Origin: Candidatus Avelusimicrobium pullarium
Lineage (GTDB): Bacteria; Elusimicrobiota; Elusimicrobia; Elusimicrobiales; Elusimicrobiaceae
Length of the DNA: 64,000 bases
Direction of reading: 5' to 3'
NCBI GenBank assembly: GCA_944323745.1
Contig: CALUTQ010000001.1
Span: forward strand, 610,863-674,862
Shown: piece by piece, positions 1-64,000 of the stretch
Numbering within the stretch: the stretch's first letter is position 1
Layout: every line of letters starts with the position of its first letter
Notes under the pieces: model-generated
Seen by the model: only the letters and a program-made list of their open reading frames with translations
The model's database searches: none
What the model was told of the DNA's origin: nothing
Translations under genes and position numbers: made by a program

Positions 1-568
1 GCTGGCGCCCCGCCCCGAGACGGAAGAACTGGCCGCATATTGCGCCAATTTGTTTGAGCGCGGGGCCGACCCGGATATGTTAGATTTGTGCACCGGCAGC
101 GGCTGTATTGCCTTGGCGCTGGCGGCGCGCTTTCCGCGCGGGCGCGTGGTGGCGGCGGACATTTCTGCCGATGCCCTGCATCTGGCGGCGGAAAATGCCC
201 GTCTGACAAAATTGCAGGAACGCGTGCAGTTTTTGCAAAGCGATTTGTTTGAAAATGTATACGGTACGTTTGATTTAATCGTATCCAACCCGCCCTATAT
301 TCCCACGGCAGATTTAGCCGCACTCTCGCCGGAGGTACAGCGCGAGCCCCGCTTAGCCTTAGACGGCGGAGCCGACGGGCTGGATATTATAAGACGCATT
401 GCCCAAGTAGCGGCCGATTATTTAAACCCGCGTGGCACGCTGGCGATGGAAATAGGCGAAGGACAGGCCGCCGCCGTATGCGCTTTGTTTGACGGTAAAC
501 GTTGGGAAGGCGGCGTAAAGAAAGATTTTGCCGGCATAGAACGCTTTGTTTTTGCCCGGCTGAAATAG
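1..568 (+). CDS. prmC: Peptide chain release factor N5-glutamine methyltransferase, 5'-truncated by the window edge
   Basis: SAM-dependent methylation of the GGQ glutamine of release factors. The reading frame is open from base 2, with no start inside the window, so the N-terminal helical domain lies upstream. Visible: RPETEEL near the start, the SAM-binding DLCTGSGCIALALA stretch, and the catalytic SNPPYIP (NPPY) motif near base 290, all typical of PrmC/HemK. About 188 residues of an expected ~280 remain. murA follows after 30 bases on the same strand, so co-transcription is likely (inference). Confidence 0.93.
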   Translation, partial: LAPRPETEELAAYCANLFERGADPDMLDLCTGSGCIALALAARFPRGRVVAADISADALHLAAENARLTKLQERVQFLQSDLFENVYGTFDLIVSNPPYIPTADLAALSPEVQREPRLALDGGADGLDIIRRIAQVAADYLNPRGTLAMEIGEGQAAAVCALFDGKRWEGGVKKDFAGIERFVFARLK

Positions 569-598
569 TTTTAACATCCCGTAGAATAAGGAGATCGT

Positions 599-1870
599 AT
601 GGACAGATTTTTAGTGGAAGGCGGTAAAAAACTGCAAGGCGTCCTGCACGTGAGCGGTTCCAAAAATGCTTGCCTGCCTATTTTGGTGGCTTCTTTGCTT
701 ACCGACGAGCCTTTTGTGCTCCACCGCGTGCCCAATTTGCGTGATGTGCGCACCACGCTTAAAATTTTAACGGCGCTGGGCAAAAAAACACATTACGAAA
801 ACGGCACCGTTACCATCACGCCCGACGGCGAACTGAAGAACACGCTGCCCTATGAACTGGTCAAACAAATGCGTGCCAGTTTTTGGGTGGCGGGGCCGCT
901 GCTGGCCCGTTTTAAAGAGGCCGTCATCCCGCTGCCCGGCGGCTGTGCGCTGGGGGCGCGGCCGGTGGACATTCATTTAAAGGGGTTTGAACGTTTGGGT
1001 GCCCAATGCCAAACCGAAAGCGGCAACGTAGTACTTTCGGCCAAAGAGTTGCAGCCGGCCAAAATTACCCTGCGTTTCCCCAGCGTGGGAGCCACGCAAA
1101 ATTTGATGATGTGCGCGGCTTTGATAGAAGGGGAAACCGTTTTGGAAAATGTGGCCAAAGAACCGGAAATTGACGATGTGGCCGCCGTGCTCAATAAAAT
1201 GGGCGCCGAAGTGATTAATGATGAAAAAGGCCGCCTTGTGGTGCGCGGCAAAAGCAGCCTGCACGGAGTGGAACATACGGTGGTGGCCGACCGTATAGAA
1301 AGCGGCAGCTATATGATTGCCGCCGCCGCTACGCGCGGGGACGTAAAAGTGGACGGCTGCGTGCCGGAACATAATTCCATTCTGCTTGATTATTTGCAGG
1401 AAGCGGGCGTGCCGCTGGAAATAGGGCCCGACTATGTGCACGTTAAACCTTATGACACGCCGCTTAAACCGATGCGTATGAAAACGGCCCCTTACCCCGG
1501 CTTTGCTACGGACCTGCAGGCCCCGTGGATGACACTGATGACGTTGGCCGACGGCGCCAGCGAAATAGACGAAGATATTTTTGAAAACCGCTTTATGCAC
1601 GCGCCGGAGCTGGTGCGTATGGGGGCGGATATTATTACCGAAAAGAGCATTGCCCGCGTCAATGGCGTAAAAGAGCTTTCCGGCGCGCACGTAATGGCTT
1701 CGGATCTGCGCGGCGGTTTTGCTTTGCTGATTGCCGGCCTGTGTGCCAAAGGCATTACGGAAATTGAACGCGTCTATCACATTGACCGCGGCTACGAAGA
1801 CCCCGAAGGCAAACTGAACGCTTTGGGCGCCAAAGTAACCCGTTATAACCCAGACAAGGACGACTTTTAA
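599..1870 (+). CDS. murA: UDP-N-acetylglucosamine 1-carboxyvinyltransferase
   Basis: First committed step of peptidoglycan precursor synthesis: transfer of enolpyruvate from PEP to UDP-GlcNAc in the cytoplasm. 423 residues, full length for the family. SGSKNA (Lys22/Asn23) is at the N-terminus, and the catalytic-loop cysteine is present at residue 116 in PLPGGCALGARPVDIHL. Because the Cys is retained (not Asp), the enzyme should be of the fosfomycin-alkylated type (family knowledge). ATG is preceded by AAGGAG. It begins a + strand run with folC, a coiled-coil gene and ddl, so two of the genes in this run are wall-precursor enzymes. Confidence 0.97.
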   Translation: MDRFLVEGGKKLQGVLHVSGSKNACLPILVASLLTDEPFVLHRVPNLRDVRTTLKILTALGKKTHYENGTVTITPDGELKNTLPYELVKQMRASFWVAGPLLARFKEAVIPLPGGCALGARPVDIHLKGFERLGAQCQTESGNVVLSAKELQPAKITLRFPSVGATQNLMMCAALIEGETVLENVAKEPEIDDVAAVLNKMGAEVINDEKGRLVVRGKSSLHGVEHTVVADRIESGSYMIAAAATRGDVKVDGCVPEHNSILLDYLQEAGVPLEIGPDYVHVKPYDTPLKPMRMKTAPYPGFATDLQAPWMTLMTLADGASEIDEDIFENRFMHAPELVRMGADIITEKSIARVNGVKELSGAHVMASDLRGGFALLIAGLCAKGITEIERVYHIDRGYEDPEGKLNALGAKVTRYNPDKDDF

Positions 1871-1890
1871 AATAGCCCAGGGGATAAACG

Positions 1891-3174
1891 ATGACGTTTG
1901 AGCGCGTTTTAAAACAGGTGCTTGCCCGCTGCGGCAGCGGCGCGGGGCCCGAGGGATTTAAACGCTTGATGACGCGTTTGGGCAACCCGCAAAACGCATA
2001 CCGCATTATTCACGTGGCGGGCACCAACGGCAAAGGCAGTGTGTGCAGTTTGTGCGCCAAGGCTCTAGAAAAGGCGGGATATGCCGCGGGGCTTTTTATT
2101 TCCCCGCATTTGTTTTCCGCTCAGGAGCGTATCAGCATCAACGGGCAAAATATTTCCAAGAGAGATTTTGCCCGTGTTTGCCTGCGCGTGCTTCAGGCGG
2201 AAGAAACGCCGCTTAATTTTTTTGAAATTCTTACGGCCGCCGCTTTCCTTTATTTCTACGAAAAAAAAGTGCAGTATGCCGTGCTGGAAACCGGTATGGG
2301 CGGGCGCAAAGACTCTACCAACGTGTGCCGGCCTGAGGCCTGCGTGATTGTCTCCATAGGGCTTGACCATTGCCGTTGGCTGGGCCATACGCTGGGGCAA
2401 ATCGCGCGGGAAAAAGCCGGCATCATTAAGCCGCACACGGATGTGTTTTGCCCGCAAATGCTGCCGGAAATTTTAAATGAGATAAAGCAAAAAGCACAGG
2501 CGGAAAAAGCTCCTTTGCACATTATAAAGGGGAGCACTCCTTTTGTGGCAGAAAGGACGGACTGGGCCCGCGGGCGTATTATATTGCGCAAGGGCACACA
2601 AGGCTGGCCCCTGCATTTGCTGGGGGAGAAACAGGCGCAGAATGCCGCACTGGTGTACGCCGTGTGTAAACATATAGGGCTGCCGGACGCGGCCGTCAAA
2701 AAAGCTTTTGCCGGCACAGCGGTGCCGTGCCGTTTTGAAATAGTTCGGCAGGGCGGAAAAAGATGTATTTTTGACGGGGCCCACAACCCGCAGGCCGTGC
2801 AAGGGTTGGTGCATTTTTGGCAGCACAGCCCGTGGGCAAACCGGGCCGCGCTGGTGTGCGGGTTTATGAAAGATAAAGATTATCCGGCTATGCTGCGTTT
2901 ACTGTCGGCCCATTTTAAAACGATCTACGTTACGCTGCCGCCTTCGGCGCGTGCGGCCTCTTTGCAAGAAATAAAAAACGTTTTGACCGAGCAAGAAAAA
3001 GCGGCCAATCAAAACAGCAAAACAAAGATGAACGTATTTTTTTATGCCCGCCCCTCCCGTGCATTACAGGCGGCGCAAAAAACGGCTGACACGGTGTTGG
3101 TAACGGGTTCTTTTTATTTGGCGGGATATCTTCGCGCGCGTAAGGGATTGACATCAAAGTCCGATTGTGATTAA
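1891..3174 (+). CDS. folC: Bifunctional folylpolyglutamate/dihydrofolate synthase
   Basis: ATP-dependent addition of glutamate to folates (and possibly to dihydropteroate). 427 residues. The Mur-ligase type P-loop AGTNGKGS is at residues 43-50, followed by LFISPHLFSAQERISINGQ (folate-binding loop) and LETGMGGRKDSTN; the C-terminal domain carries the CIFDGAHNPQAVQGL motif. Start ATG follows a GGGGA element; 20 bases separate it from murA. The family alone does not tell whether the DHFS activity is retained. Confidence 0.94.
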   Translation: MTFERVLKQVLARCGSGAGPEGFKRLMTRLGNPQNAYRIIHVAGTNGKGSVCSLCAKALEKAGYAAGLFISPHLFSAQERISINGQNISKRDFARVCLRVLQAEETPLNFFEILTAAAFLYFYEKKVQYAVLETGMGGRKDSTNVCRPEACVIVSIGLDHCRWLGHTLGQIAREKAGIIKPHTDVFCPQMLPEILNEIKQKAQAEKAPLHIIKGSTPFVAERTDWARGRIILRKGTQGWPLHLLGEKQAQNAALVYAVCKHIGLPDAAVKKAFAGTAVPCRFEIVRQGGKRCIFDGAHNPQAVQGLVHFWQHSPWANRAALVCGFMKDKDYPAMLRLLSAHFKTIYVTLPPSARAASLQEIKNVLTEQEKAANQNSKTKMNVFFYARPSRALQAAQKTADTVLVTGSFYLAGYLRARKGLTSKSDCD

Positions 3175-3206
3175 ATTTAGTATACCCATTTTACGGCGGA
3201 ACAATT

Positions 3207-5180
3207 ATGGCGCTTGAAAACAACCAGTTAGACGGACAAACCGATATCGCGCGCTTCTTGGAAAAATTTAACCAAGACGTATCTTCCGCCGACCACTCTT
3301 TTGCGGCCCGCTCCGACCGCCGCGACGAACGCAAAAATGCGGCGTCTTCCAAACAGGAAGCCTACCAGCAAACTTTTGAAAAACTGGAAGAAAAAATTCG
3401 CGAACTGGAAGATAAATTTGAAGCTTCCGCCGCGGTGAGCCAGGCCATTATGCGCGAGTTGGAACGCAACCGCGCCGCTACGGAAGAAAACCGCAAAAGC
3501 AAAGACGCTTTTATCGCCAACATTTCGGTTACTATTGCCAATTTAAAAGAGAGTGTGGAAAAACTTTCGCGCACGCAGCAAACGCCGCGCGTGTATGACC
3601 CTGCCCCCGCTCCGGGCCGCGCTTTTGATGCCGCCCCGACGGTGCAAACCTCGGCCGAGGAATATTTGGCTATGACGCATTACCGGCCGGAAAGTTACCG
3701 CGTGGCGCAGCAGGCCAAATTGCACGCGGAACGGGCCGAAAAAGAAAAAGCCCTTTACGAACTTAAAGCGCAGCAGGAAGAAAACCGCCGCGTCAGTGCC
3801 GATTTGCAGGCTGCCCGTTCGGAAAAAGAAAGAGCTCAGTTTGACTTGGATTTGGCCCGCGGCGAAAAAGAAAAAGCGTTGTCCGATTTAAGAAGTGCCC
3901 GCCGTGAAAAAGAAGCCGCGCTGAACGATTTGGATGCGATGCGTGACGAAAAAGAACAAGCCGTCAAAGCGTTGAAAGACGCCCGCAACGAACGGGAACA
4001 CGCATTGAGCGATTTGTATGTCGCCAGGGGCGAAAAAGAAACCGCCTTTACGGAACTGAATGCCGCGCGCGAAGAAAAACAAAAAGCGTTGGCGGACTTG
4101 CAGCAAACCCGCGAAGAAAAAGAAGAAGCCCTTTCCCAGTTGCACGGAGAAAGAGAAGAAAAGGCCCGCATTATTTCCAGCCTGCAGCAAAAGGCTTCTC
4201 AATTAAAAGCCGTCAATGTGGCGTTGGACCGCGAAATAAAACGCGCACAGGAAGAAAAGATGGAAGCGTTGCGCAAATCGGCGGAACAAGCCAAAGAAAT
4301 TTTGTCTTTGCGCGATGCGCTTACCGCGGCGGAAGAACGTTTCAAATCGTTTGATTTTGACGGACGCATTATTTCCATTAAACAGCATTACCAGCAAAAA
4401 GTATCTACGCTGGAAAATCAGCTTCACGAAATTTCCAACACGTGTATGAAACAGGTGGAAGAAATTGAAGCGCTCAAAAACGAAAACCTCAAACTGCACA
4501 AATTGGCAGAAGAACGCGAACAGCTGGCCGCTTTGTATGAAGCCAAAACCAGAGAGCTGGAAGAATTGCAGGCTTCCGTGGCCCAGCTGCGCGAAGAAGG
4601 CAATACGCAAAATCAGGCCCGTTTGGCTGCGTTTACGCACCGTATGCAGCGGCTGCAAAAGGAACACGAAGAGCTTTCTCAACGTTTAACGCAGGCGCAG
4701 GAGGCTTTGTCTTCCGTCAGTGCCGAAAAGAAAACGCTGGAAAACAATTTTAAGGCGTTGCTGGCTAAAATAGAGCAAAACGATGCCGTTATTGAAAACC
4801 TGAAACGCAAAATTGCCGTTTTGACGGAAGAAAACAGAGAATTAAAAAAGAACCGCCAAAGCGGTAAACCGGCCCAGCCGGCACCTTCTGCCGTGCGCGA
4901 ACCGGTTACGGTTCGTCAGCCTTTGCCCAAACAGCCTAACAACGCGCAAAAGCCGGCTTTAAAGGCCGCCGCTGAACCGCAGCCGCCCGAACCGGAAACA
5001 GCCCCGGTAGAAATGCAAAATACCCTGCATTCCAAACTGCATACGGAAGCGGACCTGCCCGAAATTCGCGTTGCCCAGCGCGCCCCGCAGGAAGATTTGT
5101 ACAACGGGGAGGACTTCTTGGAAAAGACAGACAGTTTTATCGGGCGTATGAAATGGTCCATCTTCCGCGAAGACAAATAA
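3207..5180 (+). CDS. Large coiled-coil protein built on 14-residue repeats, function unknown
   Basis: 657 residues, no signal peptide or membrane segment, so cytoplasmic. Residues ~30-115 form a first coiled coil; a Pro-rich linker follows; residues ~170-335 consist of about nine consecutive 14-residue units of pattern R-x-E-K-x-x-A-L-x-D-L-x-x-A (e.g. RGEKEKALSDLRSA, REEKQKALADLQQT), i.e. two heptads each; more coiled coil runs to ~545; then a Pro/Ala-rich linker and a short basic/aromatic tail ending SFIGRMKWSIFREDK. This would make a long rod with a possible terminal anchoring peptide. Position between folC and ddl hints at a cell-envelope or shape role, but this is only context. No known family recognised. 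Confidence 0.85.
   Translation: MALENNQLDGQTDIARFLEKFNQDVSSADHSFAARSDRRDERKNAASSKQEAYQQTFEKLEEKIRELEDKFEASAAVSQAIMRELERNRAATEENRKSKDAFIANISVTIANLKESVEKLSRTQQTPRVYDPAPAPGRAFDAAPTVQTSAEEYLAMTHYRPESYRVAQQAKLHAERAEKEKALYELKAQQEENRRVSADLQAARSEKERAQFDLDLARGEKEKALSDLRSARREKEAALNDLDAMRDEKEQAVKALKDARNEREHALSDLYVARGEKETAFTELNAAREEKQKALADLQQTREEKEEALSQLHGEREEKARIISSLQQKASQLKAVNVALDREIKRAQEEKMEALRKSAEQAKEILSLRDALTAAEERFKSFDFDGRIISIKQHYQQKVSTLENQLHEISNTCMKQVEEIEALKNENLKLHKLAEEREQLAALYEAKTRELEELQASVAQLREEGNTQNQARLAAFTHRMQRLQKEHEELSQRLTQAQEALSSVSAEKKTLENNFKALLAKIEQNDAVIENLKRKIAVLTEENRELKKNRQSGKPAQPAPSAVREPVTVRQPLPKQPNNAQKPALKAAAEPQPPEPETAPVEMQNTLHSKLHTEADLPEIRVAQRAPQEDLYNGEDFLEKTDSFIGRMKWSIFREDK
3775..4200 (+). 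repeat. 42-bp tandem coding repeats (14-residue units)
   Basis: Roughly nine to ten in-frame units of 42 bases inside the coiled-coil gene. DNA identity between units is imperfect but the REEK/RGEK...AL.DL skeleton is constant, with units in strict 14-residue register from about base 3817 to 4195. Confidence 0.8.
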
Positions 5181-5193
5181 TTTAAACATTTCT

Positions 5194-5218
5194 AAGCCTG
5201 ATGAAAGTCAGGCTTTTT
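5194..5218 (+). terminator. Intrinsic terminator between the coiled-coil gene and ddl
   Basis: AAGCCTGA-tgaaag-TCAGGCTTTTT hairpin with a T5 tail. It ends only 14 bases before the ddl ATG, so it either ends the coiled-coil transcript with ddl read by leak-through, or acts as an attenuator for ddl. Confidence 0.75.
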
Positions 5219-5231
5219 CACAGGACAAAAA

Positions 5232-6311
5232 ATGACAGAGAAAGTAAAAGTAGCCGTTTTGTACGGCGGTAAATCTACCGAACACGAAGTGTCCGTGCAT
5301 AGTGCGCAGACCGTATGCCGCGTTTTGCAGGAAAGCGGCAAATATGAAGTAATTCCCGTTTTTATTAATCGCGAAGGCTTGTGGTTCTTGCAACGTGCCT
5401 GCGGGCCGGCCACCGCCGCAGACGTGCCCGTCACGCCGGTAATCAGTCATCAGGGCAGCTTGTGTGTTTTTGCCAATAAAGAGTTCCTTCGTCCCGACGT
5501 GTATTTCCCCGTGTTGCACGGCACGAACGGGGAAGACGGCACAATGCAAGGCTTGCTGGAAGCGCTGAACGTGCCCTATGTGGGGTGCGGGGTGTTGGCT
5601 TCCGCTATGGCAATGGATAAAGAAGTGGCTAAAGTGGCGGCGTGGAAAAGAGGTGTGCCCGTACTGCCTTACAAAAAGCTTTCCCGCGGCGTAAATTACG
5701 ATAAAACCGCACTGGAAAAGTGGGCCCAGCAAACGGGCCTGCCGCTGTTTGTAAAACCGGTGCGGTTGGGGTCTTCCGTCGGGGTTACAAAAGTAAAGTC
5801 TGTCTCTGCCTTGCACGAGGCCATTGCGTTTGCCTTTCGTTTTGACAATGACGTGCTGGTGGAAAAAGGGGTGGAAAACCCGCGCGAAATTTTTTGCGGC
5901 TTGCTGGGGGAGAGGGAAACGGTGCGTTCTTCCCTGTGCGGCGAGCTGAAAACGCTTAAAAGCGAGTTTTTTGACTATCAGGCCAAATACATTACTGCCG
6001 GCGGTTGTGAAACGCGCGTACCGGCCGATTTGCCCAAAAAAACCCAAACCGACATCCGCCAATACAGCGAGGTAATTTTTAAAGCTTTGCGCGGCAGCGG
6101 TTTGGCAAGGGCCGATTTTTTGGTGGGTCAGGACGGAAGCGTATGGTTTTCGGAAATAAATACAATGCCCGGTATGTCACAGACCAGTCTTTTCCCGCAG
6201 CTGTTTGAAGCGTCCGGCGTGCCTTACCCGCAGGTGCTGGACGAGCTGATTTCCCTGGCTTTTGCGGCCGCGGAACAAAAACATAGTTTATCTTTGGAGC
6301 GTGTAGGCTGA
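5232..6311 (+). CDS. ddl: D-alanine--D-alanine ligase
   Basis: ATP-grasp enzyme forming D-Ala-D-Ala for the peptidoglycan stem peptide. 359 residues, usual length. N-terminal LYGGKSTEHEVSVHSA, FPVLHGTNGEDGTMQGLLE, the ATP-grasp segment LPLFVKPVRLGSSVGV, and the C-terminal metal/phosphate motif EINTMPGMSQTSLFPQL are all present. The start follows AGGAC and lies directly behind a hairpin terminator. The stop codon overlaps the ATG of the next gene (TGATG), indicating translational coupling. Confidence 0.96.
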   Translation: MTEKVKVAVLYGGKSTEHEVSVHSAQTVCRVLQESGKYEVIPVFINREGLWFLQRACGPATAADVPVTPVISHQGSLCVFANKEFLRPDVYFPVLHGTNGEDGTMQGLLEALNVPYVGCGVLASAMAMDKEVAKVAAWKRGVPVLPYKKLSRGVNYDKTALEKWAQQTGLPLFVKPVRLGSSVGVTKVKSVSALHEAIAFAFRFDNDVLVEKGVENPREIFCGLLGERETVRSSLCGELKTLKSEFFDYQAKYITAGGCETRVPADLPKKTQTDIRQYSEVIFKALRGSGLARADFLVGQDGSVWFSEINTMPGMSQTSLFPQLFEASGVPYPQVLDELISLAFAAAEQKHSLSLERVG

Positions 6312-6775
6312 TGCGTTGGTTTTTTAAACGGTTTTTGAGTTTGCCTTTTTTGCTCAAATTAATTTGGATTTTCTGCCTTTCGGGAATGATATTTAATTTG
6401 ATATACGTCTGCCGCGATTTGCGTCACGACGGGCTCCTGCTGCGTCTGCATACGGGGTTTTTTATTTTGTACGCGGGGCAGCTGGTCTTTTTGCTGCTTA
6501 AAGAGCGTATGGTGTTTATCTTGTCTTTGCTGCAGGCGGCTATTGCCTTTGCCACCAATATGGACTTTACCTTTGTCCCGCTTGTGCGCCTGCTGGGCCA
6601 GTTGGTGTATAGCATAAAGGGCGGCTTTACGCTGGAGGAAATGGACGCCTATAAATATGTGTTCGTTTCAGCCTGTATGACGTTGGAACTGTTAAAAAGC
6701 TATTTAATGTTTGCGTTGCTTCCGCCGGCTAAAAAGAAAACAAAATCGCCCCCGCTTTCCACGGAAGAAAAATAA
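6311..6775 (+). CDS. Small integral membrane protein of unknown function
   Basis: 154 residues with about four hydrophobic segments (residues ~12-32, ~42-60, ~64-85, ~115-140) and a Lys/Ser-rich cytosolic tail ending PPLSTEEK. Start overlaps the ddl stop by one base, so it is co-translated with ddl. No recognised family; linkage to ddl suggests an envelope role, without direct evidence. Confidence 0.75.
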   Translation: MRWFFKRFLSLPFLLKLIWIFCLSGMIFNLIYVCRDLRHDGLLLRLHTGFFILYAGQLVFLLLKERMVFILSLLQAAIAFATNMDFTFVPLVRLLGQLVYSIKGGFTLEEMDAYKYVFVSACMTLELLKSYLMFALLPPAKKKTKSPPLSTEEK

Positions 6776-6798
6776 AACCCGCATTTACGGCGGGTTTT
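6774..6798. terminator. Bidirectional terminator between convergent genes
   Basis: AAAACCCGC-atttacg-GCGGGTTTT: the A and T flanks allow termination from both the + strand membrane gene and the - strand tgt gene. Confidence 0.8.
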
Positions 6799-6834
6799 AT
6801 TTTTAATTCGGGCGATAGAGCTACAGACGGTGTT

Positions 6835-7995
6835 TTATTGATATTTTTTGATGAATTCTTCTTTAAATGCCGAGAATGTTCCGTTTTCTATAGCAGTACG
6901 GATGTTTTCCATCGTGCGCGTTAAAAAGCGTATATTGTGCATAGAAAGCAGCCGGTGGCTGGTCAGCTCTCCGCTGCGGAACAAATGGCTTAAATAGGCG
7001 CGCGAATAGTTGCGGCAGGCAAAGCAGTCGCAATGTTCGTCCAGCGGTCTTTCGTCCAGGCGGAAGCAGGCGTTTTTAATGTTCAGGCGTCCCTGCTCCG
7101 TCATTACCAGCCCGTTGCGCGCTACGCGCGTGGGCCAGACGCAGTCAAACATATCCACGCCGCGTTCCACGCAGTTTAAAATTTCCACCGGTGTGCCAAG
7201 ACCCATAAAATAGCGGGGTTTTTCTTCAGGCAGATTGTCGGTTACCGCCAGGACGGAGTCGTTCATTTGTTCTTGCGTTTCCCCTAACGAAAGCCCGCCT
7301 ATGCAATAGCCGTGCGTCGGCAGAGAGGCCATATGCAAGGCTGCTTCTTTGCGCAAATCGGGAAAGACGGCCCCCTGTATAATGCCAAACAGCAGCGAAT
7401 TAGCCACCGTAAAAGAACCGTCTGCATTTTGCACAATCTGTTGGTGGGGGACCGTTTTTTGATATTGCGCCGCGGCACGGTCGGCCCAGCGTTTGGTCTG
7501 TTCCAAAGCCAGGCGCGCTTCGCGTTTGGCGGGGTCTTTGGCGTGGATGCATACATCCAGCATTGTCCAAATGTCCGAGCCGATTTCACTTTCAAATTCA
7601 ATCACGTTTTCCGGCGTAAAAAGATGTTTGCTGCCGTCGTGGTGGGAGCGGAAAAGCACCCCTTCTTCGCTTATTTTGCGAAATTGCGACAGGCTGTATA
7701 CCTGAAAGCCGCCCGAGTCGGTCAAAATGCTTCCGTCCCATTTCATAAATTTGTGCAGGCCGCCCAAGGTTTGCAAGGTTTTGGTGCCCGGGCGCAAATA
7801 CAAATGATAGGTGTTGGAAAGCAGGCACTCGGCGTGCACTTCGCGCAAATCGGCCGAGGTTAACGCTTTTACGCTGGCCTGCGTGGCCACCGGCATAAAC
7901 ACGGGGGTGTGTACGGCGCCGTGCTTGGTGTACAAAATGCCCGTGCGGGCTTTGGTTTTGCTGTCTTTTTTCAGAATATGAAAGGGGGAAATCAT
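6835..7995 (-). CDS. tgt: Queuine tRNA-ribosyltransferase (tRNA-guanine transglycosylase)
   Basis: Exchanges G34 for preQ1 in GUN-anticodon tRNAs. 386 residues. HTPVFMPVATQASVKAL, ILTDSGGFQVYSLS (catalytic Asp in TDSGGFQ), the GGLSLGE and PRYFMGLGTP motifs, and a C-terminal zinc site CDCFACRNYSRAYLSHLF. The next step, QueA, is encoded just upstream but separated by an inverted pilin gene. A TGATAAAAT extended -10 (8002-8010) sits exactly six bases before the ATG, so tgt probably has its own leaderless transcript. Confidence 0.97.
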   Translation of the reverse strand: MISPFHILKKDSKTKARTGILYTKHGAVHTPVFMPVATQASVKALTSADLREVHAECLLSNTYHLYLRPGTKTLQTLGGLHKFMKWDGSILTDSGGFQVYSLSQFRKISEEGVLFRSHHDGSKHLFTPENVIEFESEIGSDIWTMLDVCIHAKDPAKREARLALEQTKRWADRAAAQYQKTVPHQQIVQNADGSFTVANSLLFGIIQGAVFPDLRKEAALHMASLPTHGYCIGGLSLGETQEQMNDSVLAVTDNLPEEKPRYFMGLGTPVEILNCVERGVDMFDCVWPTRVARNGLVMTEQGRLNIKNACFRLDERPLDEHCDCFACRNYSRAYLSHLFRSGELTSHRLLSMHNIRFLTRTMENIRTAIENGTFSAFKEEFIKKYQ

Positions 7996-8001
7996 ATATC
8001 T

Positions 8002-8010
8002 ATTTTATCA
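8002..8010 (-). promoter_or_regulatory. Extended -10 promoter of tgt (leaderless geometry)
   Basis: Reads TGATAAAAT on the - strand, with the A of the tgt ATG seven bases after the hexamer, the normal transcription start distance. Confidence 0.6.
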
Positions 8011-8406
8011 TATAGGCTTGCGGGGCGTCTTGGGGCTCCGTCGGAAATAAGGAACGTTATAAATAAGCAAAAGGCCGTTTGCAGTGCAAAAACGCGCGCC
8101 GAAGGCCGCGGCAGAAAAAACGGAATAAAAATCGGGCACAAAAAAGGGAACGCTGTTCACGCGAGTGCGTTGCGCTCCCTTTTAGGTTTATACTGCCACC
8201 CTTTCTCCCCCCCGGGAAAAATCTTCTAAAATCAATTTAGAATAATAATCTTAAAACATCAATTTAAAAAATTAATTAGTTATTTATGGCTAATTAATGT
8301 ATATATAAATAATTATTAATTTAGAGGGCTTTGTCAAGAATATTTTTGTGTTGATTTTAAATAATGTGCAACGAAATACATTTTTGCAGTTTGTGGGGGC
8401 AAAGAC
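8011..8406. other. Long intergenic stretch between tgt and a pilin gene
   Basis: No convincing gene in about 400 bases. It holds a terminator-like inverted repeat (8139-8183) reading on the - strand, then a strikingly A+T-rich block (about 8229-8400, with runs such as TTAATTAG and TATATAAATAATTATTAAT), then the pilin promoter. The A+T block contrasts with the surrounding ~50% G+C. Confidence 0.7.
8139..8183 (-). terminator. Terminator-like hairpin for - strand transcription
   Basis: On the - strand AAAAGGGA(GCGC) pairs with (GCG)TTCCCTTTTTT, leaving a loop that itself folds weakly, followed by a T run. It would end transcripts coming from queA after they cross the pilin gene in antisense. 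Confidence 0.55.
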
Positions 8407-8461
8407 TTGACTCATTTTTTTTTTTTGATAAATTTTGCGTATGAACAAAATTTATCAAAAA
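8407..8461 (+). promoter_or_regulatory. Pilin promoter cassette 1: poly-T spacer plus start-codon palindrome
   Basis: -35 TTGACT (8407-8412), spacer CA + T12 + GA (16 bases), -10 TAAATT (8429-8434), ATG at 8441, seven bases after the -10. Arms TTTTTGATAAATTTTG (8422-8437) and CAAAATTTATCAAAAA (8446-8461) form a perfect 16-bp inverted repeat around an 8-base centre containing the ATG. The same architecture occurs at 12858 and 34322. Confidence 0.8.
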
Positions 8462-8938
8462 CCATTCTTCGGCGTAAAAAACGCCGGTTTTACGCTTATG
8501 GAACTGTTAGTAGTTGTTTTAATCATCGGCATTTTGGCCGCGGTTGCCTTGCCTCAGTATGAAATTGCCGTGGAAAAAGCCCGTGCTGCAAAGGCAATAA
8601 CCTTGGCGCGTGCTTTAAAAGATGCGCAAGAAGTGTATTATATGGCCAATGGCGCCTATGCTGCCGATTTGGAAAGTTTAGATGTGCAGATTCCTGCCGC
8701 GGTGGACGGGTTTACGCTCAGTTTCGCCAATTTCAGCAATGGGCGTTTTGCGTTTTACCGAACGGACGGAAACTATTATATTGTGAGCAGCGGCGCTTAC
8801 CGCAGCGGAAAGGCGGTGCTGAAAGATATGCTGTATTGTTGCCCTTCCTCGGAACAAGGCCAAAGAATCTGCAAAGCGGTCGGCAGCCAAAAAACGCCTT
8901 TTAATACCCCTTGCCGTGACGCGTGGCAAATTTTTTAA
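8441..8938 (+). CDS. Type IV pilin-like protein (cassette 1)
   Basis: 165 residues. Short leader MNKIYQKPFFGVKNAG followed by FTLMELLVVVLIIGILAAV, a class III prepilin signal cut between Gly and Phe by a PilD-type peptidase, with Glu at mature position 5. Then a conserved ALPQYEIAVEKARAAKA helix, a YYMANGAYAADLESLDV segment, a variable C-terminal domain and a terminal CCPSS...RICKAVG disulphide-type motif. ATG 8441 is chosen because it fits the promoter; a TTG six bases upstream is in frame but would lie inside the -10 region. Ends one base from the queA stop on the opposite strand, inside an otherwise conserved - strand gene run. Likely a structural or minor pilin/pseudopilin; which machine it serves cannot be told here. 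Confidence 0.9.
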   Translation: MNKIYQKPFFGVKNAGFTLMELLVVVLIIGILAAVALPQYEIAVEKARAAKAITLARALKDAQEVYYMANGAYAADLESLDVQIPAAVDGFTLSFANFSNGRFAFYRTDGNYYIVSSGAYRSGKAVLKDMLYCCPSSEQGQRICKAVGSQKTPFNTPCRDAWQIF

Positions 8939-8939
8939 A

Positions 8940-9974
8940 TTAGAGCAGCAGCATACTGTCGCCAAAGGAATAGAAGCGATATTTCTTTTCCACGGCTTGG
9001 CTGTAGGCGCGGAAGATAAAATCTTCCGATGCAAAGGCTGTTACCATACACAGCGGCGTGGAGTCGGGGAAGTGAAAATTGGTGATAAAGCAGTCTATAG
9101 CTTTAAATTTATAGCCCGGATAAATAAACAAATCGGTCCATTTTTTGCCGCTTTGGGTAATGCCGTTTTCGGTAAAGCTTTCCAGCGTGCGCGTGCTGGT
9201 GGTGCCGACGGAGAAAATGCGTTTGCCTTCCCGCCGTGCGGCATTGACGATTTCCGCCGTTTCGGGGGGGACTTCAGCCAGTTCGGCCAGCATATGATGC
9301 TGCTGCGGTTCGCCGCGCAGAGGTTTAAATGTACCCCAGCCCACGTGCAAGGTAATATACACAATCTTTACGCCTTTATCTTTCAGTTTTTGCAGCAGTT
9401 CTTCGGTAAAGTGGAAACCGGCCGTCGGCGCGGCGATGGAACCTTCATACTTGGCGTACACGGTTTGGTAGCGTTCTTTGTCGCCGGCTAAACTGGGGCT
9501 TAAACCTTCGTGTTTGCGGGCTTTTTCAATATACACCGGCAGCGGCATCAGCCCGTGGCGGTGGCAGAAAGGCAAAATGTCTTCCTGATTAAAACGCACC
9601 AGTACTTCGTTGTTTTCGGTTTTGCCCAGCATTTGGCCGCGCAGTCCGTCGCCGAAATCCAGCTCGGCATTTTCTTTGTAATCTCTTGTCAGCACGGTCC
9701 AAACAAAGGGGTCTTTTTGCGGACGCACCAGCAAAATTTCCACCTTGCCGCCCGTTTTTTTATGGGCAAACAGTTTGGCCGGAAAAACCTTTGTGTTGTT
9801 TAATACCAGCACATCGCCGGGGTTAAAATATTCGTGTATGTCGCGGAAAATGCGGTGCTCTATGGTTTGCGTGTCGCGGTGCAGCACCATCAGGCGCGAA
9901 CTGTCGCGCGGGGTGGCGGGCTGTTTGGCAATCAGCGGGTCAATATTAAATTGTTTGAAACGTTCAAAAGCCAT
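8940..9974 (-). CDS. queA: S-adenosylmethionine:tRNA ribosyltransferase-isomerase
   Basis: Converts preQ1-tRNA to epoxyqueuosine-tRNA using SAM as ribosyl donor. 344 residues. Characteristic VLVLNNTKVFPAKLFAHK, the EGSIAAPTAGFHFTEELL segment, ITLHVGWGTFKPLR and the SVGTTSTRTLES motif. SD GGAGAAATA precedes the ATG. Lies one base downstream of the spoIID-like gene on the same strand, so co-transcribed with it and ruvBA. Its pathway partner tgt lies beyond an inverted pilin cassette. Confidence 0.97.
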   Translation of the reverse strand: MAFERFKQFNIDPLIAKQPATPRDSSRLMVLHRDTQTIEHRIFRDIHEYFNPGDVLVLNNTKVFPAKLFAHKKTGGKVEILLVRPQKDPFVWTVLTRDYKENAELDFGDGLRGQMLGKTENNEVLVRFNQEDILPFCHRHGLMPLPVYIEKARKHEGLSPSLAGDKERYQTVYAKYEGSIAAPTAGFHFTEELLQKLKDKGVKIVYITLHVGWGTFKPLRGEPQQHHMLAELAEVPPETAEIVNAARREGKRIFSVGTTSTRTLESFTENGITQSGKKWTDLFIYPGYKFKAIDCFITNFHFPDSTPLCMVTAFASEDFIFRAYSQAVEKKYRFYSFGDSMLLL

Positions 9975-9975
9975 A

Positions 9976-11094
9976 TTATTTCTCCGTTATTTTAGAGGAA
10001 GGAAAGTAATTGGATAAAATCTTTTTGTAATCTTTGCCGGCCAGCGCCATCCCTTTGGCCCCGTCCTGACACATTCCCACGCCGTGTCCGTAGCCGAGGC
10101 CGGCAAATTTAAAGCCGCCGGCGGCTTTGTCTATATCGGTAATTTTGCAGCTTTTCAGCACGCTGCTGCCCACGGAGAGGCGGAATTTGGGGCAGGATAA
10201 TTCTTTTTTCCCTTTGCCGGTGGTAAACACCAGTGTTTCGGCGCGTTTGCTGGGGCTGCGCTGACCGATTTTTATTTTTTTGACGCTGCCTTTTAAACCG
10301 TTTTTATTGACAAATTTATCAATGGACTTTTGCGGCACGGTTTTGCTCCAGTTGTAGCTCTTGCTGTCTTTATCGTAGGAGCAGGAGGCGCCCTGCAAAG
10401 GTTTTATGGTAGGGGCGGAAGAGCCCGTCCAGCTTTTGGCATCGTCGGTGCCGCCGCCGCAGTTGGCGTGGTAATAGGTGTAGAAAGGCTGGCCTTTATA
10501 GGTTAAAATCTGCCCTTTGGTGGCGCCGACGGCTTTGCGCACGCTTGCATAGGTTTTGCCCGAGCCTTTATACATTTGGCTGCGCACATCGCTGTACAAA
10601 TCAAAATCGCGTTTCTTTTTGTTTTTTATTTCCATTTGCGTGTAGGTGCGCGCGGCCACTGCCTGGGCTTTAAGCGCTTCCAGCGGCCAGGAATAGCTCA
10701 TCTCATAAGGCAGCACACCCAAGAGGTAGTCTTCCATATCGGTATATTCCACAATTTTAAATGTATTGCCGGAAGGCACGGCGTAAATTTTGCCGGTATA
10801 GCTGTTTTTTTGAAAGGAAAGCGTTACGTTTTTGGCCGGTTCAATGACTAAGGCCCCTTTGTTTTGCAAAGCGCCGATGCGCACTTTGCCGCCGCCCAAA
10901 GCTTGAACGGTAATGGTTTCGGGCTTGCTTACTTTAAATTTTTTAGACGAGCCCGGCGCATACACAGACACTAAGCCGGAGTTTTTAATTTGGGCGCTTT
11001 TTAAATTTTCCGCCAGCAGCACGCGTACGGTTTGCGACCGGAGAGGCAGCACGCACAGGGCGGAAAACAGAAAAGCAAAAAATAATTTTTTCAT
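9976..11094 (-). CDS. SpoIID/LytB-domain secreted protein (probable peptidoglycan lytic enzyme)
   Basis: 372 residues with signal peptide (MKKLFFAFLFSALCVLPLRS, cleavage near residue 20). SpoIID domain hallmarks: DYLLGVLPYEM (Glu of PxE corresponds to the catalytic Glu of SpoIID), EALKAQAVAARTYTQ, the YYHANCGGGTDDAKSW segment and the final GLGYGHGVGMCQDGAKGMA motif. In Bacillus SpoIID is a lytic transglycosylase acting on denuded glycan; in this non-sporulating-looking gene set a general wall-remodelling or division role is more likely (inference). Sits between ruvB and queA, a linkage also known from other phyla. Confidence 0.9.
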   Translation of the reverse strand: MKKLFFAFLFSALCVLPLRSQTVRVLLAENLKSAQIKNSGLVSVYAPGSSKKFKVSKPETITVQALGGGKVRIGALQNKGALVIEPAKNVTLSFQKNSYTGKIYAVPSGNTFKIVEYTDMEDYLLGVLPYEMSYSWPLEALKAQAVAARTYTQMEIKNKKKRDFDLYSDVRSQMYKGSGKTYASVRKAVGATKGQILTYKGQPFYTYYHANCGGGTDDAKSWTGSSAPTIKPLQGASCSYDKDSKSYNWSKTVPQKSIDKFVNKNGLKGSVKKIKIGQRSPSKRAETLVFTTGKGKKELSCPKFRLSVGSSVLKSCKITDIDKAAGGFKFAGLGYGHGVGMCQDGAKGMALAGKDYKKILSNYFPSSKITEK

Positions 11095-11115
11095 TATAAT
11101 TCCTTGTCCGAGGCG

Positions 11116-12138
11116 TTAAAAGAGCAGGCCTTCGTGGCGTTTTTTGCCCAAATGGTCGTAGGCTTTTTTGGTGGCCACGCGGCCGCGCGGCGTGCGCGCG
11201 ATAAAGCCGGCTTTAATCAGGTAAGGCTCTATGGCGTCGGTCAGTGTATCCACCGCTTCAGACACGGCAATAGCCAGGTTTTCCACTCCCACCGGGCCGC
11301 CGCCAAAGCGGTCTATGAGTGCTTCCAAAATGCGTTTGTCTACGCTGTCTAAGCCTTCGTTGTCTATATCTAACGAGTTCATTGCCATTACGGCAATTTC
11401 CTGCGTGATAACACCCTGGCCTTTTACTTGGGCAAAGTCGCGCGCGCGGCGCAAAAGACGGTTGGCAATACGCGGCGTGCCGCGGGAACGTTTGGCCAAT
11501 TCGGTCAGGCCGGCGCGGTCGGCGGCGATGTTTAAAAGGCGCGCCGAGCGGGCCAGAATGTCGGTAATTTCTTTAATTTCGTAAAAGCCCAAATTAAACA
11601 CAATGCCAAAACGGTCGCGCAGCGGCCCCGTCAAAAGGCCCGAGCGCGTGGTGGCGCCCACCAGCGTAAATTTGGGCACGGCCAGTTTAAGCGTGGTGGA
11701 GCCGGCGCCTTTGCCGGTATTGATAAAAAAGGTGAAATCTTCCATCGCCGGATAGAGGGCTTCTTCCACGGCGGGGTTGAGGCGGTGTATTTCGTCCACA
11801 AACAAAATATCCCCGTCGGAAAGTTCCGTTGTCAGCATAGCGGCCAAATCACCCGGGCGCGCCAGTACGGGGCCGGAGGTGGTTTTGATGTTGACGCCCA
11901 TTTCTTTGGCCAAAATATTGGCCAGCGTGGTTTTACCCAGCCCGGGGGGGGAGTAAAACAAACAATGGTCCAAGGCTTCGCCGCGCGAACGCGCGGCCTC
12001 TATAAAAATGCGCAGGTTTTCTTTCAGTTTATCCTGCCCGACAAATTCGTCTAATGTGCCCGGGCGCAAGGCCGCTTCCAGACCGTTAGATTCTTCGGCC
12101 AGTTGCTTAACGTCTAACACTTCGTTTTGATTGTTCAT
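11116..12138 (-). CDS. ruvB: Holliday junction branch migration ATPase RuvB
   Basis: AAA+ motor that drives RuvA-bound junction migration. 340 residues. Walker A as SPPGLGKT (usually GPPGLGKT), Walker [11 protein letters not shown], sensor [18 protein letters not shown] with arginine finger, and winged-helix C-terminus ending [20 protein letters not shown]. Its ATG overlaps the ruvA stop by four bases, so translation is coupled. Confidence 0.97.
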
Positions 12139-12746
12139 TTTTTCAGCACCCGCAAGGCTTCTTTAATAATGTTTTCAATTTTATCGTTGGGGTTAATGCC
12201 CGCCTGATAAAGCTGTTCTATGGCGCGGCGGCTTTCTTGGGCGGAATAGCCCAACGCGCCCAGTGCTTCCAGCACGCCACTCATATACGGCGCTTCATCC
12301 ACCACTTTAATTTTGCTGGAGCCTTGTACGCTGACGGCGTCCATTTTGTCTTTTAAAGAGGCAATCAGTTTTTCGGCCGTTTTGGAGGTAAACCCAAAAA
12401 TACCTGTCAGAATTTTCGGGTCGCGCTTGACGATTGCCGCGTGAAAATCGGCCACCGAACGCAAGGCTTTGTTTAAAAACTCCAGCGCTTTTTTAGCCCC
12501 TGTATTGGGAATGGCCGTTTTAAAAAGGGTCCACAGTTCTTTGTCTTGCTTAGACAGAAAACCGTATAAAACCGTACCGTCATAAGGGGAAATAGACTCG
12601 GCAATATACAGGGCGGCTTCGCGGCCGGGTTCCAGCTCCAGCACGCTGCTTTTGGCCATATTTACTTCGTAGCCTACGCCGCCGCACACGATGATAACCG
12701 CGTCATCTTTTGTTTCCAGAATTTCGCCTTTGAGGTATGCAATCAT
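12135..12746 (-). CDS. ruvA: Holliday junction DNA-binding protein RuvA
   Basis: 203 residues. OB-fold N-terminus [28 protein letters not shown], the HhH region around [19 protein letters not shown], and a C-terminal domain with [20 protein letters not shown] that contacts RuvB. ruvC lies 1 kb upstream on the same strand with a pilin locus inserted between; ruvA accordingly has its own TGCTAAAAT extended -10 (12753-12761) exactly six bases before the ATG, predicting a leaderless ruvAB message. Confidence 0.96.
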
Positions 12747-12752
12747 ACAGTT

Positions 12753-12761
12753 ATTTTAGCA
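12753..12761 (-). promoter_or_regulatory. Extended -10 promoter of ruvAB
   Basis: TGCTAAAAT on the - strand, ATG seven bases after the hexamer. Confidence 0.6.
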
Positions 12762-12857
12762 TATATGAAAACGAACTTTTGGCCGGCAGTTTTTGTGCGT
12801 GCCGGAGAAAGCAAAAATATTTTGCCGGCCAAGTTTGACCGTTTGTTTTTAAAAGCC

Positions 12858-12913
12858 TTGCATTGTTTTTTTTTTTTTGATAAATTTTGCCTATGAGCAA
12901 AATTTATCAAAAA
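12858..12913 (+). promoter_or_regulatory. Pilin promoter cassette 2: poly-T spacer plus start-codon palindrome
   Basis: -35 TTGCAT (12858-12863), spacer TG + T13 + GA (17 bases), -10 TAAATT (12881-12886), ATG at 12893 at +7. Arms TTTTTGATAAATTTTG (12874-12889) and CAAAATTTATCAAAAA (12898-12913) are identical to cassettes 1 and 3; the 8-base centre is CCTATGAG. One T longer than cassettes 1 and 3, giving a spacer of 17 instead of 16. Confidence 0.8.
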
Positions 12914-13447
12914 AACATTCCATTTATAAAAAACCGTCTAAAACACAAAAATGGCGGCTTTACGCTGATAGAATTGTTAGTTGTTGTATTGATTATCGGC
13001 ATTTTGGCGGCTATTGCCTTGCCGCAGTATGATGTGGCAGTGACGAAATCTCGTTTAGCTACCACGATGGCAGGGGTGCGCGCTATTGCTGATTCGGCGG
13101 AGAGATATTATATGACAAATTCCCAATATCCGGAAGACGATATTACGGTGTTGGATGTTTCCAATCTGTCCGGTTGCCGCAGTGTAGGCTCTGGCCAATT
13201 AGATTGCGGACTTATTATGTACGATTTAAATTCCGGTACTTCCTATGGCGGGGAAAACAGCGTTAACGGTGTTTTGTTTAATAATGAAGGGGAACGTCTT
13301 GTATTATATAAACAGTATTTAATGGAGTCCAATCACCCCAGATTACGTCGCTGCATCATATATAATAATTCCGATCTTGCACGCAAAGTTTGCAAAAGCT
13401 TAGGAGCTACCATAGTAGTAAACCAAGGGGCCTTTGACTTTCCGTGA
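12893..13447 (+). CDS. Type IV pilin-like protein (cassette 2)
   Basis: 184 residues. Leader begins MSKIYQKN and ends GG before FTLIELLVVVLIIGILAAI (prepilin cleavage Gly/Phe, Glu5 present). Then ALPQYDVAVTKSRLA, YYMTNSQYPEDDITVLDVSN, a variable domain with two cysteine pairs and a closing RKVCKSLGAT motif. Start ATG 12893 as fixed by the promoter; the in-frame TTG at 12887 is inside the promoter. Lies between ruvA and ruvC on the opposite strand. A frameshifted pilin C-terminal fragment follows directly. Confidence 0.9.
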   Translation: MSKIYQKNIPFIKNRLKHKNGGFTLIELLVVVLIIGILAAIALPQYDVAVTKSRLATTMAGVRAIADSAERYYMTNSQYPEDDITVLDVSNLSGCRSVGSGQLDCGLIMYDLNSGTSYGGENSVNGVLFNNEGERLVLYKQYLMESNHPRLRRCIIYNNSDLARKVCKSLGATIVVNQGAFDFP

Positions 13448-13721
13448 TATTACAGCGGGATGCTATTCTATTTCTTCTTCGGGTAACCAAATTTACTGTA
13501 AAGCCCAAGGGAGAAACTTTAATTTCGCTTTACCGGAGAAACAATATCCGCACGTTGCGTCTCATTATCATCAAGCTGCTTTTGATATTTATGTTAAAAA
13601 CGCAGGCAATTTTCAAGAAGGGTATTATATGTATTGCCGGCCGAATGGAGAAGGAGGAGACGACTTTTGCGCGATATTTGGCAAGCCGTTTAAAACGACA
13701 AGCAGTTATGAGATTAATTAA
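13448..13721 (+). pseudogene. Promoterless pilin C-terminal fragment (possible silent cassette)
   Basis: Open in the +1 frame relative to cassette 2, overlapping its last codons and ending at TAA 13719-13721. The encoded segment (FRDITAGCYSISSSGNQIYC ... MYCRPN ... DDFCAIFGKPF) lines up with the variable C-terminal half of cassette 2 (LDVSNLSGCRSVGSGQLDC ... KVCKSLG): same cysteine order, same position of the LDV-type lead-in. The prepilin leader and the N-terminal helix are absent, and there is no start codon with an SD. Either a decayed tandem pilin or a donor cassette for recombination. Confidence 0.7.
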
Positions 13722-13779
13722 GCCGGTGTAAAAAGTTTGTGGCCGTTGCACCAGGCACGCATATTCTTTGTATAAGCGA

Positions 13780-14340
13780 TTATTTTAACTTTTTGATTTG
13801 TTGGTTACGGGCAGCTTTTAGTTTTTCTAAAAAAGCTGCCTTTACGTTTATTATATTGTTGAGCGGGGCGGTTTTTAAATGGCAAATGCCAATAGCCACG
13901 GCGTCGGCCACGTCGTCAGGTTGGGGCGCTTTGTTAAGGTTTAGCGTCAGCTGCACCATACGCTGCACCTGTTTTTTGTCGGCCGTGCCGGTGCCGCACA
14001 AAATCATTTTTACGCGCTTTGGGGGGTAAAAAGAAATCGTCTTGCCGGCTTGTTCGCAGGCCAAAATAATTACGCCGCGCGTCATTACGGTGTTAGCCAT
14101 TGTAACGGCGCGTTTTAAAAAGAAGTTCTGCTCCATAGCCACTTGATCGGGGGTATAGTCGGCCAAAATTTTTTGCAGTTGGCGGTAAATATAATCAAGT
14201 CTTTTGGGCAAGTCCTGCCCTGCTTGGGTGTGAATCAGCCCGCACGCCGTCAGCGTAAGCGCGGCGCGTTCGTTGCGTTTAACGATGGCCCAGCCGGTGC
14301 GGTCCAGGCCCGGGTCTATACCCAGCACGACAGATTGCAT
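13780..14340 (-). CDS. ruvC: Crossover junction endodeoxyribonuclease RuvC
   Basis: Holliday junction resolvase, 186 residues. Catalytic carboxylates visible: Asp9 in LGIDPGLDRTGWA, Glu70 in VAMEQNFF, Asp143/Asp146 in PDDVADAVAIG. A - strand hairpin terminator separates it from yebC, and a TAAAAT -10 (14347-14352) lies exactly six bases before the ATG, so it is probably transcribed on its own from a leaderless start. The ruvC-ruvA gap holds the inverted pilin locus. Confidence 0.95.
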   Translation of the reverse strand: MQSVVLGIDPGLDRTGWAIVKRNERAALTLTACGLIHTQAGQDLPKRLDYIYRQLQKILADYTPDQVAMEQNFFLKRAVTMANTVMTRGVIILACEQAGKTISFYPPKRVKMILCGTGTADKKQVQRMVQLTLNLNKAPQPDDVADAVAIGICHLKTAPLNNIINVKAAFLEKLKAARNQQIKKLK

Positions 14341-14346
14341 ATTGTT

Positions 14347-14352
14347 ATTTTA
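14347..14352 (-). promoter_or_regulatory. -10 of ruvC (leaderless geometry)
   Basis: TAAAAT on the - strand with ATG at +7. It overlaps the A/T end of the yebC terminator. Confidence 0.5.
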
Positions 14353-14388
14353 AAAAAACCGCCCGCTGCCTGTAAAGGCGGCGGACGG
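14352..14388 (-). terminator. Terminator downstream of yebC
   Basis: On the - strand a ~12-bp G+C stem (CCGTCCGCCGCC / GGCAGCGGGCGG, two mismatches) followed by T7. Confidence 0.75.
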
Positions 14389-14408
14389 TCAAAACAAGAG
14401 CGGAAAAA

Positions 14409-15164
14409 CTATTTGTCCAATTTGGCCATAATATCGTCGGGGATATTATAGTTGGAATAAACGTTTTTCGTGTCGTCGTGGTCGTCAAGCTCTTCCATCA
14501 TTTTCAGCAAAGATTCGGCCACGTGTTCGTCGGTAATATTCACTTCCGTATCGGGCAGCATCGTCAGCTCGGCCGATTCGGGGGTGATGCCTTTGTCTTC
14601 AATGGCTTTTTTGACGGCTTCAAAGGTGGCGTCGGGCGCAGTGATGACTTCGTACGATTCGCCTTCCGTGCGCACGTCTTCGGCGCCGGCTTCCAAGGCC
14701 AGGTTCATTAAGTCATCTTCGCTGATGGCATCTTTAGCCACCATAATAACGCCTTTGTTTTTAAACATATAAGATACACAGCCCGAGGTGCCGATAGAGC
14801 CGCCGCGGCTGGTAAAAATTTTGCGTATTTCCGCAAACGTGCGGTTTTTGTTGTCGGTGGTGCATTCCACGATGACCGCCGTAGAACCCGGGCCGTAGCC
14901 TTCATAGGTGATTTCTTCGTAAGAAACACCCGGCAGCTGGCCGGTGCCTTTCATAATGGCGCGTTTGACGTTGTCAGAGGGCATATTAGCCGCACGCGCA
15001 TCGTCCATCGCTTTGCGCAGACGGGGGTTTTGGTCGGGGTTACCGCCGCCCATTTTAGCGGCGATGGTAATTTCTCTTAAAATTTTGGTAAATACTTTGC
15101 CTTTTTTGGCGTCGACAAGCGCTTTTTTGTGCTTAATGCCGGCCCAGTGTGAATGTCCACCCAT
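14409..15164 (-). CDS. yebC: YebC/PmpR family protein (TACO1-like)
   Basis: 251 residues. N-terminal MGGHSHWAGIKHKKALVDAK, then the LRKAMDDARAANMPSDNVKR and YEGYGPGSTAVIVECTTDN hallmarks. Family members have been described both as DNA-binding regulators and, more recently, as ribosome-associated factors easing translation of proline-rich stretches; which applies is unknown. SD AAGGAG precedes the ATG; promoter likely TGCTAAAAT near 15203-15211. Classic neighbour of ruvC. Confidence 0.95.
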   Translation of the reverse strand: MGGHSHWAGIKHKKALVDAKKGKVFTKILREITIAAKMGGGNPDQNPRLRKAMDDARAANMPSDNVKRAIMKGTGQLPGVSYEEITYEGYGPGSTAVIVECTTDNKNRTFAEIRKIFTSRGGSIGTSGCVSYMFKNKGVIMVAKDAISEDDLMNLALEAGAEDVRTEGESYEVITAPDATFEAVKKAIEDKGITPESAELTMLPDTEVNITDEHVAESLLKMMEELDDHDDTKNVYSNYNIPDDIMAKLDK

Positions 15165-15262
15165 GGGTTTGCTCCTTCTACTGCAAGATTAGATAATTTA
15201 TTTTAGCAAATTTTACCTATGCGGTTGAAGCCCATTGTGCCAAAACGGCTGTGAATTGTTTT

Positions 15263-15271
15263 TGTTACAAT
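15263..15271 (+). promoter_or_regulatory. Extended -10 promoter of the AlkD-like gene
   Basis: TGTTACAAT with the ATG (15278) at +7; no good -35 upstream, compatible with an extended -10 promoter and a leaderless start. Confidence 0.5.
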
Positions 15272-15277
15272 GAATTT

Positions 15278-15988
15278 ATGAAAAATGCAGATTTGATTTT
15301 TGCGGCGCTTCAAACTTGCGCAGATCCGGTTAAAGCCGCCGGTCAGCAGCGTTTTTTTAAAACGGGCAAAGGAGAATATGCCGAGGGGGACCGTTTTTGG
15401 GGTATTGCGTTACCGCAGTTGCGGCGTATCGTAAAGCAATTTGGACGAGACTGCAACTTTGAAGATTTGGAAAAACTTTTTGCCAGTCCCTGGCACGAAG
15501 CCCGCGCCGCGGCGGCTTTGATATTGGTGGAACAATTTGAAAAAGCCCCGAATGCGGCAGCGCAAAAAGCCGTTTTTAATTTTTATGTGGCGCATTTGCC
15601 GCACTGCAATAATTGGGATTTAATTGATATTTCCGCCTATAAAATTATCGGTGCGTATTTATATGACAAAAAAGACCGTTCTTTGTTTTTCCGTCTGGCG
15701 CGCGCCAAAAATTTATGGCTGCAGCGGGCGGCCGTCGTGGGCACAATGTATTTGGTAAAGCGGGGTGATTTTGACGTTACGCTTAAACTGGCGGAAATGT
15801 TTTTGGACCACCCGCACGATTTGATGCACAAAGCTGTCGGCTGGCTTTTGCGTGAAGTGGGCAAAAAAGACGAAGCGGTTTTGTGTGCCTTTTTGGATCG
15901 CCACAGCCGCCGTATGCCGCGCACAATGCTGCGTTATGCGCTGGAGCGCCTGCCTAAAAAGAAAAAACAATTTTATATGAATAAATAA
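15278..15988 (+). CDS. DNA alkylation repair protein, AlkD-like HEAT-repeat glycosylase
   Basis: 236 residues, all-helical. Family signatures: FFKTGKGEYAEGDRFWGIALPQLR near the N-terminus, SPWHEARAAAALILVEQF, and NNWDLIDISAYKIIG with the Trp-Asp used at the AlkD active site, followed by LWLQRAAVVGTMYLVKRGD and LMHKAVGWLLREVGKKD. Excises bulky cationic alkyl bases in characterised homologues. ATG 15278 is preferred over an in-frame upstream TTG because it fits the promoter. Confidence 0.88.
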   Translation: MKNADLIFAALQTCADPVKAAGQQRFFKTGKGEYAEGDRFWGIALPQLRRIVKQFGRDCNFEDLEKLFASPWHEARAAAALILVEQFEKAPNAAAQKAVFNFYVAHLPHCNNWDLIDISAYKIIGAYLYDKKDRSLFFRLARAKNLWLQRAAVVGTMYLVKRGDFDVTLKLAEMFLDHPHDLMHKAVGWLLREVGKKDEAVLCAFLDRHSRRMPRTMLRYALERLPKKKKQFYMNK

Positions 15989-15997
15989 CAGCCGTAT

Positions 15998-16027
15998 AAA
16001 AAAGCCCCGTCTGAAACGGGGTTTTTT
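15998..16027 (+). terminator. Intrinsic terminator after the AlkD-like gene
   Basis: AAAAAGCCCCGT-ctga-AACGGGGTTTTTT. Confidence 0.85.
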
Positions 16028-16063
16028 ATAAAGAAAAGCACGAAACGCCACAGATAAAAAACT

Positions 16064-16136
16064 TGCCCCGTGCGGGAGTCGAACCCGAACCCCCGGTTCC
16101 GAAGACCGGTACTCTATCCAGTTGAGCTAACGGGGC
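16064..16136 (-). tRNA. tRNA-Arg (anticodon TCG)
   Basis: 73 nt. Acceptor GCCCCGT/ACGGGGC, T loop TTCGACT, anticodon stem CCGGT/ACCGG with loop CTTCGGA giving UCG (reads CGA/CGN). The 3' CCA is not encoded (AG follows the discriminator A), so the CCA-adding enzyme at 23316 is needed. Promoter TGCTAAAAT at 16149-16157. Confidence 0.95.
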
Positions 16137-16148
16137 GCAACGCAGGTT

Positions 16149-16157
16149 ATTTTAGCA
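16149..16157 (-). promoter_or_regulatory. Extended -10 promoter of tRNA-Arg
   Basis: TGCTAAAAT on the - strand, about 13 bases from the mature 5' end, leaving a short leader for RNase P. Confidence 0.6.
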
Positions 16158-16182
16158 TTTTTCGTACAAACCGCCGGTAAAA

Positions 16183-17100
16183 CTAGGCCCGCTTTTGGGT
16201 GGAAAGCGGCTCGGGATGTACGGTAACAAAGGTGCCCGCGCCAAAGCGGTTGCGCAGGGCATCTTCCACCTGTTCGGTAACGGCGTGTACCTGCACAAAG
16301 GGTGTTTCGTCGGCCACATAAATATGCAGTTCAATGGCGGCATTGGGGCCAATGCGGCGCGTTTTGATATCGTGCGGATGCACCACGTGGGGAATTTGGG
16401 CGCACAGTGCGGATATTTCCTGTTCGGCCTGTTGGCCCAAAGAACCGTCGGAAAGTTCCTGCCAAACGCCTTTTAAAATCTGCCAGGAAGCTTCAAAAAT
16501 AAAAAAGCTGACGATAACGGCGGCCAGCGGGTCCAGCACGGTCCACTTGGGGCCCAAAAAATACGCGCCGGAAATACCGGCCAGCGTGCCGATGGACGAC
16601 AGCGCGTCCGAGCGGTGGTGCCAGGCATTGGCCAGCAGGGCTTGGCTGTCTATTTTTTTAGCCGCGCGCACCGTATAGCGGTAAAGCCATTCTTTTACCA
16701 TAATGGAAAGCAGGGCCGCCGCCAAAGCAATAAAGCCCGGGGCCGGCAGAGAGTGTCCCTGTGCTACAGAAGCAATCGTGTTAATGCCGCCTGTCAAAAT
16801 CTTAACGCCCACGGCGGCCAGTGCCAAAGCGATAACGGCCGTGGCCAGCGTTTCAAACCGGCCGTGGCCGTACGCGTGATCCTCATCGGCCGGTTTGGAA
16901 GAAAAACGAAGGCTGACTAAGACCACAATGTCGGTGGCTGTGTCGGAAAGCGAATGCACCGCATCGGCAACCATTGCCGCGCTGCGGCCAAAAATGCCTG
17001 CGGCAAATTTAACTGCCGTCAAAAGCAGGTTAATTATTAAGCCCTGCAGCGTTACGGTGCGGGCTTGTTGTTCACGTTTTGTACAGGTTGAGCACGTCAT
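16183..17100 (-). CDS. Cation diffusion facilitator family transporter
   Basis: 305 residues. Six membrane helices with the two CDF metal-site HxxxD pairs: DAVHSLSD (TM2) and HHRSDALSS (TM5), HAYGHGRFET between TM2 and TM3, and a cytosolic C-terminal dimer domain ending HPEP. Expected to export Zn2+, Mn2+ or Fe2+ by proton antiport; substrate cannot be read by eye. Odd feature: a CxxC pair in the N-terminal MTCSTCTKRE tail. A TAAAAT lies close to the ATG, near-leaderless. Confidence 0.92.
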   Translation of the reverse strand: MTCSTCTKREQQARTVTLQGLIINLLLTAVKFAAGIFGRSAAMVADAVHSLSDTATDIVVLVSLRFSSKPADEDHAYGHGRFETLATAVIALALAAVGVKILTGGINTIASVAQGHSLPAPGFIALAAALLSIMVKEWLYRYTVRAAKKIDSQALLANAWHHRSDALSSIGTLAGISGAYFLGPKWTVLDPLAAVIVSFFIFEASWQILKGVWQELSDGSLGQQAEQEISALCAQIPHVVHPHDIKTRRIGPNAAIELHIYVADETPFVQVHAVTEQVEDALRNRFGAGTFVTVHPEPLSTQKRA

Positions 17101-17132
17101 ATATACTATTTTATCATTTTGGGAAAAGGCGT

Positions 17133-17234
17133 AGGGACCAAAAGACCTATTTTGTATCTGGGTCTTTGGGCCCTTGCCAGTTTGTAGGCAAGATGAAATA
17201 ATGAGGGAGAAGGGAGCTTATGGACAACATAAGC
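17133..17234 (+). promoter_or_regulatory. Structured leader RNA of the 1769-aa protein gene
   Basis: Three consecutive hairpins can form: AGGGACCAAAAGACC (17133-17147) with GGGTCTTTGGGCCCT (17160-17174); CTTGCC (17173-17178) with GGCAAG (17187-17192); GCTTATG (17216-17222) with CATAAGC (17228-17234). The SD GAGAGG follows about 15 bases after the last stem. No known riboswitch consensus recognised; it may be a protein-binding or stability leader. Confidence 0.5.
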
Positions 17235-17265
17235 GTTTTTATTCTGCCGTCTGAGAGGTTGAAAT

Positions 17266-20200
17266 ATGAATGCGAAACTATCGGAAGTGTTCGCGCTATT
17301 TAAACAAATTGTTGCATCTTTTCTTTCTGTTGTTTTGTTAGTTAATATGTCCGTCCCCGCTTTAGCTCAAAGCCTGCCTGACAAATATAAATTTAAAACA
17401 GACGAGTACGAAAAAAAGTTTGAACAGCAATATCGCAAGGCTGTGGAGCGCGCTTTTGTAAGCGAGAGCACCAATACCACCACGCCGGCTATGCTGCAGC
17501 AGAAAAAGTATATTGAAGACTACATACAAGACCCCGTTATCCAGCAGTTGATGGAACTGCACGATGCCTTTTTTCCGCAGGGGCCGGCCCTTTTAAACTC
17601 GGCTGCAGAACAGAAGGACGCCAAGACCGAATTTTTAACCCACTATTATAATGAAATAGACGCGCAGGTGGCGGAAGTTTCCAAGCAGTTAAAAGAAATG
17701 GAGCAAAAACAAAGGGCTTTTATAGAGCAGGAATTAGCCCAAGCCCGCCAGGCCGGTATTTCGGATCGCATTATAGACAACTGGCTGAGAACGGAAAACC
17801 AAAAAATTCAGCAAGCCATTGACGTTACGCAAGCCAAAATAAAATCGTGGCAAGCCCAAGCCGCGCAACAAGCCGAACAGCAATACCAACAGTCCCTGGC
17901 GCTGGCAAAAGAGGAAAGCCAAAAAATCATCGCTTCCAAAATTCGCGAGTTAATGGATATCTATCAAAAATATCCCGCCAAAGCCAAACCGTTTTTATTG
18001 GACATTGCTTTTGCCGTTTTGATGGCCGACGGAAAAAACACCTCTCTGTTTACCGATAAAGAAAAAGATTTATTGCACAAATTGTATTTGCAGGAAGTAC
18101 AAAACGGCGCCAAATGCGCCCAGCAGCGTGACGGCTGTTCGCGTGCGTTGACGGCTGTTTCCGCCTTGGGTGTTTTGGGTGACTCGCTGGAAGATTCCGG
18201 TTCTATTTCCGAGTTTATTGAAGCGCATTGGCAAACCCCCAATGCCGCCTCGGTCTTGCTGGCAGGGGTAGGCTCTTTGCTGGCGATGCAAAACTACGGG
18301 GCCGTACGCGGGCTTTTGGACCGTGCCACCCGCAAAGAGTTAGATATCTCGGCCGATTTGATTTCTTTTAACGGCATTATTAACGGGCTAATCACGATGA
18401 ACGGGCAATATTTGGGCGAGATTTCCAAATGGGCCCAATTCCCCATTCCCGAAGAAGACCAAGCCAAAGCATTAGGCAACAATGCCGCCGGAAACGCGTG
18501 GGAGGAAGTGGCGTATATGCTGGCCGAAGACGGCAGCAAAGAGGCGCTTTCCATTTTGCGCGACTACAGTATTAATATGTGCGTTATCCGCCCGCAAATG
18601 AGCTTTAAACAGGAATTTGATGTTGCCTGCGGGGCCATACAGCCCTTTTTGGTGGGGGCTATTGTAAGCGGCAAAAGCGGCACCTACAGCGGCCTGGCTA
18701 ATATGAATTTGGCGGAAGGATACGTGCTGGAAAACAACCGCAGCCGCTATGTCGGGGCCGATGAAGCCGCCCGCAACCGCCGTTCCAAACAAGATATGGT
18801 GCGCAATATGCAGGCCTTTGCGGAAAAATATAATCATAATGTGCAAGCCGCCATTGTGCACAGCTTATATTCCCGCAATATGGGCGATTTGGATGCGGAA
18901 AACCAGTTGTTTTTGGACAAAAAACTGTTTGCCTTTTTTGATAAAATTACCGACGGACAAAAAACGGTAGACGCTTCCCTGCGTCTGCAGTCTTACGATA
19001 AAGACAGCTACCAGTATAAAGCCAAACAGCGCAGTTACAACCGGGGCAAAGTGTGGCTGAAAGTGGGCACCTTGGCAGACATTGCTTTTCTGGTGTGGTG
19101 TGCCTATGACTTAGTCCGTCTGGGGATGAAAGCCGTTAACTTGGGCCGCGCCGTTTACATTACGACCAAAATGGCCCGCAACGGGGCTACGGCCGCTTCG
19201 CGCGCGTCTGTTCTGTGGAAAATGAAAGCCGCCCGCGCCTTGACCAAAATCAACCGCCGTATCCCGATGCACTTTAAGGAAGGGATGGCCGGCTCGGTGC
19301 GTGATTTGCTGCCGCAGTTTACCAAAGTGGAACCTTTATTAAAAGCCCCCAACGGGGTCAGCCTGGTGCCCGCAACGGAAATTGCCTTAAAGACGGCTCA
19401 ATTTTCGGCCAAGACCGGCACGTTTGCCTGGGAAAGCAAAAACTTGTCTTCCGTGTTGGAATTGCAGCCCAAAATGGTGCGGCCGGTGGAAGACTTGCAA
19501 AAAACGTTGAATCTGGCGGCTGAAAAAGCCAATGTGGCTTTTGCCAGCAGACGCGGGCTGATTCGCAGCATTATCGGCGATCGGGATTTCCGCTACCGCC
19601 ACTATTTGGCCAAAGAAATTCGCCAGCAAGGCTTGAATATTTATAATACGCAGGAACGCGGACGGGTCATAGATTTTGCCGCCCAAATTCGTGCAGACCG
19701 TTCCATCGGCATTCCGCAAAAAGTATACGATTTAAAAGCCACGCCGCTCATCAGCAAAAAAGGCGTAGTGGATCCCACGGCCGTGCGCCGCATTACGGGG
19801 CCGCTGTTGGAAGGCACCACCTCTGCACAGCGTTTGGAAATTAAACAAGCGTTGGAAATGGCACAGGAACAGGCCGGGTTAAATTATACGCACCGCAGCT
19901 TGTGGAACCGTACCAAAAAAATGTTTGTACCCAATAAATCTATTTACAATGATTTGTTGGCTAACGGCTTGATGAGCTTGCGCGAAAATGAAGCGGTGAT
20001 GGCCTCTTTCTCGCCGTTGCAGAAAGAGCAGGTGCTTGCTTCGCTGGCATCGTCTATCCGTTTGAATAAAAACATCAGTATTCCGACTAATATCGCCCAG
20101 TATGCCGGACGGGAATTTAACGCGCCGAAACTTTCCTATAAAACAATGAAAAGCGCCTTGTTTGTGCCGGAAGGAACCGACAAAGTGTTGCCCATTGAAT

Positions 20201-22575
20201 TTCGCGTGGATTTGGGTGTAAAAGGCGTGGAAGCCAACCGCTACCAGCGGGTTATGTTTACGCGCAAAGGCGAATCTTATTTTATGGGAATGTCCGACGG
20301 TATCGGCAAACCGGTGGATTTGAGCCGTTTCAAACTGACGGTGCCTACGTCCAATATGCCGGTGCTGCTGCGCGGCGCAATGGATGCGGGGCTGACTAAA
20401 CCGTTGGAACTGAAACTGAATGTTTATAAGAGTGCACGTGCTTTTAAACAAGCAGCCGAAATCAGCGGCGAAACCAAACTGGCCGGCGTTAAAGTGCGTC
20501 GTCATTGGTTGAGCAATGCCGTGGCCGGTTCGCGCTCGCAACAGAAGGTGTTCTCTCACGAACTGCCCGTCTATTTAAGCGCGTCCAACGGCCAGGAGGT
20601 ATTGGCCCCCGTACGGGTGATGGCCGATACCCGCTTAAAATTGGAAGGCGGACGCTTTGTGCTGGGCACGGATAATACGCTGCGTTTGTATAAAGGCAAC
20701 GAATTAATCAGCAATAAACTGTTCTATTTCAGCTTGCCCAAGCGGGAATTGGGCTCTTTCGTGCAGGTGGCTTCCAAGGGCACCTTGCCGGAAAGTTTGC
20801 GTCTGACGGTAAGCAGCGGACGTAAGAAAATCGTGCCGCTCTACGTATCCACGGGCTTGAGCTTAAGCTCTGCTTCCGTGGGTTTAATTGCCCCGTTGGA
20901 AACCACCTATAAAGACCGCATTACCGATACGGACAAGACGTTGATTTCGTTGGCCTTCCCGTATTTGCCTTCGTTGGCGGCTCCGCTGTTGGCCCCCGTG
21001 GTAATGCGTTTTGGCGCGTTACGTGTGGTGCAGGCGGCTTTGGCTTCCGTTACGGCCGGCTTGGCCTTTACGTGGGCGATGGGTTTCCGCGGCAATTTGG
21101 ACAAAAATAATTTGCCGCCCATTTGGCCGCTGTTTGTTTCCGGCGCGGCAATTGGCGTGTCCTCTGCGTTAAGCCGTTCGGGCCTGAATATTTTGATTGA
21201 TACGATGGGCGGCGGAAAGAGCTTGCTGCAGAGTATGATGTTTAAAAACTTGGGTTCTGTATTTTTGCTGGCACCTTCTTGGGCGTATACGGCCATAAAG
21301 TTGTCGGCGCTGCCTAAAATGACCGGCAAACAACTTTCTAAAGAAGAACTGGAAAAACCTGCTTCGGATTTCTCGTTGGCTTTCCCTGTGTTGACCGGTT
21401 TGACGGCTGTTGTATTGACCTATTTGACGCGTGCGCGCATTTCCCCGTATATCGGGCGTTCTGCGGCCGTACTTAACGGGCAGAAAATGAAATTCTGGCC
21501 GGAAATGGGGCGCTCCGTTAAAACAATGTTTGCACCGGAAGTATGGCCGTTGGCTTCAGCCGCTTTCTTCTTTACCGGTTTTGAAGCGGCTGCTTTCAGC
21601 AAGGCGTCCAGCCAGGCATTCCGTCCCTTCTATCAAAGCCGTGAATTTGTGAAAAACGGCGTTCCGGGCAACCGCGATAATACCGTTGCGGTGCTGACGG
21701 GTGTGTCTGTGGCGGCCTTGCCGTTTACGGCCCGCTTCTTTGCACCGAAGTTGCTTAAATCGTTCTCTAACCCGCTTAAACCGGCCAGCGAGTATAAAAA
21801 GATGTTGGGCTTGTCTTATGCTTTAAATACGGCCGGCGGCTTGATGTTAATGAAATACGGTATGGATCCGGACCCGAAAGCGGCCGAGATGCTGCTGGGC
21901 ATCACGATGATGGGGTTTGGCACGGCTAACGTTACGCAGTCCCTGCAAAAGCTGGCCAATATTAAGGTCGGCTCCGGCCCGACCATCGCCCGTATGGTTA
22001 AAGGCTTGCCGGCTGCACAGGCTGCTCATCGTGCCACCGAACTGAAGAACATTACGATGACGGGTTTCTCTTGGTCCCAATTGGGTTTGGCCGCCGTTCC
22101 GTTGCTGCAAAGCTCTTACGTGGACCGCGAGGTGGCCCAAGGCGTCAGCGACGGCAAAGGCCCCTTGTCCTCTATTTGGATCCCGCTCAGCTCGCTGGCT
22201 TTAAGTATGGCTTTGGTCTCGCGCAGTTTGGGGTTAAACGTTTCCTTGCCTGCTTTGGCGCGCACGTGGGGCGTGTCTAAACTGGCGGTGGACGGGGTAC
22301 CGTCTTTCAGCCCTGTTCCTTCTTGGAATGCCTTTCAGCAGGAACGCCAAGAAGACCGCTATAACCGGATGGACTTTAAAATCAACCGGTATTTGGAACA
22401 CTTAAAAGACATAGAGGAAGCAAAGGCCGAAGAAGCCAAAGCAACGGAAGAAATAAAACAGGAAGTGGAACAAACGTTGACGCAGGTGTTTCCGGATGTG
22501 CCGCTTTCGGAGCTGACAAAGGTGTCCGCCTTATCTAAACCGCAGCTTAAGCCGCTTCCCGTTACAACCAAATAG
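17266..22575 (+). CDS. Giant secreted/membrane protein, unknown function, possible MFS-like C-terminal domain
   Basis: 1769 residues. Signal peptide with cleavage after PALA (residue ~34). Residues ~60-240 are helical and Gln/Glu-rich (coiled coil); ~250-590 helical with a Cys pair (CAQQRDGC); a hydrophobic helix near ~595-625 (TLADIAFLVWCAYDLVRLG); ~640-1190 a mixed region with repeated beta-type segments (e.g. LPIEFRVDLGVKGVE, ELPVYLSASNGQEV); ~1200-1660 about ten to twelve hydrophobic segments, including a loop AAPLLAPVVMRFGALRVVQ that resembles the TM2-TM3 region of major facilitator proteins; the last ~80 residues form a charged coiled coil and a Pro-rich tail. The MFS resemblance is a weak inference. 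Flanked by a structured leader and a strong terminator, so a single-gene transcript. Confidence 0.8.
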   Translation: MNAKLSEVFALFKQIVASFLSVVLLVNMSVPALAQSLPDKYKFKTDEYEKKFEQQYRKAVERAFVSESTNTTTPAMLQQKKYIEDYIQDPVIQQLMELHDAFFPQGPALLNSAAEQKDAKTEFLTHYYNEIDAQVAEVSKQLKEMEQKQRAFIEQELAQARQAGISDRIIDNWLRTENQKIQQAIDVTQAKIKSWQAQAAQQAEQQYQQSLALAKEESQKIIASKIRELMDIYQKYPAKAKPFLLDIAFAVLMADGKNTSLFTDKEKDLLHKLYLQEVQNGAKCAQQRDGCSRALTAVSALGVLGDSLEDSGSISEFIEAHWQTPNAASVLLAGVGSLLAMQNYGAVRGLLDRATRKELDISADLISFNGIINGLITMNGQYLGEISKWAQFPIPEEDQAKALGNNAAGNAWEEVAYMLAEDGSKEALSILRDYSINMCVIRPQMSFKQEFDVACGAIQPFLVGAIVSGKSGTYSGLANMNLAEGYVLENNRSRYVGADEAARNRRSKQDMVRNMQAFAEKYNHNVQAAIVHSLYSRNMGDLDAENQLFLDKKLFAFFDKITDGQKTVDASLRLQSYDKDSYQYKAKQRSYNRGKVWLKVGTLADIAFLVWCAYDLVRLGMKAVNLGRAVYITTKMARNGATAASRASVLWKMKAARALTKINRRIPMHFKEGMAGSVRDLLPQFTKVEPLLKAPNGVSLVPATEIALKTAQFSAKTGTFAWESKNLSSVLELQPKMVRPVEDLQKTLNLAAEKANVAFASRRGLIRSIIGDRDFRYRHYLAKEIRQQGLNIYNTQERGRVIDFAAQIRADRSIGIPQKVYDLKATPLISKKGVVDPTAVRRITGPLLEGTTSAQRLEIKQALEMAQEQAGLNYTHRSLWNRTKKMFVPNKSIYNDLLANGLMSLRENEAVMASFSPLQKEQVLASLASSIRLNKNISIPTNIAQYAGREFNAPKLSYKTMKSALFVPEGTDKVLPIEFRVDLGVKGVEANRYQRVMFTRKGESYFMGMSDGIGKPVDLSRFKLTVPTSNMPVLLRGAMDAGLTKPLELKLNVYKSARAFKQAAEISGETKLAGVKVRRHWLSNAVAGSRSQQKVFSHELPVYLSASNGQEVLAPVRVMADTRLKLEGGRFVLGTDNTLRLYKGNELISNKLFYFSLPKRELGSFVQVASKGTLPESLRLTVSSGRKKIVPLYVSTGLSLSSASVGLIAPLETTYKDRITDTDKTLISLAFPYLPSLAAPLLAPVVMRFGALRVVQAALASVTAGLAFTWAMGFRGNLDKNNLPPIWPLFVSGAAIGVSSALSRSGLNILIDTMGGGKSLLQSMMFKNLGSVFLLAPSWAYTAIKLSALPKMTGKQLSKEELEKPASDFSLAFPVLTGLTAVVLTYLTRARISPYIGRSAAVLNGQKMKFWPEMGRSVKTMFAPEVWPLASAAFFFTGFEAAAFSKASSQAFRPFYQSREFVKNGVPGNRDNTVAVLTGVSVAALPFTARFFAPKLLKSFSNPLKPASEYKKMLGLSYALNTAGGLMLMKYGMDPDPKAAEMLLGITMMGFGTANVTQSLQKLANIKVGSGPTIARMVKGLPAAQAAHRATELKNITMTGFSWSQLGLAAVPLLQSSYVDREVAQGVSDGKGPLSSIWIPLSSLALSMALVSRSLGLNVSLPALARTWGVSKLAVDGVPSFSPVPSWNAFQQERQEDRYNRMDFKINRYLEHLKDIEEAKAEEAKATEEIKQEVEQTLTQVFPDVPLSELTKVSALSKPQLKPLPVTTK

Positions 22576-22583
22576 TTTGCTTT

Positions 22584-22610
22584 AAAGCCCCGCTTCTGCG
22601 GGGCTTTTTT
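22584..22610 (+). terminator. Intrinsic terminator after the giant gene
   Basis: AAAGCCCCGC-ttct-GCGGGGCTTTTTT. Confidence 0.9.
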
Positions 22611-22680
22611 ATGGCCGGATAAGGCAAACTAAATAAATTATTTACAACAAAATAGTTTTTATTTGCTATAAAAGATACAT

Positions 22681-23319
22681 ATGAAATCTTTAAAATTCCA
22701 AGAAACTTTATCCTGCCCCAACGGCTGCGAGCCGTTTGAGGCTGACCATTGGTCGTTTATTAATGCAGCGCAGAACCCCGAATTGAAAGAAGCAGTGCTC
22801 GGCGGGGAATTGAACCTGTTTTGCTGTCCGCAGTGCAATACGTTTTTTCACGGCGATACCGATTTAATTTATTTGGACGAACAAGCCGGTTTGTTGGTAT
22901 TCGTTTTTTCCGCTAAGAATCGTGCCAATAAGGAAGAACTGCTTAAAAAAATGGAGCACGATTACGCCCAACTCAAAGAAACGCTTTTTAAACAGATGAA
23001 TTTAGATTTCGGCCCCATTTGTGTTTTTGGGCTGGAAGAACTGCAGGAGGTGGTGCGTAAAGAACAGCAGCGAACCGATGAGTCGGAAGCGATAGCGGCG
23101 GCCGCTGCTTCGTTGGGGATGAAAGTTGCCAGATTGCATCCCCGCTGGGCACGGGAACACGATTGCCCGTTGTATGTAGCAGCCGGAGGGGATGAAAGCG
23201 CATCCGGTTATGCTTTGGCCGCCCGCAAGGTGCTGGAGTCGGGCCTGCAAAGCCCGCTTTTGGCACATTTTGCCAAAGTGATGGAGGGGGGAGGCGCGCA
23301 AGCGCCCGAGGTGTTATGA
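22681..23319 (+). CDS. CpXC-domain protein (zinc-binding type)
   Basis: 212 residues. N-terminal SCPNGC and LFCCPQCNTFFHGD give two CPxC-type cysteine pairs expected to bind zinc, matching the CpXC family of unknown function; the remainder is helical and acidic. TGCTATAAA lies just before the ATG (near-leaderless). Its stop overlaps the cca start (ATGA), so the two are coupled. Confidence 0.75.
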   Translation: MKSLKFQETLSCPNGCEPFEADHWSFINAAQNPELKEAVLGGELNLFCCPQCNTFFHGDTDLIYLDEQAGLLVFVFSAKNRANKEELLKKMEHDYAQLKETLFKQMNLDFGPICVFGLEELQEVVRKEQQRTDESEAIAAAAASLGMKVARLHPRWAREHDCPLYVAAGGDESASGYALAARKVLESGLQSPLLAHFAKVMEGGGAQAPEVL

Positions 23320-24413
23320 TACCGAGGAAATATAAAGAAATATTAAAAACAATAGGAACATATGCTAGTAAATTAGGACTTAAAGCCTGGGTGGTCGGGG
23401 GGGCCGTTCGGGACTTTTATTTAGGAAAAGACACCAAAGATTTAGACTTGACGTTTGAAGGTTCGCCGGAGTCCGTAGCCGGCTTTTGCGTAAAAAACTG
23501 GGGGGGAAGCAAACATAAATTTTCGCAGTTTAATACCTACCGCGTTACGCTTGAAAACGGCCTGAAGCTGGACTTGGTGCAGGCGCGCAAAGAATATTAT
23601 GCCCGCCCCGGCGTATTGCCGGAAGTGACGCCCTCCACCATTAAAGACGACTTGTTCCGGCGTGATTTTACGGCCAATGCCTGGGCGCTTAGCATTTTGC
23701 CCAAAAATTTCGGCCAATCGTATGATCCGTTTGGCGCGCAAAAAGCTATTGATAAGGGCTTTATTAAAATATTGCACGACAAAAGTTTTGTAGACGACCC
23801 CACCCGCCTTTACCGCGCGGTGCGTTTTGCCGGCCGCTTCGGCTGGAGCATAGAACGCCAAACGGCGCGTTTGATGCAGGACGCCAGCCGCGAAGAATAT
23901 CCGTTGGTGCTCTCGCGCGAGCGGGTACGGCAGGAATTTGTCAAAATTTTGCAGGAAAAAAAATTGCCGGAAGTGTTTGCCCTGCTGCAGCAGTATGATT
24001 TGGCGCGCTTTATCTACCCGGGACTTACTTGGAACAATGCCGTGCTGAAAGGTAAAACAACCGAAGAAAAAATCGGTATTTTTGCCTGTTTGCTGGGGGC
24101 CAGCGGGCCGGAGTTTTTGACGCATTTGCATCTGCCCAAAGAACATATGCACCAGCTGTTGGGTGCCTGGGCCGTGTACGACGGGCAAAAATCGCCCGTT
24201 TGCGCTTTAACCCCGACGCAGGAAAACATTGTGCGTGCCGTTTGCCCGGGGCTTAAACAATGTTCTTTAAAGCCCTGTTTTGTTAAAGGCAAAGACCTGC
24301 GGGAAATGGGCTTAAGCGGGCGCAAAATATCGGCCGCGATGGAGCGGTTCTGCAAATTGCAATGGGCCGGCCGTATCAGCAGTAAAGAGCAAGCCCTGCA
24401 GTTTTTGGAATAA
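23316..24413 (+). CDS. cca: CCA tRNA nucleotidyltransferase (class II, poly(A) polymerase family)
   Basis: 365 residues. Nucleotidyltransferase core WVVGGAVRDFYLGKDTKDLD (GG and DxD), DDLFRRDFTANAWA, the YDPFGAQKAIDKG motif and DDPTRLYRAVRFAGRFGW. Two of the three tRNAs in this window lack an encoded CCA, consistent with a CCA-adding role; a poly(A) polymerase role cannot be excluded from sequence. Translationally coupled to the CpXC gene by a four-base overlap. Confidence 0.9.
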   Translation: MIPRKYKEILKTIGTYASKLGLKAWVVGGAVRDFYLGKDTKDLDLTFEGSPESVAGFCVKNWGGSKHKFSQFNTYRVTLENGLKLDLVQARKEYYARPGVLPEVTPSTIKDDLFRRDFTANAWALSILPKNFGQSYDPFGAQKAIDKGFIKILHDKSFVDDPTRLYRAVRFAGRFGWSIERQTARLMQDASREEYPLVLSRERVRQEFVKILQEKKLPEVFALLQQYDLARFIYPGLTWNNAVLKGKTTEEKIGIFACLLGASGPEFLTHLHLPKEHMHQLLGAWAVYDGQKSPVCALTPTQENIVRAVCPGLKQCSLKPCFVKGKDLREMGLSGRKISAAMERFCKLQWAGRISSKEQALQFLE

Positions 24414-24433
24414 ATTTATCTGTGTTTAAAGAA

Positions 24434-24462
24434 GCGCCGGCTTGTTATAAGCCGGCGTTTTT
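24434..24462 (+). terminator. Intrinsic terminator after cca
   Basis: CGCCGGCTT-gttat-AAGCCGGCGTTTTT. Confidence 0.88.
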
Positions 24463-24503
24463 GTATTGGCAGAGAAAAGAAAAACTTTTATTTCGTTTTT
24501 TTG

Positions 24504-24589
24504 TATAATTTTGACGAAGCGGAGAAAGGTTAACAAATGCCGTAGAAAAACCTTTTTCTGCTCGCAGAAAGGGTTTTATACCCGAGGAG
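24504..24589 (+). promoter_or_regulatory. Promoter and 5' UTR hairpin of the 24.6-kb pilin
   Basis: -10 TATAAT at 24504-24509 gives a ~78-base leader. The leader holds a ~13-bp hairpin (AAAACC(t)TTTTCTG / CAGAAAGGGTTTT, loop CTCG, about 24547-24577), then a strong SD GAGGAG (24584-24589). Unlike the other pilins there is no palindrome and no leaderless start. Confidence 0.55.
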
Positions 24590-24593
24590 ATTA

Positions 24594-25184
24594 ATGATGA
24601 ATAAAAAACAAGGTTTTACCTTGATTGAGCTGCTGGTCGTGGTGCTCATTTTGGGCATCTTGGCCGCTATGGCTCTGCCCGCGTATTTCCGCGCGGTAGA
24701 ACGCTCCAGACTGAGCGAAGTGGAAATCTTGATGGGCAACGTTGTGCAGGCTCAGCAGCGCTATAAATTGCGCCGCGGATCCGGCTATGCCCAGAACTGG
24801 GTTGCCTTGGACGTGGCCCCTGCCGGTGTGGCGGACGGTTCTTCTATGAAGAACGGCTCCACCTTCTGCACCAAAGTAGCCACTGCCGGAAACTCTCCGA
24901 CGACCGGCGGCGCTACCTGCGGCAACGGCTTTGAAGTGCAGCTGATTGGTAACAGCTCCGATGCCGGAAACACCTCCGGCGTGGTGGCTACCCGCGTCAA
25001 CAACGACCAGTTTGGTCAGTATATGTTGGGCCGCTTGTATGATGACGGCAACAACACGGTGTACTGCGATGCGGCAGGCAATGACAATGCGGAAGCGCTT
25101 TGTATTGACTTCCTCAATGCTGACACCTATTCTGCCCCGGCTGCCTGGCCGTCTGCTGGCGGTGGTAGCGGTGATGGTGACTAA
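24594..25184 (+). CDS. Type IV major-pilin-like protein
   Basis: 196 residues. Very short leader MMNKKQG, then FTLIELLVVVLILGILAAM (prepilin cleavage G/F, Glu5), ALPAYFRAVERSRLSEVEILMGNVVQAQQRYKL, a central Gly/Ser/Thr-rich domain with CTK...CGNG and CDAAG...CID cysteines, and a Gly-rich GGGSGDGD tail. The strong SD, dedicated promoter and terminator, and G+C-rich, uniform codon use differ from the four MNKIYQK pilins and suggest a highly expressed major pilin or pseudopilin (inference). Two consecutive ATGs can start it. Confidence 0.9.
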   Translation: MMNKKQGFTLIELLVVVLILGILAAMALPAYFRAVERSRLSEVEILMGNVVQAQQRYKLRRGSGYAQNWVALDVAPAGVADGSSMKNGSTFCTKVATAGNSPTTGGATCGNGFEVQLIGNSSDAGNTSGVVATRVNNDQFGQYMLGRLYDDGNNTVYCDAAGNDNAEALCIDFLNADTYSAPAAWPSAGGGSGDGD

Positions 25185-25218
25185 GACCAAAAGGTTTCGT
25201 TAAGCCTATAAATTTAAC

Positions 25219-25253
25219 AAACCCCGTGTTTCAAAAGAAACACGGGGTTTTTG
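25219..25253 (+). terminator. Intrinsic terminator after the major-pilin-like gene
   Basis: 13-bp stem AACCCCGTGTTTC / GAAACACGGGGTT with T tail; the A flank allows some function on the other strand for the DJ-1 gene. Confidence 0.9.
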
Positions 25254-25266
25254 TTTGTTTTTTTGT

Positions 25267-25812
25267 TTAGTGTTTTTCTTTATAGTAAATTTCTTTTTTG
25301 GTTTTGTCGGCGGCTTCCGCTCCGGCTACGGCGGCTAAAATGGCAAAGCCGAAGTCTATCGTGGCGGCGGCGCTTTTGCCGGTAATAATGCGGCCGTCGG
25401 TAACGGCATAGTCTTCTTTATAATTGCCGCCAAAGTCGCCGTTCATAGCCGTAAAGCAGGTGTAGTTTTTGCCTTTTAAATAACCGGCACGGCCCAAAAT
25501 GGTCGGCCCCGCGCAAATGGCACAAAGATAGCGGCCGGTATCGTCAAAATCGCGCAGCAGTTGCTGTACGTGCGGGTTGGCTTCCAGTTCTTTCCATTGC
25601 GGTCCGCCGGGCAAAATAATGGCGGCGTAGTGTTCGTCTTTAAACTGTTCAAACGGTTTTAAATTGCAGCAGGTTAAGCCGAAGCGGCCGGTGGCTTTAT
25701 CCCCGCGCAGGCTGTATACGTCCACGTCCAGCCCGCCGCGGCGCAAAATGGCATAGGTGCCTACGGCTTCAATTTCTTCAAACCCTTCGGTTACAAGCAT
25801 ACATACTTTCAT
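25267..25812 (-). CDS. DJ-1/PfpI family protein (YajL/ThiJ-like)
   Basis: 181 residues. N-terminal MKVCMLVTEGFEEIEA with the conserved Glu of the family, IILPGG, and the nucleophile elbow LCAICAGPTILG with Cys100. Homologues act as glyoxalases/deglycases or redox-sensing chaperones; the specific role is open. Start at 25812 chosen because GGAGGAAT precedes it; a longer frame runs back into the neighbouring gene. Confidence 0.9.
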   Translation of the reverse strand: MKVCMLVTEGFEEIEAVGTYAILRRGGLDVDVYSLRGDKATGRFGLTCCNLKPFEQFKDEHYAAIILPGGPQWKELEANPHVQQLLRDFDDTGRYLCAICAGPTILGRAGYLKGKNYTCFTAMNGDFGGNYKEDYAVTDGRIITGKSAAATIDFGFAILAAVAGAEAADKTKKEIYYKEKH

Positions 25813-25813
25813 A

Positions 25814-26269
25814 TTATTCCTCCCCTTCGCTTCTTTCTTCGTAAGGTTCAAACTGGCCTGCAAACAGCACGTCTTCCACAATGCGTGCGCAGTCGGCCAC
25901 GCAGCCGCGGCAGGAGCGCAGGCGGTCGGTCTTGCCGTCCGTGCCGCGCAGTTTGGCGCAGGAACAGGTGCCGTTCCAGTTTTCAAATTTTTCCGTCATA
26001 CTGCGGCCCAAATCAAAGGTGGCAAATTTGCTGGCCGGTTTTTGCATATTGGCGTCGCTGTTTTTTAGTCCGGCCAACATAAGCATTGCGCAGACGGACC
26101 CGCAAGTTTCGTATCTTTTGGCCATACCCAAGCCAAAGGCTTCAATGGCACGGAAAGCGGTTTTTTCATCCATATCTAACAGGTCGCAGTAGGTGCAGGC
26201 CACAGCCTGTGCACAATTATACCCGTTTTTGTGGCGCAGTTTTGCGTCTTTTACTCTTGATTTCATCAT
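25814..26269 (-). CDS. C_GCAxxG_C_C family redox-type protein
   Basis: About 151 residues, ten cysteines. Family spacing is visible: GYNCAQAVACTYC, the ETCGSVCAMLMLAG core, and C-terminal CSCAKLRG...SCRGCVADCARIVEDVL. The family is a putative Fe-S or redox protein of unknown reaction. It ends one base from the DJ-1 start, so the pair is co-transcribed, hinting at a joint thiol/redox function. An ATGATG start with an upstream GGAGAA. Confidence 0.85.
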   Translation of the reverse strand: MMKSRVKDAKLRHKNGYNCAQAVACTYCDLLDMDEKTAFRAIEAFGLGMAKRYETCGSVCAMLMLAGLKNSDANMQKPASKFATFDLGRSMTEKFENWNGTCSCAKLRGTDGKTDRLRSCRGCVADCARIVEDVLFAGQFEPYEERSEGEE

Positions 26270-26288
26270 ATCTTCTCCTACAAAACGG

Positions 26289-27746
26289 CTAATTGTTTTT
26301 TGCCGTTAATGTTTTAAAATTTGTGTGGCGGATAAGCAGCCAGGCGGCCAGCGGATAGAAGCATAAAAGCACAATTTTAAGCCCCAGCAAATGCACAAAA
26401 CTTAAATGTTCCGCGCCATACCATACGCACGCCCCCGTCAGCAGCGCCAGCAGCCCCAATGAAAACAGCTTGCCGTACTGATACGGCATCGGATACACCT
26501 TTTGCGTAAACGTAAACAGACAAGCCGCCATAACCGCATAGCTGCAGGCTACGGCGCATCCGGCGCCCAAAATGCCGATATGCGGCACCAAAAGCAGGTT
26601 GACGCTAATGCTGGTGGCTGCGCCGCCGAGGGTGATCCACATCAGCACGCGCGTACGTTTGGTGATAACGGGCCCGACCATAAAGTTAATATACAGTCCG
26701 TAAAAGAAATAGCCGATAATCACCAGCGGTATAACCTTCAGCCCGCCCCAATATTTGGGCGCAATTAAGTGGAAAGAGCCGAAAATATTGCTTTGAATAA
26801 TGTCGGGCATCAGCAGACAAAGCCCTAAAAGCACCCATAAGGCAAACGCCGTAAAAAACGTCAGCACGGCGGCAAAAAGTTCTTTGGCGTCTTTGTCTTT
26901 GGCGTGGGAGAGAAAAAACGGCCGCCACGCCTGGTCAAACATCGACACAATCAGCATCATAAAAACGCCGATTTTAAAGTTGGCCTGATAAATACCCACT
27001 TCCGAAAGACCCACCAGTTGCACTAAAATCGGCTTGTCTATCACGCTGACCAACAGGCTGGCCAGCCCCGCCGGCACAAAGGGCCAGGCAAATTTGAGCA
27101 TTTGCTTTTGCAGGGCGGGGTTAAAACGGCAGAGGCCGCCTTTAAGTTCTTGCCATACAACGGGAGACAAAGCCAAAAGCGAAGCCAGCGAACCAAAAAT
27201 ATTGGCCCAGAAAATGGACTCTACCCCCATTTTAAATACGGCAATAAAAAGCACGTTTCCGGTAACGTTTACCACAATGGACAGCGTACGTACCCCCGCA
27301 AAATACCAGGCTCTGCGCTGCAGGCGCAGTTTGGTAAAAGGGATCATATTAAGCATATCCAAAAACAAAATGACGATAGCCAAATAGATAAGGCGTACGT
27401 TTTGCGTGCCGATGCCGGCCAGCAGCGTCAGCGGTTTGGCGGCTAAAAACATTAGGACGCTAAGCAGCAGCCCATAACCCAAAAGCCCGTAAAAACAATG
27501 CTGAAAAACTTCTTTTTTGTTTTCGGCCTCGCTGGCAAAACGCAGATAGCTTTGGTCCATCCCAAACAAAAACACCACGTTGAGCAGTGCCACCAAGGCA
27601 AACACAGACGCCACGATGCCGTAATCGGCCGTGGCCAAATAGTAGGTGTAAAAAGGAACCAGACAAAAGTTCAGCAGGCGCGCCACTACTGTGGACGTGC
27701 CGTACACCAAAGTCTCTTTCCCCAGGCGTAAAATATCGTTAGACAT
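26289..27746 (-). CDS. Polysaccharide biosynthesis / oligosaccharide flippase (Wzx-like)
   Basis: 485 residues with about 14 hydrophobic segments. N-terminal LGKETLVYGTSTVVARLLNFCLVPFYTYYL and FGMDQSYLRFASE match the PST/MVF flippase superfamily, which flips lipid-linked sugars across the inner membrane. No glycosyltransferases are adjacent, so the substrate (O-antigen, capsule or other) is unknown. Confidence 0.88.
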   Translation of the reverse strand: MSNDILRLGKETLVYGTSTVVARLLNFCLVPFYTYYLATADYGIVASVFALVALLNVVFLFGMDQSYLRFASEAENKKEVFQHCFYGLLGYGLLLSVLMFLAAKPLTLLAGIGTQNVRLIYLAIVILFLDMLNMIPFTKLRLQRRAWYFAGVRTLSIVVNVTGNVLFIAVFKMGVESIFWANIFGSLASLLALSPVVWQELKGGLCRFNPALQKQMLKFAWPFVPAGLASLLVSVIDKPILVQLVGLSEVGIYQANFKIGVFMMLIVSMFDQAWRPFFLSHAKDKDAKELFAAVLTFFTAFALWVLLGLCLLMPDIIQSNIFGSFHLIAPKYWGGLKVIPLVIIGYFFYGLYINFMVGPVITKRTRVLMWITLGGAATSISVNLLLVPHIGILGAGCAVACSYAVMAACLFTFTQKVYPMPYQYGKLFSLGLLALLTGACVWYGAEHLSFVHLLGLKIVLLCFYPLAAWLLIRHTNFKTLTAKNN

Positions 27747-27751
27747 AGCAC

Positions 27752-27782
27752 AAAAAGCCCCGCGGCAAAACGCCGCGGGGCG
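27752..27782 (-). terminator. Terminator of the purine nucleoside phosphorylase transcript
   Basis: - strand GCCCCGCGGCG-ttttg-CCGCGGGGCTTTTTG. Confidence 0.85.
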
Positions 27783-27788
27783 CTTACA

Positions 27789-28610
27789 TTACAGTTTAGG
27801 CAAAATAGCTTCCAGCAAGTTTTTAAATTTGCCTTTAATCTTGTTTGTTTCGCGGATGGTCTGCTCGTGCGAAAGCGGAATTTTGGAAATACCGCAGCCC
27901 ATATTGCTTACCCAGGCCAGCCCCAGCACCAAAATACCGCACTGGCGCGCCACCAACACTTCCGGCACGACGCTCATCCCCACCACCGTGGCACCCAACG
28001 TTTTAAACGCGCGTATTTCGGAGGGGGTTTCAAAGTTCGGGCCGGTCGTGGCCAAATAGGCGCCTTCTTTGGCACTGATTTTTAATTTTTTGCAGGCGTC
28101 CATTGTTGTTTTGCGCATTGTTTTGTCATACGCTTCAGAGAGGTCAAAAAACATCGGCCCGAAAGCCGGGTCGTAATTGCCTATAAGCGGGTTGTTGCAC
28201 ATAAAGTTGATGTGGTCGTTTAAAACGCACAAAGAACCTGGTTTGAGTTTGAGATCCAAAGATCCTACGGCGGCGGAAACAATCAGTTTTTTTACACCCA
28301 GCAGGAACATCGTGCGTACAGAGACGGCTAACTCTTTCATCGGGTGCCCTTCGTAATAGTGAAAGCGCCCTTGCATAACCATCAGTTTTTTGCCTTTATA
28401 AACGCCAAAAATCAGGTTGCCGCTGTGGCCCGGCACGGTGCTGCGCAAAAAGCCGGGGATATCGGCGTAGGAAATGACGATTTTTTTCTCCAGCGGGGGA
28501 ACAGATTCCGCCAAGCCGGAGCCTGTGATAAGGGCAATTTCCGGCTTAAAGTTTTTCGTTTTTTTGTTAATGAACGCGACGGCTTTTTTGACTTGCTGCA
28601 GTTGGGTCAT
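27789..28610 (-). CDS. Purine nucleoside phosphorylase (trimeric PNP/MTAP superfamily)
   Basis: 273 residues. GSGLAESV (phosphate loop), VPGHSGNL, MQGRFHYYEGH, VSAAVGSLDLKLKPGSLCVLNDHIN, TTGPNFETPSEIRAFKTLGATVVGMS and a C-terminal SHEQTIRE. Phosphorolysis of purine nucleosides in salvage. Start at 28610 chosen for the GGAGG SD; the frame extends further upstream without support. Confidence 0.92.
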   Translation of the reverse strand: MTQLQQVKKAVAFINKKTKNFKPEIALITGSGLAESVPPLEKKIVISYADIPGFLRSTVPGHSGNLIFGVYKGKKLMVMQGRFHYYEGHPMKELAVSVRTMFLLGVKKLIVSAAVGSLDLKLKPGSLCVLNDHINFMCNNPLIGNYDPAFGPMFFDLSEAYDKTMRKTTMDACKKLKISAKEGAYLATTGPNFETPSEIRAFKTLGATVVGMSVVPEVLVARQCGILVLGLAWVSNMGCGISKIPLSHEQTIRETNKIKGKFKNLLEAILPKL

Positions 28611-28623
28611 ACGGCCTCCGTAA

Positions 28624-28983
28624 TCATAAAGTGCCCCGCCGGGGGAAAAAGGCATTTTCAAGGTGTGTTATTTTTCCGTCCAGCAGGCAGATAACATCAA
28701 ATCTTATACTATCAAATTTGGGGGTGTTTTCCTTAACGTAGCACTCCGCCGTGAGCGTAATTTTGCGCTGTTTGGCCGGCGTTACGGCCGCCAAGGGGCC
28801 GCCAAAAGCGCCCGAAGCGCGTTTTTTTACTTCCGCAAACACCAGCGTTTGGCCGTCGCGTGCAATAATGTCTATTTCGCCGCAGGGCCGGCGGTAATTA
28901 CGTGCTATAATGGCAAGACCTTTTGTTTCCAAGTAGCGGCAAGCCGCGTCTTCGCCGGCGGCGCCGCTTTGCAATGTGTTCAT
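28624..28983 (-). CDS. yraN: UPF0102 family protein YraN (endonuclease-fold)
   Basis: 119 residues. AGEDAACRYLETKGLAIIARNYR and GEIDIIARDGQTLVFAEVKKR, i.e. the D...ExK nuclease-type core. Function not established. ATG overlaps the rnhB stop by four bases, a very common rnhB-yraN pairing. Confidence 0.92.
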   Translation of the reverse strand: MNTLQSGAAGEDAACRYLETKGLAIIARNYRRPCGEIDIIARDGQTLVFAEVKKRASGAFGGPLAAVTPAKQRKITLTAECYVKENTPKFDSIRFDVICLLDGKITHLENAFFPRRGTL

Positions 28984-29621
28984 GGGAAAAGAGTCGGCTT
29001 AAAAAATTTACGCACCGGTGCAAACGTTTTGCGGTGCTGCGGGCAGGGGCCCAGCTTTTCCAGCGCTTCCAAATGTTTGGGGGTACCGTAGCCTTTGTGC
29101 CCGGCAAAGCCGTAACCGGGATAGAGTTTGTCTAAAATGTCCATATAGCGGTCGCGGCAGACTTTGGCTACAATGCTGGCCGCGGCGATATTTAACGATT
29201 TGGCGTCGCCGTCTATGACGGCCTCTTGGCGGAGGGGAAAATCGGTAATGCGGTGCGGCCCGTCCACCAAAGCCACCGCGCCGGGGATGGTGTAAAATTT
29301 TTTGGCGGCGCGGCGCATAGCCAAAAAAGTGGCCTGCAAAATATTATAGCGGTCTATTTCTTCGGCCGAGGCATAACCCACGCCGTAAAGGACGCCCAAA
29401 TCATTGATGCGTTTAAAAATTTCTTCCCGTTTTTTATGGGTTAATTTTTTGCTGTCGTTTACGTCTTCAAAGTAGGAATAAAGATTGGAACCTATATAGC
29501 AGGCACAAGCTACTACCGGGCCCGCCAGGGGGCCGCGTCCGGCTTCGTCAATGCCAAAAAGGGTGGCGGTTTCCAGCCGTAGAGCACTTTTTTTGTCAAA
29601 ATCTTGAAGCGGGGTTTTCAT
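28980..29621 (-). CDS. rnhB: Ribonuclease HII
   Basis: 213 residues. GIDEAGRGPLAGPVVACACYI holds the D-E catalytic pair; DGPHRI, SIVAKVCRDRYM and YGFAGHKGYGTPKHLEAL follow. Removes ribonucleotides from DNA and RNA primers. Start ATG 29621 with AAGGAG; a TTG one codon upstream is in frame but less likely. TGCTACAAT upstream (about 29642-29650) is a good extended -10. Confidence 0.95.
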   Translation of the reverse strand: MKTPLQDFDKKSALRLETATLFGIDEAGRGPLAGPVVACACYIGSNLYSYFEDVNDSKKLTHKKREEIFKRINDLGVLYGVGYASAEEIDRYNILQATFLAMRRAAKKFYTIPGAVALVDGPHRITDFPLRQEAVIDGDAKSLNIAAASIVAKVCRDRYMDILDKLYPGYGFAGHKGYGTPKHLEALEKLGPCPQHRKTFAPVRKFFKPTLFP

Positions 29622-29748
29622 CAAAGGCTCCTTTTTGTTTTATTGTAGCATTTCCCGCCTGAAAAAACATAAAAATCCGCCGGGAAATTTTGGTGTAAAA
29701 GCATAGCGTTGCAAACGACAGAGCGGCTTGGTTTCTTTCGGGGCATAA

Positions 29749-29774
29749 AAAAGCCCCGCGGTTGCGGGGCTTTT
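29749..29774 (-). terminator. Terminator downstream of pssA
   Basis: AAAAGCCCCGC-ggtt-GCGGGGCTTTT; the - strand reads into a T run. Confidence 0.85.
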
Positions 29775-29788
29775 AGCGTAAAACAAAA

Positions 29789-30586
29789 TTATTTTTCCAC
29801 TTTTATGCCTTTAAACGCGCGGTACAAAACCGCCAACAGCCCAAAAAGCACATAAGCAGACATTACGATAAAAATAACGTCCTGCGGGTAGCGCACCAAC
29901 AGCACGACCAAAACCACGATAAGCAGCATCGTCCAAACACTCATCTTTTTTTCGCGTTTGGCTTTAAAGGCCGCATACGGCACCGTGGACACCATCAGCA
30001 GCGCCAGCACCACCATTGCAATGGCTACAAAATTGTAGAGGTGCGGTAAGTACACCTGCATAATGCGCAGGTTGTGGCCGCCCATATTGCTTTCCATAAT
30101 ACTGTACGAAATGGCAAAGGACGCCAAAATGGAAGCCGGCGCCGGCACCGGTAAGCCGGAGAAATATTTTTTGGAGCCTTCCCCTGCATAGGCCATTGCA
30201 TTAAATTTAGCCAGGCGCAGCACGCCAAAGCAGGCGTACACGCACGCAATCGGCGCACCCCAAAGCGGGTATTGCTGCAAAACCATAAAATACATCAGCA
30301 GGGCCGGAGCCGTGCAGAAAGATACGGCATCGGCCAAAGAGTCCATTTCTACGCCGAAGTTGCTTTCCGTGCCCAGCATACGGGCTACGCGGCCGTCAAA
30401 CAAATCAAACACGGCGGCAATTAAAATAAGCCAACCGGCTTTGCCGAAATTGCCGTGGCTGGAAGCTAAGATAGAGAAAAACCCGCACGCCAAATTGCCC
30501 AGCGTAAAAAGCGAAGGGGCAGCAGCAGCACCGGTTCTTTTTAATTTTTCTACACCCGTAGCGGTGTCTTTATTATCTTGATTCAT
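29789..30586 (-). CDS. pssA: CDP-diacylglycerol--serine O-phosphatidyltransferase
   Basis: 265 residues, about eight membrane helices. CDP-alcohol phosphotransferase motif spread over FDLFDGRVARMLGTESNFGVEMDSLADAVSF (DG, AR, G, D, D all present). Makes phosphatidylserine, the substrate of the Psd encoded directly upstream, so both steps to phosphatidylethanolamine are here. SD AAGGAC. A hairpin terminator lies between psd and pssA, so pssA may be transcribed separately. Confidence 0.94.
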   Translation of the reverse strand: MNQDNKDTATGVEKLKRTGAAAAPSLFTLGNLACGFFSILASSHGNFGKAGWLILIAAVFDLFDGRVARMLGTESNFGVEMDSLADAVSFCTAPALLMYFMVLQQYPLWGAPIACVYACFGVLRLAKFNAMAYAGEGSKKYFSGLPVPAPASILASFAISYSIMESNMGGHNLRIMQVYLPHLYNFVAIAMVVLALLMVSTVPYAAFKAKREKKMSVWTMLLIVVLVVLLVRYPQDVIFIVMSAYVLFGLLAVLYRAFKGIKVEK

Positions 30587-30601
30587 ATATCGTCCTTAAA
30601 T

Positions 30602-30630
30602 AAAAAAACGGCGCAAAAGCGCCGTTTTAA
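30602..30630 (-). terminator. Terminator between psd and pssA
   Basis: CGGCGC-aaaa-GCGCCG with a T7 run on the - strand, ending about 16 bases before the pssA start. Confidence 0.78.
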
Positions 30631-30636
30631 AAAAGG

Positions 30637-31305
30637 TTATTTCCACAAAGCCAGCACGGTGTTGCCACCCTGCACTTTTTGGCCTTCTTTTACCATTACG
30701 CGCACGGCATTTTTGGGCATATATACGGCCACTTGGCTGCCAAAACGCACCAGGCCAATCAGTTCGCCGGCTTTTACCTGTTGGCCGGGCTTAACCCAGC
30801 ATTCAATGCGCCGTGCAATAGCGCCCGTAATTTGTTCCACGTGGGCAAAGCGGTCGCTGTTTGGACGGTAAATTTGAATTAAATTGCGTTCGTTGTCTGT
30901 GGCGGCTTGGGGGTTGTTGGCAAACAAGAACTGCCCTTTGTGATAAAAAATCTCACCGATTACGCCGTCCACCGTAGCACGCTGCACGTGTACGTCAAAA
31001 ATAGAAAGGAAAATGCGCACGACGACGGAATTGGGGTCGTCTTCCGTTTTGATGCTCAGCACCGTGCCGTCGGCCGGGCAGGCAATTTCGTCCGGAGCAA
31101 ACTGCACATTGCGTTTGGGATTGCGGAAAAAGAACGCGCAAAAGCAGGCCACCACCAAAAAAAGTCCGCCCAAGACGCGAAAACCGAACAACAGAAAGAA
31201 CACCGCAATAAGCAAAGCGATGGAAAAAAACCGCAGCCCGATGGGCAAAACGGTAAACACCCAGCCGAAACATTTGGTCAGCGTACGCTGAAAATCTTCT
31301 AACAT
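30637..31305 (-). CDS. psd: Phosphatidylserine decarboxylase proenzyme (short, PSD-A type)
   Basis: 222 residues. Two hydrophobic N-terminal segments, then FRNPKRNV, CPADGTV, VRIFLSIFDVHVQRATVDG and the processing motif VRFGSQVAVYMP, where self-cleavage at Gly-Ser would leave the pyruvoyl group on Ser. Starts at ATG 31305 behind AAGGGG; the open frame extends six codons further. Confidence 0.93.
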   Translation of the reverse strand: MLEDFQRTLTKCFGWVFTVLPIGLRFFSIALLIAVFFLLFGFRVLGGLFLVVACFCAFFFRNPKRNVQFAPDEIACPADGTVLSIKTEDDPNSVVVRIFLSIFDVHVQRATVDGVIGEIFYHKGQFLFANNPQAATDNERNLIQIYRPNSDRFAHVEQITGAIARRIECWVKPGQQVKAGELIGLVRFGSQVAVYMPKNAVRVMVKEGQKVQGGNTVLALWK

Positions 31306-31346
31306 AAAACCCCTTTCCGGCAATATCGGCCGGTTAAATAAAAGTG

Positions 31347-31429
31347 TGGGCAGGGGGGGACTCGAACCCCCACGGTCTTGCGACCAACAGATTTTAAGTC
31401 TGTCGCGTCTACCATTCCGCCACCAGCCC
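31347..31429 (-). tRNA. tRNA-Leu (anticodon TAA)
   Basis: 83 nt with a long variable arm. Acceptor GGGCTGG/CCTGCCC (one T-T mismatch at pair 5), anticodon stem ACAGA/TCTGT with loop CTTAAAA giving UAA, T loop TTCGAGT. CCA not encoded. A TGTTAAAAT promoter lies at about 31439-31447. Confidence 0.94.
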
Positions 31430-31503
31430 TACAGTAATTATTTTAACAAAAAACGAGCCCCGCCGCACAGTTTGCTTGTGTTTGCCGTGCACATTTGCTC
31501 TGG

Positions 31504-31914
31504 TCAGCGGTTTGAAAGTTTAAGCGAGTTGTAAAATTTTTGGCAGAAAAGTGCTTTAACGCCCACGCCTTTTAAGCGGGACTGCAAATCTCGGTCGGAA
31601 GTGACGGCAATAACACGGGTGCCGTTTTGGGCCAAAAAGTCCGCTTCCTGAAAAATATAGTCGTCGGCGGTAATGTCTTCGGAAAAAACGATGTGTACCC
31701 CGCTTCTGTATAAAGGCCCCACGGGGCGGTAAGCGCCGTCAAACACTACGCGATATTCGTGCATTGCGTATTTTTCGTCTTGGGACACAGCTTCCAAAAA
31801 GTCCAAAAATTCCGCGGTTACGTCTTCTTCGCTGCGGGCAAATTGCCATAGAAAGCTGCGCACCAGGTTCAGCCCGTCTATTAAGTAAATGGTTGGTTTT
31901 GTGGTAACGTACAT
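31504..31914 (-). CDS. YacP-like NYN-domain ribonuclease (Rae1-like)
   Basis: 136 residues. IYLIDGLNLVRSF (first acidic motif), YRVVFDGAYRP, VHIVFSEDITADDYIF and VIAVTSDRDLQ match the YacP/Rae1 branch of the NYN/PIN superfamily. In Bacillus subtilis Rae1 cuts mRNA in the ribosomal A site. The gene is divergent from ssrA, whose tmRNA rescues ribosomes on cut mRNAs, suggesting a functional pair. ATG 31914 (MYVTTKP) chosen; the frame is open upstream but passes through the ssrA promoter. Confidence 0.82.
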   Translation of the reverse strand: MYVTTKPTIYLIDGLNLVRSFLWQFARSEEDVTAEFLDFLEAVSQDEKYAMHEYRVVFDGAYRPVGPLYRSGVHIVFSEDITADDYIFQEADFLAQNGTRVIAVTSDRDLQSRLKGVGVKALFCQKFYNSLKLSNR

Positions 31915-31948
31915 AATTTGGGCGGCGTATTGTGCCGCAGGCGTAAAA

Positions 31949-31976
31949 TTGCTATAAGAAAATGATACAATATAAT
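31949..31976 (+). promoter_or_regulatory. Probable promoter of ssrA
   Basis: TTGCTA (31949-31954), 16-base spacer, TATAAT (31971-31976); a start near 31983 would give a ~43-base leader to be removed by RNase P. Confidence 0.5.
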
Positions 31977-32025
31977 ACCCTATTCCGGCAGGGCCGGAAG
32001 GTTCTTTGACAATTTCCGTATTTAC

Positions 32026-32368
32026 GGGGGTGTAATAGATTCGACGGGTATCTGTTACGGCTCGGGAGCAGGTATTGGTTGGCCAGGCCAATTAAAATAG
32101 GGCTAAAAAAATAACTAACGACAATCAAGTCGCTTGGGCTAACGCTTAGTCCACTGTCGTCTGTGTGCTTTTCACACGCATAGGCAAGGCAGTCATTATG
32201 TGAAATGCGGCGCAGCGGGCGCGTTTCGTCCTTCTGCGCTTAAGACCAACGGAACAAATCACGCGGGTGCCGCCGTGCGCTTACCGCGTGATTAACCAAG
32301 CGCGGCTAAACCTGTAGGGCCTGAACTGTTAAGATGTTCGGACGGGGGTGCGAATCCCCCCACCTCCA
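32026..32368 (+). ncRNA. ssrA: tmRNA (transfer-messenger RNA)
   Basis: Starts GGGGGTGTAATAGATTCGAC and ends with a T arm GGGGGTGCGAATCCCCC and acceptor CACCTCC plus A; pairing GGGGGUG/CACCUCC keeps the G3-U alanine identity pair. CCA is not encoded (CTT follows). The tag ORF runs from GCT 32102 to TAG 32147-32149 and encodes AKKITNDNQVAWANA, 15 residues. The C-terminus WANA differs from the usual ALAA-type end. Role: rescue of stalled ribosomes and tagging for proteolysis. Confidence 0.95.
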
Positions 32369-32448
32369 CTTTTTATAGGGCGTCTGATGGGCCCGCATTT
32401 AATGAAAACGGAAATTGAAACAGATTTTTACGGTAACGGAGGGCTTTT

Positions 32449-33858
32449 ATGGCCGCTGAAATTAAGTTTGGCACCGACGGTTGGAGAGGCATTATCGCGT
32501 GGGATTTTACCTATGAAAACGTGCGCCGGCTGGCGCAGGCGCTGGCTGATTATATCAATGAAAATGCACCTTCTGACGAAAACGGCAAAATGGCAAAGGT
32601 GTTTGTCGGTTATGACCGCCGCTTTATGTCGGACTTGTTCGCCGCCGATATTGCCAGCATTTTGCGTTCCAATAAAATAGACGTTACGCTTTCCGACCGA
32701 CCTGTTACCACCCCTATGGTCAGTGCGCTGACGCTAAAAAAATTCTGGCTGGGCATTACAGTCACCGCCAGCCATAACCCTGCCCAGTATAACGGCGTAA
32801 AAGTGAAATGGGCCGGCTGTTCCGCCCCCACGCGTGAAACGCGCGAAATAGAGGCACTTATAGACGTCAACCCCGTGCTGTTTTTATATGGGCAGAAGGC
32901 CGAACAAAAAAACCTGACCGATTTATATCAAAAATATTTGACGTCGCTGGCCAATACCAAAAAAATTGCGGCTTTTAAAGGAACCATCGTGGCCGATTAT
33001 ATGTACGGCGCGGCGGCGGGCTGGCTGGAAACGGTTTTGCCGAAAAATAAAATTATCGCTTTGCACGCCGAGCACGACCCTACGTTCCGCGGGTTGCAGC
33101 CGGATCCGTCCTTAAAAAATTTGGACGAGCTTAAAAAAACGGTGCTGGCCAAAAAAGCCGCCGTCGGGTTTGCTTTTGACGGAGACGGCGACCGCTTTGG
33201 TTTAATTGACGAAAAAGGCAATTTTGTTACGCCCTGTCTGGTAGCGGCGGTGCTTTTAGATTATTTGATTAAAAATAAAAAACTGAAGGGCAAAGTGGTG
33301 CAGACTATGTCTATGGGTTATTTGCCCAAACGCATTGCCCGCGCCTACGATATGCCTTTTGAAGAAGTGGCCGTCGGGTTTAAAAACGTGGCGGAACGTA
33401 TGGCTTTGGAAGAAGTGGCTTTTGGCGTAGAAGAAGCCGGCGGCTATGCTTGGAAAGGCGGCGCCACCGACAGAGACGGCTTGGCGGTGGCTTTGGCCTG
33501 GCTGGAAATGCTGGCCGACACCAAAAAGAAAGTGTCCGAATTGTGTGAAGCGGTAACAAAGCAGTACGGCCCTTCCGTGTATCAGCGGCGCGATTTGCCG
33601 GCCGCTAAGCCGATAGACAAAGCGGCTTTTGTGGAAAAACTGCGCAAAAAACTGCCTAAAAAAATAGGTTCTTTTAAAGTGGCCGAAATTGCCACGCTGG
33701 ACGGTTTAAAAATTTATTTTGAAAAAGACGAATGGCTGCTTGTCCGTCCGTCCGGTACGGAACCTTTGGTGCGCGTGTATGCCGAAGCTGGCACCAAAAA
33801 AGACACGCAAACATTGTTGGACTTTGGCGAAAAATTGGTCGCTCAATATATTAAGTAG
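32449..33858 (+). CDS. Phosphoglucomutase/phosphomannomutase family protein
   Basis: 469 residues, alpha-D-phosphohexomutase family. N-terminal IKFGTDGWRGI, phosphoserine loop VTASHNPAQYNGVK (Ser of TASHNP), metal loop AFDGDGDRFGLID, sugar-binding loop EEAGGYAWKGGATDRDG, and phosphate-binding RPSGTEPLVRVYAE. Whether it prefers glucose or mannose phosphates is not readable. SD GGAGG. Eight bases before the response-regulator gene. Confidence 0.93.
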   Translation: MAAEIKFGTDGWRGIIAWDFTYENVRRLAQALADYINENAPSDENGKMAKVFVGYDRRFMSDLFAADIASILRSNKIDVTLSDRPVTTPMVSALTLKKFWLGITVTASHNPAQYNGVKVKWAGCSAPTRETREIEALIDVNPVLFLYGQKAEQKNLTDLYQKYLTSLANTKKIAAFKGTIVADYMYGAAAGWLETVLPKNKIIALHAEHDPTFRGLQPDPSLKNLDELKKTVLAKKAAVGFAFDGDGDRFGLIDEKGNFVTPCLVAAVLLDYLIKNKKLKGKVVQTMSMGYLPKRIARAYDMPFEEVAVGFKNVAERMALEEVAFGVEEAGGYAWKGGATDRDGLAVALAWLEMLADTKKKVSELCEAVTKQYGPSVYQRRDLPAAKPIDKAAFVEKLRKKLPKKIGSFKVAEIATLDGLKIYFEKDEWLLVRPSGTEPLVRVYAEAGTKKDTQTLLDFGEKLVAQYIK

Positions 33859-33866
33859 GGGAGATT

Positions 33867-34226
33867 ATGTTAAAAATTGCGTTGGTGGACGACTCGGTCA
33901 TTTTACGCTCTGCCATAAAAAACGTGTTGGAATCATCGGGTTATGACGTGGTGTTTGAGGCGGGCGGTTCCAAAGAACTTTTTGAAAAGCTGGAAAAAGC
34001 AGTGCCTTCTTTGATTTTGCTGGATGTGTTCTTTCCGACGGAAAACGGCTTGGATATGTTGGCCCGCCTTAAAAAACAGCATCCGCAGGTAAAAGTGCTT
34101 ATGGTAACGGGCCTTAAACAGGAAACCATTGCAGAAGAAGCCAAAAGGCTGGGAGCAGACGGTATTTTGTATAAGCCGTTTGACACCGACGACTTGTTAA
34201 ACGCCGTTAAGCAGGTCGGCCTGTAA
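33867..34226 (+). CDS. Single-domain response regulator (CheY-like)
   Basis: 119 residues, receiver domain only. Acid pocket Asp8/Asp9 (VDDS), phospho-acceptor Asp53 (LILLDVFFP), Thr81 (MVTG) and Lys103 (YKPF), so phosphorylation-competent. No output domain and no adjacent kinase. It may act on pilus or motility machinery as such proteins do elsewhere, but only the neighbouring pilin gene suggests this. Confidence 0.92.
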   Translation: MLKIALVDDSVILRSAIKNVLESSGYDVVFEAGGSKELFEKLEKAVPSLILLDVFFPTENGLDMLARLKKQHPQVKVLMVTGLKQETIAEEAKRLGADGILYKPFDTDDLLNAVKQVGL

Positions 34227-34238
34227 ATTTCTTAAAGC

Positions 34239-34270
34239 AAAAAGCTCCGCCGAAAAGGCGGGGCTTTTTT
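34239..34270 (+). terminator. Terminator after the response regulator gene
   Basis: AAAGCTCCGCC-gaaa-AGGCGGGGCTTTTTT. Confidence 0.85.
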
Positions 34271-34321
34271 ATGTAAGATTAGCGGTAAGGGCCTCTTATT
34301 GCCTGGTGTTTTTTGAAGGGC

Positions 34322-34376
34322 TTGACCCGTTTTTTTTTTTTGATAAATTTTGTTTATGAACAAAATTTATCAAAAA
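34322..34376 (+). promoter_or_regulatory. Pilin promoter cassette 3: poly-T spacer plus start-codon palindrome
   Basis: -35 TTGACC (34322-34327), spacer CG + T12 + GA (16 bases), -10 TAAATT (34344-34349), ATG 34356 at +7. Arms TTTTTGATAAATTTTG (34337-34352) and CAAAATTTATCAAAAA (34361-34376), identical to cassettes 1 and 2; centre TTTATGAA. Confidence 0.8.
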
Positions 34377-34907
34377 ATCATTCTTGACGGGAAAAACCGC
34401 CCAAAAAGCGTTTTGGGCGGTTTTACGCTAATGGAACTTTTGGTAGTGGTGCTGATAATCGGCATTTTGGCGGCCATAGCTTTGCCGCGCTACAGTTTGG
34501 CGGTACGCAAGGCAAAAGCCGCCACCGTATTGGCTACGCTAAATAAAATGATGGAAGCCTCCGATGTATATTATATGGCCAATGGCACATACACAACGGA
34601 TATGGAAGCTTTAGATGCCACCCTCGCAAATACGGACCCTTATAGAATAACACTTCAAGATGAAGGTTTTCGCTGGGAAGCAAACGCTCAAAATAAACCG
34701 GGCTATCCTATTTTGCAAGTATTTGGTACATACAGGGTTCCTGTTTATGGACACCAACGTAAATGGCGCTTGTGCATAGGCGGCACAGATGAAACGGCAG
34801 CCGTGTGTAAATCTTTGGGGGGAATACAGGATAAAAGCTATTCTTATCGTTTTTATTTGCCGGTAAATGATATGTCTGTTTACGGAAGTGCCATATCGGG
34901 CAATTAA
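34356..34907 (+). CDS. Type IV pilin-like protein (cassette 3)
   Basis: 183 residues. Leader MNKIYQKIILDGKNRPKS...GG, then FTLMELLVVVLIIGILAAI (prepilin cut G/F, Glu5), ALPRYSLAVRKAKAATVLATLNKMMEASDVYYMANGTYTTDMEALDA, a variable domain and a closing LCIGGTDETAAVCKSLGG motif. Own promoter and terminator; lies alone between a response regulator and a convergent LOG gene. Confidence 0.9.
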   Translation: MNKIYQKIILDGKNRPKSVLGGFTLMELLVVVLIIGILAAIALPRYSLAVRKAKAATVLATLNKMMEASDVYYMANGTYTTDMEALDATLANTDPYRITLQDEGFRWEANAQNKPGYPILQVFGTYRVPVYGHQRKWRLCIGGTDETAAVCKSLGGIQDKSYSYRFYLPVNDMSVYGSAISGN

Positions 34908-34922
34908 ACGCTTGTTTAAACA

Positions 34923-34955
34923 AAAAACCCCGCGGCTAAAACCGCGGGGTTTTTG
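34923..34955. terminator. Terminator between pilin 3 and the LOG-family gene
   Basis: AAAACCCCGCGG-ctaaaa-CCGCGGGGTTTTT, usable from both convergent genes. Confidence 0.88.
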
Positions 34956-34968
34956 TGTAACTTGTTTT

Positions 34969-35799
34969 TTATTTAATCTTATAGAATTTGGCGATGATGT
35001 CCCACGCTTCTTCTGCCGTGTCTACAATGTGGCAGGTGCGGGCTTCTTCGTTATCAATCACGCCGTAAGAAGCCAAGGCGCGGAAATTGACCACCGAGTT
35101 CCAAAATTCTTTACCCAATAAGATGATGGGAATTTCTTCTTTCTTGCCGGTTTTAACCAGCGTCAGAATTTCAAACAGTTCGTCAAACGTGCCGTATCCG
35201 CCCGGCAACACCACAAACGCGCGCGAACGCATTACCAAATGCAGTTTGCGAATGGCAAAATAGTGGAACAAAAACGCCAGGTTTTTGGTGATGTACGGGT
35301 TGGGGTGCTGTTCGTGCGGCAGGGTAATGTTAAAGCCGATGCTTTTGCCGCCGCTTTCAAACGCGCCGCGGTTGGCCGCTTCCATCAGGCCTGGGCCGCC
35401 GCCGGTTACTACGGCAAAGCGGTTTTTGCCTTTTTTAACGGCCAGCTGGGCAAATTTGCGGCCTTCTTCGTAATATTTGGAAAGAGAAAGCAACCCTTCT
35501 GCTTCGCTTAAGCGTTCCTGCAAAGCTTTGCTTTTGGGTTTTGCCGCCAAGGCTTTTTTGGCCGCGGCCACTTGGGCTTTGGCTTCTTTTTCCGGCCGGA
35601 CGCGCGCAGAACCAAAGCAAACAATGCTTTGCGTAATGTTCATTGCCTGAAGATAAATTTCGGGCTTCATTACTTCCAGCTCAATGCGCACCGGACGCAT
35701 AACCGGCTTATTTAACAGTTCAATGTCTTCGTAGGCGCGAATGTAGGAACTTTCGTGCTCTATGCTTTTGACTCTTTCTTTTTTAGCGGGTTTTTTCAT
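34969..35799 (-). CDS. LOG family (lysine-decarboxylase-like) Rossmann protein
   Basis: 276 residues. An ~85-residue basic/helical N-terminal extension precedes the domain, with CFGSARVRPE, VVTGGGPGLMEAANRGAF, NITLPHEQHPNPYITKNL and the signature PGGYGTFDELFE. Homologues release bases from nucleoside 5'-monophosphates (LOG) or are PpnN-like nucleosidases. Overlaps the end of the upstream-transcribed dxs by 17 bases. Confidence 0.88.
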   Translation of the reverse strand: MKKPAKKERVKSIEHESSYIRAYEDIELLNKPVMRPVRIELEVMKPEIYLQAMNITQSIVCFGSARVRPEKEAKAQVAAAKKALAAKPKSKALQERLSEAEGLLSLSKYYEEGRKFAQLAVKKGKNRFAVVTGGGPGLMEAANRGAFESGGKSIGFNITLPHEQHPNPYITKNLAFLFHYFAIRKLHLVMRSRAFVVLPGGYGTFDELFEILTLVKTGKKEEIPIILLGKEFWNSVVNFRALASYGVIDNEEARTCHIVDTAEEAWDIIAKFYKIK

Positions 35800-37654
35800 A
35801 ATGTTTGCTCCAGTTAAGTATTTGCGCTGCCATTTTGTCAGGCGTCAACCCCAGTTGTTCATAAAGTTGACCTACTTTACCGTGTTCCACAAATTCATCC
35901 GGCAGGCCCAAGCGCAGCAAACGGAAGGGCTTGTCCTGACCGGTTACGTATTCCGCCACGGCAGAACCAAAGCCGCCGCAGAGGGAATTGTCTTCCACCG
36001 TAACGATGCGGGGGGAAACTTTTAAGGCTTCGTCCAAAATTTCCGTGTCCAGCGGTTTAACAAAACGCGCGTTAATGACGCCCGCGTCCAGCCCTTTGTC
36101 TTTTAAAAGTGCGGCCGCTTCCAAAGCGGGGTGTACGCGGTTGCCAATGGCCACAATGGTTAAATCTTTGCCTTTTTTAAGCCATTGTCCTTTGCCTACG
36201 GGCAGGTCTTTCAGTTCGCTGTCAACGGGCACGTTAAAACCGGCCCCGCGCGGATAGCGCAGCACAAAAGGTTTGCCGCTGTCCAACGCGGTTTTGAGCA
36301 GATGGCCCAGTTCGTTTTCGTCGGCCGGTGCGGCGATAATCAAGTTAGGCGTACTGCGCAGAAAACTCAGGTCAAAAGCGCCGTGGTGCGTCGGGCCGTC
36401 TTCGCCCACCAAACCGGCGCGGTCCAAAGCAAACACAACGGGTAAATTTTGAAGCGCAATATCGTGCACAATTTGGTCATAACAGCGCTGGGCAAAAGAA
36501 GAATAAACCGCTACCACCGGTTTGAGCCCTTCGGCGGCCAGACCGGCGGCAAAGGTGGCGGCGTGTTCTTCGGCAATGCCTACATCAAAAAAGCGCTGCG
36601 GAAAAGTATGGCGGAACTCGTCCAAGCCGGTTCCTTCGGGCATAGCGGCCGTAATGGCATTTATTTTTTTGTCGGCTTTGGCCAGTTTAATCAGCGCGTC
36701 GGAAAAAGCCTTGGTAAAGGTAATGCGGTCGCTTTTGCCGATGGTGTCGCCGGTGTCTGCGTCAAACATTCCAACGCCGTGAAACTTGGTCGGTTTTTCT
36801 TCCGCCGGCGTATAGCCCTTGCCTTTTTTGGTGACTACGTGCAGCAACACGGGGCCTTTTACGTTTTTGACGTGTTCTAAGACGTCTACCATTGCTTCAA
36901 TGTCGTTGCCGTTGACGGGGCCGAAATAGCGGAAGCCCATTTCTTCAAAAATCGTGCCGGGGAACAGAATGGAGCGGGCGCGTTTGGCCAATTTGGCCGC
37001 ATTGTTGCCCAGCTCGTCAAAGCGTTTTAAAAAGTTGGTGGCTTTTTCTTCGGCTAACTGTACGTACTTTTTGGTCAGCAGTTTGGTCAAAAACTGGCCC
37101 AAGGCGCCGACGCGTTTGGAAATGAACATCTGGTTATCGTTTAAAATCACCAACATATCGGTAGCCAAAAGGCCTGCATTTTGCATTGCCTCGTATGCCA
37201 TACCGCCGGTCAGCGCGCCGTCTGCCACGACGGCCACTACTTTTGCGTCAGATTTTTTTTGGTCGCGCGCAATAGCCATACCCAGCGCGGCCGACAGTGC
37301 CGTGCTGGCGTGCCCTACACCAAATTCGTCATATTTGCTTTCGCTGCGTTTGGGAAAGCCGCTCAAGCCTCCTTTGGTGCGAATGGTGGAAAATTTGCCT
37401 TGCCGGCCCGTCAAAAGTTTGTGTGCATAGGCTTGGTGTCCCGTGTCAAAAACCAGTTTGTCTTTGGGCGTGTCAAATACATAATGCAGGGCGGTAATAA
37501 TTTCCACCGCGCCCAAGCTGGAGCCCAAGTGGCCCCCGTTTTTGCTGGTTGTTTTGATAATTTCTTCACGGATTTCCTGGCATAACTGCGGCAGCAGTTC
37601 GCGTTTAATGTTGCGCAAATCAGCCGGGGTTTTGACGGTTGGCAATACTTTCAT
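35783..37654 (-). CDS. dxs: 1-deoxy-D-xylulose-5-phosphate synthase
   Basis: Thiamine-diphosphate enzyme, first step of the MEP isoprenoid pathway. 623 residues. GGHLGSSLGAVEIITALHYVFD, FDTGHQAYAHKLLTGR, VVADGALTGGMAYEAMQNAG...LNDNQMFIS (TPP site), EEHAATFAAGLA, VGEDGPTHHGAFDLSFLR and the C-terminal LCGGFGSAVAEY. SD AAGGAG. Nine bases downstream of the prenyl synthase gene, so two isoprenoid steps are co-transcribed. Confidence 0.97.
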   Translation of the reverse strand: MKVLPTVKTPADLRNIKRELLPQLCQEIREEIIKTTSKNGGHLGSSLGAVEIITALHYVFDTPKDKLVFDTGHQAYAHKLLTGRQGKFSTIRTKGGLSGFPKRSESKYDEFGVGHASTALSAALGMAIARDQKKSDAKVVAVVADGALTGGMAYEAMQNAGLLATDMLVILNDNQMFISKRVGALGQFLTKLLTKKYVQLAEEKATNFLKRFDELGNNAAKLAKRARSILFPGTIFEEMGFRYFGPVNGNDIEAMVDVLEHVKNVKGPVLLHVVTKKGKGYTPAEEKPTKFHGVGMFDADTGDTIGKSDRITFTKAFSDALIKLAKADKKINAITAAMPEGTGLDEFRHTFPQRFFDVGIAEEHAATFAAGLAAEGLKPVVAVYSSFAQRCYDQIVHDIALQNLPVVFALDRAGLVGEDGPTHHGAFDLSFLRSTPNLIIAAPADENELGHLLKTALDSGKPFVLRYPRGAGFNVPVDSELKDLPVGKGQWLKKGKDLTIVAIGNRVHPALEAAALLKDKGLDAGVINARFVKPLDTEILDEALKVSPRIVTVEDNSLCGGFGSAVAEYVTGQDKPFRLLRLGLPDEFVEHGKVGQLYEQLGLTPDKMAAQILNWSKHYEKTR

Positions 37655-37663
37655 TCTTACTCC

Positions 37664-38710
37664 TTAATACGTGCGTGTCTTAAAAAATTCAGCCATAGCA
37701 TACAACGGCGCCAGATTTTTGCGTTTGACGTTTTTGAGGCTGTCCAATGCTTTTTGTGCTTTGGCAATAAGCAGCTGGGCGTGTTTGCGGCTGCCTTCCA
37801 AACCAAACAGGCTGACAAAGGTCAGCTTGCCGTTTTGCGTATCGCTGTTTGATTTGCCCAATTGTTTGGCCGAGGCGGTTACGTCCAAAATGTCATCTAC
37901 AATTTGGAACACCAGCCCAATACAGTCGGCATATTTTTGAATATGTTTTAAATCGGCCCCTTTGGCGCCGGCCAGCAGGGCGCCGGTTTCCACGCTGGCG
38001 CGGATGAGCGCACCGGTTTTATTGGCGTGAATATAAAGCAGTACTGCCTCGGGTGTTGTTTCCTGCACGGTGGGCGGGAGCAAAAAATAGCGCAGGCTTT
38101 TATCGGCCAGTTTTTTGGAAACTTTTTTTATTTTTTCGGCCCGTATGCTGGCGGCGTCCTGCGTGCCCATTCCTTCGGCATATACGTCGGAGGTTTGGCC
38201 GCCTACCATACCGGAAGCGCCGGCGCGGTGGGCAAAATTTTGCAATGCGTTAAGCGTGTTTTCCGCCCCGATGGTTTTAATTTTGCCGTTTTGGGCAAAC
38301 ACTTCAAACACATAGGTCAGCAGTGCGTCGCCGGCCAGCAGGGCCAGGTCTTCGCCGAATACTTTGTGATTGGTGGGTTTGCCGCGGCGCAGGTCGTCGT
38401 TGTCCATACAGGGCAAATCATCGTGAATTAAAGAATAGGTGTGCAGCATTTCCAGCGCGCAGGCGGCAGGCATAACGTCGGCCGCTTTTTTGCCGAAGGC
38501 TTCGGCGGTGGCCATTGCCAAAATGGGGCGCACGCGTTTGCCGCCGGCCTGGAGAGAATAGTCCATAGCGTCGGTCAAAATTTTGGGTGCATTGGGGATT
38601 TTGTCAATAAATTTGGAAAGATTTTTTTCTACCAGTTTGGCGCGTTCTTTTAGATAAGCGTCAAAGTCCAGCGTTTGTTTTTTTTGTGCGGCACGGACGG
38701 GTTTTGTCAT
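37664..38710 (-). CDS. ispA: Short-chain polyprenyl diphosphate synthase (farnesyl/geranylgeranyl type) with an insertion
   Basis: 348 residues. GGKRVRPILAMATAEAFG, first Asp-rich motif HDDLPCMDNDDLRRGKPTNH, GGQTSDVYAEG, KTGALIRASV, and the second Asp-rich motif FQIVDDILDVT. Compared with the usual ~300 residues it carries about 30-35 extra residues between GGQ..AEG and the IHxNKTG helix (residues ~181-222, Lys-rich then SLRYFLLPPTVQE). ATG 38710 chosen for its GAGGTGATT SD; the frame stays open for 438 bases upstream, in antisense to the next pilin. Confidence 0.92.
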   Translation of the reverse strand: MTKPVRAAQKKQTLDFDAYLKERAKLVEKNLSKFIDKIPNAPKILTDAMDYSLQAGGKRVRPILAMATAEAFGKKAADVMPAACALEMLHTYSLIHDDLPCMDNDDLRRGKPTNHKVFGEDLALLAGDALLTYVFEVFAQNGKIKTIGAENTLNALQNFAHRAGASGMVGGQTSDVYAEGMGTQDAASIRAEKIKKVSKKLADKSLRYFLLPPTVQETTPEAVLLYIHANKTGALIRASVETGALLAGAKGADLKHIQKYADCIGLVFQIVDDILDVTASAKQLGKSNSDTQNGKLTFVSLFGLEGSRKHAQLLIAKAQKALDSLKNVKRKNLAPLYAMAEFFKTRTY

Positions 38711-38807
38711 AATCACCTCTAAAAGGGTATTTACTTTATTATACATTAATGCTTGGCGGGAAAATAGGTGTCGGTCTGCGGGTTTAGCCAAAGTATAACT
38801 TGTTTTT

Positions 38808-38842
38808 GCTAAAATAAAATTATGAACAAAATTTATCAAAAA
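38808..38842 (+). promoter_or_regulatory. Degenerate pilin promoter cassette 4 (right palindrome arm only)
   Basis: TGCTAAAAT extended -10 (38808-38815) with the ATG (38822) at +7. The right arm CAAAATTTATCAAAAA (38827-38842) is identical to the other cassettes, but the left arm and the long T tract are missing: only CTTG followed by T5 precedes the -10. Confidence 0.6.
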
Positions 38843-39343
38843 ATGATTTCTTCCTTTAAAAATTCCGCTGCGGGCAAAGCGGGCGGTTTTACACTCATTG
38901 AGCTTTTGGTGGTGGTGCTGATTATCGGCATATTGGCGGCTATTGCCTTGCCGCAGTATGAAAAAGCGGTGGAGAGAAGCCGCGCCGCCGAAGCCCTGAC
39001 GATGGTGTCTTCCATTGCCAAGGCCCAAGAAATATACAAAATGACGACCGGCAACTACACAACGGATATGTCTGTTTTGGATATTGAAGTTCCGGGAACG
39101 GATGTTACTGCCAATGGCTATGGCAGAAAAGAAACCAAACTCTTTCAATATGGTTCCTATTCACCAAGCTACACTAACTCCGTAGCGATTGCCAAACGCC
39201 TGCCTGTAGACAGTAAATATTCTATCGTTGCGCTGGATGACGGAACGGTTGTATGCCATTATTTTACCGGCTGGGAAGATTTCTGCCGCTCTATGGGTTC
39301 CGGCCAAGCCTATAGCGGCAACCCAAGTTACGTTATCCACTAA
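38822..39343 (+). CDS. Type IV pilin-like protein (cassette 4)
   Basis: 173 residues. Leader MNKIYQKMISSFKNSAAGKAGG, then FTLIELLVVVLIIGILAAI (prepilin cleavage G/F), ALPQYEKAVERSRAAEALTMVSSIAKAQEIYKMTTGNYTTDMSVLDIEV and a C-terminal VVCHYFTGWEDFCRSMGSG disulphide-type motif. Lies 33 bases upstream of hydF without a terminator between them. Confidence 0.9.
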   Translation: MNKIYQKMISSFKNSAAGKAGGFTLIELLVVVLIIGILAAIALPQYEKAVERSRAAEALTMVSSIAKAQEIYKMTTGNYTTDMSVLDIEVPGTDVTANGYGRKETKLFQYGSYSPSYTNSVAIAKRLPVDSKYSIVALDDGTVVCHYFTGWEDFCRSMGSGQAYSGNPSYVIH

Positions 39344-39364
39344 TCTTGCGTCTGTTCATTTTTA

Positions 39365-39370
39365 TATAAT
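39365..39370 (+). promoter_or_regulatory. -10 of hydF (leaderless geometry)
   Basis: TATAAT with the ATG (39377) at +7. Confidence 0.55.
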
Positions 39371-39376
39371 CTGTAT

Positions 39377-40546
39377 ATGGTAAAACTGAACAGACCTCAC
39401 ATCGGCATTTTCGGACGTATGAACGCGGGCAAAAGTTCGCTGGTTAACGTGCTTAGCCAGCAGGACACCGCCGTGGTGGCCGCCGTGCCCGGCACGACGA
39501 CAGACCCTGTCAAAAAAATTATGGAAATTTTGGGTATCGGCCCCGTAACGCTTATTGATACGGCCGGGCTGGACGATACCTCCGAGTTGGGCCCCCAGCG
39601 CGTGGCCAAAACGCAGGAAGTATTAAACCAAGTCAATTTGGCGCTGATCGTTTTTGCGCAAGATTTCGGTTCCTACGAAAAAGACCTGGCCGCGTTGTGC
39701 CGCCGCAGAGGCGTGCCGTTTTTCTTCGTACATAACAAAAGCGATTTATATCCCGCTGTCCCTAAAGAGCTGGAAGGGGCGGAGGTGGTGGAATTTTCCT
39801 GCTTGGACAAAAACAATAAACCGCTGCTGGCCGCCATTGCCAAGCATTTGCCTAAAAGCGCCTATGCGCACGACGACGTTTTTGGCGGTTTTGTAAAAGA
39901 GGGCGATGAAGTGGTGCTGGTAATGCCCATTGACGCTTCCGCGCCGGAAGGGCGGCTTATTTTGCCGCAGGTGCAGGCAATGCGCAGTTTGCTTGATTTG
40001 CACGCTGTCGGCATTGGTGTGCAGCCGGCTGAATTGCCCGCGTGGCTTGCCAAACATACACCTAAATTGGTGGTGACGGACTCACAGGCGTTTAAGCAGG
40101 TCAGTGCGGCCGTGCCGGCGCATATCCCGCTGACCAGCTTTAGCATTTTGTTTTCCCGCTTGAAGGGCGATTTTGATTTGTTCCTGCACAGTACGCCCAA
40201 AATTGACGACTTGCAGGACGGGGACAAAGTGCTTATTTTGGAGTCCTGCTCCCACAGCGTCAACAAATGTGACGATATCGGCCGCGTTAAAATACCGGCT
40301 TGGCTGCAAAAAAAGACGGGCAAAAAATTGCACTTTGACGTGCTGGCCAGTCTGGACCCGCTGCCGAAAGATTTGTCGGTTTACCGTTTGGCCGTGCAAT
40401 GCGGCGGCTGTATGGTCACGCGCGTACAGGTGCTAAACCGCGTACATCGTTTGGCGCAGGCCGGCGTGCCGGTAAGCAATTACGGTATGACGATTGCCTG
40501 GTGTAACGGCATTTTTGAGCGCGTAACGGAAATATTCCGGCATTAA
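39377..40546 (+). CDS. hydF: [FeFe]-hydrogenase H-cluster maturation GTPase HydF
   Basis: 389 residues. GTPase domain: GRMNAGKSS (P-loop, 13-21), PGTTTDPV, DTAGLDD, HNKSD. C-terminal Fe-S domain: Cys291-x-His293 in SCSHSVNKC and Cys342/Cys345 in QCGGCM; the residue before Cys342, His in the classical HCxxC, is Gln here. Scaffold/carrier for the 2Fe subcluster of [FeFe]-hydrogenase, so the organism should evolve or consume H2 by such an enzyme. HydE, HydG and the hydrogenase are not in the window. Confidence 0.94.
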   Translation: MVKLNRPHIGIFGRMNAGKSSLVNVLSQQDTAVVAAVPGTTTDPVKKIMEILGIGPVTLIDTAGLDDTSELGPQRVAKTQEVLNQVNLALIVFAQDFGSYEKDLAALCRRRGVPFFFVHNKSDLYPAVPKELEGAEVVEFSCLDKNNKPLLAAIAKHLPKSAYAHDDVFGGFVKEGDEVVLVMPIDASAPEGRLILPQVQAMRSLLDLHAVGIGVQPAELPAWLAKHTPKLVVTDSQAFKQVSAAVPAHIPLTSFSILFSRLKGDFDLFLHSTPKIDDLQDGDKVLILESCSHSVNKCDDIGRVKIPAWLQKKTGKKLHFDVLASLDPLPKDLSVYRLAVQCGGCMVTRVQVLNRVHRLAQAGVPVSNYGMTIAWCNGIFERVTEIFRH

Positions 40547-40551
40547 CCGGC

Positions 40552-40579
40552 TTGAAAAATAAAGCCGTGCCTTTATACT
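40552..40579 (+). promoter_or_regulatory. Promoter of the 9-residue-repeat protein gene
   Basis: TTGAAA (40552-40557), 16-base spacer, TATACT (40574-40579). Confidence 0.55.
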
Positions 40580-40596
40580 ATAAAATGGAGAAATAT

Positions 40597-41214
40597 ATGA
40601 AACATTTATCCGTTTTGTTTGTTTTTGCTTTGCTGACCGGTTTTTTGCAGGCGGCTCCGGTAACAACGGTAAAAGTAACCCGCCCGACTACTACCGCTAC
40701 TGTCAACCGGCCGACCACAACGGCTGTGGTGTCGCGCCCGACGACTACCGCCGCGGTACTTCACCCGACGACTACTGCTACAGTGGAACGCCCCGTAACG
40801 ACGGCGGTCGTGTCCCACCCGACCACGCAGGTAACCGTTACACATCCTGGGGAAAGAGGCGTGGCATATGTGCCTACGCCGGCGCCTGCGGCACCCAAAA
40901 AGACGTCTTCTTCTGCCAAAACAACGTCTTCGTCTGCTGTGGGCAGCTATACGCCTGCTTATAAAAACGCCAAAGATTTCAAAGCCGCGGATGTGCCCAA
41001 GGCCGCCACCGTGACCAATGCAGTGTCGGGTTTAGGAATGACGAACTCCGACGCGGCACAGAAAGAAGCCGACGCCAAATCTTTTAAGGTGGAAAAGGGC
41101 CTCTCCACGCAAGTAAGCGAAGAAGACGTGCTGAAAAATACCAAGCTGCCTACCAATCTTGACAGCAAGTTAAAGCAACGTAATTTTGAAGCGGCCAAAT
41201 TCTCCGGCAAATGA
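40597..41214 (+). CDS. Secreted Thr/Pro/Val-rich protein with tandem 9-residue repeats
   Basis: 205 residues. Signal peptide MKHLSVLFVFALLTGFLQA (cleavage before APVTT). Residues ~20-85 hold seven consecutive nonamers of pattern TTTA-x-V-x-[RH]-P (TTTATVNRP, TTTAVVSRP, TTTAAVLHP, TTTATVERP, VTTAVVSHP, TTQVTVTHP). A Ser/Thr/Lys linker (KKTSSSAKTTSSS) follows, then a charged C-terminal half ending AAKFSGK. No known domain. Periplasmic or cell-surface, possibly peptidoglycan- or pilus-associated. ATG 40597 chosen for GGAG and the signal peptide. Confidence 0.82.
   Translation: MKHLSVLFVFALLTGFLQAAPVTTVKVTRPTTTATVNRPTTTAVVSRPTTTAAVLHPTTTATVERPVTTAVVSHPTTQVTVTHPGERGVAYVPTPAPAAPKKTSSSAKTTSSSAVGSYTPAYKNAKDFKAADVPKAATVTNAVSGLGMTNSDAAQKEADAKSFKVEKGLSTQVSEEDVLKNTKLPTNLDSKLKQRNFEAAKFSGK
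40660..40850 (+). repeat. 27-bp tandem coding repeats (9-residue units)
   Basis: Seven in-frame units with conserved CCGACTACTACCGCT-like cores; length changes by slippage or recombination would stay in frame. Confidence 0.8.
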
Positions 41215-41228
41215 TTCTTGCGCAGTCA

Positions 41229-41258
41229 CAAACCCCGTGCGGAAGCACGGGGTTTTCT
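41229..41258 (+). terminator. Terminator after the repeat-protein gene
   Basis: AACCCCGTGC-ggaa-GCACGGGGTTTT. The ~190 bases up to 41447 hold no gene that I can support. Confidence 0.85.
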
Positions 41259-41403
41259 TTTAAAGCGGGAAACATTGTACGTCTGTTTTAAACGGTGTAA
41301 CGGCTTGTGTTTGGTGTTCAAAAAAAGAATGCCTGTATGTAAAAGGATGTTGTTTGCCGCATTTTCTTGTTTCTGCACGGCAAAATATCGCAAAAACCGA
41401 CAT

Positions 41404-41432
41404 AAAAAACCCCGCTTGCGGCAGGGTTTTTG
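41404..41432 (-). terminator. Probable terminator of the 41.4-kb orphan gene
   Basis: - strand CCTGCCGC-aa-GCGGGG followed by T6; the stem has a bulge. Confidence 0.5.
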
Positions 41433-41447
41433 GCTTCGGTTGCAAAA

Positions 41448-41936
41448 TCAGTCGTCAAAGTCCGTTTCTTCGCCTTCCAGGTCGCGGGCGAAATCGCCCC
41501 ATTGTTCGCGGGTGGCTTCCAATTTAAGCGACAGGCCCGTATCGGAATATTCCGTATAGGGTTTGTCGGCCAGAATGTTTTGGTCCAGCTTTATTTCCAT
41601 AAAAAACGGCGTTTGACCGGGCAGTTCGCCGCGGCAGGCGCAGCCCAAGGCCGTTTTGGGCGCCATAAAGATGGACACTTTCGGCTCCAGCATAATCCAA
41701 TTATCGGCCTGACCGGTGGAAAGCACCTGCAAAATAAATGCGGAAAGATAGGGGGCCTGTGCGTCTTTAAGGGCAATAAATTTTTCGGCAAACTCGTCGG
41801 AAAACAGGGGCGTGTCTTTATAATAAAGGCCTATTTCATATTCCACGCAGGGTTCTTCGCTCCCGTCGTCATACCAGCGCGACACGGGGCTGATGTCTAA
41901 TTCTAAACCTTCTTTGCCGTATTTAATGGTAGCCAT
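41448..41936 (-). CDS. Acidic protein of unknown function
   Basis: 162 residues, soluble, ending LEGEETDFDD. Contains several aromatic/beta-type segments (CVEYEIGLYYKDTPLF, PFFMEIKLDQNIL). No family recognised. Good SD AGAGG before the ATG and a hairpin terminator downstream support a real gene. Confidence 0.75.
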   Translation of the reverse strand: MATIKYGKEGLELDISPVSRWYDDGSEEPCVEYEIGLYYKDTPLFSDEFAEKFIALKDAQAPYLSAFILQVLSTGQADNWIMLEPKVSIFMAPKTALGCACRGELPGQTPFFMEIKLDQNILADKPYTEYSDTGLSLKLEATREQWGDFARDLEGEETDFDD

Positions 41937-42075
41937 AAAAGACCTCTTTTCTTGAAAATATTTTTTATATTATGGCAAATTTTGCCTTTGAAAAGCAGGT
42001 TTTATTAAGGGCCGCCTTGTCGGAAACAGGTGGCAAGGTTCCCTACAAGTGCTGCTTTGGGTTTGAAAGAGCAAC

Positions 42076-42537
42076 TTAACGGGAAAAAGAAACTTCCACG
42101 TCCTGTTTTTTAGCCAGCGCGGCTAGGCGCTGTGGGTTTGTAATGCGTCCCAACGGCGTATAGGAGTAAGCCGATTTAAAATTTTTATAAAACAAAACCA
42201 AACAGTCGCTGCCAAATAACATCAAGTCGCCGCTTTGTATGCGTCCGACGGGACGGGCCGCGGCAGGGAGCGGGGCGGAAAGATAATGATATTTTTCGTT
42301 TCTGTTCAGTTCGTGCATCGTTACGGTAAACGGCAGGCGCTCCAGCAGGGCGCGGGCGGAAGGGCTGTCCTGCAGTTCTGCAGTAAAAACGTCTTGTCCT
42401 ATTTTTATTTTCATAGTCAGCGCAGGTGCGGGCGAAAGGGCGGGCGGCGCCGCGTTTACCGCTTGCGAATCGCTGCAAGCGGTAAAAAGACATACGGCGC
42501 CCAACACCAAACCCCAAAGCCCTGTATTTGCTTTCAT
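42076..42537 (-). CDS. Cyclophilin-like-fold lipoprotein
   Basis: 153 residues. Lipoprotein signal MKANTGLWGLVLGAVCLFTAC (lipobox FTAC). The domain KIKIGQDVFTAELQDSPSAR..LLERLPFTVTMHELN...KYHYLS, GRIQSGDLMLFGSDCLVLFY and YSYTPLGRI matches the small cyclophilin-like domain family often found next to flavodoxin/hydrolase genes. The ATG overlaps the stop of the hydrolase gene by four bases, so the two exported proteins are co-translated. Confidence 0.85.
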   Translation of the reverse strand: MKANTGLWGLVLGAVCLFTACSDSQAVNAAPPALSPAPALTMKIKIGQDVFTAELQDSPSARALLERLPFTVTMHELNRNEKYHYLSAPLPAAARPVGRIQSGDLMLFGSDCLVLFYKNFKSAYSYTPLGRITNPQRLAALAKKQDVEVSFSR

Positions 42538-43556
42538 TTTAAGTTTTTGCGGAAGAAGTCTTCTATTTTATCAAACGGAATCTTTTGCATATTGTCATAC
42601 AAATCTACGTGATTGGCGCCGGGGATAATGAGCAGTTCTTTATTATCGCCGGTCAATTTTTTAAAGGCGTCTTCGCTAAAATAGCGGCTGTGGGCCTTTT
42701 CTCCGTGAATCATTAGCACGGCATTGCGTATCTCGCCGCTATAAGCCAAAATGGGCAGGTTCATTAAAGACAGCGAGGATGTCACCGTCCAGTTGCCGTT
42801 GGAATTGATGGAACGTTTATGAAAACCGCGCGGGGTTTTGTAATAGTGCCAATAGTCTTGCACAAACTGCGGTTCTTTCCCCGTCAGTTTTTCGGGCAGG
42901 CCCGGGGCCGGGGCGTAAGTGCCGTTTTTGTAATCTTGCGTGCGCTGGGCATTTAACTGTTCTTTTTGGGCATAGCGGGCATTGGCGTCCATTGCGTCAA
43001 AATATCCGTTGGCGGACACGCGCGTCATATCATACATTGTAGAGGTAACAGTTGCTTTGATGCGGGTGTCCATCGCGGCGGCATTTAACGCAAAACCGCC
43101 AAAACCGCAAATGCCTAAAATGCCGATTTTATCAGGGTCGGCATTCTTGTAATTACTTAAAAAATCTACTGCGGCGCTGAAATCTTCCGTATTAATATCG
43201 GGCGAGGCTACATTGCGCGCAGAGCCCTTGCTTTCGCCCGTAAAAGACGGGTCAAACGCCAGCGTAACAAAACCGCGTTCTGCCAAAGCTTGCGCATACA
43301 GGCCGGAGGCCTGCTCTTTCACGGCGCCAAACGGGCCCGATATGGCCACGGCCGGCAGTTTTTCGTCTTTTTTCATTGATTTTGGCGTATACAAATCTCC
43401 TGCCAAGGTAATGCCAAACCGATTTTTAAAAGTTACTTTTTTTACGTTTACCCGGTTGTTCTTTTCAAAGGTTTTATCCCATTTTTTTGCATTTGCCATA
43501 GTTACTCCTCCTGCCAAAAGTACGGCAGACAACAGTCCTGTTAAAATTTTTTTCAT
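42534..43556 (-). CDS. Secreted alpha/beta hydrolase (dienelactone-hydrolase-like, Cys nucleophile)
   Basis: 340 residues with signal peptide MKKILTGLLSAVLLAGGVTMANA. NRFGITLAGDLYTP, LAFDPSFTGES, nucleophile elbow GICGFGGFALNAAA (Cys in place of Ser) and catalytic His in IPGANHVDLYD. Family members act on esters or lactones of unknown identity. ATG 43556 preceded by AAGGAGG. Confidence 0.87.
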   Translation of the reverse strand: MKKILTGLLSAVLLAGGVTMANAKKWDKTFEKNNRVNVKKVTFKNRFGITLAGDLYTPKSMKKDEKLPAVAISGPFGAVKEQASGLYAQALAERGFVTLAFDPSFTGESKGSARNVASPDINTEDFSAAVDFLSNYKNADPDKIGILGICGFGGFALNAAAMDTRIKATVTSTMYDMTRVSANGYFDAMDANARYAQKEQLNAQRTQDYKNGTYAPAPGLPEKLTGKEPQFVQDYWHYYKTPRGFHKRSINSNGNWTVTSSLSLMNLPILAYSGEIRNAVLMIHGEKAHSRYFSEDAFKKLTGDNKELLIIPGANHVDLYDNMQKIPFDKIEDFFRKNLK

Positions 43557-43760
43557 ACGTCCTCCTTTTGCGGGGGTATATATTATTGTACTTGCTGGAG
43601 CAAACTCCAAGTCAAGCCCTTGCCGTATTGAACGGGTATACCTTAAAAAGCTGAAAATGGTGTGCGCCGGAAAGCCGGCCCAACAGGCTGGTGCAAGACA
43701 GGCAAAACGCAAAGAGAGAAAACAGCCGGCGGGGATGGATAGGGCGGTATGGTGTAAAAC

Positions 43761-43850
43761 TGGCGGAAGGGGAGGGATTCGAACCCTCGGTGGGGTTGCC
43801 CCCACATCAGTTTTCAAGACTGACGCCTTAAACCGCTCGGCCACCCTTCC
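43761..43850 (-). tRNA. tRNA-Ser (anticodon TGA)
   Basis: 87 nt plus an encoded CCA. Acceptor GGAAGGG/CCCTTCC, discriminator G, anticodon stem TCAGT/ACTGA with loop CTTGAAA giving UGA, long variable arm TGGGGGCAACCCCAC, T loop TTCGAAT. Unlike the other two tRNAs here CCA is encoded. Confidence 0.95.
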
Positions 43851-43952
43851 TTTTCCTTATTTTAATAATTTTTGGTATCGCTTTAAAAGACGGCGTTTGG
43901 GCGGCCGCCACCCCAAAGCGTAAACTGGTATAATACATATAAGAGGTGTTAT

Positions 43953-44582
43953 ATGAAAAACCCCAGCATTGTGTACCGCTTTAAAAATGGGATATATATC
44001 AATCTGACCAACCGCTGCCCAAACCTGTGTGCCTTTTGCATTAAAACAAAATGGCATATGCAGTTTAACGGATATAATTTGGATTTGCAGGGGCAGGAGC
44101 CTTCCGCCCAAGAAGTGCTGGCCCTGTTGGCAAAAGAAATGCAAACCCCTTTTGCGGAAGTCGTCTTTTGCGGGTACGGCGAGCCGACAATGCGTTTGGA
44201 CGCTTTGCTGGAAATCGGCCGTACGCTTAAAAAACGCGCCGATTCTGCTTCCTTTAAAGTGCGGCTGAACACCAACGGACTGGGCAATTTAATTAATAAG
44301 CGCGATATCGTGCCGGAGCTAAAAACCGCCGTAGATATTGTCAACGTCAGCCTTAACGCCCAAAACGAAACGCTTTGGCGCCAAATCGTGCGCCCCGCAT
44401 CGGGTTATGAAAACGGCTTTGCCTCCGTGCTTGATTTTTTAAAAAAATGCGCCGCGGCCGGTTTTACGCGCGTGGCGGCCAGCTGTGTGGACAATACCGG
44501 CGCAGACCCTCAGGCCGTAAAGGCGCTGGCGGCGTCCTGCGGGGCGGCATTTAACGAAAGGGAATATTTAGATGAACAATAA
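43953..44582 (+). CDS. Radical SAM protein (TatD-associated type)
   Basis: 209 residues. The Fe-S cysteine triad is in LTNRCPNLCAFC (CxxxCxxC), with FCGYGEPTMRLDALLEIGR and VRLNTNGLGNLIN following, typical of small radical SAM proteins linked to tatD. No tatD nearby. Reaction unknown. TATAAT at 43930-43935 and GAGGTG upstream of the ATG. Confidence 0.85.
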   Translation: MKNPSIVYRFKNGIYINLTNRCPNLCAFCIKTKWHMQFNGYNLDLQGQEPSAQEVLALLAKEMQTPFAEVVFCGYGEPTMRLDALLEIGRTLKKRADSASFKVRLNTNGLGNLINKRDIVPELKTAVDIVNVSLNAQNETLWRQIVRPASGYENGFASVLDFLKKCAAAGFTRVAASCVDNTGADPQAVKALAASCGAAFNEREYLDEQ

Positions 44583-45027
44583 AAAACCGGGCTCTTTGTT
44601 TGTGCTCTTTCTGCTGCTTATTTGCGCCTGCCTGACTTGGTTTTTTACCGCCGGGGAAGATTATTACGACTATGCCGCCGGCTCCATAGAAGGCTCCGCC
44701 CAAACGGCTGCCTTGGATAAAGACGATTTGGCGGCCTTGGCCAAAAAACCCAAAGAAAAGTTTAATACGGAAATTAAATTCCGCAATTTTTTTATCACGG
44801 TTCCCGGCGCCAAAAAAGTGGAGCTGCTGGCCGATTTTAACGGCTGGGGCAAAACCCCCATTGAGCTTAAACGCTATTCGCGCGGCTATTTTGAAACGTC
44901 CCTTGCGCTGGCGGCGGGGGAATATAAATACGTCTTTTTGGTGGACGGCAAAGAAGTGTTGGACCCCACTAACCAAGACCGTGTGCAAGATAACGGTCGC
45001 ACGGTGTGCATAAAAACGGTGAGATAA
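44572..45027 (+). CDS. Membrane-anchored early-set (AMPK/CBM48-like glycogen-binding fold) protein
   Basis: 151 residues. One N-terminal membrane helix (LFVLFLLLICACLTWFF), a short linker, then an E-set domain with VELLADFNGWGKTPIELKRYSRGYFETSLALAAGEYKYVFLVDGKEVLDP, the typical AMPK1-CBM pattern. Overlaps the radical SAM gene by 11 bases and the next gene by one base, so part of a compact operon. Carbohydrate binding is inferred from fold only. Confidence 0.85.
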   Translation: MNNKKPGSLFVLFLLLICACLTWFFTAGEDYYDYAAGSIEGSAQTAALDKDDLAALAKKPKEKFNTEIKFRNFFITVPGAKKVELLADFNGWGKTPIELKRYSRGYFETSLALAAGEYKYVFLVDGKEVLDPTNQDRVQDNGRTVCIKTVR

Positions 45028-45503
45028 TGAAAGAACAGATTTTATATACATCCTCCCCCGCGCAAACCCAGCAGTTGGCCGGGGTGTTTGCTTCGCTTTT
45101 GAAAGGGGGCGAAATTGCCTTTTTGCGCGGTCCCATCGGGGCGGGCAAAACGGTGTTTGTCAAAGGGGTGGCCGCCGCTTTGGGGATGAAAAGCTCTCCC
45201 ACCAGCGCCAGCTTTAGTTTGATGAAGCGCTACCACAAAGGGCAAAGAACGCTTTATCATATTGATTTGTTTCGTCTCAGCGAAGGGGAAGTGTTTAATT
45301 TGGGCTTTGAAGAAATGCTGGAAGACGAAAAAGCCGTTATTTTGGCCGAATGGCCCGACCCGCTGGCCCGTATGATGCCCAAGGACCGGTTGGAAATGAA
45401 CTTTGTTTTGCAGGAGGGCGACCGGCGCCGCATTGAACTGCGTGCGTTTGGGCCCGTATCGCAAGCGTTGGCGGAGGAACTATGGAAAAGTCAAAACAAA
45501 TAA
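45027..45503 (+). CDS. tsaE: tRNA threonylcarbamoyladenosine biosynthesis ATPase TsaE
   Basis: 158 residues. Walker A LRGPIGAGKTVFVKG, then SPTSASFSLMKRY, LYHIDLFRL and VILAEWPDP. Works with TsaB-TsaD in t6A37 formation; tsaB follows directly. Start ATG 45027 overlaps the upstream stop (TAATG). Confidence 0.95.
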   Translation: MKEQILYTSSPAQTQQLAGVFASLLKGGEIAFLRGPIGAGKTVFVKGVAAALGMKSSPTSASFSLMKRYHKGQRTLYHIDLFRLSEGEVFNLGFEEMLEDEKAVILAEWPDPLARMMPKDRLEMNFVLQEGDRRRIELRAFGPVSQALAEELWKSQNK

Positions 45504-46174
45504 TTTTGGGGATGGACAGCTCCGGCCCGACGTTGATGACCTGCGCTTTTGACGGACACAAAACCTATGTCCTGCGCAAAACCGGCATTAAGCAGGAACG
45601 GTTTTTGCTGCCGCAGATAGAAAAGCTGTTGGCCAAAGCCGGTGCCCAATTGCCCGATATTAAAAAGATTTTCTTTGTGCGCGGCCCGGGGCGTTTTACG
45701 GGCATTCGCATTTCGCTTACGTTTGCTTCTATGCTTTCTTATTTAAACGGCACGCAAACAGCCAGCGCCACCGTGTTTGAAATTTTGCATCGGCAAGCGC
45801 TGCAAAGTGCCGAATATGCCGCTTGGCAAAAGCAAAACCCGTCGGGCCTGTTGGCGGTGGTCTTACACGCATTCCGAGAGGAATATTTCCTGCAGTTTTT
45901 CGGCCATACGCCCCAAGGGCCCTTTTGGCTTAGCAAAGAAGATTTGCTTGCCAAACTGAAAGAACGCACGGAGCCTTTATATTGCATTGGTACCGACAGG
46001 GAAAACGCGCCGCTGCAAGGACTGCTGAGCGGTATTGCCTGCACGCAGGCCCCGATGAAAGACTGCATTGTCCGCCCTCAAACACTGATAGATATGTCGG
46101 CCGATGAAGCCTATCAAAAAAATGCGTTAGAACCTTTGTACCTCAAGCCGGCGCGTTTTGAGTTGGGCCAATGA
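45482..46174 (+). CDS. tsaB: tRNA threonylcarbamoyladenosine biosynthesis protein TsaB
   Basis: 230 residues. ILGMDSSGPTLMTCAF, FFVRGPGRFTGIRISLTFASML (family GPGSFTGLR) and an extended C-terminal domain. Partner of TsaD, which is outside the window. The ATG overlaps tsaE by 22 bases and has a perfect GGAGGAACT SD inside it. Confidence 0.94.
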   Translation: MEKSKQIILGMDSSGPTLMTCAFDGHKTYVLRKTGIKQERFLLPQIEKLLAKAGAQLPDIKKIFFVRGPGRFTGIRISLTFASMLSYLNGTQTASATVFEILHRQALQSAEYAAWQKQNPSGLLAVVLHAFREEYFLQFFGHTPQGPFWLSKEDLLAKLKERTEPLYCIGTDRENAPLQGLLSGIACTQAPMKDCIVRPQTLIDMSADEAYQKNALEPLYLKPARFELGQ

Positions 46175-46605
46175 ACATACGCCGCGCTTTGCCGTTGGAT
46201 GCTGACGAGCTGGCACGGGTGGAAAGCACCCGTCCGCAGGCGGCCGGCTGGGGCAGCAAAGGCTTTGCTACAGAGATCTGCCAGCCGTGTTCGTGCGTGT
46301 GGTGCGCGTGTGAAGAAAGAAAAATAATCGGTTTTTTGGCGTTGCGCAGTGCGGCCGGTTTTGCTGAAATACTTAATGTAGCCGTATTGGCGGAATGCGG
46401 TAAACAAGGCGTAGGCTCGGCCCTGCTGGCCAAGGCCCTCAAAGAGTTAAAAAAACAGGGGCCCTGCCAAATAACATTAGAAGTAGCGCAAGACAATGTG
46501 CCCGCCCAAGGGCTTTATGCCAAGGGCGGTTTTAAAAGACTGGGCATACGAAAAGATTTTTACGGTCCGGGCAAAGACGCTTGGATAATGGGAACAGAAG
46601 TATGA
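46171..46605 (+). CDS. rimI: GNAT N-acetyltransferase, RimI-like
   Basis: 144 residues. EILNVAVLAECGKQGVGSALLAKAL (acetyl-CoA site Q/G-x-G-x-G/A) and LEVAQDNVPAQGLYAKGGFKRLGIRKDFY match ribosomal-protein alanine acetyltransferase RimI, the usual tsaB neighbour. Overlaps tsaB by four bases. Confidence 0.92.
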   Translation: MNIRRALPLDADELARVESTRPQAAGWGSKGFATEICQPCSCVWCACEERKIIGFLALRSAAGFAEILNVAVLAECGKQGVGSALLAKALKELKKQGPCQITLEVAQDNVPAQGLYAKGGFKRLGIRKDFYGPGKDAWIMGTEV

Positions 46606-48191
46606 AAAAATGGCTATCTTGCGTGCTTTTGCTTGCGCTGGCGCTGTGCGGTGCGGCAAAAACTTTTCCGTTAAACGAAGAAAGCAAAAAGGAAGAAGCA
46701 GTTTATCTTTCTTTTATAGAGGCCCTGCTGGCTGAAGAAGCCGGCCAAGACCCCTGCCCCTACTATCAAAAAACGCTTTCTTTGGCACCGCAAAGCAAAT
46801 ATTTGCGCCGTATGCTGACGGTGTGTGCCTTGGCGGAAGGCGATTTTGCCGCCGCCGATAAATATGCCGCTTATATCAATGACGGCGAAAACGAAGGCGA
46901 AGACCTGGCCGTTTATGCTTTTTATAATTGGCGCAAAGGAAAGCTAAAAGAAGCCCAGCAATATTATGAACAAGCCCTGCAGGCCGACCCCGAAGACTTG
47001 CGCGTCTTATATCAATATGTTTTGCTGCTTACCTATATAGACCCCGACCGCGCCGCCCAAAAACTGCAGGAGCAGAAAACAAACTATCCGTCCATCGCGC
47101 ACGTAATTGACTATGAAATAGGCAATATCTATTACCGCAAAAAACAGGTGCAGAAGGCGCTGGAATTTTACAATCTGTCCACCAAAGAAAATCCGGAATA
47201 TCCCGAACCCTATTTGGCACGTGCCGAGATTTACGAAAAGAACAATCAGTTCTTTCTTATGCTGCGAGAGTTAGAATTGCTGGAAAAGACCGGCTATGAA
47301 AGCGCGGTAATGTACTCCCGTTTAGGCTCTTTGTATGTAATCGTTAAAGACGACGCACGGGCGCAAGCCTATTTTGCCAAAGCCAAAAAGCTGGATAACG
47401 GCGATACGGTAGCCGGTTATTTTTTGGCTTTGTATGCCGAAGAACAAGGCGACTATGCCGCCGCCGCACGGTATTTGCAGGAAACGGCCGACTATGCCGA
47501 CAGTGCCGCCAAATGGCTGCAGGTGGCCTTTTACCAGCAGCTCTGCGGCGATATGCAAACGGCAACGTCCACACTGGCCGAAGCGTACGAACGCTTTAAA
47601 GACAATGTGGAAATTGCCTATTTTTACGCTTTGGCTTTGTATGATACCGGCCGCTATAAACCGGCTGCCAAGGTGTTAAAAAAGCTGTTGCTGACCAACC
47701 CTTCGTATGAGCAGGCCCGTTTGGCGTATGCCTTTGTGTTGGAAGCACAAAAAAAATACAAAGAGATGGAAAAACAACTGCGTTTGGTGTTTGCGCAAAA
47801 TGACCAAAATGCGGCCGCCTACAATTTGCTGGCTTTTAGCTTGGCAGAGCGTAACGAACGGGTGGACGAAGCCGAACAGCTGGCCGCCAAAGCCGTGCAG
47901 CTGCAGCCGCAGGATCGCGCTTTTGCCGATACGTTGGCCTGGGTGTATTACCGGCAGGGCAAATATGCACAGGCGTTAGATTTATTGGAAAACATAGATG
48001 CCGACTTTATAAACGCCAATGCAGAGGTGGCTTATCATTTGGGGGCCGTTTATGCCGCGTTAGGCCAATATGCCAAGGCTCGTCCGTATTTGCAGCAGGC
48101 CGCCGCCAGCCAAAAAGAGGCGGCCAAACTGCTAAAAAAGCTCCCGCAGGGGGCCGAACAAGCCGCCGCGGCGGTTGCGGGGGACATATAG
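46602..48191 (+). CDS. Exported TPR-repeat protein
   Basis: 529 residues. Signal peptide MKKWLSCVLLLALALCGAA, then about twelve TPR-type helical pairs, e.g. GKLKEAQQYYEQALQADPED, KKQVQKALEFYNLSTKENPE, GQYAKARPYLQQAAASQ. Likely periplasmic scaffold, in assembly of envelope or pilus machines by analogy. Start overlaps the rimI stop (ATGA); an in-frame TTG upstream is not favoured. Confidence 0.88.
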   Translation: MKKWLSCVLLLALALCGAAKTFPLNEESKKEEAVYLSFIEALLAEEAGQDPCPYYQKTLSLAPQSKYLRRMLTVCALAEGDFAAADKYAAYINDGENEGEDLAVYAFYNWRKGKLKEAQQYYEQALQADPEDLRVLYQYVLLLTYIDPDRAAQKLQEQKTNYPSIAHVIDYEIGNIYYRKKQVQKALEFYNLSTKENPEYPEPYLARAEIYEKNNQFFLMLRELELLEKTGYESAVMYSRLGSLYVIVKDDARAQAYFAKAKKLDNGDTVAGYFLALYAEEQGDYAAAARYLQETADYADSAAKWLQVAFYQQLCGDMQTATSTLAEAYERFKDNVEIAYFYALALYDTGRYKPAAKVLKKLLLTNPSYEQARLAYAFVLEAQKKYKEMEKQLRLVFAQNDQNAAAYNLLAFSLAERNERVDEAEQLAAKAVQLQPQDRAFADTLAWVYYRQGKYAQALDLLENIDADFINANAEVAYHLGAVYAALGQYAKARPYLQQAAASQKEAAKLLKKLPQGAEQAAAAVAGDI

Positions 48192-48219
48192 ATTTGGTAA
48201 TATAAAATTTCACGAGATT

Positions 48220-48696
48220 ATGGTTTCAAATAAAACAGGTAAGTTTAAAATAAGCAGTATTCTACCCTCTGAACGGGTGTTTATTCTAGAGGGAAAGCCC
48301 GCCAAGGCCGACGTGATAGCGCGCTTGACGCGGGCGGTGTGTGCAGACGAAGCCAAGCTGGACTATCAAGACGTTCTGGCCCAGGTGCTTAAACGCGAAG
48401 AAGGCATCAGCACCACGCTGGACACGGGGCTAAGCATTCCGCACGCACGGTTGGAAGAACTGGACGCATTTAAAGCCGCTTTGGCGGTGCTCCCCCAAGG
48501 GATAGAGGATCCGTCCGGCCCGCATTTGGAAATTAAGGCAATGTTTTTGTTCCTTTCGCCGGCGCGGCAGGCGTTCTTCCAGCAGCATTTGCAAATTTTG
48601 GCCGCCTTGGCCGAAGTTTTTAAGCCGGAGTTTATCACCGCGCTTTCCGCCTGCCAAAATGCCAAACAGGTGCTTGATAAAATAGACGCCCAATAG
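48220..48696 (+). CDS. PTS EIIA-type (PtsN-like) regulatory protein
   Basis: 158 residues. The EIIA(Ntr/fru) core EGISTTLDTGLSIPHARLEEL carries the phosphorylatable His in IPHAR, preceded by VLAQVLKRE and followed by AMFLFLSPARQAFFQQHLQILAALAEVF. No sugar-transport EIIBC nearby; instead the permease gene follows after 14 bases, suggesting phospho-dependent control of that transporter (inference). Confidence 0.87.
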   Translation: MVSNKTGKFKISSILPSERVFILEGKPAKADVIARLTRAVCADEAKLDYQDVLAQVLKREEGISTTLDTGLSIPHARLEELDAFKAALAVLPQGIEDPSGPHLEIKAMFLFLSPARQAFFQQHLQILAALAEVFKPEFITALSACQNAKQVLDKIDAQ

Positions 48697-48710
48697 GTTG
48701 TTTAGCCAAG

Positions 48711-50744
48711 ATGACTTCAAATTCCGACCATTCAGACGCAAAAAGCCCCCTGCGCGTTAAAAAAGTAATCGTGCTTACCACGGCTATGCTGACGTTTATT
48801 CCGTTTTGGAAAGCGGCCGCCATTGTACTGTGCGATTTCGGCTCCAGCGCTTTTTATGCCGGCGGTATTGCTATGCGCGCATTCGGGCCGGCCTTCCCGT
48901 GGTTTATTCTGGCGGTAATGCTTTTTGCCGGTGTGTTGCTGGCGGTGTATGTAGAATCGTGTTCTTTATTTGTGCGCGGTGGCGTGTATAAAGTAGTGCG
49001 CGACGGACTGGGGGATAATTCCGCCAAGTTTGCCGCCTCGGCTATGGCGTTTGATTTCTTGCTCACAGGCCCTATCAGTTCGGTAACGGCGGGGCATTAT
49101 TTGTCGGGCTTAATTAACTCTTTTTTATTGCAGTTCGGGGCCGGCTTTACCATTCCCGAAAAATCGTTTTCCGTGGTGTTTGCTTTGCTGGTTACGGCCT
49201 ATTTTTGGCGTCAAAACGTAAAAGGGATAGAGGAGTCCAGCACCAAAAGTGCCAAAATCATCGCTTTTTCGCTGGCGGTGTGCTTTTTGCTGGCCATATG
49301 GTCTTTTGTAACGATGAGTTTGCGCGGGGTGCAGCTGCCGCCGATGACGCTGCAGTTTTCGCCGGAGTCTTTAGGATGGCTGAAAGATTTGGACTGGCAT
49401 AAAACCATTGGCGTGTTTGGTATGATGGTGGCTTTTGGCCACAGCGTGTTGGCTCTTTCGGGGCTGGAGACGCTTTCGCAGGTGTACCGCGAAATAGAAT
49501 ATCCCAAACCGCAAAACCTTAAAAAAGCCGCTATTTTGATTTTTATTTTTGCCTTGCTTTTTACCGGCGGGCTGACCTTCCTTTCGGCGTTGATTATTCC
49601 GCCGGAATTAATTGCCGGCAAATACAACGAAAATCTGCTTTCCGGTTTGGCTATGTCTATGGCGGGGCCGAATTTCTTAAAGCTGATTATGCAGACGCTG
49701 GTGGTGATAGCCGGCGTGGTAATGCTTTCCGGCGCGGTCAATACGGCTCTTATCGGCGCCAACGCCCTGCTAAACCGCGTGGCCGAGGACGGCATTTTAA
49801 CCGACTGGTTCCGCAAAATACACCGTAAATACGGCACCACCTATCACATTATCAATATTGTGGCGTTCTGTCAGGCCGTCGTCATTTTGCTTTCGCGCGG
49901 TAATGTGTATTTGTTGGGTGAGGCCTATGCTTTTGGCGTAATGTGGTGCTTTGTGCTGGAAACGGGCTCCATCATTATGCTGCGTTTTAAACGCGCGGCC
50001 GAAAAGCGCGACTTTATGTTCCCGCTGAATATTAAATATGAAAACTATTATATTCCCGTGGGGATGATTTTGGTGTTTTTGTTCCTGCTGGGCATTGCGC
50101 TGGTCAACCTGATGACCAAACAGATTTCCACCGTATCGGGTATTTGTTTTACGGTGTTTTTATTTACGGTGTTTAAAATTTCGGAACGCCTCAATGCGCG
50201 TAAAGCCAATGCTATGTTTGAAGAAGGCTACCGCGAACGGATGAACACGGCTGCCGCTTCGGACTTGCAGGCCGTCGTAAAAGAAATAGATAAACCCAAC
50301 CGCATTTTGGTGGCCGTAAAAGACCCCGACAATTTGTATCACTTGGAAGACGTGCTCAGCACCGTCAATGCCGAAGATACGGAAGTAATCGTTTTGTACG
50401 CCAAACCGGTGGAAAACATTTTGCTGCGCCAAGATATGCGCAGCAATGCCGCCGATGAAAACGAACTGTTTACCCACGTCATTTTTCTGGCCGAAAAATA
50501 CGGCCTGCCGGTGGTGCCCGTGATGGTGCAGTCCAACGACGCGTTTTATGCCATGGCACAGGTGGCCGCGGCGGTAGACGCCAAAGAAATCGTGATGGGC
50601 GTTTCGGGCCGGCACGGCTCTAACGCGCAAATGGAGCGGGTAGTTATGGCCTTTAGCGCTTTGAAAGAAGCGGAGTTAAAACACCCCGTCACTGCACGTA
50701 TCGTGTGGGAAGGGCGGGAAGTAAGCTACCGGTTTAATAAATAA
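48711..50744 (+). CDS. APC-superfamily amino acid permease with C-terminal universal-stress-type domain
   Basis: 677 residues. About twelve membrane helices in residues ~20-500 (FIPFWKAAAIVLCDFGSSAFYAGGIAMRAFGP, LTGPISSVTAGHYLSGLINSF, GVFGMMVAFGHSVLALSGLETLSQVYREIEYP). The cytosolic tail from ~520 (PNRILVAVKDPDNLYHLEDVLSTV...DTEVIVLYAKPV...KEIVMGVSGRHGSNAQMERVVMAFSAL) looks like a USP/nucleotide-binding domain. Substrate unknown. Linked to the EIIA-like gene. Confidence 0.88.
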   Translation: MTSNSDHSDAKSPLRVKKVIVLTTAMLTFIPFWKAAAIVLCDFGSSAFYAGGIAMRAFGPAFPWFILAVMLFAGVLLAVYVESCSLFVRGGVYKVVRDGLGDNSAKFAASAMAFDFLLTGPISSVTAGHYLSGLINSFLLQFGAGFTIPEKSFSVVFALLVTAYFWRQNVKGIEESSTKSAKIIAFSLAVCFLLAIWSFVTMSLRGVQLPPMTLQFSPESLGWLKDLDWHKTIGVFGMMVAFGHSVLALSGLETLSQVYREIEYPKPQNLKKAAILIFIFALLFTGGLTFLSALIIPPELIAGKYNENLLSGLAMSMAGPNFLKLIMQTLVVIAGVVMLSGAVNTALIGANALLNRVAEDGILTDWFRKIHRKYGTTYHIINIVAFCQAVVILLSRGNVYLLGEAYAFGVMWCFVLETGSIIMLRFKRAAEKRDFMFPLNIKYENYYIPVGMILVFLFLLGIALVNLMTKQISTVSGICFTVFLFTVFKISERLNARKANAMFEEGYRERMNTAAASDLQAVVKEIDKPNRILVAVKDPDNLYHLEDVLSTVNAEDTEVIVLYAKPVENILLRQDMRSNAADENELFTHVIFLAEKYGLPVVPVMVQSNDAFYAMAQVAAAVDAKEIVMGVSGRHGSNAQMERVVMAFSALKEAELKHPVTARIVWEGREVSYRFNK

Positions 50745-50818
50745 TTTTCGGGCCGTCAAGGCACGTATCGTGTGAAAAGGGCGCCAAGCAAGCACCGTTC
50801 TTAAATAATAATTTTGCC
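50685..50818 (+). repeat. Imperfect tandem duplication of the permease gene 3' end
   Basis: The end of the permease gene (about 50685-50750) is echoed just downstream (about 50752-50818): both contain GCACGTATCGTGTG, then AAGGGCG, AAG-AAGC and a TTAAATAA/TTAATAAATAA ending followed by TAATTTT. The second copy is outside the coding frame. Confidence 0.7.
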
Positions 50819-50843
50819 GCCGCGGTAAAAGCCGCGGCTTTTT
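50819..50843 (+). terminator. Terminator after the permease gene
   Basis: GCCGCGG-taaaag-CCGCGGCTTTTT. Confidence 0.75.
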
Positions 50844-50881
50844 GGTAAACCTGCCGGCAGCTTCCTGCCCGTAGGGCGAAA

Positions 50882-50890
50882 TGATATAAT
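50882..50890 (+). promoter_or_regulatory. Extended -10 promoter of def
   Basis: TGATATAAT with the def ATG (50897) at +7. Confidence 0.6.
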
Positions 50891-50896
50891 ATCTAT

Positions 50897-51421
50897 ATGG
50901 CTATACGAAAAATTGTAAAATACGGCGACCCTATCTTGCGCCAAAAACTCAAACATACCGATTATGAAGCCCTGCGCGAAGAATTGCCGCAGCTGATAAA
51001 AGATATGGAAGAAACCTGTCTTTCCGTACACGGGGTGGGCTTGGCGGCCAATCAAATAGGGCTGGACTATCGCCTGGCAGTCATTTTGATTCCGGAGTCG
51101 GACAAAAAAAATGCCCCGCTGAAACGTATTGTCATCATTAACCCCGAATTTGAAGATAAAAGAGGCGAGCTGGTGGAAGAAGAAGGCTGCCTTTCCCTGC
51201 CCGGCCTGTGGGTGGAAATACCCCGCGCCACGGATGTAACCGTGCGCTTTGTAGACGAACACGGCCAGCCCCGGCGTGTGCGGGCCCGCGGCCTGTTGGC
51301 CAAGGCGTTCCAGCACGAAATAGACCATTTGGACGGCAAACTTTTTATAGACTATGCCGACCCCGTTTTAAAAACGGCCATCAAAAAAGAAATCAAAAAA
51401 CTGCGCCCCACGTGGAACTGA
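50897..51421 (+). CDS. def: Peptide deformylase
   Basis: 174 residues. All three metal motifs: GVGLAANQIG, EEGCLSLPGLWVEI, and FQHEIDHLDGKLFIDY. Removes the formyl group from nascent proteins. No SD: the TATAAT lies six bases before the ATG, so the message is predicted leaderless. Confidence 0.97.
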   Translation: MAIRKIVKYGDPILRQKLKHTDYEALREELPQLIKDMEETCLSVHGVGLAANQIGLDYRLAVILIPESDKKNAPLKRIVIINPEFEDKRGELVEEEGCLSLPGLWVEIPRATDVTVRFVDEHGQPRRVRARGLLAKAFQHEIDHLDGKLFIDYADPVLKTAIKKEIKKLRPTWN

Positions 51422-51437
51422 GTTTGCAAGTATCAAT

Positions 51438-51466
51438 AAAAAACCCGCCTTATCGGCGGGTTTTTT
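51438..51466. terminator. Bidirectional terminator between def and gpmA
   Basis: AAAAAACCCGCC-ttatc-GGCGGGTTTTTT. Confidence 0.88.
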
Positions 51467-51479
51467 GCGTTTGGAAAGA

Positions 51480-52229
51480 TTATTTCTTTTTGCCTTGTGC
51501 GGCTACGGCGGCCATTCGTTTTTGTATTTCGGCCGGGTCGCCCAAAAAATAGTCTTTAACCAAGTTAAGCCGGTCGTCAAACTCAAACACGTACGGCGCG
51601 CCCGTGGGCAGGTTGAGCTTGCTTATTTGCTCATCTGGAATGTTTTTAAGATATTTGATAATGCCGCGCAGGCTGTTGCCGTGTGCGACCACCAGCAAAT
51701 TATCCTCTTTTTCCAGCCGCGGAAAAATTTCTTCTTTCCAATACGGCAAAATACGTTCAATGGTGTCTTTGAGCGACTCGGTCAGCGGCAGGTATTGCGG
51801 CGGCACCAGGCGGTAGCGGATATCTGCCGACGGGCAGCGCGGGTCCTGCGCGGTTAAGGCCGGTGCCGGCACGTCATAGGCGCGGCGCCACTGCTGCACC
51901 TGTTCTTCGCCGTATTTGGCGGCCGTTTCACTTTTGTTTAAACCTTGCAGGGCGCCGTAATGTTTTTCGTTTAAACGCCACGTTTTTTCTACGGGTATCC
52001 ATTCCTGGTTTAGCACTTCCAGCACGATATTAAGCGTTTTGACCGCGCGGCGCAGATAAGACGTAAACGCGCGGGAAAACACCAGCCCCTGTTGTTTAAT
52101 CAGCCCGCCGGCTTGGCGGGCTTCCTGCTCGCCTTGCGGGGTAAGCGGTACGTCGGTCCAGCCGGTAAAGCGGTTTTCCAAATTCCACGTGCTTTGGCCG
52201 TGGCGCAGCAAAATAATTTTTTTCGTCAT
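51480..52229 (-). CDS. gpmA: 2,3-bisphosphoglycerate-dependent phosphoglycerate mutase
   Basis: 249 residues. Catalytic histidine in [29 protein letters not shown], then [21 protein letters not shown] and the second His in [17 protein letters not shown]. Glycolysis/gluconeogenesis. ATG 52229 follows GAGGAGTG. Confidence 0.96.
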
Positions 52230-52275
52230 AATCACTCCTCTTTAAGCAGTATAGCAAAAGGAAATAAGAAAATAC

Positions 52276-52305
52276 TTGCGTGTAAAAATAATTTTTTATT
52301 ATACT
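52276..52305 (+). promoter_or_regulatory. Promoter of the lysine leader / lysA-lysC
   Basis: TTGCGT (52276-52281), 18-base spacer, TATACT (52300-52305). The leader-peptide ATG (52312) is at +7, so translation would start at the 5' end of the RNA. Confidence 0.55.
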
Positions 52306-52311
52306 GAGCCT

Positions 52312-52407
52312 ATGGCAAATACGTTTTTCGTTAAAAAGGCAAGCAAACAGAACAAGAGCAAAAAATGCCCTTGTGCTTTTGCTTGCAATTTGGCGGAAAC
52401 GGATTAG
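52312..52407 (+). CDS. Lysine-rich leader peptide (candidate attenuator ORF)
   Basis: 31 codons, ATG to TAG. Residues 8-18 read KKASKQNKSKK, six lysines in eleven, followed by CPCAFAC and a short acidic end. Too short for normal gene finding. It sits directly downstream of a TATACT promoter and upstream of a terminator and lysA, which is the architecture of ribosome-mediated attenuators. The three cysteines are unexplained; a small cysteine-binding peptide is the alternative. Confidence 0.6.
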   Translation: MANTFFVKKASKQNKSKKCPCAFACNLAETD

Positions 52408-52465
52408 TCCTATTTTAATAACAGACCGATTTTAAACCCCCGCTTATTGCAAGCGGGGGTTTTTT
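52339..52465 (+). promoter_or_regulatory. Candidate lysine attenuator (alternative RNA pairings)
   Basis: Segment 1 GCAAGCAAA (52339-52347, within the Lys codons) can pair with segment 2 TTTGCTTGC (52378-52386). Segment 2 region GCTTGCAA (52381-52388) can instead pair with TTGCAAGC (52447-52454), which is the loop and descending arm of the terminator. The terminator stem AAACCCCCGCTT (52434-52445) / AAGCGGGGGTTT (52451-52462), loop ATTGC, T6. A ribosome stalled at codons 15-18 would cover segment 1 and free segment 2, disrupting the terminator. lysA SD and ATG (52482) follow. Confidence 0.6.
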
Positions 52466-52481
52466 ATTGGCAGGAGAAATT

Positions 52482-53738
52482 ATGTGCTTTCGGTATGAAA
52501 ACGGAGAAATGTATGCGGAAGGTGTTTCGCTTGAAAAGCTGGCACGGGAGGTGGGCACGCCTTTTTATTGTTATTCTTACGGCAAACTGGCCGCCAATAT
52601 AGAAGCTTACCGCCGCGCGTTGGCGCCTTTTCACAGCGAGGTGTGCTATTCGGTCAAAGCCAATGCCAACTTGGCGGTGGTGTCTGCCGTGGCGGCTTTG
52701 GGCGGAGGGGCGGATGTGGTGTCGGGCGGGGAGTTGTTTTTGGCACTTAAAGCAGGCATTACGCCCGATAAAATTGTTTTTTCCGGCGTGGGCAAAACGG
52801 CCGAAGAACTGGAACAGGCCCTGCGTCATAATATACGGCAAATTAATGTAGAGTCGGCCGAAGAATTGCAGCTGCTGGCCCGGGTAGCCCAGCGCACGGG
52901 CCTGCGCGCCAATGTGGCCCTGCGCGTTAACCCGGACGTGGACGCGCTGACACACGTCAAAATTACCACCGGCAAAAAAGAAAATAAATTCGGCGTTCCC
53001 TGGCCGGAAGCGCACGAGCTCTATCACGCGGCGGCGCAAATGCCTTGTTTGCGCGTGTGCGGCATTGCGGTGCACATCGGCTCGCAGTTATTAGATTTGG
53101 AGCCTTTCCGTTTGGCCTTTACGCGCATTGCCGCTATGGTGCGCGCGCTGGAAGCAGACGGCATTCCCATAGAAAATATAGACTTGGGCGGCGGTTTGGG
53201 CATTAATTACAATGTGGAACTGCCCCCTACCTGTGAAGCTTATGCCCAGGTAGTGCAGGAAACGTTGGCCGAGCTGGATAAACATATTATTGTGGAACCG
53301 GGCCGCTCCGTGGTGGGCAATGCCGGCATTTTGGTCACGCGGGTGCTTTATACCAAACAGACGGAAGCCAAACGGTTTATTATCGTAGATGCCGGTATGA
53401 ACGATTTGATTCGGCCGGCGATGTATGATGCCTGGCACAGCATTTTGCCCGTGCAGCGCCAAGGCACCGCGCCGGTGGTGGCCGACATTGTGGGGCCCAT
53501 TTGCGAATCGGGCGATGTGTTTGCCAAAGAGCGCATTATTGAACCTGTGCAAGGGGGGCGTCTATTAGCTATAATGTGTGCTGGAGCCTATGGCGCGTCT
53601 ATGGCGTCGCAATACAATTTCCGGCCGCTTCCGGCCGAAGTAATGGTGCGCGGCAATCAGTACGCCGTGGTGCGCAAACGGCAAAGTTATCAGGAAATGT
53701 TGGAAGGACAGAGCGTGCCTTCCTGGTTAGGGGAATAA
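52482..53738 (+). CDS. lysA: Diaminopimelate decarboxylase
   Basis: Last step of lysine synthesis, PLP-dependent. 418 residues. PLP lysine in VCYSVKANANLAVV, VSGGELFLALKAG, HIGSQLLD, DLGGGLGINY, VEPGRSVVGNAG, GPICESGDVFA and CAGAYGASMASQYN. ATG 52482 preceded by AGGAGAA; an in-frame TTG at 52467 lies inside the terminator tail and is rejected. Two bases upstream of lysC. Confidence 0.96.
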   Translation: MCFRYENGEMYAEGVSLEKLAREVGTPFYCYSYGKLAANIEAYRRALAPFHSEVCYSVKANANLAVVSAVAALGGGADVVSGGELFLALKAGITPDKIVFSGVGKTAEELEQALRHNIRQINVESAEELQLLARVAQRTGLRANVALRVNPDVDALTHVKITTGKKENKFGVPWPEAHELYHAAAQMPCLRVCGIAVHIGSQLLDLEPFRLAFTRIAAMVRALEADGIPIENIDLGGGLGINYNVELPPTCEAYAQVVQETLAELDKHIIVEPGRSVVGNAGILVTRVLYTKQTEAKRFIIVDAGMNDLIRPAMYDAWHSILPVQRQGTAPVVADIVGPICESGDVFAKERIIEPVQGGRLLAIMCAGAYGASMASQYNFRPLPAEVMVRGNQYAVVRKRQSYQEMLEGQSVPSWLGE

Positions 53739-53739
53739 T

Positions 53740-54471
53740 ATGACAGCACAGATTTGTATTATGAAATTCGGCGGCAATACATTGGCCAATAAACCCAAAC
53801 TTTTAATGGCGGCCCAGTTGATTAAATCGCGCTATGATAAAGGCTTTTTGCCGGTGATTGTGGCTTCCGCCAACGGCAATTTGACGGACGTGCTTTTGGA
53901 CCACGCCTACAGCATCAGCCGCAACCCCGACAAACGCGAACTGGATATGCTTATTACCACCGGCGAACGTGTGAGCGTGGCGCTTTTGTCTATAGCGCTG
54001 CGCGATATCGGCGTGCCGTCTGTTTCCCTAACGGGCAGCCAAATCGGGCTGATTACCACGTGTGCACATACGGGGGCGGACATTCTGACGCTCAAAGGCG
54101 ACCGTCTGGTCAAAGAGCTGGAAGCAGGCCACGTGCCCGTGGTGGCGGGCTTTCAGGGAATTGGGGTAAATAAAGAAATTACCACCCTTAAACGCGGCGG
54201 GTCGGACGTGTCTGCCGTGTTTTTGGCCAGCCAGCTGGGGGCCACCCACGTGGAAATGATTAAAGACGTAGACGGCGTATACAGCGCCGACCCCAACAAA
54301 GACGTTAAAGCCCAAAAATACGAAGTGCTTGATTTTGACGAAATGTACAAACTGGCTTTAAACGGCGCCAGTGTGCTGCATCCCGATGCGGTGCGTCTGG
54401 CCAAAGAAAAGGGCATAGAAATACGCATTGTCCATTATCAAACCGGTCAGACCGGAACGGTAATTAAATAA
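53740..54471 (+). CDS. lysC: Aspartate kinase, catalytic domain only (no ACT domains)
   Basis: 243 residues, against ~400-450 for normal aspartokinases. KFGGNTLA (KFGGT-type), TTGERVSVALLSIAL, GSQIGLITT, FQGIGVNKEITTLKRGGSDVSAVFLA and KDVDGVYSADP cover the amino-acid-kinase fold; it ends at IRIVHYQTGQTGTVIK with a terminator shortly after, so the regulatory ACT pair is truly absent rather than frameshifted. Lysine feedback would then have to come from expression, matching the attenuator upstream of lysA. Confidence 0.9.
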   Translation: MTAQICIMKFGGNTLANKPKLLMAAQLIKSRYDKGFLPVIVASANGNLTDVLLDHAYSISRNPDKRELDMLITTGERVSVALLSIALRDIGVPSVSLTGSQIGLITTCAHTGADILTLKGDRLVKELEAGHVPVVAGFQGIGVNKEITTLKRGGSDVSAVFLASQLGATHVEMIKDVDGVYSADPNKDVKAQKYEVLDFDEMYKLALNGASVLHPDAVRLAKEKGIEIRIVHYQTGQTGTVIK

Positions 54472-54477
54472 TATTTC

Positions 54478-54508
54478 AATGTCCGCCAAACAAGGCGGAC
54501 ATTTTTTT
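54478..54508 (+). terminator. Terminator after lysC
   Basis: AATGTCCGCC-aaacaa-GGCGGACATTTTTTT. Confidence 0.9.
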
Positions 54509-54541
54509 AGGAACATCGGGGGGAAATAAAAAGGGTAAAAT

Positions 54542-54574
54542 AAAACCCGCGCACCGTAAAATGCGCGGGTTTTT
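54542..54574 (-). terminator. Terminator after fba
   Basis: AAAACCCGCGCA / TGCGCGGGTTTTT hairpin, symmetrical, convergent with lysC. Confidence 0.85.
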
Positions 54575-54587
54575 GTTTGGCGTAAAA

Positions 54588-55565
54588 TTATTTCACGCGG
54601 CCGGCGGAACCGAATACGTTTTGGTTCTTTTCGGCATACATTTTAATCAGTTCTTCGCGGGCCGGGCCCAGGTATTTGCGCGGGTCAAATTCGCTGGGTT
54701 TGGTGGCGAAAATTTTGCGGATGGTGGCGGTCATTACCAAGCGGCCGTCGGAGTCCACGTTAATTTTGCACACGGCCATTTTGGCGGCTTTGCGCAGTTG
54801 TTCTTCCGGCACGCCGGCGGCGTCTTCAATTTTGCCGCCGTATTCATTGATTTGTTTAACAGCCCACTGCGGCACGCTGGAGGAACCGTGCAGCACAATG
54901 GGGAAACCGGGCAAGCGTTTGGAAACTTCTTCCAAAATATCAAAGCGCAGTTCGGGCAGTTTTTCGCCGGGTTTCACTTTAAATTTATAAGCGCCGTGGC
55001 TGGTGCCGATGGAAATGGCCAAAGAGTCCACGCCGGTGCGTTTTACAAAGTCTTCCACTTGGGCGGGGTCGGTGTAGGTGTGATGCTGGGCAGACACTTC
55101 GTCTTCAATACCGGCCAAAACGCCCAGTTCGCCTTCCACCGTCACATCGTGCTGGTGGGCATAGTCTACCACTTTTTTGGTCAGCGCGACGTTTTCTTCA
55201 TACGGCAAGTGAGAGCCGTCAATCATCACGGAAGAAAAACCGTTGTCAATGCAGTCTTTGCACAGTTCAAAGCTGTCGCCGTGGTCCAAGTGCAGGCAGA
55301 GCGGAACGGGTTTGCCGATTTCTTTCATCATTTCCACCGCGCCGCGGGCCATCCAGCGCAAAAGCGTGGAATTGGCATATTGGCGGGCACCTTTGGAAAC
55401 CTGCAAAATTACCGGCGAGCCGGTTTGCACGCAGGCGGTAACGATAGCCTGCAACTGTTCCATATTGTTAAAGTTATAGGCAGGAACGGCATATCCGCCG
55501 GCCATAGCGTCTTTGAACATCTGTCTGGTATTTACCAGACCCAACTCTTTGTAAGACACGGTCAT
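54588..55565 (-). CDS. fba: Class II fructose-1,6-bisphosphate aldolase
   Basis: 325 residues. Zinc-type aldolase motifs: YAVPAYNFNNMEQLQAIV, LHLDHGDSFELCKDCIDNGFSSVMIDGSHL, VEGELGVLAG, HHTYTDP, SIGTSHGAYK and VLHGSSSVP. Central glycolysis; gpmA is 2.4 kb away but separately transcribed. SD AGGAGG. Confidence 0.96.
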   Translation of the reverse strand: MTVSYKELGLVNTRQMFKDAMAGGYAVPAYNFNNMEQLQAIVTACVQTGSPVILQVSKGARQYANSTLLRWMARGAVEMMKEIGKPVPLCLHLDHGDSFELCKDCIDNGFSSVMIDGSHLPYEENVALTKKVVDYAHQHDVTVEGELGVLAGIEDEVSAQHHTYTDPAQVEDFVKRTGVDSLAISIGTSHGAYKFKVKPGEKLPELRFDILEEVSKRLPGFPIVLHGSSSVPQWAVKQINEYGGKIEDAAGVPEEQLRKAAKMAVCKINVDSDGRLVMTATIRKIFATKPSEFDPRKYLGPAREELIKMYAEKNQNVFGSAGRVK

Positions 55566-55684
55566 AAAACGTCCTCCTGAAAAAATATACTTATCACAAG
55601 TATTTTACAATTTTTGCGCCGCTTTGGAATAGATAAAGCAGGAAAAAAACATCGGCATCTAACCCCAAAAAAACGGGTTTTTGC

Positions 55685-55726
55685 TTGCCAAAAAACGGCT
55701 TTGTGAGTATAATGTAATATACATTA
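55685..55726 (+). promoter_or_regulatory. Promoter with overlapping dyad upstream of the M42 peptidase gene
   Basis: TTGCCA (55685-55690), 17-base spacer, TATAAT (55708-55713). The dyad TAATGTA-ATA-TACATTA (55710-55726) overlaps the -10 and the expected start site, a plausible repressor operator. Confidence 0.6.
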
Positions 55727-55746
55727 CGCGCGTGTACGGGAGTAAA

Positions 55747-56781
55747 ATGGACTTTTCCAACCTACAAAAACTGACGCAACTGGACGGTGTCTCCGGCAGG
55801 GAAGACGCCGTACGCACCGAAATAAACCGCCAACTGCAAGAAATGGGCATCACCGCCCATAGCGATGCGCTAGGCAACCTGATTGCCTACGTGCCCGGTA
55901 CCGGTGCGCACAAAGTAATTTTATGTGCCCATATGGACGAAGTGGGCCTGATGGTAAAATACATTTCGCCGGACGGTTTTTTATCTTTTATTACCGTAGG
56001 CGGCATAGACCCGCGCACGCTGCTTGCCCAGCGCGTTAAAGTGCATACGGCGGCAGGGCCGCTGACGGGGGTTATCGGCACCAAGCCGGCCCATATTACC
56101 CAAGAGGCCGAACGCGGCAAAGCCGTGCCGTTGGGCGATTTGTTTATTGACCTTGGTTTAAGCGGGGCCGAAGCGGCCCGCCGCGTAAATATAGGCGATT
56201 TCGTAACGCTGGAACGCCCCTGGACGGTGTTGGGGGACGGACGCTTTTGCGCCAAAGCGTTTGACGACCGCGTAGGTTGTTTTTGTGTATTGGAAGCGTT
56301 AAAACGCGTTAAAACCCCGCGGCTTGGGGTGCATATCGTTTTTTCTTCGCAGGAAGAAGTGGGCCTGCGCGGGGCCGGCACGGCCGCTTTTGGTTTGGAG
56401 GCCGATTTTGCGCTGGCGGTGGACGCCACCGGCGCGGCCGACATTCCGCTTTGCCGCCCGCAGGACTATTTGGTGCGTTTGGGCGGCGGCGTAGCCGTCA
56501 GCGCCATTGACGCGATGACCATTACCCCGCAGTGGCTGCTGCAGGGCTTGCTTGATTTGTGCCGGCAGGAAAACATCCGCCATCAGGTGCGTATCGCTCC
56601 CCGCGGCGGAAACGATGCCGGCGCCATTCACCGTTCCCGCACGGGGATAGCGTCTTGTGCCGTTTCCATTCCCACGCGCAATATCCATTCCAACGTGGAA
56701 ATAACGGATCAAAAAGACATAGAAGCCACGGTGGCATTGCTTTGCGCCGTGCTTGAAAAAGGCTTAAACGGCCTGCAATAG
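55747..56781 (+). CDS. M42 family metallopeptidase (glutamyl aminopeptidase/endoglucanase-type)
   Basis: 344 residues. Co-catalytic metal ligands: His62/Asp64 region in LCAHMDEVG, Asp in AKAFDDRVG, SSQEEVGLRGA (Glu-Glu), AVDATGA and His in IPTRNIHSNVE. Cytosolic dodecameric aminopeptidases in characterised members. ATG 55747 with GGGAG; the frame extends upstream through the promoter. Confidence 0.92.
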   Translation: MDFSNLQKLTQLDGVSGREDAVRTEINRQLQEMGITAHSDALGNLIAYVPGTGAHKVILCAHMDEVGLMVKYISPDGFLSFITVGGIDPRTLLAQRVKVHTAAGPLTGVIGTKPAHITQEAERGKAVPLGDLFIDLGLSGAEAARRVNIGDFVTLERPWTVLGDGRFCAKAFDDRVGCFCVLEALKRVKTPRLGVHIVFSSQEEVGLRGAGTAAFGLEADFALAVDATGAADIPLCRPQDYLVRLGGGVAVSAIDAMTITPQWLLQGLLDLCRQENIRHQVRIAPRGGNDAGAIHRSRTGIASCAVSIPTRNIHSNVEITDQKDIEATVALLCAVLEKGLNGLQ

Positions 56782-56788
56782 AGGACTT

Positions 56789-59134
56789 ATGAAACCGTTT
56801 GAATTGTCAGCTAAACGCGCTGTGTATATTGACGTTACAGATTATCTGCAGCAGGAAAACTATCTGTTGGCTCCGGCCGAAAAAGACTATCTGGAAAAGT
56901 TGGACGTAGCCTATCGGGCCTTGGTCGCCATTCTGTATAACTTTGTGCCCACCTCGGGCCACCCGGGGGGCAGTATTTCTTCGGGGCGCATTGTCAGTAC
57001 ACTTTTGTATAAATTTATGGCCTATGAACTGGCCGCCCCCAAAAGAGAAGATGCCGATATTCTTTCTTACGCCGCCGGACATAAAGCCCTGGGCCTTTAT
57101 GCTATGTGGGCGTTGCGCAACGAATGCGTGCGTATTGCCCAGCCTTCGCTGCTGGCTAAAGAAGAAAAAGACCAACTGCGTTTGGAAGATTTGCTGGGCT
57201 TTCGCCATAACCGCGTGCAAAACACGCCTTTGTTTAAACAATTTCACAGCAAAGCGCTCGGCGGTCATCCCGAACCGATTGTGCCTTTTGTGCGCACGTC
57301 CACCGGCGCCAGCGGCGTAGGGGATGCCTCGGCCGTGGGGCTTGCCTTGGCGGCGGCGGATGCCTATGGCAGAAATTGCCCTGTCGTAAACATTTTGGAA
57401 GGGGAAGGCGGTCTGACGGCCGGACGTGTGAGCGAGGCATTGGGCGTGGCCGCCACGGCCCAGCTGAAAAATGCTATCTTTCACGTGGACTGGAACGAAG
57501 CTTCTATTGAAAGCAACCGCGTTACCAATGACGGCAAGAACCCCGGCGATTATGTACAGTGGACGCCGGCGGAGCTTTTCCGTATTCACGATTTTAATGT
57601 TATTGTCGTGCCGGAAGGCCACAATTTTGCGCAAATTTATGCCGCCCAAAAACTGGCGCTGGCCGTGCCTAATCAACAGCCTACGGCCATCATTTACCGC
57701 ACGGTGAAAGGGTGGCATTACGGGCTGGAAGGCAAAGCTTCGCACGGTTCGGGGCATAAATTTTGCTCGGCGGAGTTTTACGGCGCTTTGGCCGAGTTTG
57801 AAAAAACCTTCGGCGTGTGCTTCCCGCGTTTTGAAGGGGAAAAAACGCCCGAAAATATTGAAAAAAATTACTGGCAAACCTTGCTGACGGTGCGTGAAGC
57901 TCTGGAAAAAGAATCTAAAACGGCCGCTTTTGCCGCCCAGCAGGTGCGCTACCGCGCGGCCGATTTGCGCTCTTTGGGGCGCGAGGTACGCGCCGATTTG
58001 GGCGACGTGCAAAAAATTTATACCGGTTTTTCTCCCGCCCAAGTACCCGAAGAATTTGTGTTTGCGCCCGGCGAAAGCTACACCACCCGCGGCGTATTGG
58101 GCAATGTACTGGCGTATTTAAACAAACATACGGGCGGCACGCTGTTTGCCGGCTCGGCGGACTTGTACGGCTCTACCAATGCGGGCAATATTGCCAAAGA
58201 TTTCCCGAAAGGTTTTTTTAATACGCAAACCAATGCACTCAGCCGCGAAATTGCCGCCGGCGGCATTTGCGAAGACGCAATGGCGGGCGTGTGCAGCGGT
58301 ATATCTTCTTTCGGCAAGCATATTGGCGTATCGTCTTCTTATGCGGCCTTTTTGGCTTTTGCCCACGTGGCGGCGCGTTTGCACGCTATCGGCTATCAGG
58401 CCGCGCGCGAGTTTGGCCTTACGCCCAATACTTTGGTGCTGTTTAACGGGCACGCGGGCGTCCCCACCGGGGAAGACGGCCCCACCCACGCCGACCCGCA
58501 AGCCCTGCAGCTGGTGCAGGATAACTTCCCTAAAGGTTTAAGCATTACGCTGACCCCGCTGGAAGTGGATGAAATTTGGCCCTTGGTAACCAAAGCTTTT
58601 CAACTGCGGCCTGCCGTGCTCAGCCCGTTTGTGGTGCGCCCGTCTTATAAATATATAGACCGCGCCGCGTTAGGGCTGGACCCAGCCGCCAATGCCGTAA
58701 ACGGTGTGTATTATTTGCATAAACCGGCCGGCGAACCCGACGGCGTTGTTTTTGTGCAAGGCGCCGGCGCGGGGCGTATGTTTGTGGAAGGCGTTTTGCC
58801 CCAAATTAAGGCCGAAAAACTCAATTTAGCCGTAATTTATGTAACAAGCCGTGAATTGTTTGAACTGCTGCCGCAACAGCAACAGGACGAACTGGTGCCG
58901 CCCGCGTGGAAAAGCATAGCAACCGGTATTACCGATTTTACATTGCCCACGCTGGATTGCTGGCTGCACAGCGACGCAGGCCGCGCCTGCGCGCTTTACC
59001 CGCATAAGGGCGGGTTTTATTTAGGCAGTGGGACCGCTTCCAAAGTGTATGAAGAAGCAGGTATGGACGCTGCAGGCCAGCTGCGCGCCGTCAAAGATTA
59101 TTTGGCGCTGCGTAAAAAATCCGATTGGTGCTAA
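56789..59134 (+). CDS. Transketolase-family protein, long and divergent
   Basis: 781 residues, against ~630-670 for ordinary transketolase. N-terminal TPP domain: SGHPGGSISS, AAGHKALGLYAMWALRNE, GDASAVGLALAAA, VVNILEGEGGLTAGRVSEAL (GEG where transketolase has GDG) and FHVDWNEASIESNR. Pyr domain: LSREIAAGGICEDAMAG (activating Glu), FNGHAGVPTGEDGPTHADPQALQLVQ. C-terminal domain present. Probably a transketolase acting on unusual substrates or the main pentose-phosphate enzyme; eight bases after the M42 gene. Confidence 0.85.
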   Translation: MKPFELSAKRAVYIDVTDYLQQENYLLAPAEKDYLEKLDVAYRALVAILYNFVPTSGHPGGSISSGRIVSTLLYKFMAYELAAPKREDADILSYAAGHKALGLYAMWALRNECVRIAQPSLLAKEEKDQLRLEDLLGFRHNRVQNTPLFKQFHSKALGGHPEPIVPFVRTSTGASGVGDASAVGLALAAADAYGRNCPVVNILEGEGGLTAGRVSEALGVAATAQLKNAIFHVDWNEASIESNRVTNDGKNPGDYVQWTPAELFRIHDFNVIVVPEGHNFAQIYAAQKLALAVPNQQPTAIIYRTVKGWHYGLEGKASHGSGHKFCSAEFYGALAEFEKTFGVCFPRFEGEKTPENIEKNYWQTLLTVREALEKESKTAAFAAQQVRYRAADLRSLGREVRADLGDVQKIYTGFSPAQVPEEFVFAPGESYTTRGVLGNVLAYLNKHTGGTLFAGSADLYGSTNAGNIAKDFPKGFFNTQTNALSREIAAGGICEDAMAGVCSGISSFGKHIGVSSSYAAFLAFAHVAARLHAIGYQAAREFGLTPNTLVLFNGHAGVPTGEDGPTHADPQALQLVQDNFPKGLSITLTPLEVDEIWPLVTKAFQLRPAVLSPFVVRPSYKYIDRAALGLDPAANAVNGVYYLHKPAGEPDGVVFVQGAGAGRMFVEGVLPQIKAEKLNLAVIYVTSRELFELLPQQQQDELVPPAWKSIATGITDFTLPTLDCWLHSDAGRACALYPHKGGFYLGSGTASKVYEEAGMDAAGQLRAVKDYLALRKKSDWC

Positions 59135-59152
59135 GATATTAAGGAGAATAAA

Positions 59153-59581
59153 ATGGCAGAAGAAAAACCCTACTTAACCGGAAGAACGTACATTTTCCGT
59201 CTTCCCAAAGGCAAAGATTTGCTGGAATCGCTGGCTGATTTTTGCCACGACAACCAAGTCAAATGCGGTATCGTAAACGTAATCGGCGCGGTGGAAAACG
59301 CCACCATCAGCGTTTATGACCAGGCCAAAAAGAAATACGATAAAAAAGTTATTTCCGAGCCGATGGAACTGATCAGCCTGATGGGCAATATCAGCATTCA
59401 GGATAACCGTCCCTGCGTGCACGCCCACGTGATGTTCTCCGACAAAGAATATAATGTGTTTGGCGGTCATTTGTTGCCGGGCACCAAAATATTCATAGGG
59501 GAAGCTTATATTCAGGAGCTGGTGGGCGAACCCAAAGTGCGCCGTATGGACAAGGTAACCAAAGTGGCCCTTTGGGGATAA
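59153..59581 (+). CDS. PPC/DUF296 domain protein
   Basis: 142 residues. RLPKGKDLLESLADFCHDN, CGIVNVIGAVENATI and HAHVMFSDKEYNVFGGHLLPG (His-x-His and GGH) match the PPC domain, found in AT-hook plant proteins and as free-standing bacterial proteins of unclear, possibly metal-dependent function. SD AAGGAG. Ends in a strong terminator. Confidence 0.88.
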   Translation: MAEEKPYLTGRTYIFRLPKGKDLLESLADFCHDNQVKCGIVNVIGAVENATISVYDQAKKKYDKKVISEPMELISLMGNISIQDNRPCVHAHVMFSDKEYNVFGGHLLPGTKIFIGEAYIQELVGEPKVRRMDKVTKVALWG

Positions 59582-59598
59582 AACCTTTGCCTGCAAAT

Positions 59599-59628
59599 AT
59601 CCCGCGCTTGCCGGCGCGGGATTTTTTT
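59599..59628 (+). terminator. Terminator after the PPC gene
   Basis: ATCCCGCGC-ttgccg-GCGCGGGATTTTTTT. Confidence 0.9.
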
Positions 59629-59671
59629 GCTCATTTTAAAGGGCGGGGCTTTATTGCTAAAATAAAAACAT

Positions 59672-61354
59672 ATGAAAAAAGCCGTTTTTTTATTGGCCGC
59701 CTTTTTATTTGCCACATTGCCGGCGCGGGCGTTTTTTCCGTTTTCGTGGGGGAAAGAAGAAGTAAAAACCGATTATTCCCAAACGGTGTGGGACCGCATT
59801 ATGCTGGACCAGTCCGTTTCCGATATGCGCCGCGGTATGGGGGAAATGTCTTTGGCGCGTTATAAAGATGCCTCCAACTCTTTTGCCAAGGCCATCATTA
59901 AAAACCCCAACGACCCGCTGCCGCATTTGCTTTACGGCGCTTCCTTATATTGGAGCGGCAAGGTGGACGACGCCATAAGCGAGTATCGCGAAGGGCTGCG
60001 TTTGGACCCGCAAAATGCAATGGGCTATCAGCTGTTGGGCATTGCCTGGGGCTGGAAAGGCGACATTACCCAAGCACAGGAAAATTTTGAAAAGGCAAAC
60101 CAAATAAACCCCTATAAAGCCGATACGCATATGAACTTGGGCTCCACCTATGCCGCACAAAAAAAATACGATAAAGCGCTGGACCATTACCGCCGCGCAG
60201 TTGATTTGGCCCCGCGGGAAGCGTTGTACCGCTACCAGTTGGGTTCTCTTTATGATTTAATGGGCCGCGACCAACTGGCCGAAGAAGCCTTCAAAAAAGC
60301 CCTGCGTCTGTTTTACCGCTACGAAGACGCCCAGCTGGCACTGGCCGCCTTGTATGAAAAACGGGAAAATTACGAGGACGCCCTGAAATATTATAAAAAA
60401 GCCGTCAAAACAAAACCCGGCGATTATGTGGCCCGTCTGCGCTATGCCTATCTGCTGCAGCGTATGGGGCAAACGCAAAAAGCGCGCGACGTGCTGGAAG
60501 ACGCTTTTTCCATCGTGCAGTTTAAGGCTGACGGCCTGGCCTTAAACGCGGTTTACCGCGCCAGCGGACGCGACGGGGAAACCTTCCGCAGTCAAATTGA
60601 AAAATTTAAAGACAATCTGCTTAAAGTGCCGGCCTCCAAAGACGTTAACATAGACGTAGCGTTAGATTACAATCCGGTGGCGCGCCCCCAACCGGCGCAA
60701 AAACAGGGCGGTCTTTTTGCCGAAGCGTATGAAACGTTACGCGGGCAGCAAAGCAGTTTAAACGGGCAAAATGCAGACAGCGCAATGTCTTTCCGGCGCA
60801 GTTTTATTTTAAATGCTGCCGATGAAAAACAACGTCAGGCACAGGTGGAAGAACTGGTCAGCGAACTGGAACGTGCCGTCACTATAGGTGCGGATAAATA
60901 TGACGTGAATATGACGCTGCAGGGCCGTACAATGGACTACAACTCGCCTGCCGCATTAACCCAAAACCGCACCAGCGCCCCCAAAGCCGTGTATGACCCG
61001 CGCATCGTAGGCAACGATATGGGCCTGTGGCTGATGGGCAAAACGTGGTTGAAATATGTAGACGAAATTTTAAACGATTTAAACGAGCAGGTGCTGCAAA
61101 ACCCGTCTCAGGAATATATGCTTTTGCAGGGGCTGGCCGCTTTGCTGCTGGGGGACTGGACGTCTGCGCAGGAGGCTTTTTCCTCCGCGGCGGAAAAAAA
61201 TACAGCCGATCCGCTGCCCTTGCTGGGCCTGGGTACGGCCTCGGTAATGGCCGATGACGACGCTTCGGCCGTGCTTTATTACCGCCAAGCTTTGCAAAAA
61301 GATCCCGCCAACAAAACAGCCAAACGCAATTTAAAAGTGCTGGAGGGAGAATGA
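59672..61354 (+). CDS. Exported TPR-repeat protein
   Basis: 560 residues. Signal peptide MKKAVFLLAAFLFATLPARA. TPR units from ~50-270 (YKDASNSFAKAIIKNPNDPL, GKVDDAISEYREGLRLDPQN, KKYDKALDHYRRAVDLAPRE, ENYEDALKYYKKAVKTKPGD), a linker, and another pair near the end. Periplasmic scaffold expected. TGCTAAAAT lies close to the ATG. Overlaps the rsmA start by four bases. Confidence 0.88.
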   Translation: MKKAVFLLAAFLFATLPARAFFPFSWGKEEVKTDYSQTVWDRIMLDQSVSDMRRGMGEMSLARYKDASNSFAKAIIKNPNDPLPHLLYGASLYWSGKVDDAISEYREGLRLDPQNAMGYQLLGIAWGWKGDITQAQENFEKANQINPYKADTHMNLGSTYAAQKKYDKALDHYRRAVDLAPREALYRYQLGSLYDLMGRDQLAEEAFKKALRLFYRYEDAQLALAALYEKRENYEDALKYYKKAVKTKPGDYVARLRYAYLLQRMGQTQKARDVLEDAFSIVQFKADGLALNAVYRASGRDGETFRSQIEKFKDNLLKVPASKDVNIDVALDYNPVARPQPAQKQGGLFAEAYETLRGQQSSLNGQNADSAMSFRRSFILNAADEKQRQAQVEELVSELERAVTIGADKYDVNMTLQGRTMDYNSPAALTQNRTSAPKAVYDPRIVGNDMGLWLMGKTWLKYVDEILNDLNEQVLQNPSQEYMLLQGLAALLLGDWTSAQEAFSSAAEKNTADPLPLLGLGTASVMADDDASAVLYYRQALQKDPANKTAKRNLKVLEGE

Positions 61355-62115
61355 GAAAATACGGCCAGCATTTTTTAATTAATGCCTCCGTTATAGACGG
61401 CATTGTGTCAGCTGTGCCGGCCTCGGCCCGAAACGTGGTGGAAATCGGCCCCGGCCGCGGTGCGCTGACGCAAAAACTGCTTGCCGGAAATTTTGCCCGC
61501 TTTACGGCCGTGGAAATAGACCCGCAAATGCAAACCTTCCTGCTGGAAGCTTTTCCCGCTATGAAAGGAAAAATTATTTTAAGTGATTTTTTAAAATTTA
61601 ACTTGGCTTCTTTGCCGCAGGAACCGACATTTTTTGTCAGCAATTTGCCCTATATTGATGCGGCCGATATTTTGGACAAGGTGCTCTCTTTTGCTCATTT
61701 TGACGGAGCCGTATTTATGTTTCAAAAAGAGCAGGCCCAGCGCATTTTGGCCCGTGCGGGAACGGAAGGGTACGGGCCGTTAAGCATTTTAACGCAGCTG
61801 CGCGCACAGCCGCGCCTGCTTTTGCGCGTGGGCAAAGCGTGTTTTGAGCCGCCGCCTAAGGTGGAAAGCGCCGTGCTGACTTTTGCCAAAATAGTCTGCC
61901 CGCTGGACGCTGTGCAATATCCGCATTTTGCGCGCTTGGTAAAGGCCTCTTTTGCCCACAAAAGAAAGACGTTGTTTAACTCGCTGGTGTTAAGCGGGTA
62001 TAACAAAAACAAAACGCAAGAAGCTTTGGCGCAGGCCGGCATAAAACCCACCGCCCGCGCAGAAGAAATTGCGCTTGAAGAATTTTTGCAGATTTTTGCG
62101 CTATTTAATCAATAA
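61351..62115 (+). CDS. rsmA: 16S rRNA (adenine1518-N6/adenine1519-N6)-dimethyltransferase
   Basis: 254 residues. GQHFLINASVID, SAM motif VVEIGPGRGALTQKLL, VEIDPQM, and the catalytic FFVSNLPYI (NLPY), followed by VFMFQKEQAQRILA and PPPKVESAVLTF. Ribosome maturation factor (KsgA). Ends within an 11-base convergent overlap with the formiminotransferase gene. Confidence 0.95.
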   Translation: MRKYGQHFLINASVIDGIVSAVPASARNVVEIGPGRGALTQKLLAGNFARFTAVEIDPQMQTFLLEAFPAMKGKIILSDFLKFNLASLPQEPTFFVSNLPYIDAADILDKVLSFAHFDGAVFMFQKEQAQRILARAGTEGYGPLSILTQLRAQPRLLLRVGKACFEPPPKVESAVLTFAKIVCPLDAVQYPHFARLVKASFAHKRKTLFNSLVLSGYNKNKTQEALAQAGIKPTARAEEIALEEFLQIFALFNQ

Positions 62116-63070
62116 GTCCGGCTTTTATTTCCAAAATTTGTTCTTCGGCAGAAAAGGGCTTTACTTCATTTAAGTGCAGGCCTTCGGCGGCGGCGCGGAT
62201 AAGTTTTTGCCGGTCCGTTTCGGCCGGGGCATAGTGACGGCCCGCATCCAATACCGCTTGCAGAGGGGCCAGCCCCACCAGTTCGCAGCCGGTGGCTTGC
62301 AGGCCCAGTGCGGCGGCTTCTTTTTGGCAGCTTTCGTACACCGCGTGCAGCGGTGCCGCGTGAAAATCGGTAATATTGCAAGACACCTGTGCCCGGTTAA
62401 AATTGGGCATATACCACCCGATGGCTTTAAGCCCTTTCATCCCGCCGCCGCTTTGGCGTATTTTGGCGGCAATGGCTTTGGCGGGGGCGGGGTCTTGCGT
62501 GTTTAAATTAACGTTAAACGCAATCAGGATATTGCGCGCACCGATAATGCAGGCGCCCGTCTGCGCCGTGCGGGGGGAAAAGACATTCGGGCCGAAATCG
62601 GGCGGCAGGGTGCACAGTTTTTGCGCCAGATTTTCATATTCGCCTTTGCGGATAAAGGCCAAATTCCGGCGGGCTTGCTCCGCGGCGGCAGCCTCGTATA
62701 AATAAACGGGCACTTGCAGATTTTCGCCTACGCGCCGCCCCAAGTTCTTGGCCAGCTGTGCCGTTTGCGCAAGCGTGATGTCTTGCAAAGGAATAAGTGG
62801 GCAAACGTCTACCGCACCCAAGCGCGGGTGGGCACCGGTTTGCGCGCGCATATCAATCAGGCGCAAAGCCAGCGATATAAAATCAAAAAGAGCAATGCAT
62901 ATGTTTTCGGCTTCGCCTGCCAGTGTAAACACGGTGCGGTTGGCGCAGGGGTTGGGGTCTACGCCTAAAAGTTTTACGCCTGTTGCGGCGCGCAGAAGAT
63001 CGGCCAACGCACGCAGTTTGGCGGAGTCTTTGCCTTCGGAAATATTGGGCACGGCTTCTATAATCGGCAT
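62105..63070 (-). CDS. Glutamate formiminotransferase (FTCD N-terminal-type domain)
   Basis: 321 residues. IEAVPNISEGKDSAKLRAL, DPNPCANRTVFTLAGE, TGAHPRLGAVDVCPLIPL with the catalytic-type His81, and VSCNITDF. Transfers formimino from formiminoglutamate to tetrahydrofolate (histidine degradation) in characterised members; a folate-interconversion role is the alternative since no hut genes are seen. Start ATG 63070 fits the TATAAT at 63077-63082 (ATG at +7); an upstream frame extension crosses the promoter. Confidence 0.92.
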   Translation of the reverse strand: MPIIEAVPNISEGKDSAKLRALADLLRAATGVKLLGVDPNPCANRTVFTLAGEAENICIALFDFISLALRLIDMRAQTGAHPRLGAVDVCPLIPLQDITLAQTAQLAKNLGRRVGENLQVPVYLYEAAAAEQARRNLAFIRKGEYENLAQKLCTLPPDFGPNVFSPRTAQTGACIIGARNILIAFNVNLNTQDPAPAKAIAAKIRQSGGGMKGLKAIGWYMPNFNRAQVSCNITDFHAAPLHAVYESCQKEAAALGLQATGCELVGLAPLQAVLDAGRHYAPAETDRQKLIRAAAEGLHLNEVKPFSAEEQILEIKAGLID

Positions 63071-63076
63071 AATTAA

Positions 63077-63082
63077 ATTATA
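63077..63082 (-). promoter_or_regulatory. -10 of the formiminotransferase gene (leaderless geometry)
   Basis: TATAAT on the - strand with the ATG at +7. Confidence 0.55.
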
Positions 63083-63153
63083 GCGCAAAAAACAGTTTTC
63101 GTCGGCAAATGAATAAAAATTTGTGTAAAAAATGTGTTGTTTTGAAAAACTTA

Positions 63154-63192
63154 TGCTATAATACATATAGATACCTATTAAGTTTAGGTATC
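63154..63192 (+). promoter_or_regulatory. Extended -10 promoter and 5'-end hairpin of the cold-shock gene
   Basis: TGCTATAAT (63154-63162). Expected start near 63169; the 8-bp hairpin GATACCTA (63170-63177) / TAGGTATC (63185-63192) would lie at the extreme 5' end of the mRNA. SD AAGGAAG follows. Confidence 0.6.
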
Positions 63193-63225
63193 CGAAATAA
63201 TTAATATAAGGAAGTAAAAAGTAAA

Positions 63226-63429
63226 ATGGCAAACGGAAAAGTGAAGTGGTTTAACGACCAAAAAGGTTATGGTTTCATTACCCCCGAAGATGGTTCTAAA
63301 GATCTCTTTGTACACTATCAGGAAATTCAGGGCGATGGTTTCAAGACCTTAGCTGAAGGCCAGGAAGTGGAATTTGAAATCGTAGAATCCGAAAAAGGCC
63401 CGAAAGCCGTGAAAGTCGTTAAAAAATAA
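63226..63429 (+). CDS. Cold-shock domain protein (CspA family)
   Basis: 67 residues, complete. [21 protein letters not shown] (RNP1 KGYGFI), [10 protein letters not shown] (RNP2; usual FVHFS is FVHYQ here) and [24 protein letters not shown] chaperone. A ~57-base structured leader and a strong terminator make it a monocistronic, probably abundant transcript. Confidence 0.96.
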
Positions 63430-63452
63430 ATTTTTATTTTTTTAGACTTTTC

Positions 63453-63482
63453 AAAACCCGCGCTCTAGGGCGCGGGTTTTTT
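63453..63482 (+). terminator. Terminator after the cold-shock gene
   Basis: AAAACCCGCGC-tctag-GGCGCGGGTTTTTT. Confidence 0.9.
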
Positions 63483-63502
63483 GTTTGCCGCGGAGGTTTG
63501 TT

Positions 63503-64000
63503 GTGACGGGAAGAAAGAATATAAAGGAAGCCTCTCTTTCCGAGTTGTGGCTCTTGTCGTACCCGCTGATTGTGACGATGGCGTCGCAAGTAGTGATGCA
63601 GTTTGTAGACAGAATGTTTTTGGCCTGGTACAGCCACGAGGCGCTTGCCGCGTGTGTGCCCGCCGGCGTACTGGCGATGACGTTTTCGGCTATGTTTATG
63701 GGGCTGGCCAGTTATACCAGCGTGTTTATTTCGCAGTATTACGCACAAAAAAAATATGCGTCTGTCACCATTTCTTTATGGCAGGGTGTTTTGCTGGCTG
63801 TGCTTTCGGCCTGTGTGCTGGCTTCGCTTACGCCGCTTGGCAACTGGGTCATTCGGTTGTTTGACCACGGGCCGACGGTTATGCCGCTTGAAATAAAATA
63901 TTTTACCCTTTTAAATTTATTTGGCGGTTTTGCCGTCATCAACAATGCGCTGGCCAGCTTTTTCAGCGGGCGGGGCAAAACCAAAATACCGATGTGGGTG
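63503..64000 (+). CDS. MATE family efflux transporter, 3'-truncated by the window edge
   Basis: 166 residues visible from a GTG start preceded by GGAGG (63492-63496). ELWLLSYPLIVTMASQVVMQFVDRMFLAWYSHEALAACVPAG, MGLASYTSVFISQYYAQKKY and NNALASFFSGRGKTKIPMWV are typical of the first four to five helices of NorM-like multidrug/Na+ antiporters. Easily missed because it uses GTG and runs off the end. Confidence 0.85.
   Translation, partial: MTGRKNIKEASLSELWLLSYPLIVTMASQVVMQFVDRMFLAWYSHEALAACVPAGVLAMTFSAMFMGLASYTSVFISQYYAQKKYASVTISLWQGVLLAVLSACVLASLTPLGNWVIRLFDHGPTVMPLEIKYFTLLNLFGGFAVINNALASFFSGRGKTKIPMWV

What the first reader, a model, noticed from the sequence alone, without database searches (positions are those of the whole stretch)
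52312..52482. Candidate lysine attenuator with a Lys-rich leader peptide in front of lysA-lysC
A 31-codon ORF with six Lys codons in codons 8-18 is followed by two mutually exclusive RNA pairings (52339-52347 with 52378-52386; 52381-52388 with 52447-52454) and a 12-bp terminator whose descending arm is one of the partners. The spacing suits a ribosome stalled at codons 15-18. Known lysine control in bacteria is mainly by the L-box riboswitch; leader-peptide attenuation of lysA in this lineage appears undescribed to me.
Basis: partly seen in the sequence, partly recalled or inferred. Interest (0 to 1): 0.8.

Follow-up and report, generated by a model that had tools for sequence, protein, structure and literature searches.

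The report
Lysine-sensing leader peptide attenuator before lysA
In a group of gut bacteria (Elusimicrobiaceae), the genes that make lysine are preceded by a short lysine-rich mini-gene and an RNA switch that appear to turn lysine synthesis on only when the ribosome runs short of charged lysine tRNA. I found no earlier description of this type of control for lysine.

Summary
The 31-codon ORF, two competing pairings and terminator sit directly before lysA-ask. The same leader precedes lysA in all 34 congeneric genomes with a complete lysA start and in none of the 31 without lysA. Diverged forms precede lysA in other genera, including a genome whose size fits Elusimicrobium minutum. Lys codons 12, 15, 17 and 18 are Lys in 27/27 leaders, and all 10 inferred substitutions there are silent third-position changes. 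The antiterminator helix is 98% paired, with six independent compensatory double changes. The competing hairpin beats synonymous-codon shuffles in 20/21. No lysine riboswitch was found over cut-off in 199 phylum genomes, and no T-box in 90 family genomes. The ask gene lacks the ACT feedback domain. Most likely this is a classical ribosome-mediated transcription attenuator responding to Lys-tRNA. I found no published lysine case in the open-licence papers. Untested: expression, transcript start, lysine response.

The parts
52276..52305 (+). promoter-like -35 TTGCGT (52276-52281) and -10 TATACT (52300-52305), 18-nt spacer
   Evidence: in relatives the -10 to ATG spacing is 6 nt in nearly all leaders, 7 in three
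52312..52407 (+). leader-peptide ORF, 31 codons, six Lys codons (8, 9, 12, 15, 17, 18), no Shine-Dalgarno, ATG at or next to the predicted +1 (leaderless)
   Evidence: TATAMT-N6-ATG seen 60 times in this genome against 13 in the backward control, 51 of 60 open an ORF of 60 aa or more
52339..52347 (+). region 1 (GCAAGCAAA), inside the Lys codon stretch, pairs with region 2
52352..52374 (+). inner stem of the 1:2 hairpin, carries Lys codons 15-18 in its 5' side and loop
52378..52396 (+). region 2: 52378-52386 pairs back with region 1; 52381-52389 and 52392-52396 pair forward with the terminator
52434..52466 (+). intrinsic terminator: 12-bp stem 52434-52462 and U run; 52440-52454 is region 3 of the antiterminator
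52482..53738 (+). lysA, diaminopimelate decarboxylase (TIGR01048), regulated gene; RBS-like AGGAG just upstream of its ATG
53740..54471 (+). ask/lysC, aspartate kinase of 243 aa, catalytic domain only (PF00696), no ACT domain found; co-transcribed by position
   Evidence: only aspartokinase-like hit in the genome besides a 22-bit match

Best explanation
A classical ribosome-mediated transcription attenuator that senses charged tRNA-Lys. The transcript starts at or next to the AUG of the leader ORF, and a ribosome loads on it without a Shine-Dalgarno site. If Lys-tRNA is plentiful, the ribosome passes the Lys codons and finishes; region 2 is held by the ribosome or by region 1, the terminator 52434-52462 folds, and transcription stops before lysA. 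If charged Lys-tRNA is scarce, the ribosome stalls at one of Lys codons 8-18 and covers region 1. Region 2 then pairs with region 3 (part of the ascending arm, loop and descending arm of the terminator) as that RNA emerges, and polymerase reads on into lysA-ask. With no translation, 1:2 forms and termination is the default. Shown here: the anatomy, its conservation, silent-only change at the Lys codons, and compensatory change in 2:3. Inferred: transcript start, leaderless initiation, ribosome stalling and the response to lysine.
For: Lys at codons 12, 15, 17, 18 in 27/27 leaders; 10 inferred substitutions there, all third-position, against 31 of 80 in codons 19-29 (Fisher p = 0.0002). 2:3 helix: 98.3% paired, 0/500 shuffles, six independent both-side changes on the LysA tree. 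1:2 hairpin kept although its register shifts between subgroups. A +1 frameshift in L096 lies after the Lys codons and leaves region 2 intact. All 34 same-genus lysA genes with sequence upstream have the leader and no lysA-less genome of the genus scores above 38 bits. Diverged Lys-rich leaders with antiterminators occur in G240, G241, G090 and G239. No L-box over cut-off in 199 phylum genomes and no T-box in 90 family genomes. In-silico stalling at codons 8-18 leaves region 2 free and the antiterminator is the best fold while RNA is transcribed to 52454.
Against: No expression or translation data exist here. Once the descending arm is complete, the terminator is thermodynamically preferred even with region 1 removed (94% against 6%), so the switch must work kinetically. 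The leaderless start is inferred from promoter spacing. Several leaders also have Arg and Cys codons near the Lys codons. Some family members (G235, G101, G063, G067, G070, G178, G238) have lysA with no such leader.
Confidence: 0.9

Rival explanations
1. A lysine riboswitch-like RNA of a new class: the leader binds lysine or another metabolite directly and the ORF is incidental.
For: The RNA is highly conserved, well structured and sits before lysA. Parts of the 3' half of the ORF are conserved as RNA rather than as peptide.
Against: Lys codons 17 and 18 vary only AAA/AAG, a coding signature not expected of an aptamer loop. All leaders keep an open frame with ATG and stop. E. minutum-like G090 has a strongly diverged leader sequence that is again Lys-rich (7 of 21 codons). 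No compact conserved junction or loop remains outside the three-way pairing. No Rfam hit.
Confidence: 0.04
2. Attenuation by translation, but sensing general amino acid or translation stress (Lys plus Arg and Cys codons), or a nascent-chain arrest peptide rather than tRNA-Lys.
For: Arg at codon 9 in most leaders and Cys at 19, 21 and 25 in many.
Against: Only the Lys codons are kept across genera; G090 has no Cys or Arg in its leader and G240/G241 have a single Cys and at most one Arg. Codon 21 Cys lies in the inner stem, so RNA constraint explains it. In L096 the C-terminal part of the peptide is replaced by a frameshift.
Confidence: 0.05
3. An ordinary constitutive terminator or overlapping small gene upstream of lysA with no regulatory switch.
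For: Terminators are common, and a scan of the region finds them at roughly chance number.
Against: The terminator faces lysA on the same strand and would silence it; the competing pairings co-vary across species; strict co-occurrence with lysA.
Confidence: 0.01

Closest known systems
Classical leader-peptide attenuators of amino acid operons (trp, his, thr, ilv, leu, phe; Yanofsky type)
   Same: Short ORF rich in codons for the pathway product, three mutually exclusive RNA segments, intrinsic terminator before the first structural gene.
   Different: Specific for lysine; antiterminator captures both arms of the terminator; found in Elusimicrobiota; leader probably leaderless.
Leaderless trpL attenuator of Sinorhizobium meliloti (rnTrpL; PMC10117765, PMC7298713)
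   Same: Leader ORF starts at the transcript 5' end and lies in front of a biosynthetic gene.
   Different: Trp codons, 14 aa, Alphaproteobacteria; peptide and sRNA have trans roles there, untested here.
Lysine riboswitch (L-box, RF00168)
   Same: Controls lysine biosynthesis genes by premature termination.
   Different: Direct ligand-binding RNA without an ORF; not found over cut-off in the phylum.
T-box (RF00230)
   Same: Senses aminoacylation of a tRNA and controls a terminator.
   Different: Binds uncharged tRNA directly, no leader translation; no hit in the family.
SEP5 of S. meliloti (leader sORF with six Thr and three Lys codons before aspartate dehydrogenase, PMC10117765) and the lysQ leader of Lactococcus lactis (His-tRNA dependent, PMC4833913)
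   Same: Candidate leader peptides near aspartate- or lysine-related genes.
   Different: Mainly Thr codons, and histidyl-tRNA, respectively; neither is a lysine attenuator of lysA.

Membership tests
Ribosome-mediated (classical) transcription attenuator | Short translated-type ORF with clustered codons for the pathway product upstream of the operon | tested here: met
   Six Lys codons in 31; Lys codons under silent-only change in 27 leaders
Ribosome-mediated (classical) transcription attenuator | Intrinsic terminator between leader ORF and first gene | tested here: met
   52434-52462 plus U run, kept in relatives
Ribosome-mediated (classical) transcription attenuator | Mutually exclusive 1:2 and 2:3 pairings, with 1 inside the control codons | tested here: met
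Ribosome-mediated (classical) transcription attenuator | Ribosome stalled at control codons leaves region 2 free | tested here: met
   Geometry only: with a footprint of about 13 nt past the A site, region 2 (52381 onward) is free for stalls at codons 8-18 (footprint size from general knowledge)
Ribosome-mediated (classical) transcription attenuator | Read-through depends on charging of the cognate tRNA | not testable with these tools
   Needs bench work
Lysine riboswitch (RF00168) | Match to the covariance model | tested here: not met
   No hit in window; 0 of 199 phylum genomes over cut-off, controls rang
T-box (RF00230) | Match to the covariance model | tested here: not met
   No hit in window; 0 of 90 family genomes
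Leaderless leader mRNA | Transcript starts at the AUG | tested here: inconclusive
   -10 to ATG spacing of 6-7 nt in the leaders of the set and genome-wide enrichment; no 5' end mapping. G239 may be an exception

The most novel reading that the evidence does not exclude
First lysine-specific ribosome-mediated attenuator: a leaderless Lys leader peptide controls lysA (and, in the main genus, the only aspartokinase, which has no ACT domain) throughout the main genus of Elusimicrobiaceae, in a lineage where neither the L-box nor the T-box was found.
Probability: 0.72. Interest if true: 0.62.

Novelty: new variant of a known kind. Interest (0 to 1): 0.58.

Why it matters
Lysine control by RNA is known from the L-box riboswitch and T-boxes, and an earlier comparative survey of leader peptides found none for lysine (PMC1262725, Actinobacteria). 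A lysine leader-peptide attenuator fills a gap among the amino acids controlled in this way. It also gives the first evidence I know of for coupled transcription-translation control in Elusimicrobiota, and it shows attenuation working with a probably leaderless leader ORF. The ask enzyme has no recognisable feedback domain, so this leader may be the main lysine-responsive control of the pathway; that can be tested directly.

Tried and rejected
Riboswitch and T-box were tested and not found. The covariance model R1 gives many 30-40 bit hits that are simple terminators near unrelated genes; hits in G205, G242, G005 and G136 were read and rejected. Counting 1:2 in one fixed register fails because subgroups shift by 2-4 nt; duplex energies and synonymous-codon shuffles were used instead. 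Lineages outside the family (order-level relatives) have lysA next to a tRNA-Leu gene and no leader. Other amino-acid leaders could not be compared in this genome because ilvB and trpE are absent. Rodionov et al. 2003 on the L-box is not held, and subscription papers such as Lopatovskaya et al. 2010 were seen only through citations, so an earlier mention of a lysine attenuator cannot be excluded.

Full report
What is there. lysA is identified by TIGR01048 (503 bits, cut-off 298) and the next gene by PF00696 and the aspartate kinase models. The aspartate kinase is only 243 aa long and has no ACT domain. The window comes from a Candidatus Avelusimicrobium-like member of Elusimicrobiaceae, judged by its nearest LysA relatives.

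Refined anatomy. Folding shows that 1 and 2 form one long hairpin with a nested inner stem (-20.9 kcal/mol). This explains why GCGGA is almost invariant in relatives.

The start. The leader ATG lies 6 nt after TATACT, and in relatives the spacing is 6 nt, with 7 in three of them. No Shine-Dalgarno is present. In this genome TATAMT-N6-ATG occurs 60 times against 13 for the backward pattern, and 51 of the 60 open frames of at least 60 aa, many of them recognisable genes. Leaderless mRNAs are therefore probably common here, and the leader ORF is probably one. Direct 5' end data are lacking.

Conservation of the codons. In 27 distinct leaders placed on a LysA tree, codons 12, 15, 17 and 18 are always Lys. 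Ten substitutions are inferred there, all at third positions; codons 19-29 show 24, 25 and 31 steps at positions 1, 2 and 3 (Fisher p = 0.0002). One relative, L096, has a one-base insertion after the Lys codons that changes the peptide's C-terminus but not region 2. So the upstream half is constrained as Lys codons and the downstream half as RNA.

Conservation of the pairings. For 2:3, 98.3% of cells pair; five of ten pairs have both-side changes; 0 of 500 shuffles reach the covariation score, and sliding the helix destroys it. On the tree there are six independent both-side changes (three G-C/A-U switches at one pair and one each at three others). Region 2 of one subgroup mostly pairs less well with region 3 of another. 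The 1:2 hairpin is more stable than synonymous-codon shuffles in 20 of 21 sequences even though its register differs between subgroups.

Distribution. A covariance model from 21 leaders was run over 90 family genomes next to a LysA search. All 34 same-genus genomes with the start of lysA and upstream sequence have a hit of 63-148 bits just upstream (in G012 it is split over two contigs). The 31 lysA-less genomes of the genus have nothing above 38 bits, although nearly all of them keep the aspartate kinase. Outside the genus, G240 and G241 have recognisable homologues. G239 has another Lys-rich leader. In G090 the aspartate kinase lies elsewhere, so the leader tracks lysA, the lysine-specific step, rather than ask. 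Seven other family members have lysA without this leader, and order-level relatives lack it.

Alternatives. The L-box model finds nothing over cut-off in 199 phylum genomes while ringing in four control genomes; the T-box model finds nothing in 90 family genomes. A new lysine-binding RNA is unlikely given the coding signature.

Mechanism. I commit to the classical model: stalling at Lys codons 8-18 covers region 1, frees region 2, and 2:3 forms before the terminator can. In silico, with RNA free from the ribosome edge and transcribed to 52454, the antiterminator is the best fold for stalls at codons 8, 12, 15 and 18. At equilibrium with the full descending arm the terminator wins (94%), so the decision must be kinetic.

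Known work. Searches of open-licence papers found no lysine leader-peptide attenuator. The Actinobacteria survey reports no conserved RNA structure at lysine operons (PMC1262725). The L. lactis lysQ leader is described as dependent on histidyl-tRNA (PMC4833913). S. meliloti trpL is a leaderless attenuator leader and SEP5 a Thr/Lys sORF (PMC10117765). E. minutum his genes are described as under HisR (PMC9413887). The kind is well known; the lysine specificity, the lineage and the leaderless start are what is new, so I rate it a new variant, close to the border with new member.

Noticed in passing
whole genome G000, e.g. window ORF 50897-51421 (peptide deformylase; pattern at G000:C1:661747): ATG codons exactly 6 nt after a TATAMT box are about 4.6 times commoner than the backward control, and 51 of 60 start substantial ORFs: leaderless mRNAs seem widespread in this lineage.
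   Followed up: partly
window 53740-54471: The apparently only aspartate kinase of the genome is 243 aa, with no ACT regulatory domain; a similar short open frame is found in most of the 90 family genomes.
   Followed up: partly
genus-level comparison: About half of the genus lacks lysA but mostly keeps the aspartate kinase, suggesting loss of the last lysine step while diaminopimelate supply is kept.
   Followed up: partly
L231 400-640 (G228:C23): An orphan copy of the leader (MVSLFFVKRVSKQSKSKKRFCVPACGN) with a terminator but no lysA downstream and no clear antiterminator; possibly a remnant after lysA loss or from contamination (genome 6% contaminated).
   Followed up: partly
whole genome G000: No ilvB (TIGR00118) and no trpE (TIGR00564) match: probable auxotrophy for branched-chain amino acids and tryptophan, while dapA is present.
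   Followed up: no
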